Below are positions 1 through 64,000 of a stretch of 64,000 nt of DNA, piece after piece; positions within the stretch are counted from its first letter, which is position 1, and each line of letters opens with the position of its first letter. The notes under the pieces were generated by a model, which was not told where the DNA came from, did no database searches, and saw only the letters and a list, made by a program, of their open reading frames with translations. A program made the position numbers and the translations under genes. The stretch covers positions 8,370,001 to 8,434,000 of the forward strand of contig NZ_JAPEOZ010000001.1 of assembly GCF_026340655.1 (NCBI RefSeq), in the 5' to 3' direction. The stretch comes from Streptomyces sp. NBC_01275 (GTDB taxonomy: Bacteria; Actinomycetota; Actinomycetes; Streptomycetales; Streptomycetaceae).

Positions 1-488
1 CCCGCTGGAAGCAGCAGTTCTCGCTCGGCGGGGTCTACCTCGACCGGGTCGGCGCCTATCTGACCGACGCGGCCGTGCTGGTCGGCTTCGGTCTGCGCGC
101 CGCCGACCTGTGGGGCAGCGGCCGTATCGACTGGCTCTGGGCGTTCCTCGGCACGCTGGCCGCGCTCGGCGCGATCCTGATCAAGGCCGAGACCGACCTG
201 GTCGGCGTCGCCCGGCACCAGGGCGGGCTGCCGCCGGTCAAGGAGTCGGCCTCGGAGCCGCGCTCGTCCGGCATGGCGCTGGCCCGCCGGGCGGCCTCCG
301 CGCTGAAGTTCCACCGGCTCGTCCTCGGCATCGAGGCGTCCCTGCTGATCCTGGTCCTGGCCGTGCTGGACCAGCTGCGGGGCGACCTGTTCTACACACG
401 GCTCGGCGTCGCGGTACTGGCCGGCATCGCCCTGCTGCAGACCCTGCTGCACCTGGTGTCCATCCTCGCGTCCAGCAGGCTGAAGTGA
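1..488 (+). CDS. CDP-alcohol phosphatidyltransferase family protein (5' end missing)
   Basis: Only the last 161 codons are visible (frame starts at base 3); the gene begins upstream of the window. The visible part opens with a piece resembling the end of the CDP-alcohol phosphotransferase motif (G-V-Y-L-D), followed by long hydrophobic helices rich in Leu/Val/Ala, as expected for the C-terminal membrane helices of this family. Such enzymes transfer a phosphoalcohol from a CDP-alcohol to an acceptor at the membrane. The downstream glycosyltransferase start (GTG 485) overlaps this stop codon, so the two are translationally coupled and probably belong to one wall-glycan or phosphoglycolipid operon. 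The residue after the last visible motif Asp spacing is Ala (V-G-A-Y), not Asp; the catalytic core lies outside the window, so activity cannot be judged. The family call rests on a fragment plus context. Confidence 0.7.
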   Translation, partial: RWKQQFSLGGVYLDRVGAYLTDAAVLVGFGLRAADLWGSGRIDWLWAFLGTLAALGAILIKAETDLVGVARHQGGLPPVKESASEPRSSGMALARRAASALKFHRLVLGIEASLLILVLAVLDQLRGDLFYTRLGVAVLAGIALLQTLLHLVSILASSRLK

Positions 489-1369
489 GCGCGGCCGCCA
501 AGGTCGGCGCGGTCGTCATCACCATGGGCAACCGCCCCGACGAACTGCGGGCCCTGATCGACTCGATCGCCAAGCAGGACGGCGACCGGGTCGAGGTGGT
601 CGTCGTCGGCAACGGCTCGCCCGTCCCGGACGTCCCCGAGGGCGTGCGGACGATCGAGCTGCCCGAGAACCTCGGCATCCCCGGCGGCCGCAACACGGGC
701 ATCGAGGCCTTCGGGCCGGGCGGCCGCGACGTCGACCTGTTGATGTTCCTCGACGACGACGGACTGCTCGCCCGCCACGACACCGCCGAGCTGTGCCGGC
801 AGGCCTTCACGGCCGACCCGAGGCTCGGCATCGTCAGTTTCCGCATCGCCGACCCGGACACCGGCGTCACCCAGCGCCGCCACGTTCCCCGGCTGCGCGC
901 CGCGGACCCGATGCGCTCCTCCCGGGTCACCACCTTCCTCGGCGGCGCCAACGCCGTCCGTACGAAGGTGTTCGCGGAGGTCGGCGGACTGCCGGACGCG
1001 TTCTTCTACGCCCATGAGGAGACCGACCTGGCCTGGCGGGCCCTCGACGCGGGCTGGATGATCGACTACCGGTCCGACATGGTGCTGTACCACCCCACGA
1101 CCGCGCCCTCGCGGCACGCGGTCTACCACCGCATGGTCGCCCGCAACCGCGTCTGGCTGGCCCGCCGCAACCTGCCCGCCCCGCTGGTCCCGGTCTACCT
1201 CGGGGTCTGGCTGCTGCTCACGCTGGCGCGCCGCCCCTCGCGGCCCGCGCTGAAGGCGTGGCTGGGCGGATTCCGGGAAGGCTGGAGCACACCGTGCGGA
1301 CCGCGCAGGCCCATGAAGTGGCGTACGGTGTGGCGGCTGACCAGACTGGGCCGGCCCCCGGTCGTCTGA
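485..1369 (+). CDS. Family 2 glycosyltransferase
   Basis: 294 residues from GTG 485, which overlaps the previous stop (GTGA). The N-terminus reads KVGAVVITMGNRPDELRALI, the typical beta strand and loop of a GT-A nucleotide-binding domain. FLDDDG supplies the acidic DXD-type metal site, followed by GGANAVRTKVFAEVGGLPDA and HEETDLAWRALDAGW, the conserved GT2 acceptor region with an ED-type pair. A short hydrophobic stretch (VPVYLGVWLLLTL) near the C-terminus suggests membrane association. It is likely to transfer a sugar from an NDP-sugar in the cytoplasm. Position between a CDP-alcohol transferase and a TagGH-like exporter suggests assembly of a wall polymer or glycolipid; the substrate cannot be read from the sequence. 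Confidence 0.85.
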   Translation: MSAAAKVGAVVITMGNRPDELRALIDSIAKQDGDRVEVVVVGNGSPVPDVPEGVRTIELPENLGIPGGRNTGIEAFGPGGRDVDLLMFLDDDGLLARHDTAELCRQAFTADPRLGIVSFRIADPDTGVTQRRHVPRLRAADPMRSSRVTTFLGGANAVRTKVFAEVGGLPDAFFYAHEETDLAWRALDAGWMIDYRSDMVLYHPTTAPSRHAVYHRMVARNRVWLARRNLPAPLVPVYLGVWLLLTLARRPSRPALKAWLGGFREGWSTPCGPRRPMKWRTVWRLTRLGRPPVV

Positions 1370-1469
1370 CAAGCTCGTCCCTGAGGGCACCCCGGGCACT
1401 ACCGCGGGCCCCCCGGCTCATGCCAGCCCCCTCCAGGCTGCGCATCCCGAAGACGAAAGTTTCCTACCT

Positions 1470-2399
1470 GTGAGTGAGACAACGCATGACGTCGGAGTCG
1501 TGGTGAGCGCGCCTCCGTCGCCCGACGAGGGCCTGAGCGCCGCCCAGTTGGCCGTCCGGTACGGGCTGGCCGTGAGCGGCGCACGGCCCCCGCTGCGGGA
1601 GTACGTACGCCAGCTCTGGGGCCGTCGGCACTTCATCATGGCCTTCTCCCGGGCCAAGCTGACCGCCCAGTACAGCCAGGCCAAACTCGGCCAGCTGTGG
1701 CAGGTGGCCACGCCGCTGCTGAACGCGGCCGTGTACTTCATGATCTTCGGCGTGCTCCTCAACGCCAGCAAGGGCATGCCCAAGGAGGTGTACATCCCCT
1801 TCCTGGTCACGGGCGTCTTCGTGTTCACCTTCACGCAGAGCTCGGTGATGAGCGGCGTCCGCGCGATCTCCGGCAACCTCGGCCTGGTCCGCGCCCTGCA
1901 CTTCCCGCGCGCCTCGCTGCCGATCTCCTTCGCCCTGCAGCAGCTCCAGCAGCTGCTGTACTCGATGCTGGTGCTGTTCGTGGTGGCGATCGGCTTCGGC
2001 AGCTACCCGGACGCGTCCTGGGCGCTGATCGTCCCCGTGCTGGTCCTGCAGTTCTGCTTCAACACCGGCCTGGCGCTGATCTTCGCCCGGGCCGGCGCCA
2101 AGACCCCGGACCTGGCCCAGCTGATGCCGTTCGTGATGCGGACCTGGATGTACGCGTCCGGCGTGATGTTCTCCATCCCGGTCTTCCTCGCGGACAAGCC
2201 GCAGTGGGTGGCGAACGTCCTGCAGTGGAACCCGGCCGCCATCTACATGGACCTGATGCGCTTCGCGCTCATCGAGGAGTACGGCGCCGAGAACCTGCCC
2301 GACCACGTCTGGGCGGTCGCGGGCGGCTGGGCCCTGCTCTTCGCCGTCGGCGGGTTCGTGTACTTCTGGAAGGCGGAGGAGAGGTACGGCCGTGGCTGA
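1470..2399 (+). CDS. ABC transporter permease, TagG/Wzm-like polysaccharide exporter
   Basis: 309 residues from GTG 1470. After an approximately 55-residue cytoplasmic N-terminus comes the ABC-2 permease pattern AFSRAKLTAQYSQAKLGQLW, then about six hydrophobic segments. NPAAIYMDLMRFALIEEYGAE matches the conserved loop of O-antigen and teichoic-acid exporters. Its 3' end overlaps the ATPase gene by 8 bp, so the two form a transporter unit that would move a lipid-linked glycan across the membrane. The name tagG is not assigned because the cargo is unknown. A 100-bp gap separates it from the glycosyltransferase with no obvious terminator, so one transcript is plausible. Confidence 0.87.
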   Translation: MSETTHDVGVVVSAPPSPDEGLSAAQLAVRYGLAVSGARPPLREYVRQLWGRRHFIMAFSRAKLTAQYSQAKLGQLWQVATPLLNAAVYFMIFGVLLNASKGMPKEVYIPFLVTGVFVFTFTQSSVMSGVRAISGNLGLVRALHFPRASLPISFALQQLQQLLYSMLVLFVVAIGFGSYPDASWALIVPVLVLQFCFNTGLALIFARAGAKTPDLAQLMPFVMRTWMYASGVMFSIPVFLADKPQWVANVLQWNPAAIYMDLMRFALIEEYGAENLPDHVWAVAGGWALLFAVGGFVYFWKAEERYGRG

Positions 2400-3180
2400 T
2401 CAGCTACCGGGGCAGCGCGTCCCCACCGTCGTCGCCGACGACGTGCACATCGTCTACCGCGTCAACGGCGCCAAGACCGGCAAGGGCAGCGCCACCGCCG
2501 CCCTCAGCCGCATCGTCAGGCGCGGCTCCGACGACTCGGCGCGGGGCGTGCGCAAGGTGCACGCGGTGCGCGGGGTCTCCTTCGTCGCCTACCGGGGCGA
2601 GGCCATCGGCCTGATCGGCTCCAACGGCTCCGGCAAGTCCACCCTGCTGCGGGCCATCGCCGGCCTGCTGCCCCCGGAGAGCGGCAAGGTCTACACCGAC
2701 GGCCAGCCCTCGCTGCTCGGCGTCAACGCGGCCCTGATGAACGACCTCACCGGCGAGCGCAACGTCATCCTCGGCGGACTCGCCATGGGCATGTCCCGCG
2801 AGCAGGTCAAGGAGCGCTACCAGGAGATCGTCGAGTTCTCCGGCATCAACGAGAAGGGCGACTTCATCACCCTGCCGATGCGCACCTACTCCTCCGGCAT
2901 GCAGGCCCGGCTGCGGTTCTCCATCGCCGCCGCCAAGGACCACGACGTCCTGATGATCGACGAGGCCCTGGCCACCGGCGACCGCAAGTTCCAGAAGCGC
3001 TCCGAGGAACGCATCCGGGAGTTGCGCAAGCAGGCCGGCACGGTGTTCCTGGTCAGCCACAGCAACAAGTCGATCCGCGACACCTGCGACCGGGTGCTCT
3101 GGCTGGAGCGCGGCGAACTCCGCCTGGACGGTCCGACCGACGAGGTCCTCAAGGAGTACGAGAAGTTCACGGGCAAGTAG
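2392..3180 (+). CDS. ABC transporter ATP-binding protein, TagH/Wzt-like
   Basis: 262 residues. Walker A is GSNGSGKST (76-84), the signature is YSSGM (166-170) and Walker B is VLMIDEAL (from 186); a switch histidine lies in LVSHSNKS. The divergent signature (YSSGM instead of LSGGQ) and the approximately 60-residue N-terminal extension containing a second strand before Walker A are typical of polysaccharide and teichoic-acid exporters. It would energise the permease encoded just upstream. The GTG start overlaps the permease gene by 8 bp. There is no C-terminal cargo-binding extension as in long Wzt proteins; the protein ends shortly after the DGPTDEVLKEYEKF helix. A strong hairpin follows the stop. 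Confidence 0.9.
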   Translation: MADQLPGQRVPTVVADDVHIVYRVNGAKTGKGSATAALSRIVRRGSDDSARGVRKVHAVRGVSFVAYRGEAIGLIGSNGSGKSTLLRAIAGLLPPESGKVYTDGQPSLLGVNAALMNDLTGERNVILGGLAMGMSREQVKERYQEIVEFSGINEKGDFITLPMRTYSSGMQARLRFSIAAAKDHDVLMIDEALATGDRKFQKRSEERIRELRKQAGTVFLVSHSNKSIRDTCDRVLWLERGELRLDGPTDEVLKEYEKFTGK

Positions 3181-3190
3181 TCCGACGGAC

Positions 3191-3226
3191 GCGGGGCCCC
3201 GCCGGAACTGACCGGCGGGGCCCCGC
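3191..3226 (+). terminator. Perfect 15-bp hairpin after the glycan exporter operon
   Basis: A perfect inverted repeat with 15-bp arms (GCGGGGCCCCGCCGG and its complement) and a 6-nt loop AACTGA starts 11 bp after the ATPase stop. There is no long T-run, as is usual for Streptomyces terminators. It separates the exporter genes from the hopanoid operon. Confidence 0.8.
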
Positions 3227-3267
3227 GTCTGCAAAGGAAACGCCAACTCAGGGCGCGTTCAGGAATC

Positions 3268-3297
3268 TTGACACCAATCGGTGTGTTGTTGTGATGT
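3268..3297 (+). promoter_or_regulatory. Candidate sigma-70 type promoter of the hopanoid operon
   Basis: TTGACA (3268-3273) is a perfect -35 hexamer, followed 18 bp later by TGATGT (3292-3297), a weak -10. The spacer begins with the inverted repeat ACACC-AATC-GGTGT (3271-3284), which could be an operator. It lies in the 297-bp gap between the exporter operon and the leader ORF. No other good hexamer pair was found there, but the -10 is poor and the start site may lie elsewhere. Confidence 0.35.
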
Positions 3298-3323
3298 GCA
3301 GGACACCCCCGCGAACCTCGCTG

Positions 3324-3335
3324 CGTTGTACAACG
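3324..3335. promoter_or_regulatory. 12-bp perfect palindrome upstream of hpnC (possible operator)
   Basis: CGTTGTACAACG is a perfect 12-bp palindrome in an AT-richer pocket of the intergenic region, about 27 bp downstream of the candidate -10. A few bases later a GTACGG partly repeats the core. It could be the site of a regulator acting on the hopanoid operon. No known binding consensus is claimed. Confidence 0.3.
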
Positions 3336-3477
3336 TAAGCTGTACGGGTCTCGAATCGCGTCAAGTGGGGCGATATTGCGCGACACCCATGGCCCGGGCC
3401 GCCGCGCGGGCGGCTGGGCGGCGTGTCCGAAATAGTGTGTCTTGGGTCAGCGGTGTAGAACGGGAGATGTGACGGCG

Positions 3478-3543
3478 ATGGCTACGGAAACTCCCCAGCT
3501 CAACGGAGCGTGTGCCGTCCCTGCCCAGGACTGTCGACGGTGA
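3478..3543 (+). CDS. 21-codon leader ORF coupled to hpnC
   Basis: ATG 3478 opens a 21-codon frame beginning MATETPQLNG and ending AQDCRR, whose TGA (3541-3543) overlaps the GTG start of hpnC at 3540 (GTGA). A purine-rich GGGAG lies at 3462-3466, about 11 nt upstream, a usable ribosome-binding site; hpnC itself has no convincing Shine-Dalgarno directly before its GTG. An in-frame GTG at 3469 would extend it by three codons. It may be a translational-coupling leader rather than a functional peptide. It contains two cysteines. I do not recognise the sequence. Confidence 0.4.
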   Translation: MATETPQLNGACAVPAQDCRR

Positions 3544-4442
3544 GCGCGCCGGCCGCGCCACGCACCGGCGACCCGGAGCGCGGCACCCTCGACAAGGCCG
3601 CCGACGAGAACTTCCCGGTGGCGCCGTTCTTCCTGCCCAAGGCCTGGCGCGACGACCTCATGGCGGTGTACGGATTCGCCCGCCTCGTCGACGACATCGG
3701 CGACGGCGACCTCGCCCCGGGCGGCGCCGACGCCCGTCTCCTCGGGGTGTCGGCCACCGACGCCGAGGACCGGCTGGTCCTGCTGGACGCCTTCGAGGCC
3801 GACCTGCGGCGGGTCTTCGACGGCGAGCCGCGCCACCCCCTGCTGCGCCGCCTGCGGCCCACGGTCCGCCGTCGCGCCCTCACCCCCGAGCCCTTCCTCG
3901 GCCTGATCGCCGCCAACCGCCAGGACCAGCTCGTCACCCGCTACGAGACCTACGACGATCTCCTCGCCTACTGCGAGCTGTCGGCCAACCCCGTCGGCCG
4001 GCTCGTCCTCGCCGTCACCGGCGCCTCGACCCCCGAGCGGATCCGCCGCTCCGACGCGATCTGCACCGCACTGCAGATCGTCGAACATCTGCAGGACGTG
4101 GCCGAGGACCTCGGCCGCGACCGCATCTACCTGCCGGCCGCGGACATGAAACGCTTCCACGTGCAGGAATCCGATCTCGCCGTGCCCAGCGCCGGCGCAT
4201 CGGTGCGCGCGCTGGTCGCATGCGAAGCGCAACGCGCCCGCGATCTGCTGAATGAAGGAGCCCCCCTGGTGGGTAGCGTCCACGGCAGGCTGAGGCTGCT
4301 GCTCGCAGGGTTCGTGGCGGGGGGAAGGGCGGCGATCCGTGCGATCGCCGCCGCCGAATACGACGTACTTCCCGGCCCGCCCAAGCCCGGCAAGCTCCTT
4401 TTGCTGCGCGAGGTGGGCGTGACCCTGCGAGGAGAGGGGTGA
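3540..4442 (+). CDS. hpnC: Hydroxysqualene synthase-type squalene/phytoene synthase HpnC
   Basis: 300 residues from GTG 3540. Trans-isoprenyl-diphosphate synthase fold with the two aspartate-rich motifs DDIGD (51-55) and DVAED (186-190), the latter followed by LGRDRIYLP as in squalene/phytoene synthases. In the bacterial HpnCDE route HpnD makes presqualene diphosphate from two farnesyl diphosphates, HpnC converts it to hydroxysqualene and HpnE reduces that to squalene. The two paralogues are told apart here by order (HpnC first) and by the N-terminal KAADENFPVAPFFLPKAWR pattern typical of HpnC. The chosen start overlaps the leader ORF stop; an in-frame GTG at 3510 would add ten residues. Its stop overlaps the hpnD start. 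Confidence 0.93.
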   Translation: MSAPAAPRTGDPERGTLDKAADENFPVAPFFLPKAWRDDLMAVYGFARLVDDIGDGDLAPGGADARLLGVSATDAEDRLVLLDAFEADLRRVFDGEPRHPLLRRLRPTVRRRALTPEPFLGLIAANRQDQLVTRYETYDDLLAYCELSANPVGRLVLAVTGASTPERIRRSDAICTALQIVEHLQDVAEDLGRDRIYLPAADMKRFHVQESDLAVPSAGASVRALVACEAQRARDLLNEGAPLVGSVHGRLRLLLAGFVAGGRAAIRAIAAAEYDVLPGPPKPGKLLLLREVGVTLRGEG

Positions 4443-5389
4443 TCCGGACCGTGGAGTCGTCACCGCACGTGTCCGCACCGGTACTCGCCGCCTACAGCTA
4501 CTGCGAGGCCGTCACCGGACAGCAGGCGCGCAACTTCGCGTACGGCATCCGGCTGTTGCCCGCGGCCAAGCGTCGCGCGATGTCGGCGCTGTACGCGTTC
4601 TCGCGCCGCGTCGACGACATCGGCGACGGCGAGCTGGACGTCGGCGTCAAGAGCGCCCGGCTCGAGGACACCCGGGCGCTGCTCGGCCGGGTCCGCGCGG
4701 GCGAGGTCGAGGAGGACGACACCGACCCCGTCGCGGTCGCCCTCGCACACACGGCCCGGGCCTTCCCGGTCCCGCTGGGCGGCCTGGACGAGCTGATCGA
4801 CGGCGTGCTCATGGACGTACGCGGCGAGACGTACGAGACCTGGGACGACCTGAAGACGTACTGCCGTTGTGTGGCGGGCGCCATCGGGCGGCTCTCGCTC
4901 GGCGTCTTCGGCACGGAACCGGGGGCGCGCGGGGCTGAGCGCGCGGCGGAGTACGCCGACACGCTCGGGCTCGCGCTCCAGCTCACGAACATCCTCCGGG
5001 ACGTCCGGGAGGACGCGGCGGGCGGCCGTACCTATCTGCCCGCCGACGACCTCGCCAAGTTCGGCTGCTCGGCCGGGTTCGACGGGCCGAAGCCGCCGGA
5101 GGGCTCCGACTTCGCGGGTCTCGTGCACTTCGAGGTGCGCCGGGCCCGCGCCCTGTTCGCCGAGGGCTACCGGCTGCTGCCCATGCTCGACCGGCGCAGC
5201 GGCGCCTGTGTCGCCGCCATGGCCGGCATCTACCGGCGCCTCCTCGACCGCATCGAGCGCGACCCCGAGGCCGTGCTGCGCGGCCGGGTCTCCCTGCCCG
5301 GACGGGAGAAGGCGTACGTCGCCGTGCGCGGACTGTCGGGCCTGGACGCCCGGCACGTGTCGCGGCAGACCGTCAGGAGGCACCCCTGA
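4439..5389 (+). CDS. hpnD: Presqualene diphosphate synthase HpnD
   Basis: 316 residues from GTG 4439, overlapping the hpnC stop. Residues 20-33 (SYCEAVTGQQARNF) match the substrate-entry region of HpnD and phytoene synthases. The aspartate-rich motifs are DDIGD (59-63) and DVRED (188-192, within NILRDVREDA), followed by GGRTYLPADDL. It is expected to condense two farnesyl diphosphates head to head to presqualene diphosphate at the cytoplasmic membrane. A nearby in-frame GTG at 4451 is an alternative start. Its stop overlaps the ATG of the next small ORF (TGATG), so translation can pass straight on. Confidence 0.93.
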   Translation: MIRTVESSPHVSAPVLAAYSYCEAVTGQQARNFAYGIRLLPAAKRRAMSALYAFSRRVDDIGDGELDVGVKSARLEDTRALLGRVRAGEVEEDDTDPVAVALAHTARAFPVPLGGLDELIDGVLMDVRGETYETWDDLKTYCRCVAGAIGRLSLGVFGTEPGARGAERAAEYADTLGLALQLTNILRDVREDAAGGRTYLPADDLAKFGCSAGFDGPKPPEGSDFAGLVHFEVRRARALFAEGYRLLPMLDRRSGACVAAMAGIYRRLLDRIERDPEAVLRGRVSLPGREKAYVAVRGLSGLDARHVSRQTVRRHP

Positions 5390-5541
5390 TGGACAGCGCG
5401 GGCGACAAACTGGACCAAGGTGATTCCACCGACGAAAAGCGGCACGCAACCCTCCGGTGCGGCGCGGCGTCCCTGACTGCGACGGCCCGCCGTGCAGAGT
5501 TCAAGCAGCACGGCGGGTACGCAGGGGAGGGTGCACGATGA
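5389..5541 (+). CDS. 50-residue small protein between hpnD and hpnE
   Basis: ATG 5389 shares bases with the hpnD stop (TGATG) and its TGA (5539-5541) overlaps the hpnE ATG (ATGA), so it fills the 148-bp gap exactly and is coupled at both ends. The product starts MDSAGDKLDQGD, has a conserved-looking core KRHATLRCGAASLTATARRA and ends GGYAGEGAR; it is basic in the middle with no membrane segment or signal. Codon third positions are G/C-rich after the first 20 codons. From memory it resembles a short Streptomyces family annotated as DUF6380 in hopanoid loci; I could not check this. Function is unknown; it could be a small partner of HpnD/HpnE or only a coupling device that carries the hpnE ribosome-binding site (GGGGAGGG). 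Confidence 0.6.
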   Translation: MDSAGDKLDQGDSTDEKRHATLRCGAASLTATARRAEFKQHGGYAGEGAR

Positions 5542-7046
5542 ACGACGAGCAGGCCGCGGACGCCTCACCGGCGGCCGGTCCTTCGGGGCGCACCGCCGTC
5601 GTCGTGGGCGGCGGGCTCGCCGGCATCACCGCCGCGCTCGCGCTCGCCGACGCGGGCGTGCGCGTGACGTTGCTCGAAGGCCGGCCCCGGCTCGGCGGCC
5701 TGGCCTTCTCCTTCCAGCGCGGCGAACTGACCGTCGACAACGGACAGCACGTGTATCTGCGCTGCTGCACCGCCTACCGGTGGTTCCTCGACCGCATCGA
5801 GGGCAGCGCGCTGGCGCCCTTGCAGGAACGTCTCGACGTGCCCGTCGTCGACGTCGCCAAGCCCGTGGGGCGACGGCTGGGCAGGCTGCGGCGCGACGCG
5901 CTGCCGGTCCCTCTCCACCTGGGGCGCAGCCTCGCCACGTACCCGCATCTCTCGCTCGCCGAACGCGCGCGCGTGGGACGGGCCGCGCTCGCGCTCAAGG
6001 GGCTCGACCTCGCCGATCCGGCCCTGGACGCGCAGGACTTCGGCAGCTGGCTGACCTCCCACGGGCAGTCGGCACGCGCCGTCGAGGCCCTCTGGGACCT
6101 GGTCGGCGTCGCCACCCTCAACGCGGTCGCGGGCGACTGCTCGCTGGCGCTCGCCGCGATGGTGTTCAAGACCGGTCTGCTCTCCGACCCCGGCGCGGCC
6201 GACATCGGCTGGGCGCACGTCCCGCTGGGCGAACTGCACGACCGGCTCGCCCGCAAGGCGCTCGACTCCGCCGGCGTGCGTACCGAGGTCCGTACACGCG
6301 TCACCTCCCTCTCCCTTGACGAAAACGGGACCTGGAGCGTTCAGGTTCCCGGCGAGACGCTGCGCGCGGACGCCGTCGTGCTCGCCGTACCGCAGCGCGA
6401 GACCCACGACCTGCTGCCCGACGGGGCGCTCGACGCGCCCGAGCGGCTGCTGCAGATCGGCACCGCGCCCATCCTCAACGTGCACGTCGTCTACGACCGC
6501 AAGGTCCTCGACGTGCCCTTCCTCGCGGCGCTCGGCTCGCCCGTGCAGTGGGTCTTCGACCGCACCGACGCCTCCGGGCTGAAGGACGGTCAGTACCTGG
6601 CGCTGTCGCAGTCGGCCGCGCAGGACGAGATCGACGCGCCCGTCGCCGCCCTGCGGGAGCGCTATCTGCCCGAGCTGGAGCGGCTGCTGCCGGGCACGCG
6701 CGGCGCCGAGGTGAGGGACTTCTTCGTCACCCGGGAGCGCACGGCGACGTTCGCCCCCGACCCCGGCGTCGACCGTCTGCGGCCCGGCGCCCGCACCCAA
6801 GCCCCCGGCCTGTACCTGGCCGGAGCGTGGACCGCCACAGGGTGGCCCGCGACCATGGAGAGTGCGGTCCGCAGCGGTGTGAGCGCGGCCGACGCCGCCC
6901 TCGGCGCCCTCGGCCGACCCCGACCCCACCGTCTCCTCGCGTCCTTCGAGGAGACGGCCTACTGCATCGTCCCGGGGGCCAACCCCCGGACCCCCGGCCG
7001 AACACCGGAGGGAACCGGCGTTTCACCGCGAGGTGAGATCCGGTGA
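5538..7046 (+). CDS. hpnE: Hydroxysqualene dehydroxylase HpnE (FAD amine-oxidase fold)
   Basis: 502 residues from ATG 5538, which follows a good ribosome-binding site (GGGGAGGG). An N-terminal dinucleotide-binding motif VVVGGGLAGITAAL (GGGLAG at 24-29) ends in the acidic LLEG (E47), then RLGG, the standard FAD start of phytoene-desaturase-like enzymes. Near the C-terminus GLYLAGAWTATGWPATMESA is the conserved FAD-ribityl segment. HpnE reduces hydroxysqualene to squalene, the last step before cyclisation. An upstream in-frame start at 5457 exists but would overlap the small ORF and lacks a ribosome-binding site. The stop overlaps an in-frame GTG (7043) of the next gene. Confidence 0.92.
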   Translation: MNDEQAADASPAAGPSGRTAVVVGGGLAGITAALALADAGVRVTLLEGRPRLGGLAFSFQRGELTVDNGQHVYLRCCTAYRWFLDRIEGSALAPLQERLDVPVVDVAKPVGRRLGRLRRDALPVPLHLGRSLATYPHLSLAERARVGRAALALKGLDLADPALDAQDFGSWLTSHGQSARAVEALWDLVGVATLNAVAGDCSLALAAMVFKTGLLSDPGAADIGWAHVPLGELHDRLARKALDSAGVRTEVRTRVTSLSLDENGTWSVQVPGETLRADAVVLAVPQRETHDLLPDGALDAPERLLQIGTAPILNVHVVYDRKVLDVPFLAALGSPVQWVFDRTDASGLKDGQYLALSQSAAQDEIDAPVAALRERYLPELERLLPGTRGAEVRDFFVTRERTATFAPDPGVDRLRPGARTQAPGLYLAGAWTATGWPATMESAVRSGVSAADAALGALGRPRPHRLLASFEETAYCIVPGANPRTPGRTPEGTGVSPRGEIR

Positions 7047-7111
7047 AGCTCGATCAGCACGGCTCGGCACACCCCCGCACCCCCTCCGGTACTGCAACAA
7101 GAGGAGAATCT

Positions 7112-8185
7112 GTGCCCACTGTGCCCCCGGCCTCGTCGGCCGCTCGGAGGACCGCGGTGGACGTGACCGCGCTTCTGGAGCGCGGCCGCACCCTGGCCAC
7201 ACCGGTGCTGCGGGCGGCCGTGGACCGCCTGGCCCCGCCCATGGACACGGTCGCCGCGTACCACTTCGGCTGGATCGACGCCCAGGGCAACCCTACCGAC
7301 GGCGACGGGGGCAAGGCCGTACGCCCCGCCCTGGCGGTGCTCTCCGCCGAGGTCACCGGGGCCGCGCCGGAGACCGGCGTGCCCGGCGCGGTCGCCGTCG
7401 AGCTGGTCCACAACTTCTCGCTCCTGCACGACGACCTGATGGACGGCGACGAACAGCGCCGGCACCGCGACACCGTCTGGAAGGTGCACGGGCCCGCCCA
7501 GGCCATCCTGGTCGGCGACGCCCTGTTCGCCCTCGCCAACGAGATTCTCCTCGAACTCGGCACGGTCGAGGCAGGCCGCGCCACCCGCCGGCTGACCACC
7601 GCCAGCCGCGCCCTGATCGACGGCCAGGCCCAGGACATCTCCTACGAGCACCGCGACCGCGTCAGCGTCGAGGAGTGTCTGGAGATGGAGGGCAACAAGA
7701 CCGGCGCCCTGCTGGCCTGCGCCAGCTCCATCGGCGCCGTGCTCGGCGGCGCGGACGAGCGCACGGCCGACACCCTGGAGAAGTACGGCTACCACCTCGG
7801 CCTCGCCTTCCAGGCCGTCGACGACCTCCTCGGCATCTGGGGCGACCCCGTCTCCACCGGCAAGCAGACCTGGAGCGATCTGCGCCAGCGCAAGAAGTCC
7901 CTACCGGTCGTGGCCGCGCTCGCGGCCGGCGGCCCCGCCTCCGAGCGGCTCGGCGAGATCCTCGCCGCCGACGCCAAGAGCAGCGACTTCGCGACCTTCT
8001 CCGAGGAGGAGTTCGCGGCCCGCGCCGCCCTCATCGAGGAGGCGGGCGGCCGGGAGTGGACGGCCGAGGAGGCGCGCCGTCAGCACACCATCGCCATCGA
8101 GGCCCTGGACGCCGTCGACATGCCCGAGCAGGTGCGGGCCCGGTTCACGGCGCTCGCGGACTTCGTCGTCGTACGAAAGAGATGA
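7112..8185 (+). CDS. Polyprenyl (probably farnesyl) diphosphate synthase
   Basis: 357 residues. The first aspartate-rich motif is DDLMDGDEQRRHR (DDLMD at 107-111); the second is DDLLG (237-241) followed by IWGD, the variant common in actinobacterial short-chain synthases. It elongates DMAPP with IPP; in this operon it most likely supplies farnesyl diphosphate to HpnD, though chain length cannot be fixed by eye. GTG 7112 is chosen because AGAGGAGAA lies 6 nt upstream. An alternative GTG at 7043 overlaps the hpnE stop and would add 23 proline/threonine-rich residues; both could be used. Confidence 0.9.
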   Translation: MPTVPPASSAARRTAVDVTALLERGRTLATPVLRAAVDRLAPPMDTVAAYHFGWIDAQGNPTDGDGGKAVRPALAVLSAEVTGAAPETGVPGAVAVELVHNFSLLHDDLMDGDEQRRHRDTVWKVHGPAQAILVGDALFALANEILLELGTVEAGRATRRLTTASRALIDGQAQDISYEHRDRVSVEECLEMEGNKTGALLACASSIGAVLGGADERTADTLEKYGYHLGLAFQAVDDLLGIWGDPVSTGKQTWSDLRQRKKSLPVVAALAAGGPASERLGEILAADAKSSDFATFSEEEFAARAALIEEAGGREWTAEEARRQHTIAIEALDAVDMPEQVRARFTALADFVVVRKR

Positions 8186-8218
8186 TCACTATCGGTCGAA
8201 TAGTCCTCGCGTAGTCGC

Positions 8219-8253
8219 CGGCCGGTGCAGCGAGGCGAGAGGCGCACCGGCCG
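8219..8253 (+). other. Intra-operon hairpin between prenyl synthase and shc
   Basis: A perfect 10-bp inverted repeat, CGGCCGGTGC (8219-8228) and its complement (8244-8253), with a 15-nt loop lies in the 121-bp gap, the longest non-coding gap inside the hopanoid operon. No T-run follows. It may be an attenuator, a processing site or a stabiliser that sets the relative level of cyclase mRNA. Confidence 0.45.
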
Positions 8254-8306
8254 ACGGCGGACCCACAGCAGACGCAACGACATGCACACTGCACGAAGGG
8301 GAAGCC

Positions 8307-10337
8307 ATGACAGCGACGACCGACGGAAGCACCGGGGCTCTGCCGCCCCGCGCTGCCGCGGCCAGCGAAACCGACATCACCATCCCCGTGGCGGCCGGGG
8401 TACAAGAAGCCGCCGTACGCGCGGTGCAACGCGCCACCGACCTCCTGCTCGCCCAGCAGGACGCCGAGGGCTGGTGGAAGGGCGACCTCGAGACCAACGT
8501 CACGATGGACGCCGAGGATCTGCTGCTCCGTCAGTTCCTGGGCATCCGCGACGAACCGACGACCCACGCCTCCGCCCTCTTCATCCGCGGCGAACAGCGC
8601 GACGACGGCACCTGGGCGACCTTCTACGGCGGCCCGTCCGACCTCTCCGCGACGATCGAGGCGTACGTCGCCCTGCGGCTGGCCGGCGATGCTCCCGAGG
8701 CGCCCCACATGGCGAGGGCCTCCGCCTGGGTCCGCGACCAGGGAGGCATCGCCGCCGCCCGGGTCTTCACCCGGATCTGGCTGGCCCTGTTCGGCTGGTG
8801 GAGGTGGGAGGACCTGCCCGAACTCCCGCCGGAACTCTTGTACTTCCCTAAATGGTTTCCGCTGAGCATCTACAACTTCGGCTGCTGGGCCCGGCAGACG
8901 ATCGTGCCCCTCACCGTCGTGTCGGCGAAGCGTCCGGTGCGTCCGGCGCCGTTCCCGCTCGACGAGCTGCACACCGACCCGGCCCGGCCCAACCCCGGCA
9001 AGCCCCTTGCGCCGGTCGCCAGTTGGGACGGACTCTTCCAGCGGCTCGACAAGGTCGTGCGCGGCTACCGCTCGGTCGCGGTGCGCAGGCTGCGCAAGGC
9101 GGCCCTGAACTCCGCCGCCCTCTGGATCATCCAACGCCAGGAGAACGACGGCTGCTGGGGAGGCATCCAGCCCCCGGCCGTGTACTCGGTCATCGCCCTG
9201 CACCTGCTCGGCTACGACCTCGAACACCCCGTGATGCGCGCGGGTCTTGAGTCGCTGGATCGTTACGCCGTGTGGCGCGAGGACGGGGCCCGGATGATCG
9301 AGGCCTGTCAGTCGCCGGTGTGGGACACCTGCCTGGCGACCATCGCGCTCGCCGACGCGGGGCTGCCCGCCGATCACCCCCAACTGGTCAAGGCCGCCGA
9401 CTGGATGCTCGGCGAACAGATCGTGCGCCCCGGCGACTGGTCGGTGCGCAGGCCCCAACTCCCGCCCGGGGGCTGGGCGTTCGAATTCCACAACGACAAC
9501 TACCCGGACATCGACGACACCGCCGAGGTCGTCCTGGCGCTGCGCCGGGTCGCCCACCACGACCCGGAGCGGCTCGAGAGGGCCGTCGCGCGGGGCGTGC
9601 GCTGGAACCTCGGGATGCAGTCGCGCAACGGGGGCTGGGGGGCGTTCGACGTCGACAACACCAGCCGGTTCCCCAACCGGATGCCGTTCTGCGACTTCGG
9701 CGAGGTGATCGACCCGCCGTCCGCGGACGTCACCGCGCACGTGGTCGAGATGCTCGCCGTGGAGGGACTCTCCCACGACCCGCGCACCCGGCGCGGCATC
9801 GAGTGGCTGCTGGCCGAACAGGAGTTGGAGGGCTCGTGGTTCGGACGGTGGGGCGTCAACTACGTCTACGGCACCGGCTCGGTGGTCCCCGCGCTCGCCG
9901 CGGCGGGTCTGCCCGCCCAGCACCCCGCGATCCGACGGGCGGTCGCCTGGCTGGAGCGCGTGCAGAACGACGACGGCGGCTGGGGCGAGGACCTGCGCTC
10001 CTACGAGGACGCGGCCCGCTGGAGCGGCCGGGGCGCCTCGACGGCCTCGCAGACCGCGTGGGCGCTGATGGCGTTGCTGGCCGCGGGGGAGAAGGACTCC
10101 AAGGCCGTCGAGCGGGGGGTCGCGTGGCTGGCCGCGACCCAGCGGGAGGACGGCTCCTGGGACGAGCCCCACTTCACCGGCACCGGCTTCCCGTGGGACT
10201 TCTCGATCAACTACCACCTCTACCGGCAGGTCTTCCCGCTGACGGCCCTCGGCCGGTACGTCCACGGGGAGCCGTTCAGCAAGAAGTCCCCGACGGCTTC
10301 CGGCGCGGTGGCGTCCGCAGAGGTCAAGGGGGGCTGA
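8307..10337 (+). CDS. shc: Squalene-hopene cyclase
   Basis: 676 residues, normal for the family. The protonating motif DXDD is present as DIDDTAE (D401-I-D-D404). Several QW repeats are visible: QQDAEGWWKG, QENDGCWGG, QSRNGGWGAF, QNDDGGWGED and QREDGSWDE. The enzyme is a monotopic membrane protein that cyclises squalene to hopene and hopanol. ATG 8307 follows GAAGGGGAAG, a good ribosome-binding site. The stop overlaps the hpnG start (TGATG). It follows the squalene-forming genes and precedes the side-chain genes, the usual Streptomyces order. Confidence 0.97.
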   Translation: MTATTDGSTGALPPRAAAASETDITIPVAAGVQEAAVRAVQRATDLLLAQQDAEGWWKGDLETNVTMDAEDLLLRQFLGIRDEPTTHASALFIRGEQRDDGTWATFYGGPSDLSATIEAYVALRLAGDAPEAPHMARASAWVRDQGGIAAARVFTRIWLALFGWWRWEDLPELPPELLYFPKWFPLSIYNFGCWARQTIVPLTVVSAKRPVRPAPFPLDELHTDPARPNPGKPLAPVASWDGLFQRLDKVVRGYRSVAVRRLRKAALNSAALWIIQRQENDGCWGGIQPPAVYSVIALHLLGYDLEHPVMRAGLESLDRYAVWREDGARMIEACQSPVWDTCLATIALADAGLPADHPQLVKAADWMLGEQIVRPGDWSVRRPQLPPGGWAFEFHNDNYPDIDDTAEVVLALRRVAHHDPERLERAVARGVRWNLGMQSRNGGWGAFDVDNTSRFPNRMPFCDFGEVIDPPSADVTAHVVEMLAVEGLSHDPRTRRGIEWLLAEQELEGSWFGRWGVNYVYGTGSVVPALAAAGLPAQHPAIRRAVAWLERVQNDDGGWGEDLRSYEDAARWSGRGASTASQTAWALMALLAAGEKDSKAVERGVAWLAATQREDGSWDEPHFTGTGFPWDFSINYHLYRQVFPLTALGRYVHGEPFSKKSPTASGAVASAEVKGG

Positions 10338-10978
10338 TGAGCACGCAGCCCGCCCCGGCCCCGCTGCTGATCGCCTGCGCGCTCGGCATCGAGCACCTCG
10401 CGCTGCGCATGGGCGACCGCAGCGGGGCCGGCGGGCCCGTCACCGTCCTGCGCACGGGCATGGGCCCCAAGGCGGCCGAGCGCTCCGTCACCCGGGTCCT
10501 GGCCGACCCGGTGCTCGCCGACGCGGCCGTGCTGGCCACGGGCTTCTGCGCCGGGCTCGCCCCCGGCATGCACCCCGGCGACCTGGTCGTCGCCGAGGAG
10601 ACCCGCGACCCGCGCGGCGCGGTGCCGTGCGTCGGCATCGATCTGCTCGTCAAGGAACTCGTGCGCACCCTGCCCGGGCGCACCGTCCACACCGGCCCGC
10701 TCACCGGCTCCGACCACGTCGTGCGCGGCCATGAGCGGTCCGACCTGCTCGCGACCGGCGCGATCGCGGTCGACATGGAGTCCGCGGCCACGCTCCTGAG
10801 CGCCGTGCGCGTGTCCATGCGCCCGGTTGCGGCCGTCCGGGTGGTCGTGGACGCTCCAGAACATGAACTCGTCCGGATCGGCACGGTACGCGGTGGAATA
10901 TCGGCTTTCCGCGTCCTTCGTTCCGTCCTGCCTGCTTTCTTCGAATGGCACCGCAACGTGTTGCTCCCCCGGAGGTGA
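10337..10978 (+). CDS. hpnG: HpnG, adenosylhopane nucleosidase/phosphorylase
   Basis: 213 residues, nucleoside-phosphorylase fold. LRTGMGPKAA and ATGFCAGLAPGMHPGDLVVA match the purine nucleosidase phosphate/ribose loops, and AIAVDMESAATLLSA carries the conserved ME pair that binds ribose. HpnG removes adenine from adenosylhopane to give ribosylhopane. ATG 10337 overlaps the shc stop. It is followed five bases later by hpnH, whose ribosome-binding site (GGAGGT) lies in the last hpnG codons. Assignment relies on fold and position beside HpnH and Shc. Confidence 0.9.
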   Translation: MSTQPAPAPLLIACALGIEHLALRMGDRSGAGGPVTVLRTGMGPKAAERSVTRVLADPVLADAAVLATGFCAGLAPGMHPGDLVVAEETRDPRGAVPCVGIDLLVKELVRTLPGRTVHTGPLTGSDHVVRGHERSDLLATGAIAVDMESAATLLSAVRVSMRPVAAVRVVVDAPEHELVRIGTVRGGISAFRVLRSVLPAFFEWHRNVLLPRR

Positions 10979-10983
10979 GCCAG

Positions 10984-12006
10984 ATGGCCATGCCGCTGCG
11001 CCAGTCCATCAAGGTCGCTACATATTTGGCTGAACAGAAGCTCCGCAAGCGGGACAAGTTCCCCCTGATCGTGGAGCTGGAACCCCTCTTCGCCTGCAAC
11101 CTGAAGTGCGAGGGCTGCGGCAAGATCCAGCATCCGGCGGGCGTGCTCAAGCAGCGCATGCCGGTCGCCCAGGCCGTGGGCGCGGTGCTGGAGTCCGGTG
11201 CGCCGATGGTGTCCATCGCGGGCGGCGAACCCCTGATGCACCCTCAGATCGACGAGATCGCCCGGCAGTTGGTGGCGAAGAAGAAGTACGTCTTCCTCTG
11301 CACCAACGCCATGCTGCTGCGCAAGAAGATGGACAAGTTCACGCCCTCCCCCTACTTCGCCTTCGCCGTGCACATCGACGGGCTGCGGGAGCGGCACGAC
11401 GAGTCGGTGGCGAAGGAGGGCGTGTTCGACGAGGCCGTGGCGGCCATCAAGGAGGCCAAGCGGCGCGGCTTCCGGGTCACCACCAACTCGACCTTCTTCA
11501 ACACCGACACCCCGCAGACCATCATCGAGGTCCTCAACTTCCTCAACGACGACCTCAAGGTCGACGAGATGATGATCTCGCCCGCCTACGCCTACGAGAA
11601 GGCGCCCGACCAGGAGCACTTCCTGGGCGTGGAGCAGACCCGCGAGCTGTTCAAGAAGGCCTTCGCGGGCGGCAACCGCAGGAAGTGGCGGCTCAACCAC
11701 TCCCCGCTCTTCCTGGACTTCCTGGAGGGCAAGGTCGACTTCCCGTGCACCGCCTGGGCGATCCCGAACTACTCGCTCTTCGGCTGGCAGCGCCCCTGCT
11801 ATCTGATGAGCGACGGGTACGTGCCCACGTACCGGGAGCTGATCGAGGACACCGACTGGGACAAGTACGGCCGCGGCAAGGACCCGCGCTGCGCCAACTG
11901 CATGGCGCACTGCGGCTACGAGCCCACCGCCGTCCTGGCCACGATGGGCTCCCTGAAGGAGTCCCTGCGGGCCCTGCGCGAGACCGTCAACGGCAACCGG
12001 GAGTAG
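10984..12006 (+). CDS. hpnH: HpnH, radical-SAM adenosylhopane synthase
   Basis: 340 residues. The radical-SAM cluster motif CxxxCxxC is C38-N-L-K-C42-E-G-C45. Further conserved elements are [14 protein letters not shown] (the GGE motif) and a C-terminal cysteine cluster ([17 protein letters not shown]), typical of HpnH. The enzyme adds the 5'-deoxyadenosyl radical to diploptene, giving adenosylhopane, the first extended hopanoid. ATG 10984 follows GGAGGTGAGCC; a start at 10945 inside hpnG is also in frame but lacks this spacing. No frameshift or missing ligand is seen. Confidence 0.95.
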
Positions 12007-12009
12007 GGC

Positions 12010-13167
12010 ATGACCGCCGTCTCCCTGGGCGTCCCCGAGATGCCGGTCCGGCCGGTGGCGTCGCGACGCGTGTCGCGGCAGATCCAGGTCGGTCCGGTGG
12101 CGGTCGGGGGCGGGGCCCCGGTGTCGGTGCAGTCGATGACGACGACCCGTACGTCGGACATCGGCGCCACCCTCCAGCAGATCGCCGAGCTCACCGCGTC
12201 CGGCTGCCAGATCGTCCGCGTCGCCTGTCCGACGCAGGACGACGCGGACGCCCTCGCGACCATCGCCCGCAAGTCGCAGATCCCGGTGATCGCGGACATC
12301 CACTTCCAGCCGAAGTACGTCTTCGCCGCGATCGAGGCGGGCTGTGCCGCCGTCCGCGTCAATCCCGGCAACATCAAGCAGTTCGACGACAAGGTGCGGG
12401 AGATCGCGCGGGCGGCGAACGACCACGCCACCCCGATCCGGATCGGGGTGAACGCGGGGTCGCTGGACCGTCGGCTCCTGCAGAAGTACGGCAAGGCGAC
12501 CCCGGAGGCACTGGTCGAGTCCGCCCTCTGGGAGGCGTCCCTCTTCGAGGAGCACGGCTTCCGGGACATCAAGATCTCCGTCAAGCACAACGACCCGGTC
12601 ATCATGATCGAGGCGTACCGGCAGCTCGCCGCCCAGAGCGACTACCCGCTGCACCTCGGCGTGACCGAGGCGGGTCCGGCCTTCCAGGGCACGATCAAGT
12701 CGGCGGTGGCCTTCGGGGCACTGCTGTCGCAGGGCATCGGCGACACGATCCGGGTCTCGCTGAGCGCCCCGCCGGTCGAGGAGGTCAAGGTCGGCCTGCA
12801 GATCCTGGAGTCGCTGAACCTCAAGCAACGGCGGCTGGAGATCGTCTCCTGCCCGTCGTGCGGGCGGGCCCAGGTCGACGTCTACAAGCTGGCCGACGAG
12901 GTGACGGCGGGCCTGACCGGCATGGAGGTCCCGCTGCGCGTCGCGGTCATGGGGTGTGTGGTCAACGGTCCCGGCGAGGCCCGGGAGGCGGACCTCGGCG
13001 TCGCCTCCGGCAACGGCAAGGGGCAGATCTTCGTGAAGGGCGAGGTCATCAAGACCGTCCCCGAGTCGAAGATCGTGGAGACCCTCATCGAGGAGGCGAT
13101 GAAGATCGCCGAGCAGATGGAGCAGGACGGTGTCGCGGCGGGGGAGCCGGCCGTCACCGTGAGCTGA
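12010..13167 (+). CDS. ispG: 4-hydroxy-3-methylbut-2-enyl diphosphate synthase (IspG/GcpE)
   Basis: 385 residues. N-terminal TIM-barrel pattern [20 protein letters not shown] with MTTTRTSD; C-terminal [4Fe-4S] ligands SCPSCG (C281, C284) and [11 protein letters not shown] (C316). IspG catalyses the reductive ring opening of MEcPP to HMBPP in the MEP pathway. It starts three bases after hpnH. Presence with dxs in the hopanoid operon suggests a dedicated copy that raises isoprenoid supply when hopanoids are made; Streptomyces usually have another ispG elsewhere, which this window cannot show. Confidence 0.95.
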
Positions 13168-13193
13168 ACGGCACGGACCGAAGGGGGCCCGAC

Positions 13194-15095
13194 GTGACGA
13201 TCCTGGAGAGCATCCGGCAACCACGCGACCTGAAGGCGCTGTCCGAGGCGGATCTCGGTCAACTGTCCGAAGAGATCAGGGAGTTCCTCGTCCACGCGGT
13301 CGCCAGGACCGGTGGACACCTCGGACCCAATCTGGGGGTGGTGGAACTGACCGTCGCGCTCCACCGGGTCTTCGAGTCGCCGGTGGACCGCATCGTGTGG
13401 GACACCGGCCACCAGAGCTATGTGCACAAGCTGCTGACGGGGCGTCAGGACTTCTCCAAACTGCGCGGCAAGGGCGGGCTCTCGGGCTATCCCTCCCGCG
13501 AGGAGTCCGAGCACGACGTCGTCGAGAACAGCCACGCCTCCACCGCGCTGGGCTGGGCCGACGGCCTCGCCAAGGCCCGACAGGTGCAGGGCGGGAAGGG
13601 GCATGTGGTCGCGGTCATCGGCGACGGCGCGCTCACCGGCGGCATGGCCTGGGAGGCGCTGAACAACATCGCGGCCGCCAAGGACCGGCCGCTGATCATC
13701 GTCGTCAACGACAACGAACGCTCCTACGCGCCCACCATCGGGGGCCTCGCCAACCATCTGGCGACCCTGCGCACGACCGACGGCTACGAGAAGGTCCTGG
13801 CCTGGGGGAAGGACGTACTGCTGCGGACCCCGGTCGTCGGGCCCACCGTCTACGAGTCCCTGCACGGCGCGAAGAAGGGCTTCAAGGACGCCTTCGCCCC
13901 GCAGGGCATGTTCGAGGACCTCGGCCTGAAGTACGTCGGCCCGATCGACGGGCACGACGTCAAGGCCGTCGAGTCGGCGCTGCGGCGCGCCAAGCGCTTC
14001 CACGGGCCGGTGCTGGTGCACTGCCTCACCGAGAAGGGGCGCGGCTACGAGCCCGCCCTCGCGCACGAGGAGGACCACTTCCACACCGTCGGCGTGATGG
14101 ACCCGCTGACCTGCGCGCCGCTCGTGCCGGCCGACGGGCCGTCCTGGACGTCGGTGTTCGGCGACGAGATCACCCGGATCGGCGAGGAGCGCGACGACGT
14201 CGTGGCGATCACGGCCGCCATGCTGCATCCGGTGGGCCTGGGCAAGTTCGCCGAACGCTTCCCCGACCGGGTCTGGGACGTCGGCATCGCCGAGCAGCAC
14301 GCGGCCGTCAGCGCGGCCGGCCTGGCGACCGGGGGCCTGCACCCGGTCGTCGCCGTCTACGCCACCTTCCTCAACCGCGCCTTCGACCAGCTGCTGATGG
14401 ACGTCGCCCTGCACCGCTGCGGGGTGACCTTCGTACTGGACCGGGCCGGGGTCACCGGCGTCGACGGCGCGTCCCACAACGGCATGTGGGACCTGTCCGT
14501 CCTCCAGGTCGTCCCCGGACTGCGCATCGCGGCCCCGCGCGACGCCGAGCAACTGCGCGCCCAGCTGCGGGAGGCCGTCGCGGTGGACGACGCGCCGACC
14601 CTGGTGCGCTTCCCCAAGGAGTCGGTCGGGCCGGAGATCCCGGCGATCGACCGGGTGGGCGGCGTGGACGTGCTGCACCGGGCCGAGCGGGCGCAGGTGC
14701 TGCTGGTGGCCGTCGGCGTGATGGCGCCGGTGTGTCTGCAGGCCGCCGAGCTGCTTCAGGCGCGCGGGATCCACTGCACGGTGGTGGACCCTCGTTGGGT
14801 CAAGCCCGTCGACCCGGCCCTGCCCGGCCTCGCCGCCGAGCACCGGCTGGTGGCCGTCGTCGAGGACAACAGCCGCGCCGCCGGCGTCGGCTCGGCCGTG
14901 GCCCTGGCCCTGAGCGACGCCGAAGTCGACGTGCCCGTACGGCGGTTCGGCATCCCGGAGCAGTTCCTCGCGCACGCCAAGCGCGGCGAGGTGCTCGCCG
15001 ACATCGGCCTCACGCCCGTCGAGATCGCCGGACGGATCAGCGCGAGCCTGGCCGTCAAGGAAGCCGACGGCCCCCCGAAGGAGAAAGCCGAATGA
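13194..15095 (+). CDS. dxs: 1-deoxy-D-xylulose-5-phosphate synthase
   Basis: 633 residues from GTG 13194 (AGGGGG upstream). Features in order: [18 protein letters not shown], the thiamine-diphosphate motif [16 protein letters not shown] (from G143), EKGRGYEPA, the transketolase-like pyrimidine domain with [16 protein letters not shown], and a C-terminal transketolase domain. It condenses pyruvate and glyceraldehyde 3-phosphate, the flux-controlling step of the MEP pathway. The 26-bp gap to ispG and the ATGA overlap with hpnO make it part of the same operon. Confidence 0.95.
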
Positions 15096-16477
15096 CCAAG
15101 GAGTTCGACCTCGCGGCGCTGCTGGCCGAACGCGGCGCCGAGCGCTACGAGCTGCACACCAAGTACCTGAACCACCAGCTTCCGCGGATGCTGCACACCA
15201 TCGGCTTCGACAAGGTCTACGAGCGGGCCGAGGGCGCGCACTTCTGGGACGCGGACGGCCACGACTACCTGGACATGCTCGCCGGGTTCGGGGTGATGGG
15301 CCTGGGCCGCCACCACCCCGTCGTCCGCAAGGCGCTGCACGACGTCCTCGACGCCCAGCTGGCCGACCTCACCCGGTTCGACTGCCAGCCCCTGCCCGGA
15401 CTGCTGGCCGAGCGGCTGCTCGCCCACAGCCCGCACCTGGACCGGGCGTTCTTCGGCAACAGCGGGACCGAAGCGGTCGAGACCGCGCTGAAGTTCGCCC
15501 GGCGGGCCACCGGCAAGCCCCGGATCCTGTACTGCGACCACGCCTTCCACGGGCTCACCGCCGGCTCCCTCTCGGTCAACGGCGAGGACGGCTTCCGCGA
15601 CGGCTTCGCCCCGCTGCTGCCCGACACGGCCGTACCGCTCGGCGATCTCGACGCTCTGGCAAAGGAGTTGATGAAGGGAGACGTCGCCGCCCTGATCGTC
15701 GAGCCGATCCAGGGCAAGGGCGTGCACGAGGCCCCGCCCGGCTATCTGCGCGCCGCGCAGGACCTGCTGCACCGGCACAAGGCGCTGCTCATCGCGGACG
15801 AGGTGCAGACGGGCCTCGGCAGGACCGGCGACTTCTACGCCTACCAGCACGAGGACGGTGTGGAGCCGGACCTGGTGTGCGTGGCCAAGGCGCTGTCCGG
15901 CGGATACGTCCCGGTGGGCGCCACCCTAGGCAAGGACTGGATCTTCAAGAAGGTCTACTCGTCGATCGACCGCGTGCTGGTGCACTCGGCGAGCTTCGGC
16001 GCCAACGCCCAGGCCATGGCCGCCGGCCTCGCCGTGCTGTCGGTCATGGAGAACGAGCAGATCGTGGCGAACGCCCGTGCCACCGGGGAGCAGCTGAAGT
16101 CACGGCTGGCCGCACTGAGCGACAAGTACGAGCTGCTCGCCGACGTCCGCGGCCGGGGCCTGATGATCGGCATCGAGTTCGGCAGGCCGAAGTCGCTGAA
16201 GCTGCGCAGCCGGTGGACCATGCTGCAGGCCGCGCGCAAGGGCCTGTTCGCGCAGATGGTGGTCGTGCCGCTGCTCCAGCGCCACCGGATCCTCACCCAG
16301 GTCTCCGGCGACCATCTGGAGGTGATCAAGCTGATCCCGCCGCTGGTCGTCGACGAGCGGGACGTGGACCGGTTCGTCGACGCGTTCACGGAGGTGATGG
16401 ACGACGCCCACAGCGGGGGCGGGCTGATGTGGGACTTCGGCAAGACGCTGATCAAGCAGGCGGTGGCCAACCGGTAG
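15092..16477 (+). CDS. hpnO: HpnO, class III aminotransferase making aminobacteriohopanetriol
   Basis: 461 residues, ATG overlapping the dxs stop (ATGA). Class III PLP aminotransferase with [38 protein letters not shown] and the Schiff-base lysine in VAKALSGG (K266). The 40-residue N-terminal extension before [10 protein letters not shown] and the hopanoid context support HpnO, which aminates the C-35 aldehyde of ribosylhopane to give aminobacteriohopanetriol. It is the last gene of the operon. No clear hairpin follows; the next transcript begins within 100 bp. Confidence 0.92.
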
Positions 16478-16517
16478 ACGGTTCCGCCGAGCTCCAGCAG
16501 GCGGGCGCGTGCGGATT

Positions 16518-16552
16518 TTGCCTCTGAGGCAACAAACTTGTCTCAGAGGCAA
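16518..16552. promoter_or_regulatory. Twin palindromic operator upstream of the XRE-cupin regulator
   Basis: Two near-identical 15-bp palindromes lie 20 bp apart centre to centre: TTGCCTCTGAGGCAA (16518-16532, perfect 7+1+7) and TTGTCTCAGAGGCAA (16538-16552, one mismatch between arms). Two helical turns place both on one face of the DNA, as for a cooperatively bound repressor. They end 20 bp before the ATG of the regulator gene at 16573. Autoregulation is inferred. Confidence 0.7.
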
Positions 16553-16572
16553 GGCTGCGGCTGAATGGACGT

Positions 16573-17220
16573 ATGAGTTCGCCCGAGTCCCACCCCTCGG
16601 CGGCACCGCCGCCGGAGCCCTCGGAGGAACAGCCCGAGGCCCTCCCCATTGTGGCACCGCAGCTGCGCGCCCTGCGTCGCCGGTCCGCCCTCACCCTCGA
16701 GGCCGCGGCCCGCACCGCCGGTCTGTCGCCCGCCCACCTCTCCCGTCTGGAGACCGGACAGCGACAGCCCTCGCTGCCGATGCTGCTCGCCCTCGCCCGG
16801 ATCTACGGCACGACGGTCTCGGAGCTGCTCGGCGAGACGGTCGCCGACCGGGACGCCGTCGTGCGCGCCGCCGACATGGAGCCGACCCGGGCGGGCGGCT
16901 GGACGTACTGGCAGGCCGGAGCGTCCGGGCGCGGGATGCAGGCGCTGCGCGTGCACGTCCCGCACGGCTCGCAGGGCGACATCGTGCGCGTGCACCCCGG
17001 GGAGGAGTGGCTGCACGTCCTGCGGGGACGGCTGCGGCTGCGCCTCGGGGACGCCGGCCATCTGCTCGGTCCCGGCGACAGCGCGCACTTCGACTCGCTG
17101 ACGCCGCACCGCCTCGCCGCGCAGGACCCCGACGGGGTCGAGCTCCTCTTCGTCCACACCCTGCTGCAGAGCCCCACGGCCACCCTGTGCCTGGGCCCCA
17201 CCCCCGGAGAGACGCCATGA
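16573..17220 (+). CDS. XRE-family regulator with C-terminal cupin domain
   Basis: 215 residues. After a Pro/Ser/Glu-rich N-terminus, residues 27-85 form an XRE helix-turn-helix (RSALTLEAAARTAGLSPAHL followed by SRLETGQRQPSLPML). Residues about 115-195 carry a cupin barrel (HPGEEWLHVLRGRLRLRLG, then GPGDSAHFDSLTPHR) that probably senses a small ligand. The gene sits 95 bp after hpnO and has a twin palindrome directly in its promoter. It is coupled (ATGA) to a tiny membrane-protein gene. Targets are not known; regulation of the hopanoid operon is possible but no copy of the palindrome was seen upstream of hpnC. Confidence 0.88.
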   Translation: MSSPESHPSAAPPPEPSEEQPEALPIVAPQLRALRRRSALTLEAAARTAGLSPAHLSRLETGQRQPSLPMLLALARIYGTTVSELLGETVADRDAVVRAADMEPTRAGGWTYWQAGASGRGMQALRVHVPHGSQGDIVRVHPGEEWLHVLRGRLRLRLGDAGHLLGPGDSAHFDSLTPHRLAAQDPDGVELLFVHTLLQSPTATLCLGPTPGETP

Positions 17221-17339
17221 GCGACATCGAGGAGAGGTTCCCCCGGAGCCTCTGGATCCGACTGATCATCTACATCGCGGTGGGACATCTCTTCGCCGCG
17301 TTCCTCTGGCTGCTGTTCGAGGTGGGCGCCAAGCAGTAG
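17217..17339 (+). CDS. 40-residue single-span membrane peptide (DUF6126-like)
   Basis: ATG 17217 overlaps the regulator stop (ATGA). The product begins MSDIEERFPRSLWIRL and continues into one hydrophobic helix of about 20 residues (IIYIAVGHLFAAFLWLLFEV), ending GAKQ: short acidic N-terminus, basic flank, one membrane span. From memory it matches the small Streptomyces family annotated DUF6126, regularly found after XRE-cupin regulators; this was not checked. It may be a membrane partner or sensor for the regulator. Confidence 0.75.
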   Translation: MSDIEERFPRSLWIRLIIYIAVGHLFAAFLWLLFEVGAKQ

Positions 17340-17393
17340 AGCTCTCCTGGTCCTGAGTCCCGGTGAGCCGAGCAGGCCCAAGTCGAGCAGGCC

Positions 17394-18191
17394 TCAGTCG
17401 AGCAGGCGCTCCCGCAGGAGCTCCCGGGTCTGCGGGGTGATCCCGAGGCCCTGTTCCAGGTAGACGTCGACGCCGCCCCAGGTCTTCTCCATGGTCTCGA
17501 ACGCCGCGGCGAGATACTCCGCGCGGGCGTCGAACAGGGGGTTGAGCAACTCCATGACCTCGGGGGTGTAGGCCGAGGCGGCGCTGCCGCCCCGGCGCAC
17601 CTTGTAGCGGCGGTGCTTGGCGTTGGACTCCAGGTAGTCCGCCAGGATCGCCTCGCGTTCCACGCCCACGGCGAGCAGGGTCACCGCCACGGACAGGCCC
17701 GCGCGGTCCTTGCCGGCCGCGCAGTGCATCAGGGCGGGCACGCTGTCCTCGGCGAGCGCGTGCAGCACCCGCGCGTGCTCGGCCGTGCGCTGCCTGACCA
17801 TCGAGCGGTAGGAGGCGATCATCCGGCCCGCGGCCCGACCGTCGCCTAGTATCTCGCGCAACTCCTCGATGTCGCCGTCGCGGACCATCTTCCAGAACTC
17901 GGAGCCGTCCGCCGGATCCGACAGCGGCAGGTTCACATTGCGCACGCCCGGCAGCTCGACGTCCGGGCCCTCCAGCTTCTGGTCCGCCGCGTTGCGGAAG
18001 TCGAAGATCGTGTGCAGACCCAGGGACGCCAGGAACGCGGCGTCCTCGTCGGTGGCGTGCGCGAGATGGCCGCTGCGGAACAGCACGCCGTGACGCACCC
18101 GTCGTCCGTCGACGGTCGGCAGGCCGCCCACGTCGCGGAAGTTGCGCACTCCGGCCAGCTCGGGCTCGGTGGACGGGATCTGCTGCGTCAA
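17394..18191 (-). CDS. Tyrosine-protein phosphatase (IphP/Y_phosphatase3 type)
   Basis: 265 residues reading from TTG 18191, preceded by GGGAGGGAG. Starts LTQQIPSTEPELAGVRNFRD, with the family pattern FRDVGG and LFRSGHLA; the P-loop is HCAAGKDRAG (H156 to R163, nucleophile C157), a lipid/tyrosine-phosphatase type HCxxGKDR. Such enzymes dephosphorylate protein tyrosines or phosphoinositides; substrate unknown. It is transcribed divergently from the alpha-galactosidase gene, with DnaA-box-like sequences between. No signal peptide. Confidence 0.88.
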   Translation of the reverse strand: MTQQIPSTEPELAGVRNFRDVGGLPTVDGRRVRHGVLFRSGHLAHATDEDAAFLASLGLHTIFDFRNAADQKLEGPDVELPGVRNVNLPLSDPADGSEFWKMVRDGDIEELREILGDGRAAGRMIASYRSMVRQRTAEHARVLHALAEDSVPALMHCAAGKDRAGLSVAVTLLAVGVEREAILADYLESNAKHRRYKVRRGGSAASAYTPEVMELLNPLFDARAEYLAAAFETMEKTWGGVDVYLEQGLGITPQTRELLRERLLD

Positions 18192-18284
18192 CGGGGGCTC
18201 CCTCCCGGTCGGTCCCGGCCGACGCGGCTCGGAGGCCGGCGGGACACGTCTCGACGATACGACATGGATTCCCGGGGCAACGGG

Positions 18285-18361
18285 TTGTCCACAGGCGCAC
18301 GCGGCGGTCGTCGGCTCGGTCGTCGGCGAGGTCGCCGACACGGGGTGCAGCGTTGTCCACA
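18285..18361 (+). other. Two perfect DnaA-box sequences (TTGTCCACA)
   Basis: TTGTCCACA occurs at 18285-18293 and 18353-18361, same orientation, 68 bp apart, in the 246-bp divergent gap between the phosphatase and alpha-galactosidase genes. This 9-mer is the preferred Streptomyces DnaA box. There is no dnaA/dnaN nearby, so this is not oriC. It may be a regulatory or titration site, or chance. Confidence 0.5.
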
Positions 18362-18437
18362 GACGTTTGCTCAGCGAGGCATATGCACCTGATGATGTTG
18401 GGGCTTGATCGCACCTGTTCGAATCAGTGGGGGTTTG

Positions 18438-20540
18438 ATGCCCGAAATCGCCGACAACGGCCGCACCTGGCTCCTTTCGGGGCCCACGAGCAGCTACGCC
18501 CTCCATCTCACCGAGGCCGACGAGCTGATCCATCTGCACTGGGGCCCGGGCATCGCGCTCGCGGACGCCGAGGCCCTGGCCGCCCGCCCGCTGCCGAGCC
18601 GCGGGGCCTCGTTCGAGTCCCCGCTCGACGGCCGGGAGGAGTACCCGGTCGAGGGCGGCCCCCGCTTCGTCCGACCGGCCCTGTCCGTGCGCACCGACGA
18701 GCGGCGCGGCACCGAATGGGCCTTCGAGGCCTACGAGACCGGCGCCGCCGACCGCGACGAAGGCACCGGCGGCGACGAGCTGCGGCTGCGTTTCCGCGAC
18801 GCCGGCCTCGCCGTGACCCTGCACTACCGGATGCACGGCGACGTCGTAGAGCGCTGGACGACCGTGGGCAACGAGGGGGAGGAGCCGCTGGAGCTGCTGC
18901 GTGCCGACTCCGCCGTCTGGACCCTGCCCGACCGCGACGGCTGGCGTCTGTCCCAGCTGCACGGGCGCTGGGCGGCCGAGTCCCGGCTCACGCGCGCCCC
19001 CCTCACCTACGGTGAGAAGGTCATCGGCAGCCGCCGCGGCCACACCGGCCACCAGCACCTGCCCTGGGTCGCCCTGGACACGGACGCGACCGAGGAGCTC
19101 GGCGAGGTCTACGGCTGCGCCCTCGGCTGGTCGGGCTCCTGGCGCATCGCCGTCGCCCAACTGCCCGACGCGCGCGTGCAGATCACCGGCGGCGCCGGGT
19201 ACGACGACTCGGGGCTGCTGCGGCTGGCCGCGGGGGAGTCCTTCACCACGCCCGTCTTCGCCGGGCTGTACAGCGACGGCGGCTTCGGCGGCGCGAGCCG
19301 CGCCTGGCACGCCTACCAGCGGGCGTACGTCATCCCGGACGCGGAGCAGGACCGGCCGGTGCTGTTCAACTCCTGGGAGGCCACCTACTTCGACATCTCC
19401 GAGGAGCAGCAGGCGACCCTCGCCCGGCGCGCCGCGGCGATCGGCGTCGAGCTGTTCGTCGTCGACGACGGCTGGTTCGGGGCGCGCACCGGCGATCACG
19501 CCGGGCTCGGCGACTGGCGGCCCAACCCGGACCGCTTCCCCAAGGGCCTGACGCCCCTCGCGGACTACGTGCACGCCCTCGGCATGCAGTTCGGCATCTG
19601 GGTCGAGCCCGAGATGGTCAACCCCGACAGCGAGCTGTACCGGGCGCACCCCGACTGGGTGCAGTTCCAACCGGGACGAAAGCGGACGGAGTTCCGCAAT
19701 CAACTCGTACTGAACCTCGCGCGCGAGGACGTCCAGGAGTACCTCTGGGAGCAGCTCGACGGGCTCCTGTCCAGCGCGCCCATCGACTACGTGAAGTGGG
19801 ACTTCAACCGCTGCTTCACCGACGCCGGCTGGCCGGACGACCCCTATCCGCAGCGCCTCTGGGTCGACCATGTACGGGCCTTGTACGCCCTCCTGGACCG
19901 GCTGCGGGCGGCCCACCCGGGCGTCGCCTTCGAGTCCTGCTCGGGCGGCGGCGGGCGCATCGACCTCGGGATCATGAGCCGCACCGACCAGGTGTGGACC
20001 TCCGACAACACTGACCCCCTCGACCGGCTCGACATCCAGCACGGCTTCAGCCAGATCCACCCCGCCCGGGTCATGGCCGCCTGGGTCACCGACAGCCCCA
20101 ACGCCCAGCTCAACGGCCGGTCCTCCACCCTGCGCTTCCGGTTCGTCAGCGCCATGGCCGGCGTCCTCGGGGTCGGCGGGGACCTCTCCGAGTGGAGCGA
20201 GGAGGAGCTCGCCGAGGCCCGGCGGTGGGTCGACCTCTACAAGGAGATCCGGCCCCTGGTGCAGCACGGCGACCTCCACCGGCTGCGGCCCCCGACGGGC
20301 GGACTCAGCGCCGTGCAGTACGTGCGCGGCGACGAGACCGTCGTCCTCGCCTGGCTCCAGGCGCAGCGCTACGGCGAGCCCGCCCCCGCGCTCCGGTTGC
20401 GCGGCCTCGACCCGACAGCGTCGTATGAATGCCGCGAAACGGGCGAAGTCCACCGGGGGGCGGTGCTGTTGCACCACGGGCTGGCCACCGGGCTGCGCGG
20501 CGACCTTGATGCGACGGTTATCCGCCTGCGTCGCATCTGA
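18438..20540 (+). CDS. Alpha-galactosidase, glycoside hydrolase family 36
   Basis: 700 residues from ATG 18438 (GGGGG upstream); no signal peptide, so cytoplasmic. N-terminal beta-sandwich (about 1-300), then the (beta/alpha)8 domain beginning NSWEATYFDI. The nucleophile lies in VKWDFNR (D455), substrate loops are ESCSGGGGRIDLG and the acid/base Asp is in SDNTDPLDRLDIQ (D523). It hydrolyses terminal alpha-galactosides. No sugar transporter or LacI gene is adjacent, so induction cannot be read. The following 466 bp contain no gene. Confidence 0.93.
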   Translation: MPEIADNGRTWLLSGPTSSYALHLTEADELIHLHWGPGIALADAEALAARPLPSRGASFESPLDGREEYPVEGGPRFVRPALSVRTDERRGTEWAFEAYETGAADRDEGTGGDELRLRFRDAGLAVTLHYRMHGDVVERWTTVGNEGEEPLELLRADSAVWTLPDRDGWRLSQLHGRWAAESRLTRAPLTYGEKVIGSRRGHTGHQHLPWVALDTDATEELGEVYGCALGWSGSWRIAVAQLPDARVQITGGAGYDDSGLLRLAAGESFTTPVFAGLYSDGGFGGASRAWHAYQRAYVIPDAEQDRPVLFNSWEATYFDISEEQQATLARRAAAIGVELFVVDDGWFGARTGDHAGLGDWRPNPDRFPKGLTPLADYVHALGMQFGIWVEPEMVNPDSELYRAHPDWVQFQPGRKRTEFRNQLVLNLAREDVQEYLWEQLDGLLSSAPIDYVKWDFNRCFTDAGWPDDPYPQRLWVDHVRALYALLDRLRAAHPGVAFESCSGGGGRIDLGIMSRTDQVWTSDNTDPLDRLDIQHGFSQIHPARVMAAWVTDSPNAQLNGRSSTLRFRFVSAMAGVLGVGGDLSEWSEEELAEARRWVDLYKEIRPLVQHGDLHRLRPPTGGLSAVQYVRGDETVVLAWLQAQRYGEPAPALRLRGLDPTASYECRETGEVHRGAVLLHHGLATGLRGDLDATVIRLRRI

Positions 20541-20668
20541 GGTTTCTGTCCGAATTGAAGCCTTAGTCCAACTCGCTCTGGAATAAAGGGTCCTGGAAAC
20601 GCGTCACGTGAGCAGCGTCATATCCGTGACCGTAAGTCGTCCGTCATGTTCACGTAATTTACGGGCTT

Positions 20669-20701
20669 TTCAAGGGCGTTCGATGAAAAAACGCCCTTGA
20701 A
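20669..20701. terminator. 12-bp hairpin after the alpha-galactosidase gene
   Basis: TTCAAGGGCGTT (20669-20680) pairs perfectly with AACGCCCTTGAA (20690-20701) across a 9-nt A-rich loop. It lies 129 bp after the alpha-galactosidase stop, in the AT-richer first half of the gap 20541-21006. I see no gene between 20541 and the riboswitch promoter. Confidence 0.6.
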
Positions 20702-20768
20702 TTAACAGAGGGTGACTGGGAATTCCCACAGGGGATCAAGAGGAACGTTCGCGCAGGGCAACCGCTGC

Positions 20769-20798
20769 TTGTCCCTGTGCGTCTTGGTCCCTTACGTT
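20769..20798 (+). promoter_or_regulatory. Candidate promoter for the riboswitch-controlled peptidase
   Basis: TTGTCC (20769-20774), 18-bp spacer, TACGTT (20793-20798). A start around 20805 would begin the transcript just before the riboswitch. Hexamers are plausible, not perfect. Confidence 0.4.
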
Positions 20799-20816
20799 CC
20801 AGACCAATCCGGACGG

Positions 20817-20990
20817 ACGCCCAATCCTGCCGCCGCCCGGATCCCGCACTCACTCACCCGTACCAGGCAGGAGCGGGGGACCCACAGGTAGAACCGCCTG
20901 TTCCGGTCTCCGGAACGGCTAGGGGTAAAGCCGCGCCTCGGTGCGGCCGGGCATCTCCAGCCCGCACCCGACAGCTCACCTCGCAGGCGC
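20817..20990 (+). promoter_or_regulatory. ydaO-type cyclic-di-AMP riboswitch
   Basis: The leader contains the hallmark blocks of the actinobacterial ydaO element in order: a hairpin TCCTGCC (20825-20831) with GGCAGGA (20866-20872), GAGCGGGGGACCCACA, GGCTAGGGGTAAAGCC, and the very conserved 3' block CCCGACAGCTCACCTCGCAG (ending near 20985), then GGCG (20986-20989) able to pair with the 5' CGCC. This class binds c-di-AMP and in Streptomyces precedes genes for cell-wall hydrolases. It ends 16 bp before the ATG, overlapping the ribosome-binding site region (GGAGAGG). Boundaries are approximate. Confidence 0.85.
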
Positions 20991-21006
20991 CGGAGAGGAT
21001 TTCGTC

Positions 21007-22020
21007 ATGCCCGCGAAGGGTAAGCACCGCCGCCCGAAGACCCAGCGCTTCACCCGCTCCATAGCCGTCGCCGGAACCGGCGGCGCGGCTCTCGCTCTTC
21101 CGCTCATGGGAGCCGCCGGCGCCCACGCGGCGCCCTCTCAGTCCGTCGCCCAGTCGGCTTCCGCGTCGGCTTCCCAGGCGATTTCGCAGACGGTCTCGGA
21201 AAAGGCCGCGCAGTCCGTTCAGTCGGCGCGCCAGACGGCCGCCGAGACGAAGACCGCCGCCACGAGCACGAAGTCCTACACCGTGCGGTCCGGCGACTAT
21301 CTCTCGAAGATCGCGGACGAGCAGGACGTCAGCGGCGGCTGGCAGAAGCTGTACCAGGACAACCGCGCGGCCGTCGGCGACAACCCGTCGTTGATCCACC
21401 CCGGCCTCAAGCTGTCGATCGGCGGGAAGGCCGCGGCCGGCGCCAAGTCGTCGCCCGGTATATCCGGTTCGTCCGCCAAGTCGTCGACGTCCACGTCCTC
21501 CGGCTCCAAGGCGTCCTCGTCGTCTTCGTCGTCGGACTCTTCGTCCTCTTCGTCTTCTTCGTCCTCGTCGAAGGCGACCACCGAGGCCGCCGCGAGCACG
21601 AGCACCTCCAGCGGTTACACCCTCCCCGTGGCGGGCGCCACCATCGGCACCGCCTACCACACGGCCGGCAGCATGTGGTCCAGCGGCTACCACACCGGCG
21701 TCGACTTCGTCGTCCCGACCGGTACGTCCCTCAAGGCCGTCGCCGCGGGCACGGTCGTCTCCGCCGGCTGGGGCGGCGCGTACGGCAACCAGGTCGTCAT
21801 CAAGCTCGGCGACGGCTACTACGCCCAGTACGCCCATCTCTCGCAGCTCTCCGTCTCGGCCGGGCAGACCGTGACCGAGGGGCAGCAGATCGGTCTCTCC
21901 GGCGCGACCGGCAACGTGACCGGACCGCACCTCCACTTCGAGATCCGCACCACGCCGGACTACGGCTCGGACGTCGACCCGGTCGCCTACCTCCGCTCGC
22001 ACGGCGTCAGCGTCGGCTGA
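21007..22020 (+). CDS. Secreted LysM and M23-peptidase cell-wall hydrolase
   Basis: 337 residues from ATG 21007 (GGAGAGG upstream). Basic N-terminus, hydrophobic core and AHAAPS give a signal peptide cleaved near residue 41. LysM domain 91-138 (begins YTVRSGDYLSKIA), then a serine-rich linker (about 150-203, including an almost pure Ser stretch 168-188), then an M23 metallopeptidase domain: zinc ligands H229 and D233 in HTGVDF and H310 in the HLH of GPHLHFEIR. It would bind and cut peptidoglycan outside the cell, for example during growth or spore germination. Expression is probably set by the c-di-AMP riboswitch directly upstream, and a strong terminator follows, so it is monocistronic. Confidence 0.93.
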   Translation: MPAKGKHRRPKTQRFTRSIAVAGTGGAALALPLMGAAGAHAAPSQSVAQSASASASQAISQTVSEKAAQSVQSARQTAAETKTAATSTKSYTVRSGDYLSKIADEQDVSGGWQKLYQDNRAAVGDNPSLIHPGLKLSIGGKAAAGAKSSPGISGSSAKSSTSTSSGSKASSSSSSSDSSSSSSSSSSSKATTEAAASTSTSSGYTLPVAGATIGTAYHTAGSMWSSGYHTGVDFVVPTGTSLKAVAAGTVVSAGWGGAYGNQVVIKLGDGYYAQYAHLSQLSVSAGQTVTEGQQIGLSGATGNVTGPHLHFEIRTTPDYGSDVDPVAYLRSHGVSVG

Positions 22021-22056
22021 CCTCCCCCGACCGCCTGCCTGCCTGACACGCTGCCG

Positions 22057-22089
22057 AGGCCGGACCCTGATCCCCGGGTCCGGCCTTTG
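22057..22089 (+). terminator. Hairpin after the LysM-M23 gene
   Basis: AGGCCGGACCC (22057-22067) and GGGTCCGGCCT (22076-22086) form a perfect 11-bp stem with an 8-nt loop, followed by TTTGG. It lies 36 bp after the stop codon. Confidence 0.8.
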
Positions 22090-22095
22090 GCGTTC

Positions 22096-22131
22096 GGTCC
22101 GGTCGGTCCGGTCGGTCCGGTCGGTCCGGTC
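22096..22131. repeat. 9-bp tandem repeat, four perfect copies
   Basis: GGTCCGGTC is repeated four times head to tail directly after the terminator, followed to about 22177 by decaying variants (GGTCCGTTC, GGTCCGCTG). It is non-coding. Confidence 0.85.
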
Positions 22132-22270
22132 AGTCTGTTAGGTCCGTTCGATCCGTCGGGTCCGCTGGGGCCGTTCGACTTTGCTCGTTCATGATCGTTT
22201 CATTGCGGTCGTGTGGCAGGCCCGTCCGGGCCGTCGACAGCCGGGACAGAGTGGCGGCACAGTGATCTCC

Positions 22271-24154
22271 ATGAGAGGGCAAGCGCTTTCCTTCACTGTC
22301 ACCGCCGCCGTCCTGTTGGCGGGACTCGGCTCCGCGCCCGCCGCCGGGCACGCCGTCGACACCCCGCGCCGGATCGTGGAGAACCTCGACCGCGGCCTGG
22401 TCGCCGTGCCGTCCGGCACGGCGACCTTCCTCAGCTGGCGTCTCCTCGGCACCGAGTACGCCCGATACGGCGACTCCCTCGCCTTCGACGTCTACAAGAA
22501 CGGCCGACGGCTGAACCGCGAGCCGATCCGCAGGTCGACGACCTACCGGGACGACACCCCGGGCGCGGGCACGTACACCGTGCGTGCGGTCGTCGACGGG
22601 CATCGACAGCAGCCGAGTTCGGCCGCGCTCGACTTCGCCGACGGTTACGCCGAGATCCCCCTCGCCGCCGCCGACGGCTACACCGTCCAGCACGCCTGGC
22701 CCGGCGACCTCGACGGCGACGGACGGTACGAACTGGTCGTCAGCCGGCTGTCGGGGACCCGGGACCGGCCCGACCTGCTGGAGGCGTACACGCTCACCGG
22801 CGAGCGGCTCTGGCGGGTCGACTTCGGACCCGGCTCCTACACCCAGGTCGGCGGGAACGGCGCCAACGACCCGGCGCCCGCCGCGATCAGCGGCTCCACG
22901 GCGATCGGCGGCTACCGCAACGACGACAACGTCACCGTCTACGACCTCGACGGCGACGGCCGTGCCGAGGTGCTGGCGCACACCGCCGCCGGCACCGCCT
23001 TCGCGGACGGCGCGCAGGTCGCCGCCGACTCGCCCGCCCGCCAGTTCGTCTCGGTGATCGACGGCGCGACCGGCGTCGAGCGCACCCGGCAGCCGGTGCC
23101 CGACGACTTCGTCGCCGACGGCCCCTCCGGCGGCCACTTCGGCATCGCCTACCTGGACGGCGAACACCCCAGCCTGGTCACGAAGTCGGTCACCCGCGTC
23201 GGCGCGAAGCGCGGCGCGTTCCGGGTCCTGTTCCAGACCTGGGACTTCAACGGCGCGGACCTGACCCGCCGTTGGAGGTACGTGGTGGACCCGGCGAGCG
23301 GCGCGACCAGCTTCCACCAGATCCGCACCGTCGACGTCGACGGGGACGGCCACGACGAGATCGCCGACGGCAACTACGTCGTGAACAGCGACGGCACCCT
23401 GCGCTACGTCGTCGACGGAGCCATCCACGGAGACCGCTTCGACATCGCCGACCTCGACCCCGACCGACCCGGCCTGGAGGGCTTCGCCATCCAGCAGTCC
23501 GAGCTGGGCATCGTGTCGAACTTCCCCTGGTAGTACTACGACGCCGACACCGGCGAGCGACTCGTGACCGGCGCGCATCCGACGGACCCGGTGAGCGACG
23601 CCGACCTCGACGTGGGCCGCGGCACCGCCGCCGACATCGACCCGGACCACCGCGGCTACGAGTACTGGACGTCCACCGCCGACGTGACCCGGCCCGGCGC
23701 CGGCGTCTTCAACGTCCAGGACGGCAAGGTCTCCACCACCACGCCCAGCGTCAACTTCCGTATCTGGTGGGACGGTGACAAGGCGTCAGAACTGCTCGAC
23801 TTCACCCGCGTCGAGAAGTGGGACCCGGCCGCCGCGACCAGCGCGACGGTCTTCGTCCCGGCCGGCGTGGTCTCCGGCGCCCGCAACGCCACGCCCTTCT
23901 ACGGCGATCTGGTGGGCGACTGGCGCGAGGAGATCCTGGCCGAGACCGCCGACCACACCGCGCTGCGCCTCTACACCACGACCGAGCCGACCGGCACCCG
24001 CGTCTACACGCTCGCCCAGAACCCCGAGTACCGCCTCGGCTGGACCGTGCGGGGCTATCTCAATCCCACCTACACCGACTACTACCTCGGCGCCGAGACC
24101 CGCCGCATCCCGAAGCCCTCGATCACCGTTCCCGGGCTCGCCGAACACGCGTGA
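22271..24154 (+). pseudogene. Rhamnogalacturonan lyase (PL11 family) interrupted by an in-frame TAG
   Basis: Frame from ATG 22271 with a signal peptide (MRGQALSFTVTAAVLLAGL, AAGHA). IVENLDRGLVAVPSGTATFL and SWRLLG are hallmarks of YesW/YesX-like PL11 lyases, which cut rhamnogalacturonan I. Calcium-binding-like repeats GDLDGDGRYE, YDLDGDGRAE and VDVDGDGHDE follow. At codon 421 (23531-23533) TAG interrupts the frame; translation then resumes in the same frame with YYDADTGERL and continues to 24154 with normal family sequence (GDLVGDWREEI, RLGWTVRGYLNPTYTDYYLG). Without the stop the protein would be 627 residues, a normal length. TAG differs by one base from TGG (Trp) or CAG (Gln). It is either a recent nonsense mutation, a sequence error or read-through. 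GTG 22262 is an alternative start. Confidence 0.85.
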
Positions 24155-24246
24155 CGTCCCGATCACTTCCGACTTCCCGAACACCTCTCACTCCCGAACA
24201 CCCCTTATTCCCGAGCACCCTTGACTCACCGAAGGAGCCGTCTCCC

Positions 24247-24975
24247 GTGACGACCACGCGCAGAGCGTTCGGAGCCCTCGCCGCCGGCGCCGCCCTGGCC
24301 GCGCTCGCCCCCGCCGCGTCGGCGAACGCCGCGTCCGCCGGCGCCGCGCCCCGCCGCCGTCGCCTCATCGCCCACGACGACTTCCGCCACGGCCTCGGCC
24401 GGTGGGCCGTGGAACTCGAGCGGCCGGGAGCCGTCACCGCCTCCCGCGGGACTCTGGAGGTCGACGTGCCCGCGGGCGCGACGCTCTGGTTCAGGCAAAG
24501 GCTCGAAGGGCCGTACGCCATCGAGTACACCGCCACCCCGGTCTCCGCCGGCGGCGTCAACGACCGGGTGTCCGACCTCAACAACTTCTGGAACGCCGTC
24601 GACGTCCGCTCCCCGGACGACCTCTTCGCCACGCAGCGCGGCGGCGCCCTCGCGGAGTACGACTACCTGAAGACGTACTACGTCGGCTACGGCGCCAACA
24701 CCAACACCACCACCCGGCTGCGCCGCTACGTCGGCGAGGCGGGGGTGCGCCCGCTGATCTACGACTACACCGAGCCGCTGCTCGTGGCGAACGCGCCGAA
24801 CCGCGTCCGGATCGTCTCCGACGGCTCGACCGTGCGCTGGTGGAACAACGGACGGCTCGTCTTCGACTACACCGACCCGGAGCCGTACACGGGCGGGCAC
24901 TTCGCCTTCCGGACCACCTGGAGCCATTTCCGGATCAACGACTTCCGGGTGTGGTCACTGCATCGACACGCCTGA
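24247..24975 (+). CDS. Secreted DUF6250-like protein beside the lyase
   Basis: 242 residues from GTG 24247, with GAAGGAG 11 nt upstream. The N-terminus TTTRRAFGALAAGAALAALA has a twin-arginine pair and hydrophobic core, so a Tat-type signal is likely. The mature part (from about 40) reads LIAHDDFRHGLGRW, WFRQRLEGPYAIEYT, DLNNFWNAVDVRSPDDLFAT and ends HFAFRTTWSHFRINDFRVW, a beta-sandwich lectin/laminase-like pattern. From memory this matches proteins annotated DUF6250 that accompany rhamnogalacturonan degradation genes. Function unproven; a pectin-related hydrolase or binding role is inferred from the neighbour. Confidence 0.7.
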   Translation: MTTTRRAFGALAAGAALAALAPAASANAASAGAAPRRRRLIAHDDFRHGLGRWAVELERPGAVTASRGTLEVDVPAGATLWFRQRLEGPYAIEYTATPVSAGGVNDRVSDLNNFWNAVDVRSPDDLFATQRGGALAEYDYLKTYYVGYGANTNTTTRLRRYVGEAGVRPLIYDYTEPLLVANAPNRVRIVSDGSTVRWWNNGRLVFDYTDPEPYTGGHFAFRTTWSHFRINDFRVWSLHRHA

Positions 24976-25088
24976 CGGGGAGCCTTATTCCCGCGTTGGC
25001 AAATTCTTTAAGAGTGTCTTATCTCACCGTCCGTCAACCCCTTCCTACGGTCGCGTAAGTCACATTCGAAGGTGAATCATGAACTGCT

Positions 25089-25907
25089 GTGGCAGACGAT
25101 TCGAAGAATGACAACAGATCAGTGATCGGGTCGTACGTGGCGGTGGGGGACAGCTTCACCGAGGGCGTCGGCGACCCCGGCCCCGACGGGGCGTTCGTCG
25201 GCTGGGCCGACCGGTTCGCGGTACTGCTCGCGGACCGGCGGCCCGAAGGCGACTTCGAGTACACCAACCTCGCGGTGCGCGGAAAGCTCCTCGACCAGAT
25301 CATGGAGGACCAGCTCCCCAAGGCCGTGGAGCTCGCCCCCGACCTGGTCTCCTTCTGCGCGGGCGGCAACGACATCATCCGACCCGGAACCGATCCGGAC
25401 GAGGTCGCGGAGCGCTTCGAGCGCGCGATCTCGTCCCTGACCGCCGTCGCCGGCACGGTCATGGTGACCACCGGCTTCGACCTCCGCGGCGTTCCCCTCC
25501 TCAAGCACCTGCGCGGCAAGATCGCCACCTACAACGGGCATGTCCGCGCCGTCGCCGACAAGTACGGCTGTCCGGTGCTCGACCTGTGGTCGCTGCGGTC
25601 CGTGCAGGACCGTCGGGCCTGGGACGACGACCGGCTCCATCTCTCCCCGGAAGGGCACACGCGCGTGGCGCTGCGCGCCGGGCTGAGCCTGGGGCTCGAC
25701 GTGCCGGCCGATCCCGAGCAGCCCTGGCCGGCGCTTCCGCCTCGCGGCACGCTCGAGGTGCGCAAGGACGACGTCCACTGGGCGCGGGAGTATCTGGTGC
25801 CGTGGATCGGGCGCCGGCTGCGCGGCGAGTCGTCGGGGGACCATGTGACGGCCAAGGGCGCGTTGTCGCCGGACGACATCCGGATGCGGATCGCGGCAGT
25901 GGCCTGA
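25089..25907 (+). CDS. SGNH/GDSL-family hydrolase
   Basis: 272 residues. Block I is YVAVGDSFTEGVGD (S22), block III is CAGGNDII and block V is DRLHLSPEGH (D and H of the triad), so all catalytic blocks are intact. No signal peptide, so an intracellular esterase or lipase of unknown substrate. The start GTG 25089 has only a weak, distant purine stretch; no better in-frame start is nearby. Upstream is an AT-richer 113-bp gap that may hold its promoter. Confidence 0.88.
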   Translation: MADDSKNDNRSVIGSYVAVGDSFTEGVGDPGPDGAFVGWADRFAVLLADRRPEGDFEYTNLAVRGKLLDQIMEDQLPKAVELAPDLVSFCAGGNDIIRPGTDPDEVAERFERAISSLTAVAGTVMVTTGFDLRGVPLLKHLRGKIATYNGHVRAVADKYGCPVLDLWSLRSVQDRRAWDDDRLHLSPEGHTRVALRAGLSLGLDVPADPEQPWPALPPRGTLEVRKDDVHWAREYLVPWIGRRLRGESSGDHVTAKGALSPDDIRMRIAAVA

Positions 25908-25977
25908 ACCGGGGTGGGGCGGTGGGTCTTTCGCCCCCGCCGCCCCTTCCCCTTCCCGTCCTCCGGGGGGCTGCCGC

Positions 25978-26646
25978 CTACCGACACCCCCGCTTCGGCC
26001 CCTCAAGGGCCTCGTCCTCAAGCTCCCCCAGAGGGGGACCCCCACGGGCTGGAACGCCAAGTCCCAGCTCCCGGGCCAGTGCCTCGTCGACCCACTCCTG
26101 CGCCCTCGCCCTGGACACCGTGCCCGCGTAGGACGTCAGTTGTACGGCGAGTCCGTCCAGGAGGGCCGTCAGGCGCAGGGCCGTGGCGGGCGGGTCCGGG
26201 CAGTGGAACTCGTCCGCGGCCACGCCCTCGGCGATCACCTCGGCGAGCGCCGCCTTCCACTCCCGGTCGAGGTCCCTGGCGACGTCCCGCAGCGCGGGCT
26301 CGCGCAGTGACACCGCCCAGCCCTCGATCCACAGGCGCCAGCCCTTGGCCTGGCCCGTGGGCGCGTACCAGCGCACCGCCGACCGCAGCCGGCGCAGCGC
26401 CGTCGTGCGGCGGCCGAGCAGCTTGCGCAGATGGGCCAGGTCGTCCTCGGCCGCGAACGCGAAGGCGGCGGCGACCAGCTTCTCCTTCGTCGAGAAGTGG
26501 TAGAGCACCAGCGCGTTGCTCACGCCGAGGGCCGCGGCCACGTCGGCGATCCTTACCGCCGCCACGCCCCGCGCCTCGATCTGCCCGATGGCGGCCCGCA
26601 GCAGCTCCTCGCGCCGCTCGGCCACACTCAACCGCACCCTTGCCAC
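25978..26646 (-). CDS. TetR-family regulator (BetI-like)
   Basis: 222 residues reading from 26646. N-terminal TetR helix-turn-helix: ERREELLRAAIGQIEARGVA, then VRIADVAAALGVSNALVLYH and FSTKEKL. The C-terminal domain pattern (WRLWIEGWAVSLREPALRDV, ALRLTALLDGLAVQL) is of the BetI type. It lies downstream of the amino-acid dehydrogenase gene on the same strand, 107 bp apart, so the two may form an operon. A TetR-like inverted repeat sits in front of the dehydrogenase gene. Ligand unknown. Confidence 0.87.
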   Translation of the reverse strand: MARVRLSVAERREELLRAAIGQIEARGVAAVRIADVAAALGVSNALVLYHFSTKEKLVAAAFAFAAEDDLAHLRKLLGRRTTALRRLRSAVRWYAPTGQAKGWRLWIEGWAVSLREPALRDVARDLDREWKAALAEVIAEGVAADEFHCPDPPATALRLTALLDGLAVQLTSYAGTVSRARAQEWVDEALARELGLGVPARGGPPLGELEDEALEGPKRGCR

Positions 26647-26753
26647 CAGGTCACCCTAGTCGGTGGTCGAACGCCCCGTCGGACCAGCCCGTCCCGTCGG
26701 TCCTGGCCCCATCCGCCCTGCTACCTGCCCTGCTGCCTGCCCGACGGCCTGTC

Positions 26754-27980
26754 CTACTGCCTGTCCGACTGCCTGTCCTGGCGGTATCTGCCGAACCGCT
26801 CCGCGATCACCGGCAGCCGCCCCGCGCCGATCGCGTGCGCGGCCGCCCGGGGTGTCGTGCCGTCCGCCTCCGCCCGGGCCAGCACCAGCTCCACCAGCGC
26901 GCGCATCGACCGGCGGGTGTACGCGAAGGCCTCGTCCGCGTCCGGGCCGACGTCGCCGAAGAGCGTCCACCACCACCAGGCGTTCGTCCCGGAGTTGACC
27001 ACCACGTCCGGCAGCACGCTCACCCCGCGCGCGTGCAGCGACGCCTCCGCCTCCGGCAGGACGGGCATGTTGGCCGCCTCGGCGATCCACCGGGCGCCGA
27101 TCCGTTCCTGCTCCTCGGGCCCGATGGCGTAGGACACGGCCGCCGGGATCAGCACCTCCGCCTCAGTGGACAGCCAGGCGTCGCCCGGCAGCTCCCGGTC
27201 GTCGGGGCGCAGGACGGCCCGGTCCACGGTGCCGTGGGCGTCCCGCGCGGCGAGCAGCGCCTCCACGTCGAGGCCCGCGGGGTTGACGATCGTGCCCTTG
27301 ACGTCGGCGACGGCCACGACCGTCAGGCCCGCGCGCGCGAGGAAGCGGGCCGTGGCCCCGCCCATGGTGCCCAGGCCCTGGAGGGCCACCCGCGTCCCGG
27401 CGTGCGGCACTCCGGCCCGGTCCAGGGCCGTCAGCACCGACTCGGCGACCCCGCAGCCGCCGACCAGCTCGTCCAGGCCGATGCCGTCCACCTCGACGGC
27501 GAAGGCGTCCGCGAGCCGCCCACGGGCCTGGGTCTCGTCGTCGAGCAGCGGATACACGGCCTGGACGGACGACACCAGCCCCGCCTCGGCGGCCGCCCGG
27601 TCCACCAGGTCCTGGGTCAGGCCCAGGTCCTCACCGGTGGTCCAACAGCTCTCCAGATACGGCCGCACCGCCCGCAGATACCGCACCAGCAGCCCGTACG
27701 CCTCCGGGTCCCGGGGATCGCAGTCGATGCCGCCCTTGGCGCCGCCCAGCGGGACGTAGCGCGCCTCGGGGTCGTAGTGCAGCGCCTCCTTGAGGCTCAT
27801 GCCGCGGGCGAGTCCGGTGACCTCGTCGAGGGTGCATCCCTCCCGCATCCGCAGGCCGCCGCTGCAGACGCCGCGCACGAGCCGGTCGACGACCAGGAAG
27901 CCCTGGCGGCCGGTCACGTCGTCGGTCCAGGTGAGGGACAGCAGAGGGGTGGCCATGGGGGTGGCCAGGGGGGTGGTCAT
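26754..27980 (-). CDS. Glu/Leu/Phe/Val dehydrogenase family enzyme
   Basis: 408 residues from ATG 27980, with GAGGAG upstream. Features: GGLRMREGCTLDEVTGLARG, the catalytic-lysine region VPLGGAKGGIDCDP, and the NAD-binding motif VALQGLGTMGG. The family deaminates an amino acid to its 2-oxo acid with NAD(P). The substrate is uncertain: it is shorter than typical glutamate dehydrogenase and longer than Streptomyces valine dehydrogenase. The N-terminus has a short MTTPLATPMATPL repeat and the C-terminus ends in a Gln/Arg-rich QDRQSDRQ tail from a repetitive DNA stretch. Probably controlled by the TetR gene downstream. Confidence 0.85.
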   Translation of the reverse strand: MTTPLATPMATPLLSLTWTDDVTGRQGFLVVDRLVRGVCSGGLRMREGCTLDEVTGLARGMSLKEALHYDPEARYVPLGGAKGGIDCDPRDPEAYGLLVRYLRAVRPYLESCWTTGEDLGLTQDLVDRAAAEAGLVSSVQAVYPLLDDETQARGRLADAFAVEVDGIGLDELVGGCGVAESVLTALDRAGVPHAGTRVALQGLGTMGGATARFLARAGLTVVAVADVKGTIVNPAGLDVEALLAARDAHGTVDRAVLRPDDRELPGDAWLSTEAEVLIPAAVSYAIGPEEQERIGARWIAEAANMPVLPEAEASLHARGVSVLPDVVVNSGTNAWWWWTLFGDVGPDADEAFAYTRRSMRALVELVLARAEADGTTPRAAAHAIGAGRLPVIAERFGRYRQDRQSDRQ

Positions 27981-28003
27981 GCGGACTCCTCGACCGGAAC
28001 CAT

Positions 28004-28023
28004 TACTGAACAGTGGGTCAGTA
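28004..28023. promoter_or_regulatory. Inverted repeat, probable TetR operator
   Basis: TACTGA (28004-28009) and TCAGTA (28018-28023) form a perfect 6-bp inverted repeat with 8 bp between, 24 bp upstream of the dehydrogenase start (27980, minus strand) and 120 bp before the MBL gene. Size and symmetry fit a TetR-family operator; the TetR gene at 25978-26646 is the natural candidate. Confidence 0.55.
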
Positions 28024-28143
28024 TCTGGAGCCGTGAGCCGCCGTGTCAACGCGACGCCGGCGGCCCCGGGGACAGGGGCGACCCCGTGTTGTCGGAGGGG
28101 GCGACCATAATGGAATGCCTCAGCGAATCCACCTGGAGGTACA

Positions 28144-29373
28144 GTGGCCGGTTTCCGTTCCCTGCGCTCCGGGCTCCGCGCCTTGCAGCCCGAGGCCTTC
28201 GGCGCGGACCCGAGCGGTGAGCGCATGGCGCGCATCCGCAGATCGCCCCACTTCAAGGACGGCGTCTTCCAGAACCCCGGCGGTACGGCGCGGACCCGCC
28301 CCTCGGGTTCGACGCTCGACTTCGCCAAGGTCTTCTTCGACAAGGACCAACGGCCCCGCCGCGCCCCCACGGGCACGGTCCCGGTGCACGCCACCACCCT
28401 CGCCGACCTCGCCAAGCCGCCGGCCACGGGGCTGCGCCTGACCTGGATGGGCCACTCCAGCGTGCTGGCGGAGATCGACGGACACCGGGTGCTGTTCGAC
28501 CCGGTCTGGGGCGAGCGCTGCTCCCCGTTCTCCTTCGCGGGCCCCAAGCGGCTGCACCCGGCCCCGCTGCCGCTGACCGCGCTGGGTCCGGTCGACGTCG
28601 TGGTCATCTCGCACGACCACTACGACCACCTGGACCTCCCCACCATCAAGGCGCTGGCCGGCACGGACACCCTGTTCGCGGTGCCGCTCGGCGTCGGCGC
28701 CCACCTCGAGCACTGGGGCGTGTCCGCCGACCGGCTGCGCGAGCTGGACTGGCACGAGGCGACGAAGGTCGGCGGACTCACCCTGACCGCCACTCCGGCC
28801 CGCCACTTCTGCGGCCGGGGCCTGCGCAACACACAGCACACCCTGTGGGCCTCCTGGGTCGTCGCCGGGGAGGAGCACCGGATCTACCACAGCGGCGACA
28901 CCGGCTACTTCGACGGCTTCCAGGACATCGGCGCCGCGCACGGCCCGTTCGACGCGACGATGATCCAGATCGGCGCGTACTCCGACTTCTGGCCCGACAT
29001 CCATATGACGCCCGAGGAGGGCGTGCGCGCCCACCTCGACCTCCAGAGCGGTCCGGGCGGAGTGCTGCTGCCGATCCACTGGGGCACCTTCAACCTCGCC
29101 ACGCACGCGTGGAGCGACCCGGGCGAGGGCACGCTGGCCGCGGCGGAGGCGGTCGGGGCGCGCGTCGCCCTGCCCCGTCCCGGCGAGCCCTTCGAGCCCG
29201 TCGCCGAGACCGTCCCGTCCGAGCCGTGGTGGCGTGGCGTCGCCCTCGCCCCGGCGGGCGGCTGGCGGCCCCTGGACGAGACGGCGGCCAAGGCCAAGGC
29301 TGATACCGAGAGTGACATTCCGCAAGGTGCCGCCGAGGGCGGCGAAGCGCCGGAGGCGGTGCCGGCGGGCTGA
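28144..29373 (+). CDS. MBL-fold metallohydrolase (NAPE-PLD/UlaG-like)
   Basis: 409 residues from GTG 28144 (GGAGGT upstream). Metal motif HDHYDHLD, preceded by LTWMGHSSVLAEIDGHRVLFDPVWGERCSP and followed by PARHFCGRG, YHSGDTGYFDGF and LPIHWGTFNLATH, the pattern of the N-acyl-phosphatidylethanolamine phospholipase D-like branch. It is likely to hydrolyse a phosphodiester or lactone; substrate unknown. Residues 1-80 form a family-typical N-terminal extension, and the last 40 are low-complexity Ala/Glu-rich. A strong terminator follows. Confidence 0.88.
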   Translation: MAGFRSLRSGLRALQPEAFGADPSGERMARIRRSPHFKDGVFQNPGGTARTRPSGSTLDFAKVFFDKDQRPRRAPTGTVPVHATTLADLAKPPATGLRLTWMGHSSVLAEIDGHRVLFDPVWGERCSPFSFAGPKRLHPAPLPLTALGPVDVVVISHDHYDHLDLPTIKALAGTDTLFAVPLGVGAHLEHWGVSADRLRELDWHEATKVGGLTLTATPARHFCGRGLRNTQHTLWASWVVAGEEHRIYHSGDTGYFDGFQDIGAAHGPFDATMIQIGAYSDFWPDIHMTPEEGVRAHLDLQSGPGGVLLPIHWGTFNLATHAWSDPGEGTLAAAEAVGARVALPRPGEPFEPVAETVPSEPWWRGVALAPAGGWRPLDETAAKAKADTESDIPQGAAEGGEAPEAVPAG

Positions 29374-29394
29374 TCCACGGCGTTCACACGAGCG

Positions 29395-29443
29395 ACGGCG
29401 AGGGTCGGGGAGCGGAGAGCTCCCCGACCCTCGCCGTTTGTTT
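29395..29443 (+). terminator. Strong 19-bp hairpin terminator after the MBL gene
   Basis: Arms 29395-29413 (ACGGCGAGGGTCGGGGAGC) and 29419-29437 are perfectly complementary with a GGAGA loop, followed by a T-rich TTGTTTT. It is the best intrinsic terminator in the window. Confidence 0.92.
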
Positions 29444-29748
29444 TCGACCGGCTCTGACCAGCCCTGATCGACTTCTTTCCTCGTTGTGTCCCCGACCTCG
29501 CGGGTTAATCGGTCTGTCGTGCGAAGCCTCATACCAGAGCGGGACGCTCGCTGGGGGACTTTGTCAACTGCCCACCGCACATGATGGGTTGGCGACTACT
29601 GTGAGTGTCCGTCGGGCGACGTGGGGCCGAATTCTTCGGCTCCCTCGACCGACACCGCCAGTCGCACGCCCGAGTCGCGCACCCCGCGCGAGCAACCAGG
29701 CCCGACGGACCAGTACGACGGACCAGACGGACCAGTACGAGGACACCG
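29444..29748 (+). other. Leader region of the conservon, with direct repeats
   Basis: No gene is supported here. An in-frame extension of cvnA back to GTG 29605 exists, but its sequence is low-complexity and lacks a ribosome-binding site. The stretch 29704-29741 has direct repeats of GACGGACCAGTACGA (two copies plus a partial GACGGACCAG). The cvn promoter should lie in 29444-29600; no clear hexamer pair was identified. Confidence 0.4.
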
Positions 29749-32283
29749 ATGTCTCACCTCCGCGCACCGGCCGCACGCGCAGACCGCCGTGAGGGCGGAC
29801 GGCACGGACGGCCTGTCGCCCGCACCGCCCCCGCGCAGGCCGAGACGCACATACGGTCTCAACTGCTGCGGCTCGCCGTGCTCCCGCCGACCGCGGTGGC
29901 CCTCAGCGCCTGTGCGGCCGTCCTGTTCACCGTGCGCTCCACCGGCGCGCGTCCCGGTCCGACCCTGTGGGCCGTGCTGGCCGGCGCGGTCGCGGTGACC
30001 GGCGTGGGCATCGTCGTCGCCGCGGTGGCCGCCGACCGCGCCGCCCGCTCCGTCAGCGACCGGCTCGCCGCGCTGCGTCGGGGAAGCGCCCGCGGCGAGG
30101 CCGACCTGCGCACCCTCCTCGAGGCGCTGCGCCGCGGCGAGGTCCCGCAGCAGCGCAGGTCGCGCGGCGCTCCGCCCGGCGACGCCGACGACTTCGAGCT
30201 GCTCGCCGCCGATCTGGCCCGCGCCCATGAAGGGGCCGCCGCCGTCGTCGTGCAGGCCGCGCAGCTGTCCAGCCAGGCCGGCAGCGAACAGAAGCTGGAG
30301 GTCTTCGTCAACCTCGCGCGGCGGCTTCAGTCCCTGGTGCACCGCGAGATCTCGATCCTCGACGAGCTGGAGAACGAGATCGAGGATCCCGACCTGCTCA
30401 AGGGCCTCTTCCACGTCGACCACCTCGCCACCCGCATCCGCCGGCACGCCGAGAACCTCGCCGTCCTCGGCGGGGCCGTGTCCCGTCGGCAGTGGAGCAA
30501 CCCCGTCTCCATGACCGAGGTGCTGCGCTCCGCCATCGCCGAGGTCGAGCAGTACTCCCGGGTCAAGCTGGTGCCCCCGATCGACGGCGACCTGCGCGGG
30601 CACGCCGTCGCCGACGTCATCCATCTGCTCGCCGAACTCGTCGAGAACGCCACGGTGTTCTCCGCCCCGCACACCCAGGTGCTGCTGCGCGCCAACCTCG
30701 TCACCTCCGGGCTCGCCGTCGAGGTCGAGGACCGCGGCCTCGGCATGCCCGTCGAGGAGCAGAGCCGGATGAACGCCCTGCTCGCCGACCCCGACCAGGT
30801 CAACGTCGGCCGCCTCCTCGCCGACGGCCGCATCGGCCTGTTCGTCGTCTCCCAACTGGCCCGCCGCCACGGCATCCGGGTCCGTCTGCAGAGCAACATC
30901 TACGGCGGCGTCCAGGCCGTACTCGTCGTCCCGCAGGCCCTCCTGGGATCGGCGCGGGCCCTCCCCGAGGCCGTACCGCAGAACCAGGCCGCCCTGGGCA
31001 CGGCCCTGCCGCCCCTGCCCGCCCCCGCGCCCCCCACGGCCCCGCCCCCCGCGCCGCAGAACCCGACCGGCGCGCAACGGTCGCCCCGGCCGCCCCGTCC
31101 CCGGACCGAGCCGACCCGCCCCAGGCGACAGCCGATGACGACGACCGACGTCGGCAGGACCCCCGGCCCGACACCGGCGCCCGCACCCACATCCGCACCC
31201 ACATCCGCGTCTGTTCCCGCACCCACATCCGCGTCTGTGCCCGCGCCCGCAGCCACATTTGTGCAGCGCACCGCCGGCGCAGGCCGACCGCCGCTCCCTC
31301 CGCAGGCGCAGCAGGCGCAGACCACCACGGGCCGGTTCCCGGCGCAGGACACGCCCGCCGCAGGCATCCCGCAGGCCCCCTCGCACACGCGCAACGCCCC
31401 CGAGGCCGATTCGTCGGCCCGTTCCCCGCAGCTCCAGGCCGCCCGCGAGCCGGGGCGGTACGACGCCCGGCAGCGGCCGGACGCACCGGGGGCGGACGAG
31501 CGGGGACCGGCCCCGCTGCCCGTTCGCGGGGCCCGTGAGGAGCGGCCCAACCCGGCCGAGGCCGTGCCGGGCATCCGGCAGGCCGACCGGCCCCTCGTCG
31601 AGGAGCACGCGGGCCGCGCGCCCCTCCCGCGCGCGGGAGCCGTACGCGGCACCATGGGCAAGCCCCAACTGCCCCGCCGGCGCGCCCAGGAGCACATCGC
31701 ACCCCAGCTGCGCGGCGGCCCCGCCCCACGCCAGGACGGCGAGGAGACCGCCGGCCACGACCCCGGTCTGATGGCGGCCTTCCAGCGGGGCATCGGCCTC
31801 GCCGAGGCGCAGCAGAGCCTGGAGGCGGACGTCCTGAACGAGACGTCGTACCCGACGCCGGACCACTCGGGTCTTCCGGACTCCTCGGGCCCTGCGGAGC
31901 CCGCCCTCGGTTCCGCACCCGATCCCCTGTCGGACCCTTTGTCCGACCCCCTGCCCGCCTCGCTGGACCAGACGTCGTACCGGGAGCCGGGCGTCCCGGG
32001 GACGACCGCCCGCGCCCTGCCGGACCTCCATGACTCGGGCGCGTACCCGGTGTTCGCCTCCCCGGACAGGAGCGCCCACCCGTACCCGGCGCCGGAGCCC
32101 CTGCCCCTCCTCCCGCACCCCGCTCCCGCCGCCGACGAACCCCCGCACGGCGACGCGCCGGCCGGAGCTTCGGAGGCGGCGCCCATATCCGAGGCGTGGC
32201 CCGCGCACGCGTCCGCCCCGGCGCACGCGTTCGGCCCCGACCCCCTCACCGCCCGCGACGACGGGAGCGCGTCAGCCGGATGA
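29749..32283 (+). CDS. cvnA: CvnA-type sensor histidine-kinase-like protein of a conservon
   Basis: 844 residues from ATG 29749, with GAGG 6 nt upstream. Two membrane spans (about 40-62 and 74-95), a helical region containing HREISILDELENEIEDPDLL, and a HATPase_c domain with N-box LLAELVENATVFS and G1-like VEDRGLGMP. The last 400 residues are a Pro/Ala-rich disordered tail with short repeats (TSASVPAP). CvnA heads the Streptomyces conservons (CvnA-D), which assemble a membrane complex with a small GTPase, loosely comparable to a receptor and G protein. Which of the several conservons this is cannot be told. The stop is followed by cvnB with possible ATGA overlap at 32280. Confidence 0.9.
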   Translation: MSHLRAPAARADRREGGRHGRPVARTAPAQAETHIRSQLLRLAVLPPTAVALSACAAVLFTVRSTGARPGPTLWAVLAGAVAVTGVGIVVAAVAADRAARSVSDRLAALRRGSARGEADLRTLLEALRRGEVPQQRRSRGAPPGDADDFELLAADLARAHEGAAAVVVQAAQLSSQAGSEQKLEVFVNLARRLQSLVHREISILDELENEIEDPDLLKGLFHVDHLATRIRRHAENLAVLGGAVSRRQWSNPVSMTEVLRSAIAEVEQYSRVKLVPPIDGDLRGHAVADVIHLLAELVENATVFSAPHTQVLLRANLVTSGLAVEVEDRGLGMPVEEQSRMNALLADPDQVNVGRLLADGRIGLFVVSQLARRHGIRVRLQSNIYGGVQAVLVVPQALLGSARALPEAVPQNQAALGTALPPLPAPAPPTAPPPAPQNPTGAQRSPRPPRPRTEPTRPRRQPMTTTDVGRTPGPTPAPAPTSAPTSASVPAPTSASVPAPAATFVQRTAGAGRPPLPPQAQQAQTTTGRFPAQDTPAAGIPQAPSHTRNAPEADSSARSPQLQAAREPGRYDARQRPDAPGADERGPAPLPVRGAREERPNPAEAVPGIRQADRPLVEEHAGRAPLPRAGAVRGTMGKPQLPRRRAQEHIAPQLRGGPAPRQDGEETAGHDPGLMAAFQRGIGLAEAQQSLEADVLNETSYPTPDHSGLPDSSGPAEPALGSAPDPLSDPLSDPLPASLDQTSYREPGVPGTTARALPDLHDSGAYPVFASPDRSAHPYPAPEPLPLLPHPAPAADEPPHGDAPAGASEAAPISEAWPAHASAPAHAFGPDPLTARDDGSASAG

Positions 32284-32375
32284 GCACGCTCATGAGGAAC
32301 GCCGCCCCCGCCCCCACCCGCGCCCCCACCCACAGCGCTCCCGCAGACCTTCGTACCCCAAGGAGTCGATCCACC

Positions 32376-32810
32376 ATGGCGAGCGATGCGCCGACCGGCC
32401 AGGTATCCGATCTCGACTGGCTGATGAGCGGCCTCGTGCAGCGCGTACCGCACACCACGAGCGCGGTGCTGCTCTCCTGCGACGGACTCGTGAAGTCCGT
32501 CCACGGCCTCGACGCCGACAGCGCCGACCACATGGCCGCCCTGGCCTCCGGCCTGTACTCCCTCGGCCGCAGCGCCGGCGTCCGCTTCGGGGACGGCGGG
32601 GACGTACGGCAGGTCGTCGTCGAACTCGACTCGACCCTGCTGTTCGTCACCACCGCCGGCTCCGGCACGTGTCTCGCGGTGCTCGCCGGCCGGGAGGCCG
32701 ACGCCGCCGTGCTCGGCTACGAGATGTCGATGCTCGTCAAGAGCGTCCGCCCGTATCTGATGACCGCGCCCCGGCAGCACGCCGTCGAACCGTCGGTGAT
32801 GGGGCCTTGA
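32376..32810 (+). CDS. cvnB: CvnB-type roadblock/LC7 protein
   Basis: 144 residues from ATG 32376 (AAGGAG 10 nt upstream): MASDAPTGQVSDLDWLMSGL, then AVLLSCDGLVKSVHGLD and LLFVTTAGSGTCLAVLAG, the alternating strand/helix pattern of roadblock/LC7 proteins, which act as GTPase partners. An in-frame ATG at 32280 overlapping the cvnA stop (ATGA) would add 32 Pro/Ala/Arg-rich residues; I prefer 32376 because of the ribosome-binding site and normal family length, but translation from 32280 by coupling is possible. Confidence 0.9.
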   Translation: MASDAPTGQVSDLDWLMSGLVQRVPHTTSAVLLSCDGLVKSVHGLDADSADHMAALASGLYSLGRSAGVRFGDGGDVRQVVVELDSTLLFVTTAGSGTCLAVLAGREADAAVLGYEMSMLVKSVRPYLMTAPRQHAVEPSVMGP

Positions 32811-32812
32811 GC

Positions 32813-33184
32813 GTGGCGGCGGCCGGCGACGGGCCCTGGCTCGACGACGCGGCCGGACGGCTGGTGCGCCCGTTCACCGTCAGCAACGGCCGGACCAGGC
32901 CCAGCGTCGCCCTCGATCTGATGTCACAGGTGATGGCCACCGGGGCGACCCCCCTCGGCTATCTCGGTCCCGAGCACGCGCAGGCCCTGGACCTGTGCCG
33001 CTCTCCCGTCCCGGTCGCCGAGGTCGCCGCCCATCTGAAACTGCCGGCGGCGGTCACCAAGGTGCTGCTGTCCGACCTAGTCGACTGCGGGGCCCTGACC
33101 ACCAAGCCCCCCGAGTTCCACCACAACCCCACCGACCGGGCCCTACTGGAGGCAGTGCTCGATGGACTACGACGACAGCTCTGA
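32813..33184 (+). CDS. cvnC: CvnC-type DUF742 protein
   Basis: 123 residues from GTG 32813, two bases after the cvnB stop (ATGGGG upstream); TTG 32807, overlapping that stop, is an alternative. The sequence has the DUF742 pattern LVRPFTVSNGRTRP, PLGYLGPEHAQALDLCRSPV, then VAEVAAHLKLPAAVTKVLLS (winged-helix-like) and a final HHNPTDRALLEAVLDGLR. It is the third component of the conservon complex. Its last 23 bases overlap cvnD. Confidence 0.92.
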   Translation: MAAAGDGPWLDDAAGRLVRPFTVSNGRTRPSVALDLMSQVMATGATPLGYLGPEHAQALDLCRSPVPVAEVAAHLKLPAAVTKVLLSDLVDCGALTTKPPEFHHNPTDRALLEAVLDGLRRQL

Positions 33185-33863
33185 GTACGGCGAGTACAGC
33201 GAGTACAGCGAGTACGGCGAGCGCACGGACTACGGCGAGAGCGAGGACCGCGGTGAGAGCGAGGAGTACGACGAGGGACCCGACCCCTTCCCCACCGCGC
33301 TGAAGATCCTGGTCGCGGGCGGCTTCGGGGTCGGCAAGACCACCTTCGTCGGCGCCGTCAGCGAGATCGCGCCGCTCAGCACGGAGGAGCTGCTCACCAC
33401 GGTCGGCGCCGCCACCGACAACCTCGACGGCATCGAGAACAAGGTCGAGACGACCGTCGCCATGGACTTCGGCCGCATCACCCTCGATCAGGATCACGTG
33501 CTCTACCTGTTCGGCACGCCTGGGCAGGAGCGGTTCTGGTTCATGTGGGACGAGCTGTCCGAGGGCGCCCTCGGCGCGGTCATCCTCGCCGACACCCGCC
33601 GCCTGGAGGAGTGCTTCGCGGCGGTCGACTTCTTCGAGGAACGCGGCCTCGGCTTCATCGTCGCCGTCAACGAGTTCGACGGAGCCCACCGCTACGACCC
33701 CGAGGAGATCCGCGCCGCCATCGACCTGGACCCGGACGTCCCCGTGGTGCGCTGCGACGCCCGGATCTCCGCGTCCGGCGTTCAGACCCTGCTCACCCTC
33801 GTCCGGCATCTCATCGCCCACGCACCGGCAGCACCCCAGCCGAGCCGCGGCGCCCACATGTGA
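33162..33863 (+). CDS. cvnD: CvnD-type small GTPase with acidic Tyr-rich N-terminal extension
   Basis: 233 residues from ATG 33162. P-loop GGFGVGKTT (53-61), G3-like LFGTPGQERFWFMWDE, and NEFD in place of the usual NKxD specificity motif, as in MglA/CvnD proteins. It is the GTP-binding switch of the conservon. The first 42 residues are an unusual acidic, tyrosine-rich repeat (units like SEYGEYSEYSEYGE and DYGESEDRGESEEYDEG) encoded by short DNA repeats; typical CvnD proteins have a short N-terminus. The start overlaps cvnC by 23 bp, which argues that the extension is translated, although a start codon further in cannot be excluded. Confidence 0.92.
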   Translation: MDYDDSSEYGEYSEYSEYGERTDYGESEDRGESEEYDEGPDPFPTALKILVAGGFGVGKTTFVGAVSEIAPLSTEELLTTVGAATDNLDGIENKVETTVAMDFGRITLDQDHVLYLFGTPGQERFWFMWDELSEGALGAVILADTRRLEECFAAVDFFEERGLGFIVAVNEFDGAHRYDPEEIRAAIDLDPDVPVVRCDARISASGVQTLLTLVRHLIAHAPAAPQPSRGAHM

Positions 33864-33924
33864 TTCCCGCACACCACGCACCGGAGCCGCGTATGACGTA
33901 CGTCCCCAGCGACGGAGACCGGCC

Positions 33925-34497
33925 ATGACCTACGACCCGCCGCGCCCGGCCGGTCGTCTGCTGCTCACCCCGGAGGACAGGGAAGCCCCCGCCCGCACCC
34001 TGAGGCTGCGCCGACTCGGCCTCGGGGAACAGCAGGAGCCCGCCCTCGACGCCTTCGCAGGCCGCCTCGCCGAGGTGACCGGGGCGCCGTACGCCATGGT
34101 CAACTTCCTCGACGAGGAACGGCAGTTCTTCGCCGGACTGCACACCCCGCGGGGCGGGCCACCCGCCCGGGGCGGCAAGCCCGAGGTGGGGCGCCGACTG
34201 CCCCGGGACTACGGCTACTGCCCGCACGTCGTCGTGCGGCGCAAGGCGCTGGTCCTGGAGGACGTGGGCGACTACCCGCGCTTCGCGGGCAACCCGATGG
34301 TCGACGAGTACGGCGTCCGCTCCTACCTGGGCGCCCCGCTCATCGACACCACCGGCATGGTCCTGGGCACGGTGTGCGTCGCCGACCTCGCCCCCCGGCC
34401 CTGGGGGAAGGCGGGCCTGGAGACCATCAAGGCGACGGCGGCGGATCTCGTGGCCCGTATCGAGCGACGGGAGGCCGACGGGCTCCCGCTGCTCTGA
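33925..34497 (+). CDS. GAF-domain protein associated with the conservon
   Basis: 190 residues from ATG 33925 (GGAGACC upstream). GAF-like core: FAGRLAEVTGAPYAMVNFLD, EERQFFAG, RDYGYCPHVVVRRKALVLED and GVRSYLGAPLIDTTGMVLGT followed by VCVAD. The Cys-Pro-His (YCPH) is in the position typical of conservon-linked GAF proteins, which may bind a small ligand or haem. It lies 61 bp after cvnD. An 11-codon frame (33893-33928, MTYVPSDGDRP) ends in ATGA overlap with its start and may couple it to upstream translation. Confidence 0.88.
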   Translation: MTYDPPRPAGRLLLTPEDREAPARTLRLRRLGLGEQQEPALDAFAGRLAEVTGAPYAMVNFLDEERQFFAGLHTPRGGPPARGGKPEVGRRLPRDYGYCPHVVVRRKALVLEDVGDYPRFAGNPMVDEYGVRSYLGAPLIDTTGMVLGTVCVADLAPRPWGKAGLETIKATAADLVARIERREADGLPLL

Positions 34498-34514
34498 CGG
34501 GGGACGGCCGTCTT

Positions 34515-34531
34515 CTAGCCGACCGGTCTAG
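34515..34531. promoter_or_regulatory. Probable TetR operator CTAGCCGACCGGTCTAG
   Basis: CTAGCCGACCGGTCTAG has a GACCGGTC palindromic core and near-symmetric flanks. It sits 21 bp before the TetR gene start and overlaps the -35 region of its likely promoter (-10 TACACT at 34540-34545). The same 19-bp stretch recurs on the opposite strand at 37553-37571 with 17 of 19 bases identical. Confidence 0.75.
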
Positions 34532-34551
34532 TACTTACGTACACTGGTCGC

Positions 34552-35145
34552 GTGGGACGCACCAGTGACGCCAGGCAGAAGATCCTCGACGCCGCGCGCT
34601 CGCTCGTCGAGGGGCGCGGCTACACGGCTCTGGGCGTGGCCGAGATCTGCAAGGCCGCCGGGGTGCCGAAGGGCAGTTTCTACTACTTCTTCGAGTCGAA
34701 GGAGGCCCTCGTGCTCACCGTCGTCGACGAGCACTGGGCGGCCCAACAGCGCGACTGGGCGCGCGTCCTGGGCGGCGACGCGCAGCCCCTGCAGCGGCTG
34801 CGGCAGCTGCTGGAGGAGCAGGAGGCCGGTCAGCGTGCCGGTCAGCAGGGCTGCGGCACCGTGTCGGGCTGTCTGTTCGGGAATCTCGCCCTGGAGCTCA
34901 GCAACCAGACCGAGGCCGTCCGCGGGCGACTGCAGGAGATCTTCGACGCGCAGGTCGCCCTGGTCGAAGCGGTGATCGCCGAGGCCCGGGAGCGCGGTGA
35001 CGTCGACGTGACCGACCCGCGGGGGGCGGCGCGGGCGGTGGTGGCCCAGCTCGAGGGCCAGGTGATGTTCGCCAAGCTCTACAACGACACCCGGCGGCTG
35101 AGCCCCCTGTGGGACAGTTGCCGGGCCCTGCTGGGCGCCCGCTGA
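34552..35145 (+). CDS. TetR-family regulator
   Basis: 197 residues from GTG 34552. N-terminal helix-turn-helix: ARQKILDAARSLVEGRGYTA, then LGVAEICKAAGVPKGSFYYF and FESKEAL. The C-terminal part (QGCGTVSGCLFGNLALELS, GQVMFAKLYNDTRRL) is like TetR regulators of electrophile or reductase genes. The -10 TACACT lies seven bases before the GTG, so the mRNA is probably leaderless. The operator in its promoter also occurs before the SDR gene at 37611, suggesting that it represses itself and that gene. Confidence 0.9.
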   Translation: MGRTSDARQKILDAARSLVEGRGYTALGVAEICKAAGVPKGSFYYFFESKEALVLTVVDEHWAAQQRDWARVLGGDAQPLQRLRQLLEEQEAGQRAGQQGCGTVSGCLFGNLALELSNQTEAVRGRLQEIFDAQVALVEAVIAEARERGDVDVTDPRGAARAVVAQLEGQVMFAKLYNDTRRLSPLWDSCRALLGAR

Positions 35146-35157
35146 CCGCAGGCGGCC

Positions 35158-35862
35158 CTACAGACCGCGCCAGACGTTGTCGAACGCGGCGTCCTCGATG
35201 GTCTTCCGCTGCCGTACGGCCTCCAGCTCCTGCACCGCGCCCGCGACGACGGCCAGCACGGTCGTGACCGCCTCACCGGCGAGGTCCTCGCCGTCCTCAC
35301 GGCCCTCGCTGTTCTCAGGGCCCTCACTGCTCTCAAGGCCGACACTGTTCTCAAGGCCGACACCGTTCCCAGGGCCGTCGTTGTCCTCGTGCTGCTCGGT
35401 CGGCTCGTCGCGGAGCCCGGCGGCGGTGGCCAGGGCGGCGAAGACCGGCTCGCCCGACGCCCGGCGGTCCTCGGCACGGCGTCGGTCCGGCGAGTCGACC
35501 AGCTCGGTCCGGCCCGTGCGCAGCGGAATCCGGCGCCCCCGCGACCGGGTCGTCAGCCCCGACCGCTCCAGGTCGTCGACGTAGGTCGCGGACAGACCCT
35601 GGCCCCGGCGCCACAGCCAGTACTCGACCGACTCGTACGGCTCCTGTCGTACGAGCGAAGCGGCGGCCTCGTCCAACAGGCGGTCGCCCGTGGGCGCGGG
35701 GGCGCCGGGCACGATGCGGTCGCCGTCCAGGGCGACCGCCCGGGCCTCGATGAGGTCCACCACCTCGGCTCCCGCGAGTGCGAGCGACAGATTGCCCTGC
35801 TCCACCAGACGGTCGGGCAGCACGGTCAGGGCGGCGATCGCAAGGTCCCGTGCGGTGTTCAT
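35158..35862 (-). CDS. GPP34 (GOLPH3-like) phosphoprotein-family protein
   Basis: 234 residues from ATG 35862 (GGAG six bases upstream). The N-terminus matches the GPP34 family: TARDLAIAALTVLPDRLVEQ, GNLSLALAGAEVVDLIEARA, VALDGDRIVP. In eukaryotes the fold binds phosphatidylinositol 4-phosphate; the role in actinomycetes is unknown. Residues about 155-190 hold a degenerate repeat (GLENSVGLESSEGPENSEG) encoded by short DNA repeats, an insertion between the helical domain and the C-terminal helix. The stop lies 12 bp from the convergent TetR gene. Confidence 0.85.
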   Translation of the reverse strand: MNTARDLAIAALTVLPDRLVEQGNLSLALAGAEVVDLIEARAVALDGDRIVPGAPAPTGDRLLDEAAASLVRQEPYESVEYWLWRRGQGLSATYVDDLERSGLTTRSRGRRIPLRTGRTELVDSPDRRRAEDRRASGEPVFAALATAAGLRDEPTEQHEDNDGPGNGVGLENSVGLESSEGPENSEGREDGEDLAGEAVTTVLAVVAGAVQELEAVRQRKTIEDAAFDNVWRGL

Positions 35863-36028
35863 GAGCGGCTCCACGTCAGTTGGCCGAGTGCGGGGCGAGA
35901 GCGTCGGGGGCCGGCCTGCGCGGCCGGGCGTCCCGCGTCGATTCTCGCCGCCGTCGCGGGGCTGTGGGTCGTACTACGACCATGTCGTGCGGAAAGGCGA
36001 CCCGCAGCACGGCGGCTGCCGGGTCCGC

Positions 36029-36331
36029 TCATCGCGTCGCGTCGGCCCGGCCCGGGTCGTTCGGGTGGGACTCGAGCGGGGTGACGGCGAGGGTCATCCA
36101 CGGGCGCAGCGGCAGCGTGCCGAGCACCTTCTCGTGCAGTTCCTCCTCGTCGGCGGCCCGCCACACGCCGATGCTGCGCAACTCGCCCACGGGACGCCAC
36201 AGTCGGGCCAGACGGCCGGTGGCGGCCAGCTCCGCGGCGCGGACGGCCTCGGCGGCCCGCCGCCGGTCGACCTCCTCCTGACCGGCGCCCTCGGGGACGG
36301 TGGTGGTGATCTCGACCAGAAACTCTCGCAT
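36029..36331 (-). CDS. Muconolactone-isomerase-like protein
   Basis: 100 residues reading from ATG 36331 (GGAGAGAG upstream). REFLVEITTTVPEGAGQEEV, then RRRAAEAVRAAELAATGRLA, RLWRP and LPLRPWMTLAVTPLESHPND show the ferredoxin-like fold and spacing of muconolactone delta-isomerases. No other beta-ketoadipate genes are nearby, so the true substrate may differ. It is transcribed divergently from a LysR gene, the classic arrangement for LysR control. Confidence 0.85.
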   Translation of the reverse strand: MREFLVEITTTVPEGAGQEEVDRRRAAEAVRAAELAATGRLARLWRPVGELRSIGVWRAADEEELHEKVLGTLPLRPWMTLAVTPLESHPNDPGRADATR

Positions 36332-36512
36332 GATCTCTCTCCGTTGCTCCGCTGCTCTGCTGCTTCGTCGCTCTGCTGTTCCGTTGCTCCGAGCTGGTCG
36401 GTCGGTGGCGTTGGGAAGTCCGCCGTGACCCCCATCGTGCGCCCGTCACCAGCGCCGATGCCACGACCGACCTACTCGCTGCTGATAGGCGCAGCCTCCC
36501 AGCCCGCGTAGC

Positions 36513-37451
36513 ATGGCGCGCGTGGAACTGCGCCAGCTGCGGTATTTCGTCGCGGTCGCCGAGGAGCTGAACTTCGGCCGGGCCGCCGAGCGGCTGCTCA
36601 TCGCGGGCCCCTCGCTCTCCCAGCAGATCAAGGCACTCGAACGGGACCTGGGCGTGCGGCTGTTCGACCGGGACCGCCGCTCGGTCTCCCTCACCCCGGC
36701 CGGCGCCGCCCTCCTCCCGCACACCCGCGCCCTGCTGGAACGGGCCGACGACCTCAAGCGCCGGGCGGGCCGGCTGTCGGGCTCGGAGTCGGTGCGGCTC
36801 GGCTACGTCAACTGGCTGCCGCCGGACCTGACATCGCGTACGGCCGCGGTGGCCCAGGTGCATGTGGACGCGTGGGTCGCGCCCTCGCACACCCAGGCCG
36901 CGCGGGTCGCCGACGGCAGCCTGGACCTGGCCGTGTGCTGGGTACGCGCCGAGGACCTCGGGCGGCTCGGGCTGCGGGCCCGGCTGATCGGCGCCGACCG
37001 GCTGTACGCCGTCGCCCGGGGCGGCGACAGCAGCGACGTACCCGACGTGGCGGCCCGGGACGCCGACGTCCTGATCGACGAGGACGTCACCTCCTGGTCG
37101 TCCTGGAACGTCTACGGCGAAGAGCTGGCGCGGGTCACCGGGGCCCGTGCCGTACGGATCTCCGACGGCGGCGTCACCGGCCCCGCCTTCTTCGACCACG
37201 TCCGCCGCAGCCGTCGCCCGGTCGTCAACTCGCCCAAGGGGCAGACCACTCCGCTCCCGCCCGACCTGGTCCGCCGCGAGATCGTCGCGCCGAAGGTGTA
37301 CTGGACCTGGTCCCTGGTCCGGCGCGAGAGCGAGGACCGCGCCGGGGTCCTCGCCGTCGTCGACGCCCTGTGCGACGGCGTAGGCGACCTCCACGTCACC
37401 GCCCCGGACGCCTGGCTGCCCGCCGACGATCCGTACGCACTCCCGCGCTGA
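36513..37451 (+). CDS. LysR-family regulator
   Basis: 312 residues. N-terminal winged helix VELRQLRYFVAVAEELNFGR, AAERLLIAGPSLSQQIKALE, RDLGVRLFDRD; the C-terminal effector domain is less conserved. Divergent from the muconolactone-isomerase-like gene with a 181-bp gap, so it probably regulates that gene and perhaps the SDR/NTF2 pair downstream. CCTCCCAGCC occurs just before its start (about 36499) and just after its stop (37471-37480), where it forms a small hairpin with GGGAGG. Confidence 0.9.
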   Translation: MARVELRQLRYFVAVAEELNFGRAAERLLIAGPSLSQQIKALERDLGVRLFDRDRRSVSLTPAGAALLPHTRALLERADDLKRRAGRLSGSESVRLGYVNWLPPDLTSRTAAVAQVHVDAWVAPSHTQAARVADGSLDLAVCWVRAEDLGRLGLRARLIGADRLYAVARGGDSSDVPDVAARDADVLIDEDVTSWSSWNVYGEELARVTGARAVRISDGGVTGPAFFDHVRRSRRPVVNSPKGQTTPLPPDLVRREIVAPKVYWTWSLVRRESEDRAGVLAVVDALCDGVGDLHVTAPDAWLPADDPYALPR

Positions 37452-37552
37452 CCTCCACTGGAAGCCCGCGCCTCCCAGCCGGGAGGAAACAGGTCCCGCG
37501 CGAACCCCCTCCGACCTTTGACGTTGCCCGGTCACCGGGCCTACGTTCCAAA

Positions 37553-37571
37553 TAGTCGACCGGTCGGCTAG
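37553..37571. promoter_or_regulatory. Second copy of the TetR operator, before the SDR gene
   Basis: TAGTCGACCGGTCGGCTAG. Its complement CTAGCCGACCGGTCGACTA matches the site at 34515-34533 at 17 of 19 positions and shares the GACCGGTC core. It lies 40 bp before the SDR start, in promoter position. Confidence 0.75.
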
Positions 37572-37610
37572 TAGCGGTCACCCTTTCGGAGAAGGTCGGA
37601 GAAGGTCATC

Positions 37611-38324
37611 ATGAGCACGCAGAACCAGAAGGTCGCGATCATCACCGGCGCCTCGCAGGGCATCGGCGCCGCCCTCGTCGAGGCCTACCGCAAGCTCGGC
37701 TACGCCGTCGTCGCCACCTCGCGCACCATCGCCCCGGTCGACGACGCCGACGTCCTCACCGTCCAGGGCGACATCGCCGACCCGGCCACCGCCGAGCGGG
37801 TGGTCGCCGTCGCCGTCGAGCGGTTCGGCCGGATCGACACCCTGGTCAACAACGCGGGCGTCTTCGTCGCCAAGCCGTTCACGGAGTACACGGCCGAGGA
37901 CTACGCCGTCGTGACGGGCGTCAACGTCGCCGGCTTCTTCCACCTCACGCAGTCGGTCGTACCGCATCTGCTCGCCAGGGGCGGCGGTCACATCGCCAAC
38001 GTCACCACCAGCCTGGTCGACAACGCGGACGCCGACGTTCCGTCCGTCCTGGCCTCGTTGACCAAGGGCGGTCTGCAGTCCGCCACCAAGTCCCTCGCCA
38101 TCGAGTACGCCACCCGCGGCATCCGCGTCAACGCCGTGTCGCCCGGCACCATCAGGACCCCCATGCACGCCGAGGAGACCCACGCGTTCCTCGCCGCCCT
38201 GCACCCGGTGGGCCGGATGGGCGAAGTGAGCGACATCGTCGACGCCGTGCTCTACCTGGAGACGGCCCCGTTCGTCACCGGCGAGATCCTGCACGTCGAC
38301 GGCGGCATGAGCGCCGGACACTGA
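37611..38324 (+). CDS. SDR-family oxidoreductase lacking the catalytic tyrosine
   Basis: 237 residues from ATG 37611, after a duplicated CGGAGAAGGT that provides two ribosome-binding sites. Rossmann motif TGASQGIGAALVE (TGxxxGIG), LVNNAGVF (NNAG), N105, S134, then VLASLTKGGLQSATKSLAIE with K152; the C-terminus ends FVTGEILHVDGGMSAGH. The YxxxK tyrosine position is Ala148 (codon GCC), so the classical Tyr/Lys pair is broken although Lys and Ser are kept. It may use another residue or not be a dehydrogenase. Preceded by the shared TetR operator and followed 23 bp later by an NTF2-like gene. Confidence 0.88.
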   Translation: MSTQNQKVAIITGASQGIGAALVEAYRKLGYAVVATSRTIAPVDDADVLTVQGDIADPATAERVVAVAVERFGRIDTLVNNAGVFVAKPFTEYTAEDYAVVTGVNVAGFFHLTQSVVPHLLARGGGHIANVTTSLVDNADADVPSVLASLTKGGLQSATKSLAIEYATRGIRVNAVSPGTIRTPMHAEETHAFLAALHPVGRMGEVSDIVDAVLYLETAPFVTGEILHVDGGMSAGH

Positions 38325-38347
38325 GTCACCCGACGGGAGAGACCGCG

Positions 38348-38737
38348 ATGAACACCACGACAGACGGCACCGCCACGACGGACGGCGACGCGATCCTGCG
38401 CCGCGTCCTCGACCGATGGAAGTCGGCCGTCGACGCGCACGACCCGCAGCGGGTCGCGTCCGGCTTCACCGAGGACGCGATCTTCCAGGGCCTGCACCCC
38501 TACAGCGTCGGCCGGGCGGGCATCGCCGCGTACTACGACTCCCAGCCCCTGGGCATGACAGCCGCGTACCGGATCCTGGAGACCCGACGGCTCGCGGACG
38601 ACCTGGTACTCGGCTACCTGGACGTCGACTTCGCGTTCACCGACCGGCCGACGCTCGCCGTCAAGCTCGCCGTCCTGGCCAAGCGTGCGCAGGACGGCTG
38701 GCTCATCGTCCACTACCAGGTGTCCCGCCTGGGCTAG
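38348..38737 (+). CDS. SgcJ/EcaC-like NTF2-fold protein
   Basis: 129 residues from ATG 38348 (GGGAGAG upstream). AILRRVLDRWKSAVDAHDPQ, RVASGFTEDAIFQGLHPYSV, GRAGIAAYYDSQP and a final strand WLIVHYQVSRL form the cone-shaped NTF2/SnoaL-like fold seen in SgcJ/EcaC proteins. Such proteins are small-molecule-binding or isomerase-like; function is unknown. It probably forms an operon with the SDR gene. A 6-bp microsatellite follows directly from its stop codon. Confidence 0.8.
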   Translation: MNTTTDGTATTDGDAILRRVLDRWKSAVDAHDPQRVASGFTEDAIFQGLHPYSVGRAGIAAYYDSQPLGMTAAYRILETRRLADDLVLGYLDVDFAFTDRPTLAVKLAVLAKRAQDGWLIVHYQVSRLG

Positions 38738-38765
38738 AGCCAGAGCCAGAGCCAGAGCCAGAGCC
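38736..38765. repeat. Hexanucleotide microsatellite (AGAGCC)5
   Basis: AGAGCC is repeated five times starting within the NTF2-like gene's TAG stop, followed by a G-rich tract with GGGGGCC repeats to about 38800. Non-coding; likely slippage-derived. Confidence 0.9.
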
Positions 38766-38951
38766 GGGGCTGGGGGCCGGGGGCCGGGCCGGGGGCGGGC
38801 GTGAAGCGGAGCTGCGGCGCGGCTTAAGAAATCCTCGATGGACCAGGGGTGGCGTCGTACGGCAGATTGCTGAGCGATTCCACCCCTCTCCCCGGATACG
38901 GGCGCTTTCGGCGTGCCCGGACCCGGGGTCGCACCCACAGGAGCCGTTGCG

Positions 38952-39980
38952 TTGAAGGCGCTGGTCAAGGAGAAGGCGGAGCCCGGGCTGTGGCTCACGG
39001 ACGTCCCGGAGCCCGCCGTCGGACCCGGCGACGTACTGATCAAGGTGCTGCGCACCGGCATCTGCGGCACCGATCTGCACATCCGGGCCTGGGACGGCTG
39101 GGCGCGGCAGGCGATCCGCACGCCGCTCGTGCTCGGGCACGAGTTCGTCGGCGAGGTCGTCGGGACGGGCCGGGACGTCGCCGACATCGCCGTCGGCGAC
39201 CGGGTCAGCGGCGAGGGGCACCTCGTCTGCGGCAAGTGCCGCAACTGTCTGGCCGGACGCCGGCATCTGTGCCGGGCCACGGTCGGGTTGGGCGTGGGCC
39301 GCGACGGCGCGTTCGCGGAGTACGTCGCCCTGCCCGCCGCCAACGTGTGGGTGCACCGGGTCCCCGTGGACCTCGACGTCGCCGCGATCTTCGACCCGTT
39401 CGGCAACGCCGTGCACACCGCGCTGTCCTTCCCGCTGGTCGGCGAGGACGTCCTGATCACCGGCGCGGGACCGATCGGCCTCATGGCGGCCGCCGTCGCC
39501 CGGCACGCCGGCGCCCGCAACGTCGTGATCACCGACGTCAGCGAGGAGCGGCTGGAGCTGGCCCGCAAGATCGGCGCGAGCCTCGCCCTGAACGTGTCGC
39601 GGACGTCCATCGCCGACGGGCAGCGCGAGCTGGGCCTGCGCGAGGGCTTCGACATCGGCCTGGAGATGTCCGGCCGGCCCGAGGCGATGCGCGACATGAT
39701 CGCCAACATGACGCACGGCGGCCGGATCGCGATGCTCGGACTGCCCGCCGAGGAGTTCCCGGTCGACTGGTCCCGCGTCGTCACCTCGATGATCACCATC
39801 AAGGGCGTCTACGGCCGTGAGATGTTCGAGACCTGGTACGCGATGTCGGTCCTGCTGGAGGGCGGCCTCGACCTCGCCCCCGTGATCACCGGACGCTACG
39901 GCCACCGCGACTTCGAGGCGGCCTTCGCGGACGCGGCGAGCGGCAAGGGCGGCAAGGTCATCCTGGACTGGACTCTGTAA
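38952..39980 (+). CDS. tdh: L-threonine 3-dehydrogenase
   Basis: 342 residues from TTG 38952 (AGGAG 8 nt upstream), essentially the length of E. coli Tdh. Zinc-dependent medium-chain dehydrogenase: catalytic C38 in [18 protein letters not shown], structural zinc cysteines [15 protein letters not shown], Rossmann [18 protein letters not shown]. It oxidises threonine to 2-amino-3-ketobutyrate, which the KBL enzyme encoded six bases downstream cleaves to glycine and acetyl-CoA. An in-frame start at 38913 would add 13 residues not typical of Tdh. Confidence 0.95.
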
Positions 39981-39991
39981 AGGAAATGATG

Positions 39992-41185
39992 ATGTTCGAC
40001 TCCGTGCGCGACGATCTGCGCGCCACCCTCGACGAGATCCGCGCCGCCGGTCTGCACAAGCCCGAGCGGGTCATCGGCAGCCCGCAGTCCAGGGCCGTCG
40101 CCGTCACCGCGGGCGGCCGGCCCGGCGAGGTCCTCAACTTCTGCGCCAACAACTACCTCGGCCTCGCCGACCACCCCGAGGTGGTCGCCGCCGCCCACGA
40201 GGCCCTGGACCGCTGGGGCTACGGCATGGCGTCCGTGCGCTTCATCTGCGGCACGCAGGAGGTGCACAAGGAGCTCGAGGCGCGCCTGTCCGCCTTCCTT
40301 GGGCAGGAGGACACGATCCTGTACTCCTCCTGCTTCGACGCCAACGGCGGTGTCTTCGAGACCCTCCTGGGCCCCGAGGACGCGGTGATCTCCGACGCCC
40401 TGAACCACGCCTCGATCATCGACGGCATCCGGCTCTCCAAGGCCCGCCGCTTCCGCTACGCCAACCGTGATCTGGCCGACCTGGAACGGCAGTTGAAGGA
40501 CGCGTCCGACGCGCGCCGCCGGCTGATCGTCACCGACGGCGTCTTCTCCATGGACGGCTATGTGGCCCCCCTCGCCGAGATCTGCGACCTCGCCGACCGC
40601 TACGACGCCATGGTCATGGTCGACGACTCCCACGCCGTCGGCTTCGTCGGCCCCGGCGGCCGCGGCACCCCCGAGCTGCACGGTGTCATGGACCGCGTCG
40701 ACATCCTCACCGGCACCCTCGGCAAGGCCCTCGGCGGGGCCTCCGGCGGTTACGTCGCCGCCCGCGCCGAGATCGTCGCCCTGCTGCGCCAGCGCTCCCG
40801 CCCGTACCTCTTCTCCAACACCCTCGCCCCGGTCATCGCCGCCGCCTCCCTCAAGGTCCTCGACCTGCTGGAGTCGGCCGACGACCTGCGCGTACGGCTC
40901 GGCGAGAACACCGCCCTGTTCCGCCGCCGGATGACGGACGCGGGCTTCGACGTCCTGCCCGGCGACCACGCCATCGCGCCCGTCATGATCGGCGACGCGG
41001 CGAAGGCGGCCCGACTGGCCGAGCTGCTGCTGGAGCGCGGGGTGTACGTGATCGGCTTCTCCTTCCCGGTCGTCCCGCAGGGCCAGGCCCGCATCCGCGT
41101 CCAGCTGTCCGCCGCGCACTCGACGGAGGACGTGAACCGGGCGGTGGACGCGTTCGTCGCGGCGCGGGCGGAGCTGGAGGCCTGA
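39992..41185 (+). CDS. kbl: Glycine C-acetyltransferase (2-amino-3-ketobutyrate CoA ligase)
   Basis: 397 residues. Three consecutive ATG codons (39986, 39989, 39992) follow AAAGGA; 39992 gives the best spacing (7 nt). Alpha-oxoamine-synthase pattern: [46 protein letters not shown] and the PLP lysine in [13 protein letters not shown] (K245). It completes the threonine-to-glycine pathway with tdh. A 22-bp direct repeat begins in its last codons. Confidence 0.95.
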
Positions 41186-41230
41186 GGCCCGGGGGCTGGA
41201 GGCCTGAGGCCCGGGGGCCGGAGGCCTGAA
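41174..41230. repeat. 22-bp direct repeat, two and a half copies, across the kbl stop
   Basis: The unit starting CTGGAGGCCTGAGGCCCGGG occurs at 41174-41195 and 41196-41217, then a partial third copy (CCGGAGGCCTGA) to 41230. The first copy includes the kbl stop codon (41183-41185), so the gene end is inside the repeat. Confidence 0.85.
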
Positions 41231-41295
41231 GAGGGCTGGAAGCCCGAGCCGGCCGGGGTTCCTGAGCAGCTCGGACATATTGCGATAATCGAACC

Positions 41296-42198
41296 ATGAT
41301 CGAAGCGCGGCGGCTCCACATCCTCCGTGCGGTGGCCGACCATCGCACGGTGACGGCGGCTGCCGCCGCGCTGTACCTCACCCCGTCCGCCGTCTCCCAG
41401 CAGCTCGCCGCCCTGGAGCAGGAGACGGGCCACCGGCTGGTCGAGCGCAGCGCCAAGGGCGTACGACTGACCCCGGCCGGCGAGATCCTGCTCAGCCACA
41501 CCCACGTGGTCCTGGCCCAGCTGGAGCGGGCCGAGGCGGAACTCGCCGCGTACAGTTCGGGCGCGGCCGGCACGGTCACCGTCGCCGCCTTCGCGACCGG
41601 CATCGCGCAGGTCGTGGCGCCGGCCCTGGCCCGCCTCGCCCTGCTGGCGCCCGGAATCCGCATCCGCGTCCAGGACGCCGAGGGCGACGCCAGCCTGCCG
41701 ATGGTGCTGGACCGGCAGGTGGACGTCGCGGTCGCCGTCGAGTACCGAGGGGCCCCGGCCGCCGACGACCCTCGACTCACCCATGTCCCGCTCTACGCCG
41801 AGCCCTTCGACGCGGTCGTCCCGGTGACCCACCGGCTGGCCGGCGCCGACGAGGTCCCCCTCGCGGAGCTGGCCAAGGACCCGTGGATCGGCCCCTACCC
41901 CGGCAACCCCTGCCACGAAGTGGTCGTCCTGGCCTGCGAGAACGCCGGATTCCAGCCCCGCCTCGAGCACTCCTCCGACGACTTCCGCGCGGTCGTGGCC
42001 CTCGCGTCGGCCGACGCGGGCGTCGCCCTCGTTCCGCGCTCGGCGCTGCGCGGCATGGACCTGACGGGCGTGGTGGTCCGGCCCGTCGACGGGGTGGCGC
42101 CGACCCGCCGGGTCTTCGCGGCCGTACGACGGGGCGCGGAGGGGCACCCGCTGATCCGTCCGGTGCTGGACGCGCTCGGCGAGGCGGCCCGGACGTAA
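41296..42198 (+). CDS. LysR-family regulator next to tdh-kbl
   Basis: 300 residues. Winged helix MIEARRLHILRAVADHRTVT, AAAAALYLTPSAVSQQLAAL, EQETGHRLVERS. The effector domain starts TVTVAAFATGIAQVVAPALA. Located 110 bp after kbl on the same strand; a CGATAAT box lies just before the start. It may control threonine catabolism or the unknown genes beyond; nothing in the sequence decides this. Confidence 0.88.
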   Translation: MIEARRLHILRAVADHRTVTAAAAALYLTPSAVSQQLAALEQETGHRLVERSAKGVRLTPAGEILLSHTHVVLAQLERAEAELAAYSSGAAGTVTVAAFATGIAQVVAPALARLALLAPGIRIRVQDAEGDASLPMVLDRQVDVAVAVEYRGAPAADDPRLTHVPLYAEPFDAVVPVTHRLAGADEVPLAELAKDPWIGPYPGNPCHEVVVLACENAGFQPRLEHSSDDFRAVVALASADAGVALVPRSALRGMDLTGVVVRPVDGVAPTRRVFAAVRRGAEGHPLIRPVLDALGEAART

Positions 42199-42208
42199 CG
42201 CGGCTGTT

Positions 42209-42237
42209 TCATATCTGGGATACTGTCCCGAATATGA
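42209..42237. promoter_or_regulatory. Imperfect inverted repeat over the start of the XRE-cupin gene
   Basis: TCATATCTGGGA (42209-42220) and TCCCGAATATGA (42226-42237) are complementary at 10 of 12 positions, with TACTG between. TACTGT at 42221-42226 could be the -10, seven bases from the ATG at 42234, so the mRNA would be leaderless and a bound repressor would cover promoter and start codon. Confidence 0.6.
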
Positions 42238-42860
42238 GACTCGAAGACGTCGAGGGCGCCCCGGCCCCTGTCGACGCCCCGCTAGATGCCCGACTCGACG
42301 CTCGCCTTGACGCCCGACTCGGTGCCCGCCTCGCCGAGCTGCGGGCCGAACGCGGCTGGTCCCTGGGGGAGTTGGCGGAGCGCAGCGGGCTGAGCCGGTC
42401 CACCCTGTCCCGAGCCGAGCGGGCCGAGACCAGTCCCACCGCCGCGCAGCTCAACCGTCTGTGCCATGTCTACGGCCGGACCATGTCCCGGCTGCTCGGA
42501 GAGGTGGAGGGCGAGGCGGGCCCCGAGCCGCTGCTGCGGGCCGCCGAACAGCCCGTGTGGGAGGACCGCGCCTCCGGATTCGTCCGGCGCTCGGTGTCCC
42601 CGCCGCACCCCGGACTGCGCGGCGAACTGGTCGAGGGACGGCTCGCGGCGGGCTCCGACATCTCCTACGACCGCCCGCCCGTGCCCGGTCTGGAACAGCA
42701 CATCTGGGTCCTGGAAGGCGCTCTCGACGTGACGGCGGGAGACGTCGGGCACCACCTCGACGCCGGGGACTGTCTGCGGCTGCGGGTGTGGGGGCCGACC
42801 CGGTTCCGGTGCGCCGACGAGCGGGGCGTGCGCTATGCGCTGGCGGTGGTGCTGCCGTGA
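42234..42860 (+). CDS. XRE-family regulator with cupin domain
   Basis: 208 residues from ATG 42234. The N-terminus has a short repeat (DARLDARLDARLGARLAELR), then the helix-turn-helix GWSLGELAERSGLSRSTLSR and AERAETSPTAAQLNRLC, then a cupin (EQHIWVLEGALDVTAGDVGH, HLDAGDCLRLRVWGPTRF). The start lies inside an inverted repeat, suggesting autoregulation. The GNAT gene overlaps its stop (GTGA), so the two are coexpressed, an arrangement common for cupin-regulator/acetyltransferase pairs in actinomycetes. Confidence 0.88.
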   Translation: MRLEDVEGAPAPVDAPLDARLDARLDARLGARLAELRAERGWSLGELAERSGLSRSTLSRAERAETSPTAAQLNRLCHVYGRTMSRLLGEVEGEAGPEPLLRAAEQPVWEDRASGFVRRSVSPPHPGLRGELVEGRLAAGSDISYDRPPVPGLEQHIWVLEGALDVTAGDVGHHLDAGDCLRLRVWGPTRFRCADERGVRYALAVVLP

Positions 42861-43381
42861 CGGCGACCCGCCTCGACGCGCCCCGACTGCTCGCCCGGGC
42901 GCAGGAGTTGGCCGACCTGCTGATCGACACCGTGGACGACGGCGCCTCCGTCGGCTTCCTCGCGCCCCTCGACCGCGGCGAGGCCCTCGCCTGGTGGCGG
43001 GAGCGGGCCGCGGCGGTGGCCGCCGGACAGCTCGCCGTCTGGGCCGCCCACGACGGCGACCGGGTCGTCGGCACCGTCAGCCTGGCCTTCCCCGACAAGC
43101 CCAACAGCCGCCACCGCGCCGAACTCGTCAAGCTGATGGTCCACCGCGACGCCCGAGGTCAGGGGCTCGGCCGCACCCTCCTCACCACCGCCGAGGAGGC
43201 CGCCGTCGCAGTCGGCGTCACCCTGCTCCACCTCGACACCGAGACCGACAGCCCCGCCGAGCACCTCTACCGCACCGCCGGGTGGACCCGGGCCGGGGTG
43301 ATCCCCGACTACGCGGCCAGCCCGTTCGGCGTGCTGCGCCCGACCACCCTGTACTACAAGCGGATCGCGCCGGGTGACTGA
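42857..43381 (+). CDS. GNAT-family N-acetyltransferase
   Basis: 174 residues, GTG overlapping the regulator stop. The acetyl-CoA loop is RDARGQGLGRTLL (R-x-x-G-x-G), preceded by ELVKLMVH and followed by LLHLDTETDSPAEHLYRTAG, the full GNAT core. Acceptor unknown; small-molecule amine or antibiotic acetylation is possible. Expression is tied to the XRE-cupin regulator. Confidence 0.9.
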   Translation: MTATRLDAPRLLARAQELADLLIDTVDDGASVGFLAPLDRGEALAWWRERAAAVAAGQLAVWAAHDGDRVVGTVSLAFPDKPNSRHRAELVKLMVHRDARGQGLGRTLLTTAEEAAVAVGVTLLHLDTETDSPAEHLYRTAGWTRAGVIPDYAASPFGVLRPTTLYYKRIAPGD

Positions 43382-43425
43382 TCGATGCCGGGTGACTGTC
43401 AGTGGCTGCGGCTACCGTGCGAGAC

Positions 43426-43785
43426 ATGCCGCACGCCGAAGACGTACGCCGTATCGCTCTCTCCCTGCCGGAGACGACGGAGAAGATCGCCTGGAACATG
43501 CCCACGTTCCGGGTCGCCGGAAAGATGTTCGCCACCCTGCCCGAGGACGAGACCTCCCTCGCTGTGCGCTGCCCCAAGGAGGAGCGCGACGAACTGGTCC
43601 TCGCCGAGCCGGGCAAGTTCTGGATCGCCGGCCACGAGGCCCAGTTCGCCTGGGTGCGGGCCCGCCTGGCCGCCGTCGAGGACGAGGCCGAACTGCGCGA
43701 CATCCTCGCCGACTCCTGGCGCCAGGCGGCCCCGCCGCGCCTGCTGGAGGAGTACCCCGACCTGGGGACGCCGTCGACCGGCTGA
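43426..43785 (+). CDS. MmcQ/YjbR-family protein
   Basis: 119 residues from ATG 43426: MPHAEDVRRIALSLPETTEK, then AWNMPTFRVAGKMFATL and ELVLAEPGKFWIAGHEAQFA. This is the YjbR DNA-binding-like fold of unknown function. GTG 43402 would add eight residues; 43426 gives the usual family length. Neither start has a strong ribosome-binding site. Confidence 0.85.
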   Translation: MPHAEDVRRIALSLPETTEKIAWNMPTFRVAGKMFATLPEDETSLAVRCPKEERDELVLAEPGKFWIAGHEAQFAWVRARLAAVEDEAELRDILADSWRQAAPPRLLEEYPDLGTPSTG

Positions 43786-43878
43786 CGGCGCGGGAAAACG
43801 GGTGCGCGACCACCGACCCGAGTGCGGTATTGTTTCCCTGCACGTTCAACCAGGGGAAAGCCCAGGTCAGACGGGCAA

Positions 43879-43952
<74 letters not shown>

Positions 43953-43964
43953 CAGTGATGTCGA

Positions 43965-44003
43965 CCAGCGGGTCTGCCGGAAACGGCAGGCCCGCTGGCT
44001 TTT
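43965..44003 (+). terminator. Rho-independent terminator after tRNA-Pro
   Basis: CCAGCGGGTCTGCCG (43965-43979) pairs with CGGCAGGCCCGCTGG (43984-43998; one T:G position) across GAAA, followed by CTTTTTG. Confidence 0.9.
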
Positions 44004-44133
44004 TGTGTGGTCGTGTGCTCGACGCCCTCGAAGGGCTCCCGCCGCCCGCCGCCACCTGTGAACCTCCCGTACTCCCTGTGGGTTCGCCCAGGCCCCGCCG
44101 GTGTCGGCGATGCCGCTGCCAGGATGAGGCGGC

Positions 44134-44706
44134 ATGATCCCGGGGTGCTGTTCACGCATGCTGCGGGCCGCGATGTTCGCGGCCGTGTGCGTGGTGCTCG
44201 CCGCCCTGGGGCACGTCATGATGTCCGGCGACGGGGCGTCCTGGCAGGTGCTGGTCGGCGGAGCCGTCGGCGCGGGGGGCGCGGGCTGGTGTCTGACCGG
44301 GCGTGAGCGCGGGGTGCCGCTGGTCACGGGGGGCGCGGTCGGCGTCCAGGCGGTCCTGCACTCGGTGTTCTCGCTGGTGCCGACCGCCGCGGACCACGAC
44401 ATGGAGGCCATGGGACCCGCCGAGGGCGGTGGCTCCGCGTCGGCCGGCATGCTGGCCGCCCATCTGCTGGCCGCGCTGCTGTGCGGGCTCTGGCTGGCGT
44501 ACGGGGAACGGGCCGTGTTCCGGCTGTTGCGGGCCGTGGCCGGGTGGCTGGCCGCGCCGCTGCGCCGCCCGTTCGACCGGCCCGCGCCGCCCGTTCGACC
44601 TCGTGCCGGTGCGATCCGAGGGCGCTCGGAGCAGGCGCCGCACATGCTTCTGCTCGCCCATGCGATCACTTCCCGGGGGCCGCCCGCACGGACCGCTGTC
44701 GCCTGA
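44134..44706 (+). CDS. Hypothetical membrane protein
   Basis: 190 residues from ATG 44134. About four hydrophobic segments (AAMFAAVCVVLAALGHVM, WQVLVGGAVGAGGAGWCL, GGAVGVQAVLHSVFSLV, AGMLAAHLLAALLCGLWLAY) and a basic Pro/Arg-rich C-terminus. A His/Met-bearing loop (DHDMEAMGPAEGG) lies between spans 3 and 4. I do not recognise a named family. It ends 50 bp before the ECF sigma gene on the same strand, so it could be its operon partner or an anti-sigma-like membrane protein, but no zinc anti-sigma motif is visible. Confidence 0.7.
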   Translation: MIPGCCSRMLRAAMFAAVCVVLAALGHVMMSGDGASWQVLVGGAVGAGGAGWCLTGRERGVPLVTGGAVGVQAVLHSVFSLVPTAADHDMEAMGPAEGGGSASAGMLAAHLLAALLCGLWLAYGERAVFRLLRAVAGWLAAPLRRPFDRPAPPVRPRAGAIRGRSEQAPHMLLLAHAITSRGPPARTAVA

Positions 44707-44756
44707 CGACAGCCGGAACCGTACGTGCCCGCCCACTCCGAGAAGGACCCCTGACG

Positions 44757-45515
44757 ATGACCCCTGCGCTCCAGCAGACACAGCAGACACAGCAGACAGA
44801 GCAGATGCAGCAGATACAGCAGACCCAGCAGAAGCGCCAGACGCACGAGAAGCACCAGGCACGCCAGAAGCACCAGACGCACCACAAGAGCCGGCACGGC
44901 TCGAAGGTCGACCAGCACGCCAAGGACCGGCGGTCCTCCGCCTACGCGGCTGCCGACGAGACCACCACCGCCCTCGCGCTGGCCGCCCGCAGCGGTGACG
45001 CCGACGCCGTCGAGCAGTTCGTGCGGGCCCTGCACCGGGACGTGCTGCGCTACGTCGCCCATCTGTGCGCCGATCCGCAGGCGGTGGACGATCTGGCGCA
45101 GGACACGTTCCTGCGGGCGCTGGGCAGTCTGCACCGGTTCGAGGGGCGGTGCTCGGCGCGGGTGTGGCTGCTGTCGATCGCGCGCCGGGCGGTGATCGAC
45201 AGCTACCGGTACGCCGCGGGCCGCCCCCGCCTCAGCGACGTGGCGGACTGGCAGCTGGCCGTGGAGCTCGCGCAGCCGCGCGGGCTGCCCGGGTTCGACG
45301 ACGGCGTGGCGTTGCTCGACCTGCTGGCCGCGCTGCCGAGGGACCGGCGGGAGGCGTTCGTGCTGACGCAGCTGCTCGGGCTGCCCTACGCGGAGGCGGC
45401 GGAGCTGACCGCGTGTCCGGTCGGCACGGTCCGCTCCCGCGTCGCCCGGGCCCGCGCCACGCTCACGGACCTGGTCACCGCAGCGACGGCCGCCGCAGCT
45501 CCGACACCTTCATAA
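44757..45515 (+). CDS. ECF RNA polymerase sigma factor with Gln-rich N-terminus
   Basis: 252 residues from ATG 44757 (AAGGA upstream). Residues 1-60 are low complexity (QQTQQTQQTEQMQQIQQTQQ, then His/Lys-rich). The sigma-2 region follows (FVRALHRDVLRYVAHLCADP, DDLAQDTFLRAL), then FEGRCSARVWLLSIARRAVI, and sigma-4 with LPRDRREAFVLTQLLGLPYA and GTVRSRVARARATL. Core regions are complete. Its 3' end overlaps the convergent murJ gene by 41 bp. The Gln tract is encoded by a CAGCAGACA-type DNA repeat. Confidence 0.9.
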   Translation: MTPALQQTQQTQQTEQMQQIQQTQQKRQTHEKHQARQKHQTHHKSRHGSKVDQHAKDRRSSAYAAADETTTALALAARSGDADAVEQFVRALHRDVLRYVAHLCADPQAVDDLAQDTFLRALGSLHRFEGRCSARVWLLSIARRAVIDSYRYAAGRPRLSDVADWQLAVELAQPRGLPGFDDGVALLDLLAALPRDRREAFVLTQLLGLPYAEAAELTACPVGTVRSRVARARATLTDLVTAATAAAAPTPS

Positions 45516-47118
45516 GCCGGGCCAGACAGAGGTACACCAGGGCCAGGGTGAGGGTCCCGGCGGCGAGGGCGATCGCCGTCGGGACGGTCCCGTCGCCCAG
45601 CGCGGCCGCGCAGGCCCGGTCGGCCGTCCAGCCCAGGGCGGCGGCCAGGCCCGCGGCGGCGATCGCCTTGCCGTAGGTCCGGCGCAGCGCGCCGTCGTCG
45701 AGGCGGCCGCCGACCCGTCTGCGCACCAGCCGGGCGGTCACGGCGAGTCCGGCCAGGTAGGACAGGGTGTACGCGCCGGCCATGCCGGTGACCGACCAGC
45801 GGTCGGGCAGCAGCAGATGGCAGGCGGTGGCCAGGGCGATGTTCACCGCCGCGATCCAGACCGCCAGGAAGAAGGGGGTGCGGGTGTCCTCGAACGCGTA
45901 GAAGCCGCGCAGCAGCAGGTACTGCGCGGAGAACGGGATCAGGCCGAGGCCGAACGCCTGGAGCATCTGGCCCAGCGGCTGCGCGGAGGCCGCGTCGGCC
46001 GCGCCGTGGGCGAACAGCAGCGTGGCGATCCGCGGGCCCAGGGCCAGGAACAGGAAGGCGGCCGGGACGATGATCACCCCGCTCGCCCGCAGTCCGCGCG
46101 ACAGGTCCGCGCGCACGTCCGCGATCCGGCCTTCCGCCACGGCCCGGCTCATCCGGGGCAGCAGCGCGGTCACCAGGGACACGGTGACCACCGACTGGGG
46201 CAGCATCCAGATCGTCTGCGCGTACGTGTACGCGGTGTAGCCCGCGCCGGCGTCCGGCAGCCGTTGGTCGACGGCGTTGGCGTAGTTGGTGACCACGGTC
46301 AGCGCGACCAGGTTGGTCAGCACCAGCAGCAGCGTCCACTGGGCGGCGCGGACGCCGGAGCCCAGGCCCGAGCCGCGCCAGTCGAACCGCGGCCGGAAGC
46401 GGAACCCGGCGGCCCGTGCGAACGGGACCAGCGCGAGGGCCTGCACCGCGATGCCGGCCGTCGTGCCGACGCCCAGCAGCCGCACCTGGGCGTCGGTGAT
46501 GTCCTGCACCCGCTCGGGCACGGCCATCAGACCGAGGTAGGCCCCGAACATGCCCAGCAGGACGACGTTGTTGAGGACCGGGGTCCACATCATCGCGCCG
46601 AACCGCTCACGGGCGTTGAGGACTTGGCCGTAGATGTTGAACAGGCCGTAGAAGAAGATCTGCGGGAGCAGGAACCGGGCGAAGACCACGGTGAGTCGGT
46701 AGGCCTGGTGGTTGTCCGGCGTGTCGCGCATGTACACGCTGACGATCCCCGGGGCCGCCCACACCGCCAGCGCGGTGCCCACGGCCAGCACGGACACGAC
46801 CAGTGTGAACAGTCGCTGCTCGTACGCCCGGCCGCCGTCCGCGTGGGTCGCCCGGGCCCGTACCAGCTGCGGCACCAGCACCGCGTTGAGCGCGCCGCCG
46901 ATCAGCAGCGTGTACAGGCTCGTCGGCACGGTGTTCGCCGTGTTGTACGTGGTCGCCAGCAGGCCCGTGCCGAGGGCGGCCGCCTGGAGCACCTGACGGA
47001 TCAGTCCCGTGGCCCGGGAGACCACCGTGCCCAGCGCCATCAGCAGCGACGACCGCGCCGCCCCGCCGGAACGTTTCCCCGCCCGCTTCCGCGGCGTCTC
47101 TTCTGCCGTCGCCCCCAT
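45475..47118 (-). CDS. MurJ/MviN-like lipid II flippase paralogue
   Basis: 547 residues from 47118. MOP-superfamily pattern: SSLLMALGTVVSRATGLIRQ, NTANTVPTSLYTLLIGGALN, FARFLLPQIFFYGLFNIYGQ, NARERFGAMMWTPVLNNVVL, and 13-14 hydrophobic spans. MurJ flips lipid II for peptidoglycan synthesis. Streptomyces normally carry the main murJ near the origin with other genes, so this looks like an additional copy. The stop is inside the 3' end of the convergent sigma-factor gene. Confidence 0.88.
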   Translation of the reverse strand: MGATAEETPRKRAGKRSGGAARSSLLMALGTVVSRATGLIRQVLQAAALGTGLLATTYNTANTVPTSLYTLLIGGALNAVLVPQLVRARATHADGGRAYEQRLFTLVVSVLAVGTALAVWAAPGIVSVYMRDTPDNHQAYRLTVVFARFLLPQIFFYGLFNIYGQVLNARERFGAMMWTPVLNNVVLLGMFGAYLGLMAVPERVQDITDAQVRLLGVGTTAGIAVQALALVPFARAAGFRFRPRFDWRGSGLGSGVRAAQWTLLLVLTNLVALTVVTNYANAVDQRLPDAGAGYTAYTYAQTIWMLPQSVVTVSLVTALLPRMSRAVAEGRIADVRADLSRGLRASGVIIVPAAFLFLALGPRIATLLFAHGAADAASAQPLGQMLQAFGLGLIPFSAQYLLLRGFYAFEDTRTPFFLAVWIAAVNIALATACHLLLPDRWSVTGMAGAYTLSYLAGLAVTARLVRRRVGGRLDDGALRRTYGKAIAAAGLAAALGWTADRACAAALGDGTVPTAIALAAGTLTLALVYLCLARLMKVSELRRPSLR

Positions 47119-47135
47119 CGGGCCAACCTACGGCA

Positions 47136-47567
47136 TCAAGATCGGCGCGACCCAATCCTGCCCTTGCGGGCGGCAGTTGGCGCCTTGATGAACTGCAGCT
47201 CCAGGGTCGCCGGAGGTGCGGCCACACCGGGGCCGCCCGCCATCGCCCAGGACAGGATCTCGTCCGTGCAGTCGTCGTCCATGGCGAAGCCGACCCAGGT
47301 GGCCCGACCGCCCGCCCGACGGCCGGTGGCGGAGGGCTGGACGACGATCACGTTCGCCTGGTCGCAGGGGCCGAGACAGTCCGTCGTACGGACCTGGAAG
47401 GCGCCGGCCGAATCGGCGGCGGCCGTCCGCAGGCGGGTCAGCTGCCAGTCGTGGTCGTAGCCGGGGTGCTTGCGGGCGTCTCCGCAGCAGCAGCCCCTGC
47501 ACACCACGAGGGTGCAGGGGCGGCTGCCCGCGGCGCCGATCAGCGCACGCTGCCGAGGAACCGTCAC
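47136..47567 (-). CDS. Thioredoxin-like (2Fe-2S) ferredoxin-domain protein
   Basis: 143 residues reading from GTG 47567, two bases after the NUDIX-like stop. Core: TLVVCRGCCCGDARKHPGYD, then FQVRTTDCLGPCDQANVIVV, matching the cysteine arrangement of thioredoxin-like [2Fe-2S] ferredoxins (first Cys group CRGCCCG, second CLGPC). It may act in electron transfer or metal-linked redox. A longer reading from 47681 overlaps the NUDIX-like gene and is less likely. Confidence 0.8.
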   Translation of the reverse strand: MTVPRQRALIGAAGSRPCTLVVCRGCCCGDARKHPGYDHDWQLTRLRTAAADSAGAFQVRTTDCLGPCDQANVIVVQPSATGRRAGGRATWVGFAMDDDCTDEILSWAMAGGPGVAAPPATLELQFIKAPTAARKGRIGSRRS

Positions 47568-47569
47568 GG

Positions 47570-48109
47570 TCAGGACGCCGACAGGCCGACATGGGCCAGC
47601 GCCTGCCGCAGCAGGAACCCGTGCCCGCCCGGCATCTCGCTCTGCACCGCAGGCGACGCGGCCTCCTGCGGGCTGAACCACACCAGGTCCAGCGCGTCCT
47701 GCCGGGGCCGGCAGTCACCGGTCACCGGCACGATGTAGGCCAGCGACACCGCGTGCTGGCGGGGGTCGTGGTACGGGGTGACGCCGTGCGTCGGGAAGTA
47801 CTCGGCCACCGTGAACGGCTGGAGCGAGGTCGGGACGCGGGGCAGGGCCACCGGGCCGAGGTCCTTCTCCAGGTGGCGCAGCAGGGCGTCGCGGACCCGC
47901 TCGTGGTGCAGCACACGGCCGGAGACCAGGGTCCGGTTGACGTTGCCGTCCGGTCCGATCCGCAGCAGCAGGCCGATGCTGGTGACTTCGCCGCTGTCGT
48001 CGACGCGCACGGGCACCGCCTCGACGTACAGGATCGGCATGCGGGCGCGCGCCATCTCGAGCTCGTCGGAGCTCAGCCAGCCGGGCGTGGTATCGGTCAA
48101 GTCAGACAT
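47570..48109 (-). CDS. NUDIX-like protein with degenerate Nudix box (DUF4916-like)
   Basis: 179 residues from ATG 48109. MPILYVEAVPVRVDDSGEVT, SIGLLLRIGPDG, then a Nudix-box-shaped helix GRVLHHERVRDALLRHLEKD followed by LG; the canonical REUXEE positions are R-H-L-E-K-D, so two metal-binding glutamates are replaced. The C-terminal part has YIVPVTGDCRPRQDALDLVW. From memory this is the DUF4916 branch. It may not hydrolyse nucleoside diphosphates. The ferredoxin gene follows after two bases, so they are coexpressed. Confidence 0.78.
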   Translation of the reverse strand: MSDLTDTTPGWLSSDELEMARARMPILYVEAVPVRVDDSGEVTSIGLLLRIGPDGNVNRTLVSGRVLHHERVRDALLRHLEKDLGPVALPRVPTSLQPFTVAEYFPTHGVTPYHDPRQHAVSLAYIVPVTGDCRPRQDALDLVWFSPQEAASPAVQSEMPGGHGFLLRQALAHVGLSAS

Positions 48110-48124
48110 TGTTTGATCATACTT

Positions 48125-49276
48125 TCAGTGTCCGTCGGGAAGCCGGTAGACCCGGCGGGCGTTGTCCGCTCCCGCCCAGCGTGCCAGGCGCAGGGCGTCG
48201 GGCAGGCCCAGTTCGTCGGCGTCCACCCGGTCCTGGAGCAGATCCCCCAGACCCCGGCGGAACGCCAGCGCGCCGAGCCCGTAGAACTCCGCGACACCGT
48301 AGGCGTCGGAGCTGTACAGCAGTTTGCGGAACGGTGTGATCTCGAGCGCCTCCTCCAGGACCGCCCGCGCCCGCGCCGGGCCGACGTGGTGCAGGGTGAG
48401 CCCCACGTCCAGGTACACATGCTCGAACACGGCGGCCAGGTAGCCGGCGTGGCGCTGATAGGGCCAGCAGTGCAGAAGCATCACCGGGATGGTGCCCGAG
48501 ATCAGGTGCAGCCAGTCCGTCAGCAGGGCGGGATCCACCCGGTGCAGCCGGAGGTCGCTGTCGCCGAAGCCGGTGTGGAGCTGGAGCGGGAGCCCCAGGT
48601 CGACGGCGGTCCACAGCAGCTCCCGCACCAGCACCGGGTCCGCCAGCCGTCCGCCGTCCGCCAGCCAGCGCCGGGCGGCCCGGGTGACGTCGGCGTCCGA
48701 GGGGCGGGCCGGGTCCAGGTCGAAGCCGGTGCGGTAGGCGGCCACCGACTTCACCCCGACCACCCCCGGCCGCCGCACCGCCTCCAGCGCGGCCGCCCGG
48801 AACGCGTCGGCGTACCCGTCCGCCTCGACGCCCCGCGCGGCGACGGCCTCGGCGACGCCCTCCAGCCGTACCACCTCGCACGCGACACCGCCGGCCGCCT
48901 CGGCCAGTTCGGCGGGCGTGGTGATCCGGTGCGGGGCGAACCCGGTGTCCACGCAGAACACGCCCGTCCGGGCCGCCGCGAGGAACCGCCGGTCGACCTC
49001 CCGCGGGCCCAACTCCGCGCGCCGGGCCAGATAGACGTCGGCGGGCGCGTGCCGCTCCAGGTCGAGCAGGGGCGCGCAGTGACGGCGTACGGCGACCCCC
49101 GCGGGCGTGTCGAAGGGGGAGACGCCGGGCCAGCGGTCGCCCTCGGTGAGCAGTGACTCGAAGGCCGCCCGGTCCAGGGCGTCGACGGCCACCCCGTGGC
49201 AGTGGTGGTCCACCAACTCCAGCTCGGCGAGCGCCTCATGGACCGGTCCGCGAACTGTCCCGTTCCTGTCGCCCAT
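48125..49276 (-). CDS. Amidohydrolase (TIM-barrel, amidohydrolase_2-like)
   Basis: 383 residues from ATG 49276, with GGAGGT upstream, one base after the glutamine-synthetase-like stop. Metal-site motifs LVDHHCHGVAVDA (HxH), LHTGFGDSD, VMLLHCWPYQRHAGYLA and LLYSSDAYGVAEFYGLGALA (final Asp). It belongs to the amidohydrolase type that is fused to a glutamine-synthetase domain in fungal FluG. Immediate coupling to a GS-like gene suggests that the pair handles a gamma-glutamyl or related amide. Confidence 0.87.
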   Translation of the reverse strand: MGDRNGTVRGPVHEALAELELVDHHCHGVAVDALDRAAFESLLTEGDRWPGVSPFDTPAGVAVRRHCAPLLDLERHAPADVYLARRAELGPREVDRRFLAAARTGVFCVDTGFAPHRITTPAELAEAAGGVACEVVRLEGVAEAVAARGVEADGYADAFRAAALEAVRRPGVVGVKSVAAYRTGFDLDPARPSDADVTRAARRWLADGGRLADPVLVRELLWTAVDLGLPLQLHTGFGDSDLRLHRVDPALLTDWLHLISGTIPVMLLHCWPYQRHAGYLAAVFEHVYLDVGLTLHHVGPARARAVLEEALEITPFRKLLYSSDAYGVAEFYGLGALAFRRGLGDLLQDRVDADELGLPDALRLARWAGADNARRVYRLPDGH

Positions 49277-49277
49277 G

Positions 49278-50681
49278 TCAGTACCTCCAGCGGTACGCGG
49301 CGGCCACCCGCTCGTCGTCGAGCCCCTCGACGCCGACGCTCTCACCCTGCCGTACGGCGGTCACCGCGTCGGCGAGGACCGGGCCGAGCGCGGTGCGCAG
49401 CACCTCGTCCGCGCGGAACCGCGCCACCGCCTCGGGCAGCGAGGTCGGCAGCCGGCGCACGCCCCGGGCCGCGGCCTTCTCGGGGCCGAGCCGCGCCGGG
49501 TCGCCGGTCGTCTCCTCGGGGAGCGCGGCGGCCGAGGCGAGCCCGTCGAGACCGGCGGCGATCAGACAGCCGAGGGCGAGATACGGGTTGGCGGCCAGGT
49601 CCACGGGCTTGACCTCGAGGTTCGCCTGCTCGGCGCGCCGGCCCGCCGTGCCCCGCACCAGCCGCAGCGCGCACTCGCGGGTCTCCAGTCCCCAGGCGGT
49701 GAACACCCCCGCCCACTGGGAGGGCTTGAGCCGCAGATAGCTGGCGGGGCTCGGCGCGGTCACCGCCGTCAGGGCGGGCAGCCGGGCGAGGACACCGGCC
49801 GCGAACGCCTCCGCGTCGGCCGTCAGGCCGTGCCGCCGCTCGCCGCCGGAGTGCAGGTTCACGCCGTCGCGCCAGGCGGAGAGGTGGACGTGCCCGCCGT
49901 TGCCGACGCCCTCGGCGACGACGGCCGGCGAGAAGGAGACCCGCAGTCCGTGCCGCCGGGCCACCGCGCGGATCGTCTGGCGGACCAGGACGCTGCGGTC
50001 GGCCGCCGCCACCGGGTCGAGGGCGCCCACCGAGATCTCGAACTGGCCGGGCGCGTACTCGGGATGGACCTGGTCGACCTCCACCCCCTGTGCCGCGCAC
50101 GCCGCCAGCAGATCGGCGGTGCACTCGCCCAGCTCGACCTGACGGGTCGCGCCGTACGCCGGTCCCGTGGTCGCCGGGACGAACTCCCCGGCGGGCGCGG
50201 AGTCCAGGCCGAAGGCCCACTCGATCTCGATGGCCGCCTTGAAGGCGAGACCGTGGTCGCGGGCCGCGTCGGCGACGACCCGGCGCAGGAAGGTGCGGGA
50301 GCAGCCCGGGTGGCGTGCGCCGTCCTGGGTGACCCGGTCGACCGGCGCCCACGCCCAGCCCGGCTGTCCGGCCAGCACCACCAGCCCGTCCAGGTCGGGG
50401 TACAGACGCAGGTCGCCGTCCGGGGAGCCCAGGACGTCGGTGGCGACGATGCGGTCGTCGGCCAGGAACGTGTCGAACACCGGGGACATCCCCACGCCCC
50501 AGGCCGCCGCCGACGCCAGACCCGCCGCCGGGATCGTCTTCACCCGGCCGACGCCCGCGGTGTCGACGTAGGCCAGGACGATCCCGTGCACGCCCCGGCC
50601 GGAGAGCTCGCCGCTCAGCGCACCCGCCCGTTCGACGTCTCCGGGGCGCCCGCCGGGGACGGGATCGGCAAGGGTCGTCAT
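49278..50681 (-). CDS. Glutamine-synthetase-like (GS-I family) enzyme
   Basis: 467 residues from ATG 50681 (GGAGG upstream). N-terminal GIVLAYVDTAGVGRVKTIPA, then AFKAAIEIEWAFGL (metal/ATP), the ammonium/glutamate loop NGGHVHLSAW, and WAGVFTAWGLETRECALRLV with NLEVKPVDLAANPYLALGCL. It keeps the ATP-grasp-like GS barrel but lacks the adenylylation-loop tyrosine motif, as for glutamate:amine ligases (GlnA2/3/4 type). It probably ligates glutamate to an amine rather than to ammonia. Translationally linked to the amidohydrolase gene. Confidence 0.87.
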   Translation of the reverse strand: MTTLADPVPGGRPGDVERAGALSGELSGRGVHGIVLAYVDTAGVGRVKTIPAAGLASAAAWGVGMSPVFDTFLADDRIVATDVLGSPDGDLRLYPDLDGLVVLAGQPGWAWAPVDRVTQDGARHPGCSRTFLRRVVADAARDHGLAFKAAIEIEWAFGLDSAPAGEFVPATTGPAYGATRQVELGECTADLLAACAAQGVEVDQVHPEYAPGQFEISVGALDPVAAADRSVLVRQTIRAVARRHGLRVSFSPAVVAEGVGNGGHVHLSAWRDGVNLHSGGERRHGLTADAEAFAAGVLARLPALTAVTAPSPASYLRLKPSQWAGVFTAWGLETRECALRLVRGTAGRRAEQANLEVKPVDLAANPYLALGCLIAAGLDGLASAAALPEETTGDPARLGPEKAAARGVRRLPTSLPEAVARFRADEVLRTALGPVLADAVTAVRQGESVGVEGLDDERVAAAYRWRY

Positions 50682-50734
50682 ACGTCCTCCACGAGCGCTG
50701 CCGCCGGTACGTTCGGTACGCCCCGGTACGCCCG

Positions 50735-51574
50735 TCAGGGTTTCACGGCCACCGCGCCGTACTGCGGAACCACCGCGGGGGAGTCGGCCCCGGCGCGCCA
50801 GCGCGAGCAGGACACCAGACCCGGCTCCAGCAGGTCCAGGCCGTCGAAGAACGCGGCGATGTCCGCGCCGCTGCGGGCGGTGATCGGCGGGGTCGCGTTC
50901 TCGTTCCAGAACTTCATCGCCGGGATCTGGCCCTCGCCGCCCACCTCGCCGTCGTGGGTCGGGTGGGTCAGGACCAGACAGCTGCCGGAGGGGACCTCGG
51001 CCATGATCCTGCGGACGATGTCCCGGGCCGCCTCGACGTCCAGGACGAAGTTCAGGATGCCCAGCATCATCACCGCGACCGGGCGCGTGAAGTCCAGTGT
51101 GCCCGCGGCGCGTTCGAGGATCGCCGCCGGGTCGTGGACGTCGGCGTCGATGTAGTCGGTGCGGCCCTCGTCGGTGCCGGTCAGCAGGGTGCGGGCGTGC
51201 GCCAGCACGATGGGGTCGTTGTCGACGTACACGATCCGCGACTCGGGCGCGATGCGCTGGGCGATCTCGTGGGTGTTGTCGGCCGTGGGCAGCCCGGTGC
51301 CGATGTCCAGGAACTGCCGCATGCCGCGCTCCTCGGCCAGGAACCGCGTCGCCCGGCCCAGGAACCAGCGGTCCGCGCGGGCGATGTCCCGGATGAGCGG
51401 GAACATCCCGGCGACGTGCTCGCCGACCCGCTGGTCGACCTCGTAGTTGTCCTTGCCGCCGATCCAGTAGTTCCACACCCGCGCGTTGTGCGCCACGCTC
51501 GTGTCCAGCCGTGTCCCGCCCACGTCCCTCGCTCCTTCTCGCACCCGACCGTCCGGTGACCGTCCGGCTGCCAT
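50735..51574 (-). CDS. SAM-dependent methyltransferase (PF04672 type)
   Basis: 279 residues from ATG 51574. TSVAHNARVWNYWIGGKDNY is the hallmark opening of this actinobacterial family, followed by FLDIGTGLPTADNTHEIAQR (SAM-binding) and IVYVDNDPIVLAHARTLL. Substrate unknown. It lies 53 bp before the GS-like gene on the same strand and may share its operon. Divergent from the HAD gene with an 88-bp gap. Confidence 0.9.
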   Translation of the reverse strand: MAAGRSPDGRVREGARDVGGTRLDTSVAHNARVWNYWIGGKDNYEVDQRVGEHVAGMFPLIRDIARADRWFLGRATRFLAEERGMRQFLDIGTGLPTADNTHEIAQRIAPESRIVYVDNDPIVLAHARTLLTGTDEGRTDYIDADVHDPAAILERAAGTLDFTRPVAVMMLGILNFVLDVEAARDIVRRIMAEVPSGSCLVLTHPTHDGEVGGEGQIPAMKFWNENATPPITARSGADIAAFFDGLDLLEPGLVSCSRWRAGADSPAVVPQYGAVAVKP

Positions 51575-51662
51575 TCTGCCGCCGGATGATCACCGCTGTC
51601 CCGGGATTCACCGGTCCCCCGGTAGGGTGAAATTCCGATCATCCCCGGACAAGAAGCAGGAC

Positions 51663-52592
51663 ATGCCCTACTCCCACGTCCCCCAACTGACCGACTCCGA
51701 GCAGACCGCCCCCGACTCGACCGTCTCCGAGCTCGCCGTCTCCGAGCTCGCCGTCTCCGGGCCGACCGTCTCCGGGCCGTCGGCGGGCGCCCTCGACATC
51801 CGGCTGATCGTCACCGACATGGACGGCACCCTGCTCGACGACGACAAGCGCGTACCCGACGGCCTGTGGGACACCCTGGCCCGGCTGCGCGAGCGCGGGG
51901 TGCTGTTCAGCCCGGCCAGCGGACGTCAGTACGCCACGCTGGCGGCGGAGTTCGCCGAGGTCGCCGACGGGATGGTGTTCATCGCGGAGAACGGCACCTA
52001 TGTGGTGCGCGACGGCCAGGAGCTGAGCTCCGACCCGCTGGACCCGACGGTGGTGACCCGCGTCGTCGAGGCCGTACGGCGACTCGCCGGCGACGGCGTC
52101 GACCTGGGCGCCGTCGTCTGCGGGAAGCGCTCCGCCTACGTCGAGCGGACCGACGAGGCCTTCCTCGCCGAGGTGCGCAGCTACTACCTGCGCTGCGAGA
52201 CCGTCGAGGACCTCACCGCCGTCGACGACGACGTCATCAAGGTCGCCCTGTTCGCCTTCGGGTCCGCCGAGGAGACCACCGCGCCCGCCCTCGCGCCCTT
52301 CGCCGACACCCACAAGGTCGTCGTCTCCGGCGAGCACTGGGTCGACGTCATGAACCGCACCGCCAACAAGGGCGCCGCCCTGCGGCGGCTCCAGGCCGAG
52401 CTGGGCGTCACGCCCGCGCAGACGCTGGTGTTCGGCGACTACCTCAACGACCTGGAGATGCTGGACGCCGCCGACTGGTCGTTCGCCATGGCCAACGCCC
52501 ACCCGGAGGTCGTGCGCCGGGCCCGCCACCTCGCCCCGTCCAACAACGACGACGGCGTGCTGCGCACCATCACCAGGCTGCTGGACCTCTGA
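51663..52592 (+). CDS. HAD-superfamily hydrolase (Cof type)
   Basis: 309 residues from ATG 51663. Motif I is VTDMDGTLLDDD; then FSPASGRQYATL (motif II Ser), ANKGAALRRLQAEL with catalytic Lys, and FGDYLNDLEML (motif IV). This is the Cof/YidA branch, phosphatases of sugar phosphates or flavin nucleotides. The N-terminal 42 residues carry a repeat (VSELAVSELAVSGPTVSGPS) encoded by a CGTCTCCGAGCTCGC-type DNA repeat. The stop is three bases from the convergent response-regulator gene. Confidence 0.9.
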   Translation: MPYSHVPQLTDSEQTAPDSTVSELAVSELAVSGPTVSGPSAGALDIRLIVTDMDGTLLDDDKRVPDGLWDTLARLRERGVLFSPASGRQYATLAAEFAEVADGMVFIAENGTYVVRDGQELSSDPLDPTVVTRVVEAVRRLAGDGVDLGAVVCGKRSAYVERTDEAFLAEVRSYYLRCETVEDLTAVDDDVIKVALFAFGSAEETTAPALAPFADTHKVVVSGEHWVDVMNRTANKGAALRRLQAELGVTPAQTLVFGDYLNDLEMLDAADWSFAMANAHPEVVRRARHLAPSNNDDGVLRTITRLLDL

Positions 52593-52595
52593 GGC

Positions 52596-53309
52596 TCACG
52601 GCCTGGGCTGCGCGTACCCGTGCTGCCAGGCCCAGGCCGCGATCTCCACACGATTGCGGGCGCCCAGCTTCGACTGAACGCTCGACAGGTGCGTCTTCAC
52701 CGTCGACAGCGAGACGTACAGCTCGGCGGCGAGCTCGGCGTTCGTCCGCCCGAGGGCGACCAGGCGTACGACGTCCAGCTCGCGGTCGGTGAGAGGTTCG
52801 GGGAGGGCGGCCGGGCGCGGGCCGGCGGCCGGCGTCTGCGGGGCCGTGAGGTGCTGGAGCAGACGGACGGTGACCGACGGGGAGACCAGGGAGTCGCCCG
52901 CGGCGGCCGCCCGGACCGCCTCCGCCAGGAGCGTCGGCCCGGAGTCCTTCAGCAGGAAGCCGCACGCGCCGCCGCGCAGCGCCCCGTACACGTACTCGTC
53001 CAGGTCGAAGGTGGTGACCACGACCACCCGCAGCGGATCCGGGACGTCCGGCCCGGCCAGCATGCGGGTGGCGGCCAGACCGTCCAGCTTCGGCATCCGG
53101 ATGTCCAGGAGGCACACGTCCGGCCGCACCGCCCGGGCCAGCGCCACCGCCTCCTCCCCGTCGGCGGCCTCGGCGACCACCGTGATGTCCGGCTGCGCGT
53201 CCAGGAAGAAGCGGAAGCCCGTGCGCACCATGTCCTGGTCGTCGGCGATGAGGACCCGGATGGGGGCGGAGGCGCTGGGGGCGGGGGCGTCGGGGGCCGG
53301 GATGGTCAT
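52596..53309 (-). CDS. NarL/LuxR-family response regulator without an adjacent kinase
   Basis: 237 residues from ATG 53309. Receiver domain with DD in RVLIADDQDMVRTGFRFFLD, phospho-acceptor Asp in VCLLDIRMPKLDGL, and K in GFLLKDSGP; C-terminal LuxR helix-turn-helix LTDRELDVVRLVALGRTNAE, LAAELYVSLSTVKTHLSSVQ, SKLGARNR. Such regulators usually pair with a histidine kinase; none is in the flanking genes. Next to an FtsX-type ABC transporter on the same strand, a common target. Confidence 0.92.
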   Translation of the reverse strand: MTIPAPDAPAPSASAPIRVLIADDQDMVRTGFRFFLDAQPDITVVAEAADGEEAVALARAVRPDVCLLDIRMPKLDGLAATRMLAGPDVPDPLRVVVVTTFDLDEYVYGALRGGACGFLLKDSGPTLLAEAVRAAAAGDSLVSPSVTVRLLQHLTAPQTPAAGPRPAALPEPLTDRELDVVRLVALGRTNAELAAELYVSLSTVKTHLSSVQSKLGARNRVEIAAWAWQHGYAQPRP

Positions 53310-53357
53310 GGCTCGATCATGCCTCAGGCGAGAGGCGGGCACGGCGGGACCCGGGCC

Positions 53358-55415
53358 TCAGTCGGCCGCGTGCGCGGGGTCCGCCGTCACCCGGCGCAGC
53401 AGCGGACGGCTGACGGTGATCGCGGCGAACATCGCGAGCACCCCGAGCACCACACAGGCGGCGAGCCGCAGGGCGCCGTCGGCGTCCAGGGAGGCGCCGG
53501 CCAACTGGTGGACCTGGTAGGAGCCGTACACGCCCATCGCGGTGGTGCCGCCCGCCAGAACCACCAGCGGGAGGACCGTCTCCCGGGTGCGGGCCCGGTC
53601 CAGCACCTTCAACGGGGTGCCCGCCAGCCGCAGCAGGCCGTACACCCGGCGCCGGTCGAGGACGTCGGCTGCGGCGGTCAGGCCCGCGGAGGCGGTCGCG
53701 ACCAGGAAGCTCAGGGCCAGGGTGGCGGTGCTGACGTCGGCGATGCGGTCGCTGATCACCCGGTCGCTCGCGACGGCGTAGTCCTGGGTGTAGGGCAGGT
53801 GGTCCGGCGCGACGGGGGTGAGGGCGGTGACGGCGGCGTCGAGCCGATTCCCGCTGCCGCTGCCGCTGCCGCTGCCGCTGCCGCTGCCGTTGCCGCTGCC
53901 GCCTCCGACGTGGACGAGGAGGCCCGGCGCGCCGCCCAGCAGGCTGTCGAAGTCGTCCTCGCCGCCGACCCTCACCGTCGCGTTCACACCGGAGCGGTGC
54001 AGCAGGGCGCGGGCCTCGACGGCCGCGTGCCGGGCGTCGGGGGTGAGCACCGCGATCTGGTCCCGGTACTGCGAGTCGTCCGGGCCGAGGAGGCCGACGG
54101 AGAAGAATCCGGCCGCGAACCCGGCCAGCACCAGGCCGCTGACGGTGCGCCAGGCGCCGCGCGGATCGTCGCTGAGCCGGCGGCCGGCCAGCAGGGTCGC
54201 CGGGCGGCGGGCGAAACGGCTCACGATCCGGCCCAGCCGGTCCACGACCCACGGGCCGAACAGCCAGAACGCGCCGTAGAAGAGCAGCAGCAGGGCGAGC
54301 GCCTGTCGGGGCTTGAGATCGCTGCCGCCGCCGGTCGACCGCAGGACGTAACCCAGGACCGCCACGAACAGCACCAGCCGGATCAGCCGGGTGCGGCGCG
54401 GGTTCGCCTGCTGGGCGACGCCCAGGGGAGCGGTCGCCACCTGACGCAGCATCGTCACGGCGCTGACCGTGATCAGGGCGGTGACCGCCGCCCCCACCGC
54501 GGGGATCAGACCGAGCCCCACCCACAGGTCGCCCCGGTACCAGGACCCGACCCCGTAGGGGATCTCGGCGAGGGCGGGCAGCAGCGCCGCGTAGGCCAGC
54601 GCGCCGCAGAGGGCGCCGGCCGCGCCGACCGCGGCCGCCTCTGCGGCGGTCATCGCGATGATCTGCCGCGGGGTCGCGCCGGCCAGCCGCAGGGCGGCGA
54701 GCCGCTGTTCGCGCCGGGCGGCGCCGAGCCGTCCGGCGGCCGCCGACAGGACGATCACCGGCATCGCGAGCAGGACGAGGCCCAACAGGGTCGTCCCCCG
54801 GTCCGCGGCGGTGAACATGCTCGCCTTCGTCCCGGAGAACCCGGCGACGTCCGCCCGCGCCGTCTGGCCCTGGTCGAACCAGGTCTGTCCGCCCGCGGCC
54901 GCCGCGGAGAGCGCCGGATCGCCCGGCGCCCGGCCCACCACGGCGACCAGCTCGTCCGGCGAGGCGAGACCGGCCGCGCCGATCGTGCCGTACGACCCCG
55001 GCGACGCCGGCTTCGGGAACCGGTCGGCCAGTCGGGCGGCGGGCAGCTCGCGCAGCAGCTCGGCCAGGGCGGGGGAGACGTACACCTCCCCCTGCCGGGG
55101 AAAGCGGCTCAGGCCCGGCGGGGCCGGGGTCCGGGCCCGCCCGGGGAGCTGCGCCAGGGAGACGATTGTGAGGGGTTCGTGGCGGACGTACGTCGTGGCG
55201 AGGGCCTGGACGGCGGTGGCGTGCCGGGCCGGCTCGGGAGTGCGCCAGGCGGTGCGGTCGGCGCGGGCGCCGGAGCCGAGGCAGGCGGCGAGCACCACCA
55301 GCATCACGAAGGCGCCGGTGGCGGCGACCGCGGCCGCGAGCAGCAGGCTCTGCAGCCCACGGCGGCCGGAGGATCTGGCCAGATGCCAGGTCAGGGGCAG
55401 GACGGGGGAGCGCAT
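53358..55415 (-). CDS. FtsX-type ABC transporter permease
   Basis: 685 residues from ATG 55415 (AGGAG upstream). About ten membrane spans in two FtsX-like domains with large extracellular loops, for example LPVILSAAAGRLG-type helices and the C-terminal VRIAA-like region; MacB/LolCE-like. A loop contains a Gly-Ser repeat (GGGSGNGSGSGSGSGSGSGN) encoded by a hexamer microsatellite. With the ATPase encoded 25 bp upstream it would export or release a lipid, peptide or antibiotic. The response regulator downstream may control it. Confidence 0.88.
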   Translation of the reverse strand: MRSPVLPLTWHLARSSGRRGLQSLLLAAAVAATGAFVMLVVLAACLGSGARADRTAWRTPEPARHATAVQALATTYVRHEPLTIVSLAQLPGRARTPAPPGLSRFPRQGEVYVSPALAELLRELPAARLADRFPKPASPGSYGTIGAAGLASPDELVAVVGRAPGDPALSAAAAGGQTWFDQGQTARADVAGFSGTKASMFTAADRGTTLLGLVLLAMPVIVLSAAAGRLGAARREQRLAALRLAGATPRQIIAMTAAEAAAVGAAGALCGALAYAALLPALAEIPYGVGSWYRGDLWVGLGLIPAVGAAVTALITVSAVTMLRQVATAPLGVAQQANPRRTRLIRLVLFVAVLGYVLRSTGGGSDLKPRQALALLLLFYGAFWLFGPWVVDRLGRIVSRFARRPATLLAGRRLSDDPRGAWRTVSGLVLAGFAAGFFSVGLLGPDDSQYRDQIAVLTPDARHAAVEARALLHRSGVNATVRVGGEDDFDSLLGGAPGLLVHVGGGSGNGSGSGSGSGSGSGNRLDAAVTALTPVAPDHLPYTQDYAVASDRVISDRIADVSTATLALSFLVATASAGLTAAADVLDRRRVYGLLRLAGTPLKVLDRARTRETVLPLVVLAGGTTAMGVYGSYQVHQLAGASLDADGALRLAACVVLGVLAMFAAITVSRPLLRRVTADPAHAAD
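53851..53898. repeat. Hexamer microsatellite in the permease gene, coding for a Gly-Ser linker
   Basis: CCGCTG repeated six times perfectly (53851-53886), then CCGTTG and CCGCTG. On the coding strand it gives alternating Gly-Ser. Unit length is a multiple of three, so copy-number change keeps the frame. Confidence 0.9.
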
Positions 55416-55439
55416 ACGGGTTCTCCTGGAGGCGTGCGG

Positions 55440-56123
55440 TCAGGCGACCGTGTACTGGCTGTGGCCGCTGATCAGGCCGTCGCGGACCTGGAGGATCCGG
55501 TCGCAGTGGGCGGCGACGTCGGCGTCGTGCGTGACCATCACCAGGGCGGCGCCCTGCGCGCGGGTGACGGAGGTGAGCAGGCGGACGACCTCCGCGCTGG
55601 TGCGCTGGTCCAGGGCGCCGGTCGGCTCGTCGGCGAAGACCACGTCCGGCTCGACGACCAGCGCACGGGCGATGGCGACACGCTGCGCCTGACCGCCCGA
55701 CAGCTGTCCCGGACGGCGCTGTTCGAGGCCGTCGAGACCGAGCGGGGCGAACCAGCGGCGGGCGCGCTGCACGGCCGCCTTGCGCGAGGCGCCCTCCAGC
55801 ATCAGCGGCAGGGCCACGTTCTCCTCGGCGGGCAGCTCGGGCAGCAGCTGGCCGGACTGGAAGACGAACCCGAACCGTTTCCGGCGCAGCGCGCTGAGCT
55901 TGTTCTCGCCCAGGTCGTCCATGCGGACGCCGCGCAGCAGGACCTGGCCGCCGTCGGGGCGGACGATCCCGGCGAGGGTGTGCAGGAGGGTGGACTTGCC
56001 GGAGCCCGAGGGGCCCATCACGGCGAGGGAGTCCCGCTCGCCGACCTCGACGTCGACCCCGGCCAGGGCGGTGGTGGCGCCGTACTTCTTCACTAGGCCG
56101 TAGCCGGCCAGAACCGTGCTCAT
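55440..56123 (-). CDS. ABC transporter ATP-binding protein (LolD/MacB-like)
   Basis: 227 residues from 56123. Walker A is GPSGSGKST (37-45), signature QLSGGQAQRVAIARAL, Walker B VVFADEPTGALD, then VMVTHDADVAAHCDRIL (switch His). The ADEPTGALD form is typical of exporters with FtsX permeases. It forms the transporter with the permease gene 25 bp downstream. Confidence 0.93.
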   Translation of the reverse strand: MSTVLAGYGLVKKYGATTALAGVDVEVGERDSLAVMGPSGSGKSTLLHTLAGIVRPDGGQVLLRGVRMDDLGENKLSALRRKRFGFVFQSGQLLPELPAEENVALPLMLEGASRKAAVQRARRWFAPLGLDGLEQRRPGQLSGGQAQRVAIARALVVEPDVVFADEPTGALDQRTSAEVVRLLTSVTRAQGAALVMVTHDADVAAHCDRILQVRDGLISGHSQYTVA

Positions 56124-56201
56124 GACGGGGCGTCGCCTTTCGCAGTGCTGTCTCAGCTGTCTCAGCTGTCTCGTCTGTCTCGGCGCTTTCTCGGCGCTTT
56201 C

Positions 56202-56570
56202 TCAGCGCTCGAACGTCCAGGTGACCGAGTCGGCGGTGGCCTTCAGCACGCGGACCGGGATGTCGACGCTTGTGCCGCCGCTCTCCTTGCCGGTGCAGAC
56301 GACGGTCGCGCCGACGACGGCCTTCAGACCGGTCGGGCAGGTCACGGTGACCTTCGTGCCGACCCACGGCAGCGGGTGGAACCTGCTCTGGGTGCGGCCC
56401 GCGACGATGGAGCCGGCCAGCGCCTTGTGGCCATCGACCAGGACCGTGCTCCGCGCGTCGAGTTCGGTGGTGGACTCGGTGCCCGAGAGCAGATGGGTGC
56501 CGAGACCGCCGAGGGCCACCACGGCCGCCGCGCCCCCGATCGCGCCGACGACGAACCTGCTGGACTGCAT
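56202..56570 (-). CDS. Membrane-anchored DUF4333-like protein
   Basis: 122 residues from ATG 56570, after AGAAGGGATACG. The N-terminal hydrophobic helix FVVGAIGGAAAVVALGGLGT acts as signal or anchor. The outer part has VTVTCPTGLKAVVGATVVCT with two cysteines spaced as in DUF4333 domains, followed by TSVDIPVRVLKATADSVTWT. Function unknown. On the same strand upstream of the ABC genes, 78 bp apart; that gap contains CTGTCTCAG-type repeats. Confidence 0.75.
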   Translation of the reverse strand: MQSSRFVVGAIGGAAAVVALGGLGTHLLSGTESTTELDARSTVLVDGHKALAGSIVAGRTQSRFHPLPWVGTKVTVTCPTGLKAVVGATVVCTGKESGGTSVDIPVRVLKATADSVTWTFER

Positions 56571-56630
56571 CACGTATCCCTTCTGACTGTGTGGGTCCAC
56601 TCTCGTCCGCCGGGCCCCGCGCCCGCCTCG

Positions 56631-56683
56631 GCCGAACGGCCGGAACAGGCGGGGTCCGGGACCGCGTTCCTCGGCCGTTCGGC
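56631..56683. repeat. Inverted and direct repeats between the DUF4333-like and M20 genes
   Basis: GCCGAACGGC (56631-56640) is complementary to GCCGTTCGGC (56674-56683). The second arm starts a run of direct repeats of a TTCGGCC/CTCGGCTG-type unit to about 56720. It lies in the 207-bp divergent gap and could be a folded regulatory leader or repeat decay. Confidence 0.6.
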
Positions 56684-56777
56684 TATTCGGCCGGTGGGCT
56701 ACTCGGCTGTTCGGCCTAGGCTGCGAGGCGGAATCGGCACGGAAGTGCCACGGACAGTGCCACGGAGAGGGAGCGGT

Positions 56778-58022
56778 ATGAGCGAGCCGGCCGTCGTCGC
56801 CCGTCTGACCCGGGAGATCGCCTCGGAGCTGAAGACGGGGGACCTCGAGGACTTCTACCGGGACCTGCACCGCCACCCCGAACTGGCCTTCCAGGAGCAC
56901 CGCACCGCCGCGCGCCTCGCCGGACGGCTGCGGGCCGCCGGGTACGAGGTGACCGAGGGCGTCGCCCGTACCGGGGTGGTCGGGGTGCTGGCCAACGGCG
57001 ACGGGCCGGTGGTGTGGCTGCGCGGGGACATGGACGCGCTGCCGGTGCCGGAGGCGACCGGTCTGGCGTACGCCTCCACGGTCGACGGGGTGATGCACGC
57101 CTGCGGCCATGATCTGCACGTCACCTGGCTCGCGGCCGCCGCCGAGGTGCTCGCCGCCGCCCGTGAGACCTGGTCCGGGACGCTCGTCGTGGTGGGGCAG
57201 CCGGCGGAGGAGGCCGAGGGCGGTGCGGCGGCGATGGTCGCCGACGGGATCCACGTCCGCTTCCCGCGCCCCGACGTCCTGTTCGGCCAGCACGTCGCGC
57301 CCGGGCTCGCCGGGTTCTTTCCGCACACCCCCGGTCTGACCCTGTCGGCCGCCGACGACGTCGAGGTCGTCGTGCACGGGGTGGGCGGCCACGGCTCGCG
57401 GCCCGAGTCGACCGTCGACCCGGTGGTGACGGCCGCGTACATCGTCACCCGGCTGCAGACGGTCGTCTCGCGCGAGGTCGCGGCGAGCGAGTCGGCGGTG
57501 CTGACGGTGGGCACGTTCCACGCCGGCGCCAAGCCCAACATCATCCCCGCCGAGGCTCGGTTCGCGCTGAACCTGCGCACCCAGGACACCCGGGTGCGCG
57601 AGCGGGTCCTGACCGCGATCCGGCGCATCGTCGAAGGGGAGTGCGCCGCCGCGGGCTGCCCGGTCCCGCCCGGGATCACGGTCGTCCCCGGCTATCCGAA
57701 CACCGTCAACGACGCCGCCCTGGACGGGGAGATCGCCGCCGTGCACCGCGAACTGTTCGGCGCGCACACGGTGTTCGACTTCGGTCGGGCCATGGGCAGC
57801 GAGGACTTCTCCCTCCTGGCCCCCGCGGGCGTGCCGTACGACTACTGGTACGTGACCTCGACCCCGGCCGGAGTGTGGGACGCGGCGCCGGGGGAGCAAC
57901 TGGCGGAGAAGCTCGACGCCGTGCCGGGCAACCACAGCCCGCTGTTCGCGCCGGACCCGTCGGTGCTCGTGCCCGGGGTGCACACCCTGGTGTCGGCGGC
58001 GCTGTCCCGGCTCGGCGGATGA
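56778..58022 (+). CDS. M20-family amidohydrolase/peptidase
   Basis: 414 residues from ATG 56778 (GGGAGCGG upstream). DFYRDLHRHPELAFQEHRTA, the metal motif HACGHDLHVTWLAAA, then VGQPAEEAEGGAAAMVADG (catalytic Glu pair) and a dimerisation domain with VHGVGGHGSRPESTVDPV. HACGHD and EE are typical of amidohydrolases such as N-acyl-amino-acid hydrolases. Substrate unknown. The convergent hydrolase gene ends 16 bp away. Confidence 0.92.
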   Translation: MSEPAVVARLTREIASELKTGDLEDFYRDLHRHPELAFQEHRTAARLAGRLRAAGYEVTEGVARTGVVGVLANGDGPVVWLRGDMDALPVPEATGLAYASTVDGVMHACGHDLHVTWLAAAAEVLAAARETWSGTLVVVGQPAEEAEGGAAAMVADGIHVRFPRPDVLFGQHVAPGLAGFFPHTPGLTLSAADDVEVVVHGVGGHGSRPESTVDPVVTAAYIVTRLQTVVSREVAASESAVLTVGTFHAGAKPNIIPAEARFALNLRTQDTRVRERVLTAIRRIVEGECAAAGCPVPPGITVVPGYPNTVNDAALDGEIAAVHRELFGAHTVFDFGRAMGSEDFSLLAPAGVPYDYWYVTSTPAGVWDAAPGEQLAEKLDAVPGNHSPLFAPDPSVLVPGVHTLVSAALSRLGG

Positions 58023-58038
58023 TCCGCCCCGCGGTGAC

Positions 58039-58863
58039 TCACCGGGCGGGCCCACCGGTGGGCCCGTCGGCGAGGACGCCGTCGAGGAAGCGGATCAGGT
58101 CCGCGAACACCTCGGCCCGGTTCGTCTCGCAGAAGACCTCGTGCCGGGCGCCGGCGTAGATCCGCTCGGTCAGCGCGCCCCCGCTCAGCCGCTGCACGCC
58201 GATCCGGCTGTCCGGCAGCGGGACCAGCCGGTCGTCGTCGCCGTGCAGCCACAGCAGCGGGAGCGGACCGACGTCGCCGCTCTCGGTGACCGTCCCCAGG
58301 GTCCGTACGAAGGCCTCCAGCGTCGGCCGCTTCATCGGCCCGTGCCAGACCAGTGGATCGGCCGCGTAGGCCGCGCCGACCGCCGGGTCGCGGGAGAGCG
58401 CGGCCGGGTTGATCGGGACATCGGGGATCTCGTCGTGGGCGAGCAGCCGTCCCGGCGTCCGCCAGGCGCCGATCACCGGACCGGACAGCACGAGCGCGGC
58501 GAGTTCGTCGCCGTACCGCTGCGCGTAGCGGGCCGCGACGAGCCCGCCCATGGAGTGCCCCACGACGACCAGCGGGACGTCCGGGTGCGCGGTGCGGGCG
58601 AGGTCCGCCACGGTGTGCACGTCGGCGACCACGTCCTCGAAGTCCTCGATCAGCACGCGCTCGCCCGCGGACTTCCCGTGGCCGACGTGGTCGGGGCCGA
58701 AGACGGCCGCGCCGTGCGCGGTGAGGACGTCGGCCAGTTCCTGGTAGCGGCCGACGTGCTCGCCGTAGCCGTGGACGACGAGAGCGACGTAGCGCGGGCG
58801 TGGGTGCGGCCACTCGTGTGCGGTGATCGTGCCCCGGTCGCCCGCGAGGACGTGCTCGGCCAT
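58039..58863 (-). CDS. Alpha/beta hydrolase, monoacylglycerol-lipase-like
   Basis: 274 residues from ATG 58863. VHGYGEHVGRYQELADVL, nucleophile elbow VVGHSMGGLVAARYA (Ser in GHSMG), acid in LLWLHGDDDRLVPL, and His in GARHEVFCE. The lid region and HGYGEH pattern are of the monoglyceride-lipase (serine aminopeptidase S33, YjfP-like) type. A perfect 20-bp palindrome lies in its last codons (58047-58066) and may act as a two-way terminator with the convergent gene. Confidence 0.9.
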   Translation of the reverse strand: MAEHVLAGDRGTITAHEWPHPRPRYVALVVHGYGEHVGRYQELADVLTAHGAAVFGPDHVGHGKSAGERVLIEDFEDVVADVHTVADLARTAHPDVPLVVVGHSMGGLVAARYAQRYGDELAALVLSGPVIGAWRTPGRLLAHDEIPDVPINPAALSRDPAVGAAYAADPLVWHGPMKRPTLEAFVRTLGTVTESGDVGPLPLLWLHGDDDRLVPLPDSRIGVQRLSGGALTERIYAGARHEVFCETNRAEVFADLIRFLDGVLADGPTGGPAR

Positions 58864-59057
58864 GTCTCCTCCATGTCTGCGCAGGCTGTGCCGCTGTGCC
58901 TGCCCGGCTGTGTCCGCCCCGGCTGTGTCTGCTGTGTCGGCGACGGTCCTCGGGGATCTTCCCAGGGGGCTCGGCGGAGGTCACACCGGCCCCAGTGGTC
59001 ACCTGGCGAGACGGTCCTTACAGCCGCCCGTTAACTGTGCGTAGCATCGGTCCCCGC

Positions 59058-59831
59058 ATGAACACGATGACGTTGTGGCACATCACCGGCTGGGAGTTCG
59101 CCGCCCTCGGCTTCGCGGCCCTCCTGGTCGGCTTCTCCAAGACGGCCGTCAGCGGGGCCAACACGGTCAGCCTCGCGGTCTTCGCCGCGGTCCTGCCCGC
59201 CCGCGCCTCCACGGGCGTGCTGCTGCCGCTGCTGATCGCCGGGGACGTCCTGGCCGTGATCACCTACCGGCGGCACGCCCACTGGCCCACGCTGTGGCGG
59301 CTGTTCCCGGCGGTCGCGGCCGGCGTGGTGATCGGCACGCTGTTCCTGGTGTGGGCCGACGACGACGTCGTGCGTACGTCGATCGGCGCGATCCTGCTGC
59401 TGATGGCGGGCGTCACGGTGTGGCGGCGCCGCACGGCCGAAGCGGTGGACGACCCCGACGCCGTGGTCACCCGGGCCGGCCGGATCAAGGCCCGCTCCTA
59501 CGGCGTCCTCGGCGGCTTCACCACCATGGTCGCCAACGCCGGCGGCCCCGTGATGTCGATGTACCTGCTCTCGGCCGGCTTCCGCAAGCTCGGCTTCCTG
59601 GGCACCTCCGCGTTCTTCTTCCTGATCGTCAACGTCTCGAAGGTGCCCTTCAGCGCGGGCCTCGGCCTGATCGACGGCCACTCGCTCCTCCTGGACGCCG
59701 CCCTCGTGGCGTTCGTCGTCCCGGGCGCGCTGCTCGGCAAGTGGGCCGTGCACCGCATCAACCAGCGGCTGTTCGAACAGCTGGTGATCGCGGCGACGGT
59801 GGTGGGCGGCCTGCAGCTCCTGCTGCGGTAG
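59058..59831 (+). CDS. TauE/SafE-family membrane exporter
   Basis: 257 residues from ATG 59058. Eight or so hydrophobic segments; GFAALLVGFSKTAVSGANTV is the TauE/SafE G-F/G-x-S repeat, and GGFTTMVANAGGPVMSMYLL the second repeat half. It likely exports a sulfite- or sulfonate-like anion. TAGCAT seven bases before the ATG could be the -10 of a leaderless message. Confidence 0.9.
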   Translation: MNTMTLWHITGWEFAALGFAALLVGFSKTAVSGANTVSLAVFAAVLPARASTGVLLPLLIAGDVLAVITYRRHAHWPTLWRLFPAVAAGVVIGTLFLVWADDDVVRTSIGAILLLMAGVTVWRRRTAEAVDDPDAVVTRAGRIKARSYGVLGGFTTMVANAGGPVMSMYLLSAGFRKLGFLGTSAFFFLIVNVSKVPFSAGLGLIDGHSLLLDAALVAFVVPGALLGKWAVHRINQRLFEQLVIAATVVGGLQLLLR

Positions 59832-59855
59832 GCGAGGCTGCCTAGACTGAACCGG

Positions 59856-60827
59856 GTGGGCGGCCGTCGATCCGCCGTGACGGACCGATCGGGGCGTGCA
59901 GTGGCTGCTGGACGGCGGGTGACGCTGAACGACGTCGCCGCGGCGAGCGGGGTCTCCCGCGCCACGGTGAGCTTCGTCCTCAACGACGACCCCCGGCAGA
60001 CGATCTCCACGCCCACCCGCGAGCGCGTCCTGGCGGCCGCCCGCGAACTCGGCTACGTCCCGCACGGCATCGCCCGCGCCCTGCGCGAGGGCTCCTCGCG
60101 GATCGTCGTCCTCAACGTCGACCGGGGCCTGGAGGGCAACTTCTCCCGCAGCTACATCCGCGGTCTCGACGACGAACTCGCCGCCCACGACCACGTCCTG
60201 CTGGTCCGACACGGCCACCTCGGCCCCCGCTCGAACCGCCAGGTCCTCGACGCGATCGCGCCCCGCGCCGAGCTGCGGTTCGGCGAGGCCTACCTGGGCG
60301 GCCGGGAGCCCGACGAGGGCGACTGGGAGAACGGCTTCGCCGCGCACGCCGCACTGCAGATCCGCCACCTCGCCGACCGGGGCCACACCCACCTCGCGAT
60401 GGCGCTGCCCGACCACGAGTTCCCGCTGACGCAGGCCCGGCTGCGGTTCGCCCACGAGACCGCCCGCCGACTGGACCTCGCCCCGCTGACCTCCTTCGTC
60501 GTCCCCCGGCCGAGACAGGCCGGCACGGACGCCGTACGGGACTTCCGCGCCGCGCATCCCGAGGTCACGGCGGTCGCCGCCTTCGACGACCCGGTGGGCC
60601 TGCGCACCCTCACCGCCGTGCACGACCTGGGCCTGACCGCCCCCGCCGACCTCGCCGTCATCGGCTACGACGACACCGAGTACGGCGAGCTGGTCACCCC
60701 CGCGCTCACCACCGTCCACATCGACGCCGAGTCCCGCGGCCGCCTCGCCGCCCGCACCGCCCTCGGCCTCGACGCCGCCGACCTGACCATGACGCTCGGC
60801 CGGGTCATCGTGCGTGACTCGACATGA
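59856..60827 (+). CDS. LacI-family transcriptional regulator
   Basis: 323 residues from GTG 59856, seven bases after TAGACT, a -10-like hexamer, so probably leaderless; GTG 59877 is an alternative. Helix-turn-helix VTLNDVAAASGVSRATVSFV, LNDDPRQTISTPTRERVLAA, and a periplasmic-binding-like sensor domain (SRIVVLNVDRGLEGNF, AVIGYDDTEYGELVTPALTT). The ligand is not apparent; no sugar transporter is next to it. cobK overlaps its stop (ATGA). Confidence 0.9.
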   Translation: MGGRRSAVTDRSGRAVAAGRRVTLNDVAAASGVSRATVSFVLNDDPRQTISTPTRERVLAAARELGYVPHGIARALREGSSRIVVLNVDRGLEGNFSRSYIRGLDDELAAHDHVLLVRHGHLGPRSNRQVLDAIAPRAELRFGEAYLGGREPDEGDWENGFAAHAALQIRHLADRGHTHLAMALPDHEFPLTQARLRFAHETARRLDLAPLTSFVVPRPRQAGTDAVRDFRAAHPEVTAVAAFDDPVGLRTLTAVHDLGLTAPADLAVIGYDDTEYGELVTPALTTVHIDAESRGRLAARTALGLDAADLTMTLGRVIVRDST

Positions 60828-61606
60828 CGGGGGCCGGACCGCCCGGACGCCTCCATGTCCTGGTGCTGGGCGGCACCACCGAGGCGCGCGAGCTGGCCGC
60901 GACCCTGGCGGCCCGCCCCGGCGTCCGGGTGACCTCGTCACTGGCGGGGCGGGTGTCCCGGCCGGGCGCGCTCGAAGGGGACGTGCGGATCGGCGGGTTC
61001 GGCGGGGCGCGGGGGCTCGCCGACTGGCTGCGCGCGGAGCGGGCGGACGCCGTGGTCGACGCCACCCACCCCTTCGCCGTCGGCATCACCGCGAACGCGG
61101 CGAGCGCGGCGGCGGCCACCGGACTGCCGCTGGCGGTGCTGCGCCGGCCGGGCTGGCGGCCGGGACCGGGGGACCGGTGGCACGAGGTCGCGTCACTGGA
61201 CGAGGCGGCGGCCCTGCTGCCCGGCGTGGGCCGACGGGTCCTGCTGACCACGGGCCGCCTGGGCCTCGCCGCCTTCGCCCACCTCGACGCGCTGCACTTC
61301 GTCGTACGGTCGGTGGAGCCGCCCGCGCCGCCGATGCCGACGGACGTCGAACTGCTCCTGGCGCGCGGCCCGTTCACCGTCGCCGACGAGCTGGCGCTGC
61401 TGCGGGAGCACCGGATCGACGTGCTGGTGACGAAGGACAGCGGGGCGAGCGCCACGGCCGCGAAACTGACGGCCGCCCGGGAGCTCGGGCTCCCCGTCGT
61501 GGTCGTACGACGGCCGCCGCTGCCGGAAGACGTCACGACGGTGGCGGATGTGGCCGGCGTCCTGGGGTGGTTGGGGCGGGTGGGTCCGTTCGGGGCGGGG
61601 CGTTAG
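60824..61606 (+). CDS. cobK: Cobalt-precorrin-6A reductase
   Basis: 260 residues from ATG 60824, coupled to the LacI gene. HVLVLGGTTEARELAATLAA, RVSRPGALEGDVRIGGFGGA, ADAVVDATHPFAVGITANAA and LVTKDSGASATAAKLTAARE are the CobK/CbiJ family blocks. It reduces precorrin-6A with NADPH in cobalamin synthesis. Other cob genes are absent from the window, so it is a detached cobalamin gene, which is usual in Streptomyces. Confidence 0.92.
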   Translation: MTGAGPPGRLHVLVLGGTTEARELAATLAARPGVRVTSSLAGRVSRPGALEGDVRIGGFGGARGLADWLRAERADAVVDATHPFAVGITANAASAAAATGLPLAVLRRPGWRPGPGDRWHEVASLDEAAALLPGVGRRVLLTTGRLGLAAFAHLDALHFVVRSVEPPAPPMPTDVELLLARGPFTVADELALLREHRIDVLVTKDSGASATAAKLTAARELGLPVVVVRRPPLPEDVTTVADVAGVLGWLGRVGPFGAGR

Positions 61607-61618
61607 GGCTGGTGGGGT

Positions 61619-62098
61619 TCAGACGGCCGTGACGGAGGCGCGGAGGCGGTCGAGGGCGCGGAGCACCTCGGTGCGGTTCTTGGCGCTCTTGATCCAGGCG
61701 GGGAGGCGGGCGATCAGCGTCATCTTCCGACCCGTGTCGTACCAGGGCGCCCGCTCCCGCAGCGAGGCCGCCACGAACCGCCTGAGCAGGTCGAGGTGTT
61801 CGAGGTTGTACGCCCACACCACGCCGTGCCGGGTCTCGGCCCGCAGCCACAGCGACGGCCGGCAGGGCTGTCCGCCCGAGTGCGCCTTGGACGGTCCCGA
61901 GGAGATCCGGGACAGTCCGCAGGAACGGCAGACCAGCCGCCGCTCGGAGCGGATCACGCCGTGCGCGTCGGGCGCGCGGCCCGGGCGGCACTCGTAGTGG
62001 GCGACGCGCTCGCAGCGCGGGCAGCGGACCAGCATCGAGGAGACGTAGTCGTACTGCGTGACACGGGGGTCGCGGAAACGGACGGGCGCGGGGGACAT
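61619..62098 (-). CDS. Zinc-ribbon protein of unknown function
   Basis: 159 residues from ATG 62098. MLVRCPRCERVAHYECRPGR and RRLVCRSCGLSR give two CxxC pairs, a zinc ribbon. The C-terminal half is helical (HLDLLRRFVAASLRERAPWY, RLPAWIKSAKNRTEVLRALD). I do not recognise a named family. Convergent with cobK, 12 bp apart. Confidence 0.65.
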   Translation of the reverse strand: MSPAPVRFRDPRVTQYDYVSSMLVRCPRCERVAHYECRPGRAPDAHGVIRSERRLVCRSCGLSRISSGPSKAHSGGQPCRPSLWLRAETRHGVVWAYNLEHLDLLRRFVAASLRERAPWYDTGRKMTLIARLPAWIKSAKNRTEVLRALDRLRASVTAV

Positions 62099-62142
62099 GG
62101 CGTCGAGTATGCGGGCGGCCCGTGGCGCCGGGCATCCGGTTT

Positions 62143-64000
62143 TCAGGGGGCGACGACCGCTGGTTCCCGTTCCGGCCGGTGCCGGGGCAGACCGTCGTCG
62201 AGGTCCTCGACCAGGAGCCGTTTGGAGATGGTGTCCACCGCGGCCCGCAGGTCGTCGCCCGACGGGCGGCCGATGTCCTGGGCCACTCGGTCCTCCAGCC
62301 AGGAGCCCCAGGCCTCGGTGATGACCCGGGCCTCGCGGGCGCCCGCCGGGGTGTGCGACAGCAGTGAGCCGTGGCGGGTCAGATACCCCTCGTCGACCAT
62401 GCGGTCGAACACCGGGAGCAGCACCTCCGGCGGCAGATGACGGCGGCCGGAGACCAGCCCGAGGCTGGCGTGTCCGACCATCCGGGTGTACAGCTCGACC
62501 TGCATCACCGCCCACGCGCCCGCCGCGTCGAGGCGGGTGTCGGACTCCTCCACGATCCGGCGCGCGGTGTCCATGTCCGTACCGCCGATGATCTTGGCGA
62601 CGGACGCCTCCAGCACCCGCCGCGAGTCCGCGCCGGACGGCTGGGCGAACCCCTCGCCCATGTCGGTGGAGCCCATCCGCGCGCTGTCCCTCAGCTGGAC
62701 CTGCTTGAGGAACAGGGAGACGACGAAGCCCAGGGCCGCCACCGGCACGGTCCACAGGAAGACCGTCTGGATGGTGTCCGCGTACGCCTGGATGATCGGG
62801 GCGGCGACGGGGGAGGGCAGCTGGTGCAGGCCCTCCGGGCTGGTCGCCGCCTTGGTGACGACGGCCGGGTCGACGTCGCCCGCCGAGGTCGCCGACGCGA
62901 TCCCGTCCTTGAGGTTCGGCGTGAGGGAGTTGGTGTAGATGGTGCCGAAGACGGCCGTGCCGAAGGAGCTGCCGAGCGTGCGGAAGAAGGTGACGCCGGA
63001 GGTGGCGGTGCCGAGGTCGGCGTACTCGACGGTGTTCTGCACGGCGATCGTCAGCACCTGCATGCACAGGCCGATGCCGGTGCCGAGCACGAACATGTAC
63101 AGCGACTCCAGCCAGGCGCCCGTGGACGGCCCCATGAGGGACATCAGATACAGGCCGACCCCCATCACCAGCGAGCCGACGATGGGGAAGAAACGGTACT
63201 GCCCGGTCTTGCTGACCACGTTGCCGCTGAAGATCGACGCGATGAGCAGGCCGAGCACCATCGGCAGGGTGCGCACCCCGGAGACGGTCGCCGAGTCGCC
63301 GTCGACGTACTGCAGATAGGTCGGCAGATACGTCATCGCGCCCAGCATCGCGAAACCGACGATGAAGCTGAGGATCGAGCAGACCGTGAAGACCGGGTTG
63401 GCGAACAGCCGCATGGGAAGCATGGGCTGCTCGGCCCGGGTCTCGATCCAGCAGAACAGGGCGAGCGCGATCGCGCCGCCCGCGAACAGGCCGATGACGA
63501 CGCCCGAGCCCCACGCGTACTCGTTGCCGCCCCAACTGGTCGCCAGGATCAGCGCGCTCGCGCCGACCGCGACCAGCGCGATGCCCAGATAGTCGATGAC
63601 CGGCCGGACCGCCGACTTCACCACCGGGATGGTGCGGGCGGCCGCGACGACGACGAGGATCGCGAGCGGGACGTTGACGTAGAACGCCCACCGCCAGGTC
63701 AGATGGTCGGTGAACAGCCCGCCCAGCAGCGGCCCGATGACGGTGGCCACGCCGAACACCGCGCCGATCGCGCCCTGGTACTTGCCGCGCTCCCGCAGCG
63801 GGATGACATCGGCGATCAGCGCCATCGCCGTCACCATCAGCCCGCCCGCACCGACGCCCTGCATGGCCCGCCAGGCGATCAGCAGCGACATGTTCGTCGC
63901 CAGACCGCACAGGAACGAGCCCGTGATGAAGACGATCGCCGAGACCTGGAAGACCACCTTGCGCCCGAACAGGTCGCCGAACTTGCCGACCAGCACGGTC
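62143..64000 (-). CDS. DHA2-type MFS exporter with winged-helix-like C-terminal tail (5' end missing)
   Basis: The gene starts beyond the right edge; 619 codons are visible. Motif A region [20 protein letters not shown], motif C-like [20 protein letters not shown] followed by IGPLLGG, and about 13 further spans match the EmrB/QacA 14-span drug exporters. After the last span ([15 protein letters not shown]) comes a cytoplasmic tail of about 190 residues containing [31 protein letters not shown] and a MarR-like winged helix ([40 protein letters not shown]). Exported drug unknown. Complete as far as visible; no frameshift. Confidence 0.88.

Follow-up and report, generated by a model that had tools for sequence, protein, structure and literature searches.

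An internal sigma-E-class promoter predicted within a doubly coupled reading frame between hpnD and hpnE of Streptomyces

In Streptomyces sp. NBC_01275, the squalene genes hpnD (4439..5389, plus strand) and hpnE (5538..7046, plus strand) are separated by a gap of 148 nt that is wholly occupied by another open reading frame. Positions are those of the window, the whole stretch of 64,000 nucleotides that was analyzed. What keeps this frame in place is the question that the locus raises; a preliminary description took it for a hidden small protein with a part in hopanoid synthesis. HpnD and HpnE were identified by profile search (NCBIfam TIGR03465 and TIGR03467, both above cut-off). The genes hpnC and shc and the one for polyprenyl synthase carry names presumed from their position.

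A reading frame coupled at both ends

The TGA that ends hpnD (5387-5389) shares a base with the ATG (5389-5391) of a 50-codon frame, giving a TGATG overlap; this frame is here called the bridge ORF (5389..5541, plus strand). It terminates at TGA 5539-5541, which overlaps the hpnE ATG at 5538-5540 (ATGA), and its last codons contain the ribosome-binding site of hpnE, AGGGGAGGG (5523-5531, plus strand), as the preliminary description had said. Overlapping stop and start codons of the forms ATGA and TGATG are a known form of translational coupling, and both ends of the bridge ORF use them. In the window, the outer neighbors of the pair are overlapped as well, by hpnD on the upstream side and by hpnE on the downstream side. 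At the junction before shc (8182-8307), an overlapping 10-codon frame (ATG 8182) stops short of shc, leaving no bridge. A study of a mid-operon element in S. griseus concerns the hopD/hopE junction and not hpnD-hpnE; the window has no bridge at that junction.

The junction was followed through a close set: 462 confirmed relatives were ranked by HpnD, and the top 80 were joined to the window. Because only the best 80 were taken, these loci lean to near kin. One of the 81 junctions (L046) was left out, its contig ending before hpnE, so that 80 could be scored. Every one has a start codon that shares bases with the hpnD stop (74 TGATG, 5 GTGA, 1 ATGA), and at the other end a 4-nt overlap joins the bridge ORF stop to an hpnE start. 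There are 24 gap lengths between 118 and 541 nt, each of them 1 mod 3. Since each additional length requires at least one insertion or deletion, the bridge frame has survived at least 23 of them. Two control places vary freely: the residues modulo three are 17/19/28 for the junction before the squalene-hopene cyclase gene (64 close loci) and 26/17/3 for a marker upstream of hpnC (46 loci). In six junctions with long gaps (L011, L013, L019, L022, L024 and L050) the sequence after a conserved block is different and still in frame, and in a more distant set a frame ending 4 nt into hpnE is found in 19 of 29 further junctions. All 80 close junctions thus show what is expected of a relay ORF, with stop/start overlaps at both ends and a frame kept through insertions and deletions, and the preliminary view that the double coupling exceeds chance is borne out.

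Openness of the frame is a separate matter. When hpnE starts were initially assigned, 78/80 gaps had the bridge frame open, and correction of mis-assigned starts in the two remaining loci (L055 and L066) brings this to 80/80; the other forward frames are open in 4/80 and 36/80. Two reverse frames over the gap are open in 69/80 and 65/80, so in GC-rich DNA of this kind openness alone is weak evidence. It is the single residue class of the 24 lengths, set beside controls that are free to vary, that marks the frame as selected, and such selection is hard to explain unless the frame is translated.

The bridge ORF matches Pfam family PF19907 (DUF6380) at 72 bits, where the cut-off is 27 (E=3.7e-20), confirming the family that the preliminary description had suggested. 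Among 10 listed matches of the DUF6380 profile in the whole genome of the same strain, one exceeds the cut-off. A search of 5.8 billion proteins gave 57 candidates, in all of which DUF6380 was present (57/57), the named ones being from Streptomyces; the name DUF6380 was not found in the paper texts searched. The bridge ORF is thus a real reading frame, and correctly named.

Rates of change at codon positions 1/2/3, taken from 490 close pairs, are.03/.01/.22 in hpnD, with.27 at its four-fold sites. The corresponding rates in the bridge ORF are.34/.43/.45 before the conserved block (compared without gaps up to the -35 element described below, so that insertions and deletions may inflate them),.26/.24/.23 after it, and.25/.36/.40 in the C-terminal stretch. 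An hpnE row was excluded from this comparison, having been compared without gaps. Third-position GC in the three bridge stretches is.70,.73 and.79, against.94 in hpnD. Outside the conserved block, then, each of the three codon positions of the bridge ORF changes at about the four-fold rate or above it; position 1 is slower than position 3 in two of the three stretches, which leaves room for a weak amino-acid constraint. DUF6380 does not behave as a protein family maintained by amino-acid selection: its core is conserved as DNA. Ten distant bridge peptides were compared with Pfam: for nine of them nothing matched at E<=1, and one had a weak DUF6380 match, below cut-off, over the conserved block. 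AlphaFold, run on the 57-row DUF6380 alignment, returned a pLDDT of 59 and a pTM of 0.14, and DSSP found no elements in the model. Two expectations of the preliminary description part ways here, since the gap, whose lengths vary, never leaves the frame, in keeping with its reading, and the peptide is not conserved outside the block, against it. Alignment of the gap across relatives divides likewise: third positions are conserved in the core, and elsewhere they change near or above the neutral rate.

A conserved element with the form of an ECF promoter

Two short blocks within the bridge ORF are nearly fixed at all three codon positions, rare codons included. The predicted -35 element, GCAACC (5446..5451, plus strand), has columns identical in 78 to 80 of the 80 close loci, and is the same as in the hrdD sigma-E promoter. 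The predicted -10 element, CGTCCC, with a conserved extension TGAC (5468..5477, plus strand), has columns identical in 76 to 80. Between them lies a spacer of 16 nt (5452..5467, plus strand) that is fixed in length and variable in its middle, positions 12-20 differing at.49/.28/.40. The pattern GCAACC, 15 nt, GCGTC, 1 nt, CTGA occurs in 80/80 gaps (74 exactly, 6 with three changes or fewer), and although spacings of 14-19 were permitted in the search, a single spacing was found throughout. A GCA codon keeps its third base A in 79/80 loci, GCA making up 3.4% of Ala codons in hpnD/hpnE, and an ACT codon keeps its T in 67/80, ACT making up 1.0% of Thr codons there. From the distance to the -10 element, a short hpnE transcript would be expected to start at 5479..5482 (plus strand). 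The basic core of the peptide (KRHATLRCGAASLT), which the preliminary description read as a mark of a functional protein, coincides with this predicted ECF-type promoter. In one close locus (L016) the promoter segment is duplicated.

Table 1 of the published S. coelicolor sigma-E regulon gives 91 predicted promoters (PMC6767563), 72 of which have the same spacing as the hpnE element. The hrdD promoter in that table is GGCAACCCTCAGGCGGTACGGGC-CGTCTT, and those of hrdD, sco2807 and pkaA share with the hpnE element the form GCAACC-N16-CGTC (PMC6767563). AAC at -35 and TC at -10, at the listed spacing, are all present in the hpnE element. What sets it apart from the listed promoters is its place, in a coupled ORF of an operon, and a -10 that reads CGTCCC where the commoner sigma-E form is CGTCT. 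In a scoring matrix built from the 91 promoters, the element earns 13.5, against a list median of 13.8 that is self-scored, and ranks sixth on both strands of the 64 kb. Of 121 family genomes, 17 contain the element with its extension, in 16 cases at the hpnD-hpnE junction and in one inside an unrelated ORF. The short pattern is in modest excess in the genome of the same strain, with 67 occurrences against 43 for a reversed control. Assignment to the sigma-E class of promoters is made with more confidence than any assignment to sigma-E itself.

Rfam gave four chance-level matches, far under gathering scores; a leader RNA hairpin after the -10 was considered and dropped when RNAalifold, applied to 62 loci, predicted none; and a scan of 3000-5700 for sigma-70 sites found none.

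The top sigma-E-like site of the window is at 20757-20785, 184 nt before an ORF at 20941-22020. The site resembles the promoter listed for sco6773 (PMC6767563), and the ORF appears by eye to encode a LysM peptidase, as does sco6773. Having been found unsought, this site serves as a positive control for the matrix. The third-best site, at 41902-41930, scores 16.3. A sigma-E-like site before hpnC (3203, score 14.5) was rejected as a promoter, as it falls in the hairpin of what looks by eye like a terminator and its spacing is 16 in some loci and 17 in others. That hairpin (3195-3231) is GC-rich and perfect-looking, stands between an upstream ABC transporter gene and hpnC, and recurs in most scanned relatives with a variable loop; a terminator scan did not list it.

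A proposed promoter and relay in one segment

A wider sample of 45 junctions, including the window (L141) and two from genomes picked for another reason (L179 and L180), was scored for both features. Left out were a chance match inside an unrelated ORF (L143), a locus in a genome without an operon hpnE (L176, G116), and two loci from the same genomes as others (L159 and L160, duplicating L130 and L131). A frame counted as a bridge if its start lay at most 4 nt ahead of the end of the hpnD stop or at most 8 nt beyond it, and a site was defined by a matrix score of 9 or more; L175 was scored as a direct overlap. All 31 junctions with a site have a bridge (31/31). The 14 without one comprise 5 bridges, 7 direct overlaps of hpnD and hpnE, and 2 with neither. 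The association has a Fisher p of 2e-6 over the 45 junctions, uncorrected for kinship, and no good site without a bridge occurs in the sample. The five bridges that lack a good site, one of them only 9 codons long (L171), show that a bridge does not strictly require the promoter. In L150 (G092) the -35 and -10 are separated by an inserted sequence of about 200 nt, whose ends look inverted by eye, and the bridge frame, now of 97 codons, is open and still coupled; a bridge can therefore outlive its promoter. hpnD and hpnE directly overlap in several relatives, and we infer an order in which direct overlap came first, the promoter segment then arrived, and selection has since kept that segment translatable.

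We consider it likely that the gap holds an internal sigma-E-class promoter for hpnE and the genes downstream, set inside a translated relay from hpnD to hpnE. The embedded promoter (-35 GCAACC, 16-nt spacer, -10 CGTC) would let hpnE and the genes behind it be transcribed separately. The short transcript would begin near 5480 and use hpnE's own ribosome-binding site, the bridge ORF having no start on it. On the long transcript, ribosomes finishing hpnD would restart at the overlapping ATG, traverse the promoter segment, and restart at hpnE. Untranslated RNA is open to polarity, and ribosomes can reinitiate at overlapping stop and start codons; the bridge would thus keep the promoter from breaking hpnD-hpnE coupling or exposing untranslated RNA to polarity. 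Unlike ordinary coupling, this arrangement would superimpose on a promoter a relay whose peptide sequence is hardly fixed. The DUF6380 family is this same ORF, described as a protein of unknown function. Its signature is best explained as mostly the promoter read in frame, with the peptide a by-product.

Other accounts were weighed against the same data. A functional DUF6380 protein in squalene or hopanoid synthesis, for example one tethering HpnD and HpnE through key residues in the core, has on its side recognition by Pfam, presence in all 57 candidates, a selected frame and coupling that predict translation, and position-1 rates slightly below those of position 3 in two stretches (.34 v.45;.25 v.40). 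We judge it quite unlikely, for conservation of the core extends to third positions and rare codons, positions 1 and 2 elsewhere show rates of.24-.43 where hpnD has.03 and.01, nine of ten distant peptides match no Pfam family at E<=1 with the tenth matching DUF6380 weakly over the core, and no confident fold was predicted. The rest of the ORF is without clear amino-acid constraint, and distant relatives retain the frame with other sequence in it. The functional small protein of the preliminary description, and with it a protein role in hopanoid synthesis, is not supported by the sequences.

The ORF might instead be a coupling relay only, with the block serving as some other DNA or RNA signal, such as an operator or an RNA element. 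Selection on the frame is independent of any promoter, five bridges lack a good site, and hpnE is missing from the published sigma-E list (PMC6767563); two blocks at a fixed 16-nt spacing around a variable spacer, the close match to listed sigma-E promoters, and the lack of both an Rfam match near gathering score and a consensus RNA fold after the -10 make this reading unlikely. Least probable by far is an untranslated frame left open by chance over a promoter. Stops are rare in GC-rich DNA, where one other forward frame is open in 36/80 gaps and two reverse frames in 69/80 and 65/80, but chance would hardly account for 24 lengths in one residue class, both overlaps in every close junction, and two control places that vary freely. 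It is at odds with the frame test unless local insertions and deletions are biased to multiples of three.

Sigma factor, antisense candidate and wider meaning

The user of the predicted promoter may be another ECF factor rather than sigma-E. The gene corresponding to hpnE (SCO6762) is absent from the published sigma-E list (PMC6767563). Two genomes that contain two exact S. coelicolor promoter sequences (29-30 nt) have both element and bridge; these probably belong to the S. coelicolor group, so absence of the element is probably not the reason that hpnE is unlisted. The list's authors argue that additional ECF factors recognize many sigma-E-type promoters (PMC6767563). BldN was considered as a candidate by a crude scan for AAC-N16-19-CGT[TC] upstream of 11 chaplin hits. 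It matched at three loci, of which two are adjacent hits that share an AAC...CGTT site and the third has AAC...CGTC. Array data from the second mycelium of S. coelicolor give log2 values of 0.9-1.1 for hpnE and the next gene against 0.4-0.5 for hpnD, and some later cluster genes do not rise at later times (PMC3610822). The greater rise of hpnE lends weak support to an internal promoter.

Synonymous constraint within hpnE peaks at 6279-6362, with a second, lower place at 6846-6887; GTT, 5.2% of Val codons in hpnE, is present in 67/80 and 55/80 loci at two places. The second-best sigma-E-like site of the window, GGGAACC-N16-CGTTTT (6322..6350, minus strand), falls within the higher peak and is a candidate antisense promoter inside hpnE, and GGGAACN-N16-CGTT is kept there in 61/80 loci. 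A cis-antisense RNA opposite hopC (SCO6762), the same gene as hpnE, has been reported in S. coelicolor and S. avermitilis (PMC3765725; sRNA209 in PMC4895711). The published passages concerned give no promoter, whereas a conserved candidate is present here at 6350-6322 on the minus strand. From its position and conservation, this site may be the promoter of the reported RNA, and if real it would be part of the regulation of the hpnD-hpnE junction.

The junction may also illustrate a general route for placing a promoter in a tightly coupled operon, in which the segment is kept readable in one frame, whatever the peptide; we offer this tentatively, at somewhat less than even confidence. If it is true, some domains of unknown function built from tiny intercistronic ORFs would be translated promoters. 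Conserved, coupled small ORFs in GC-rich genomes call for a codon-level test before they are labeled as proteins. For one Pfam family of unknown function the present reading gives a concrete, testable account, the signature being the promoter and the frame a bridge for ribosomes. It would also give the ECF cell-envelope network a defined point of contact with hopanoid synthesis in Streptomyces, a link of which we found no statement in the open-licence PMC papers searched. If the general route is real, the bridge, together with the antisense promoter that faces it from within hpnE, would make up a switch, tuned by stress or development, between squalene supply and hopanoid output.
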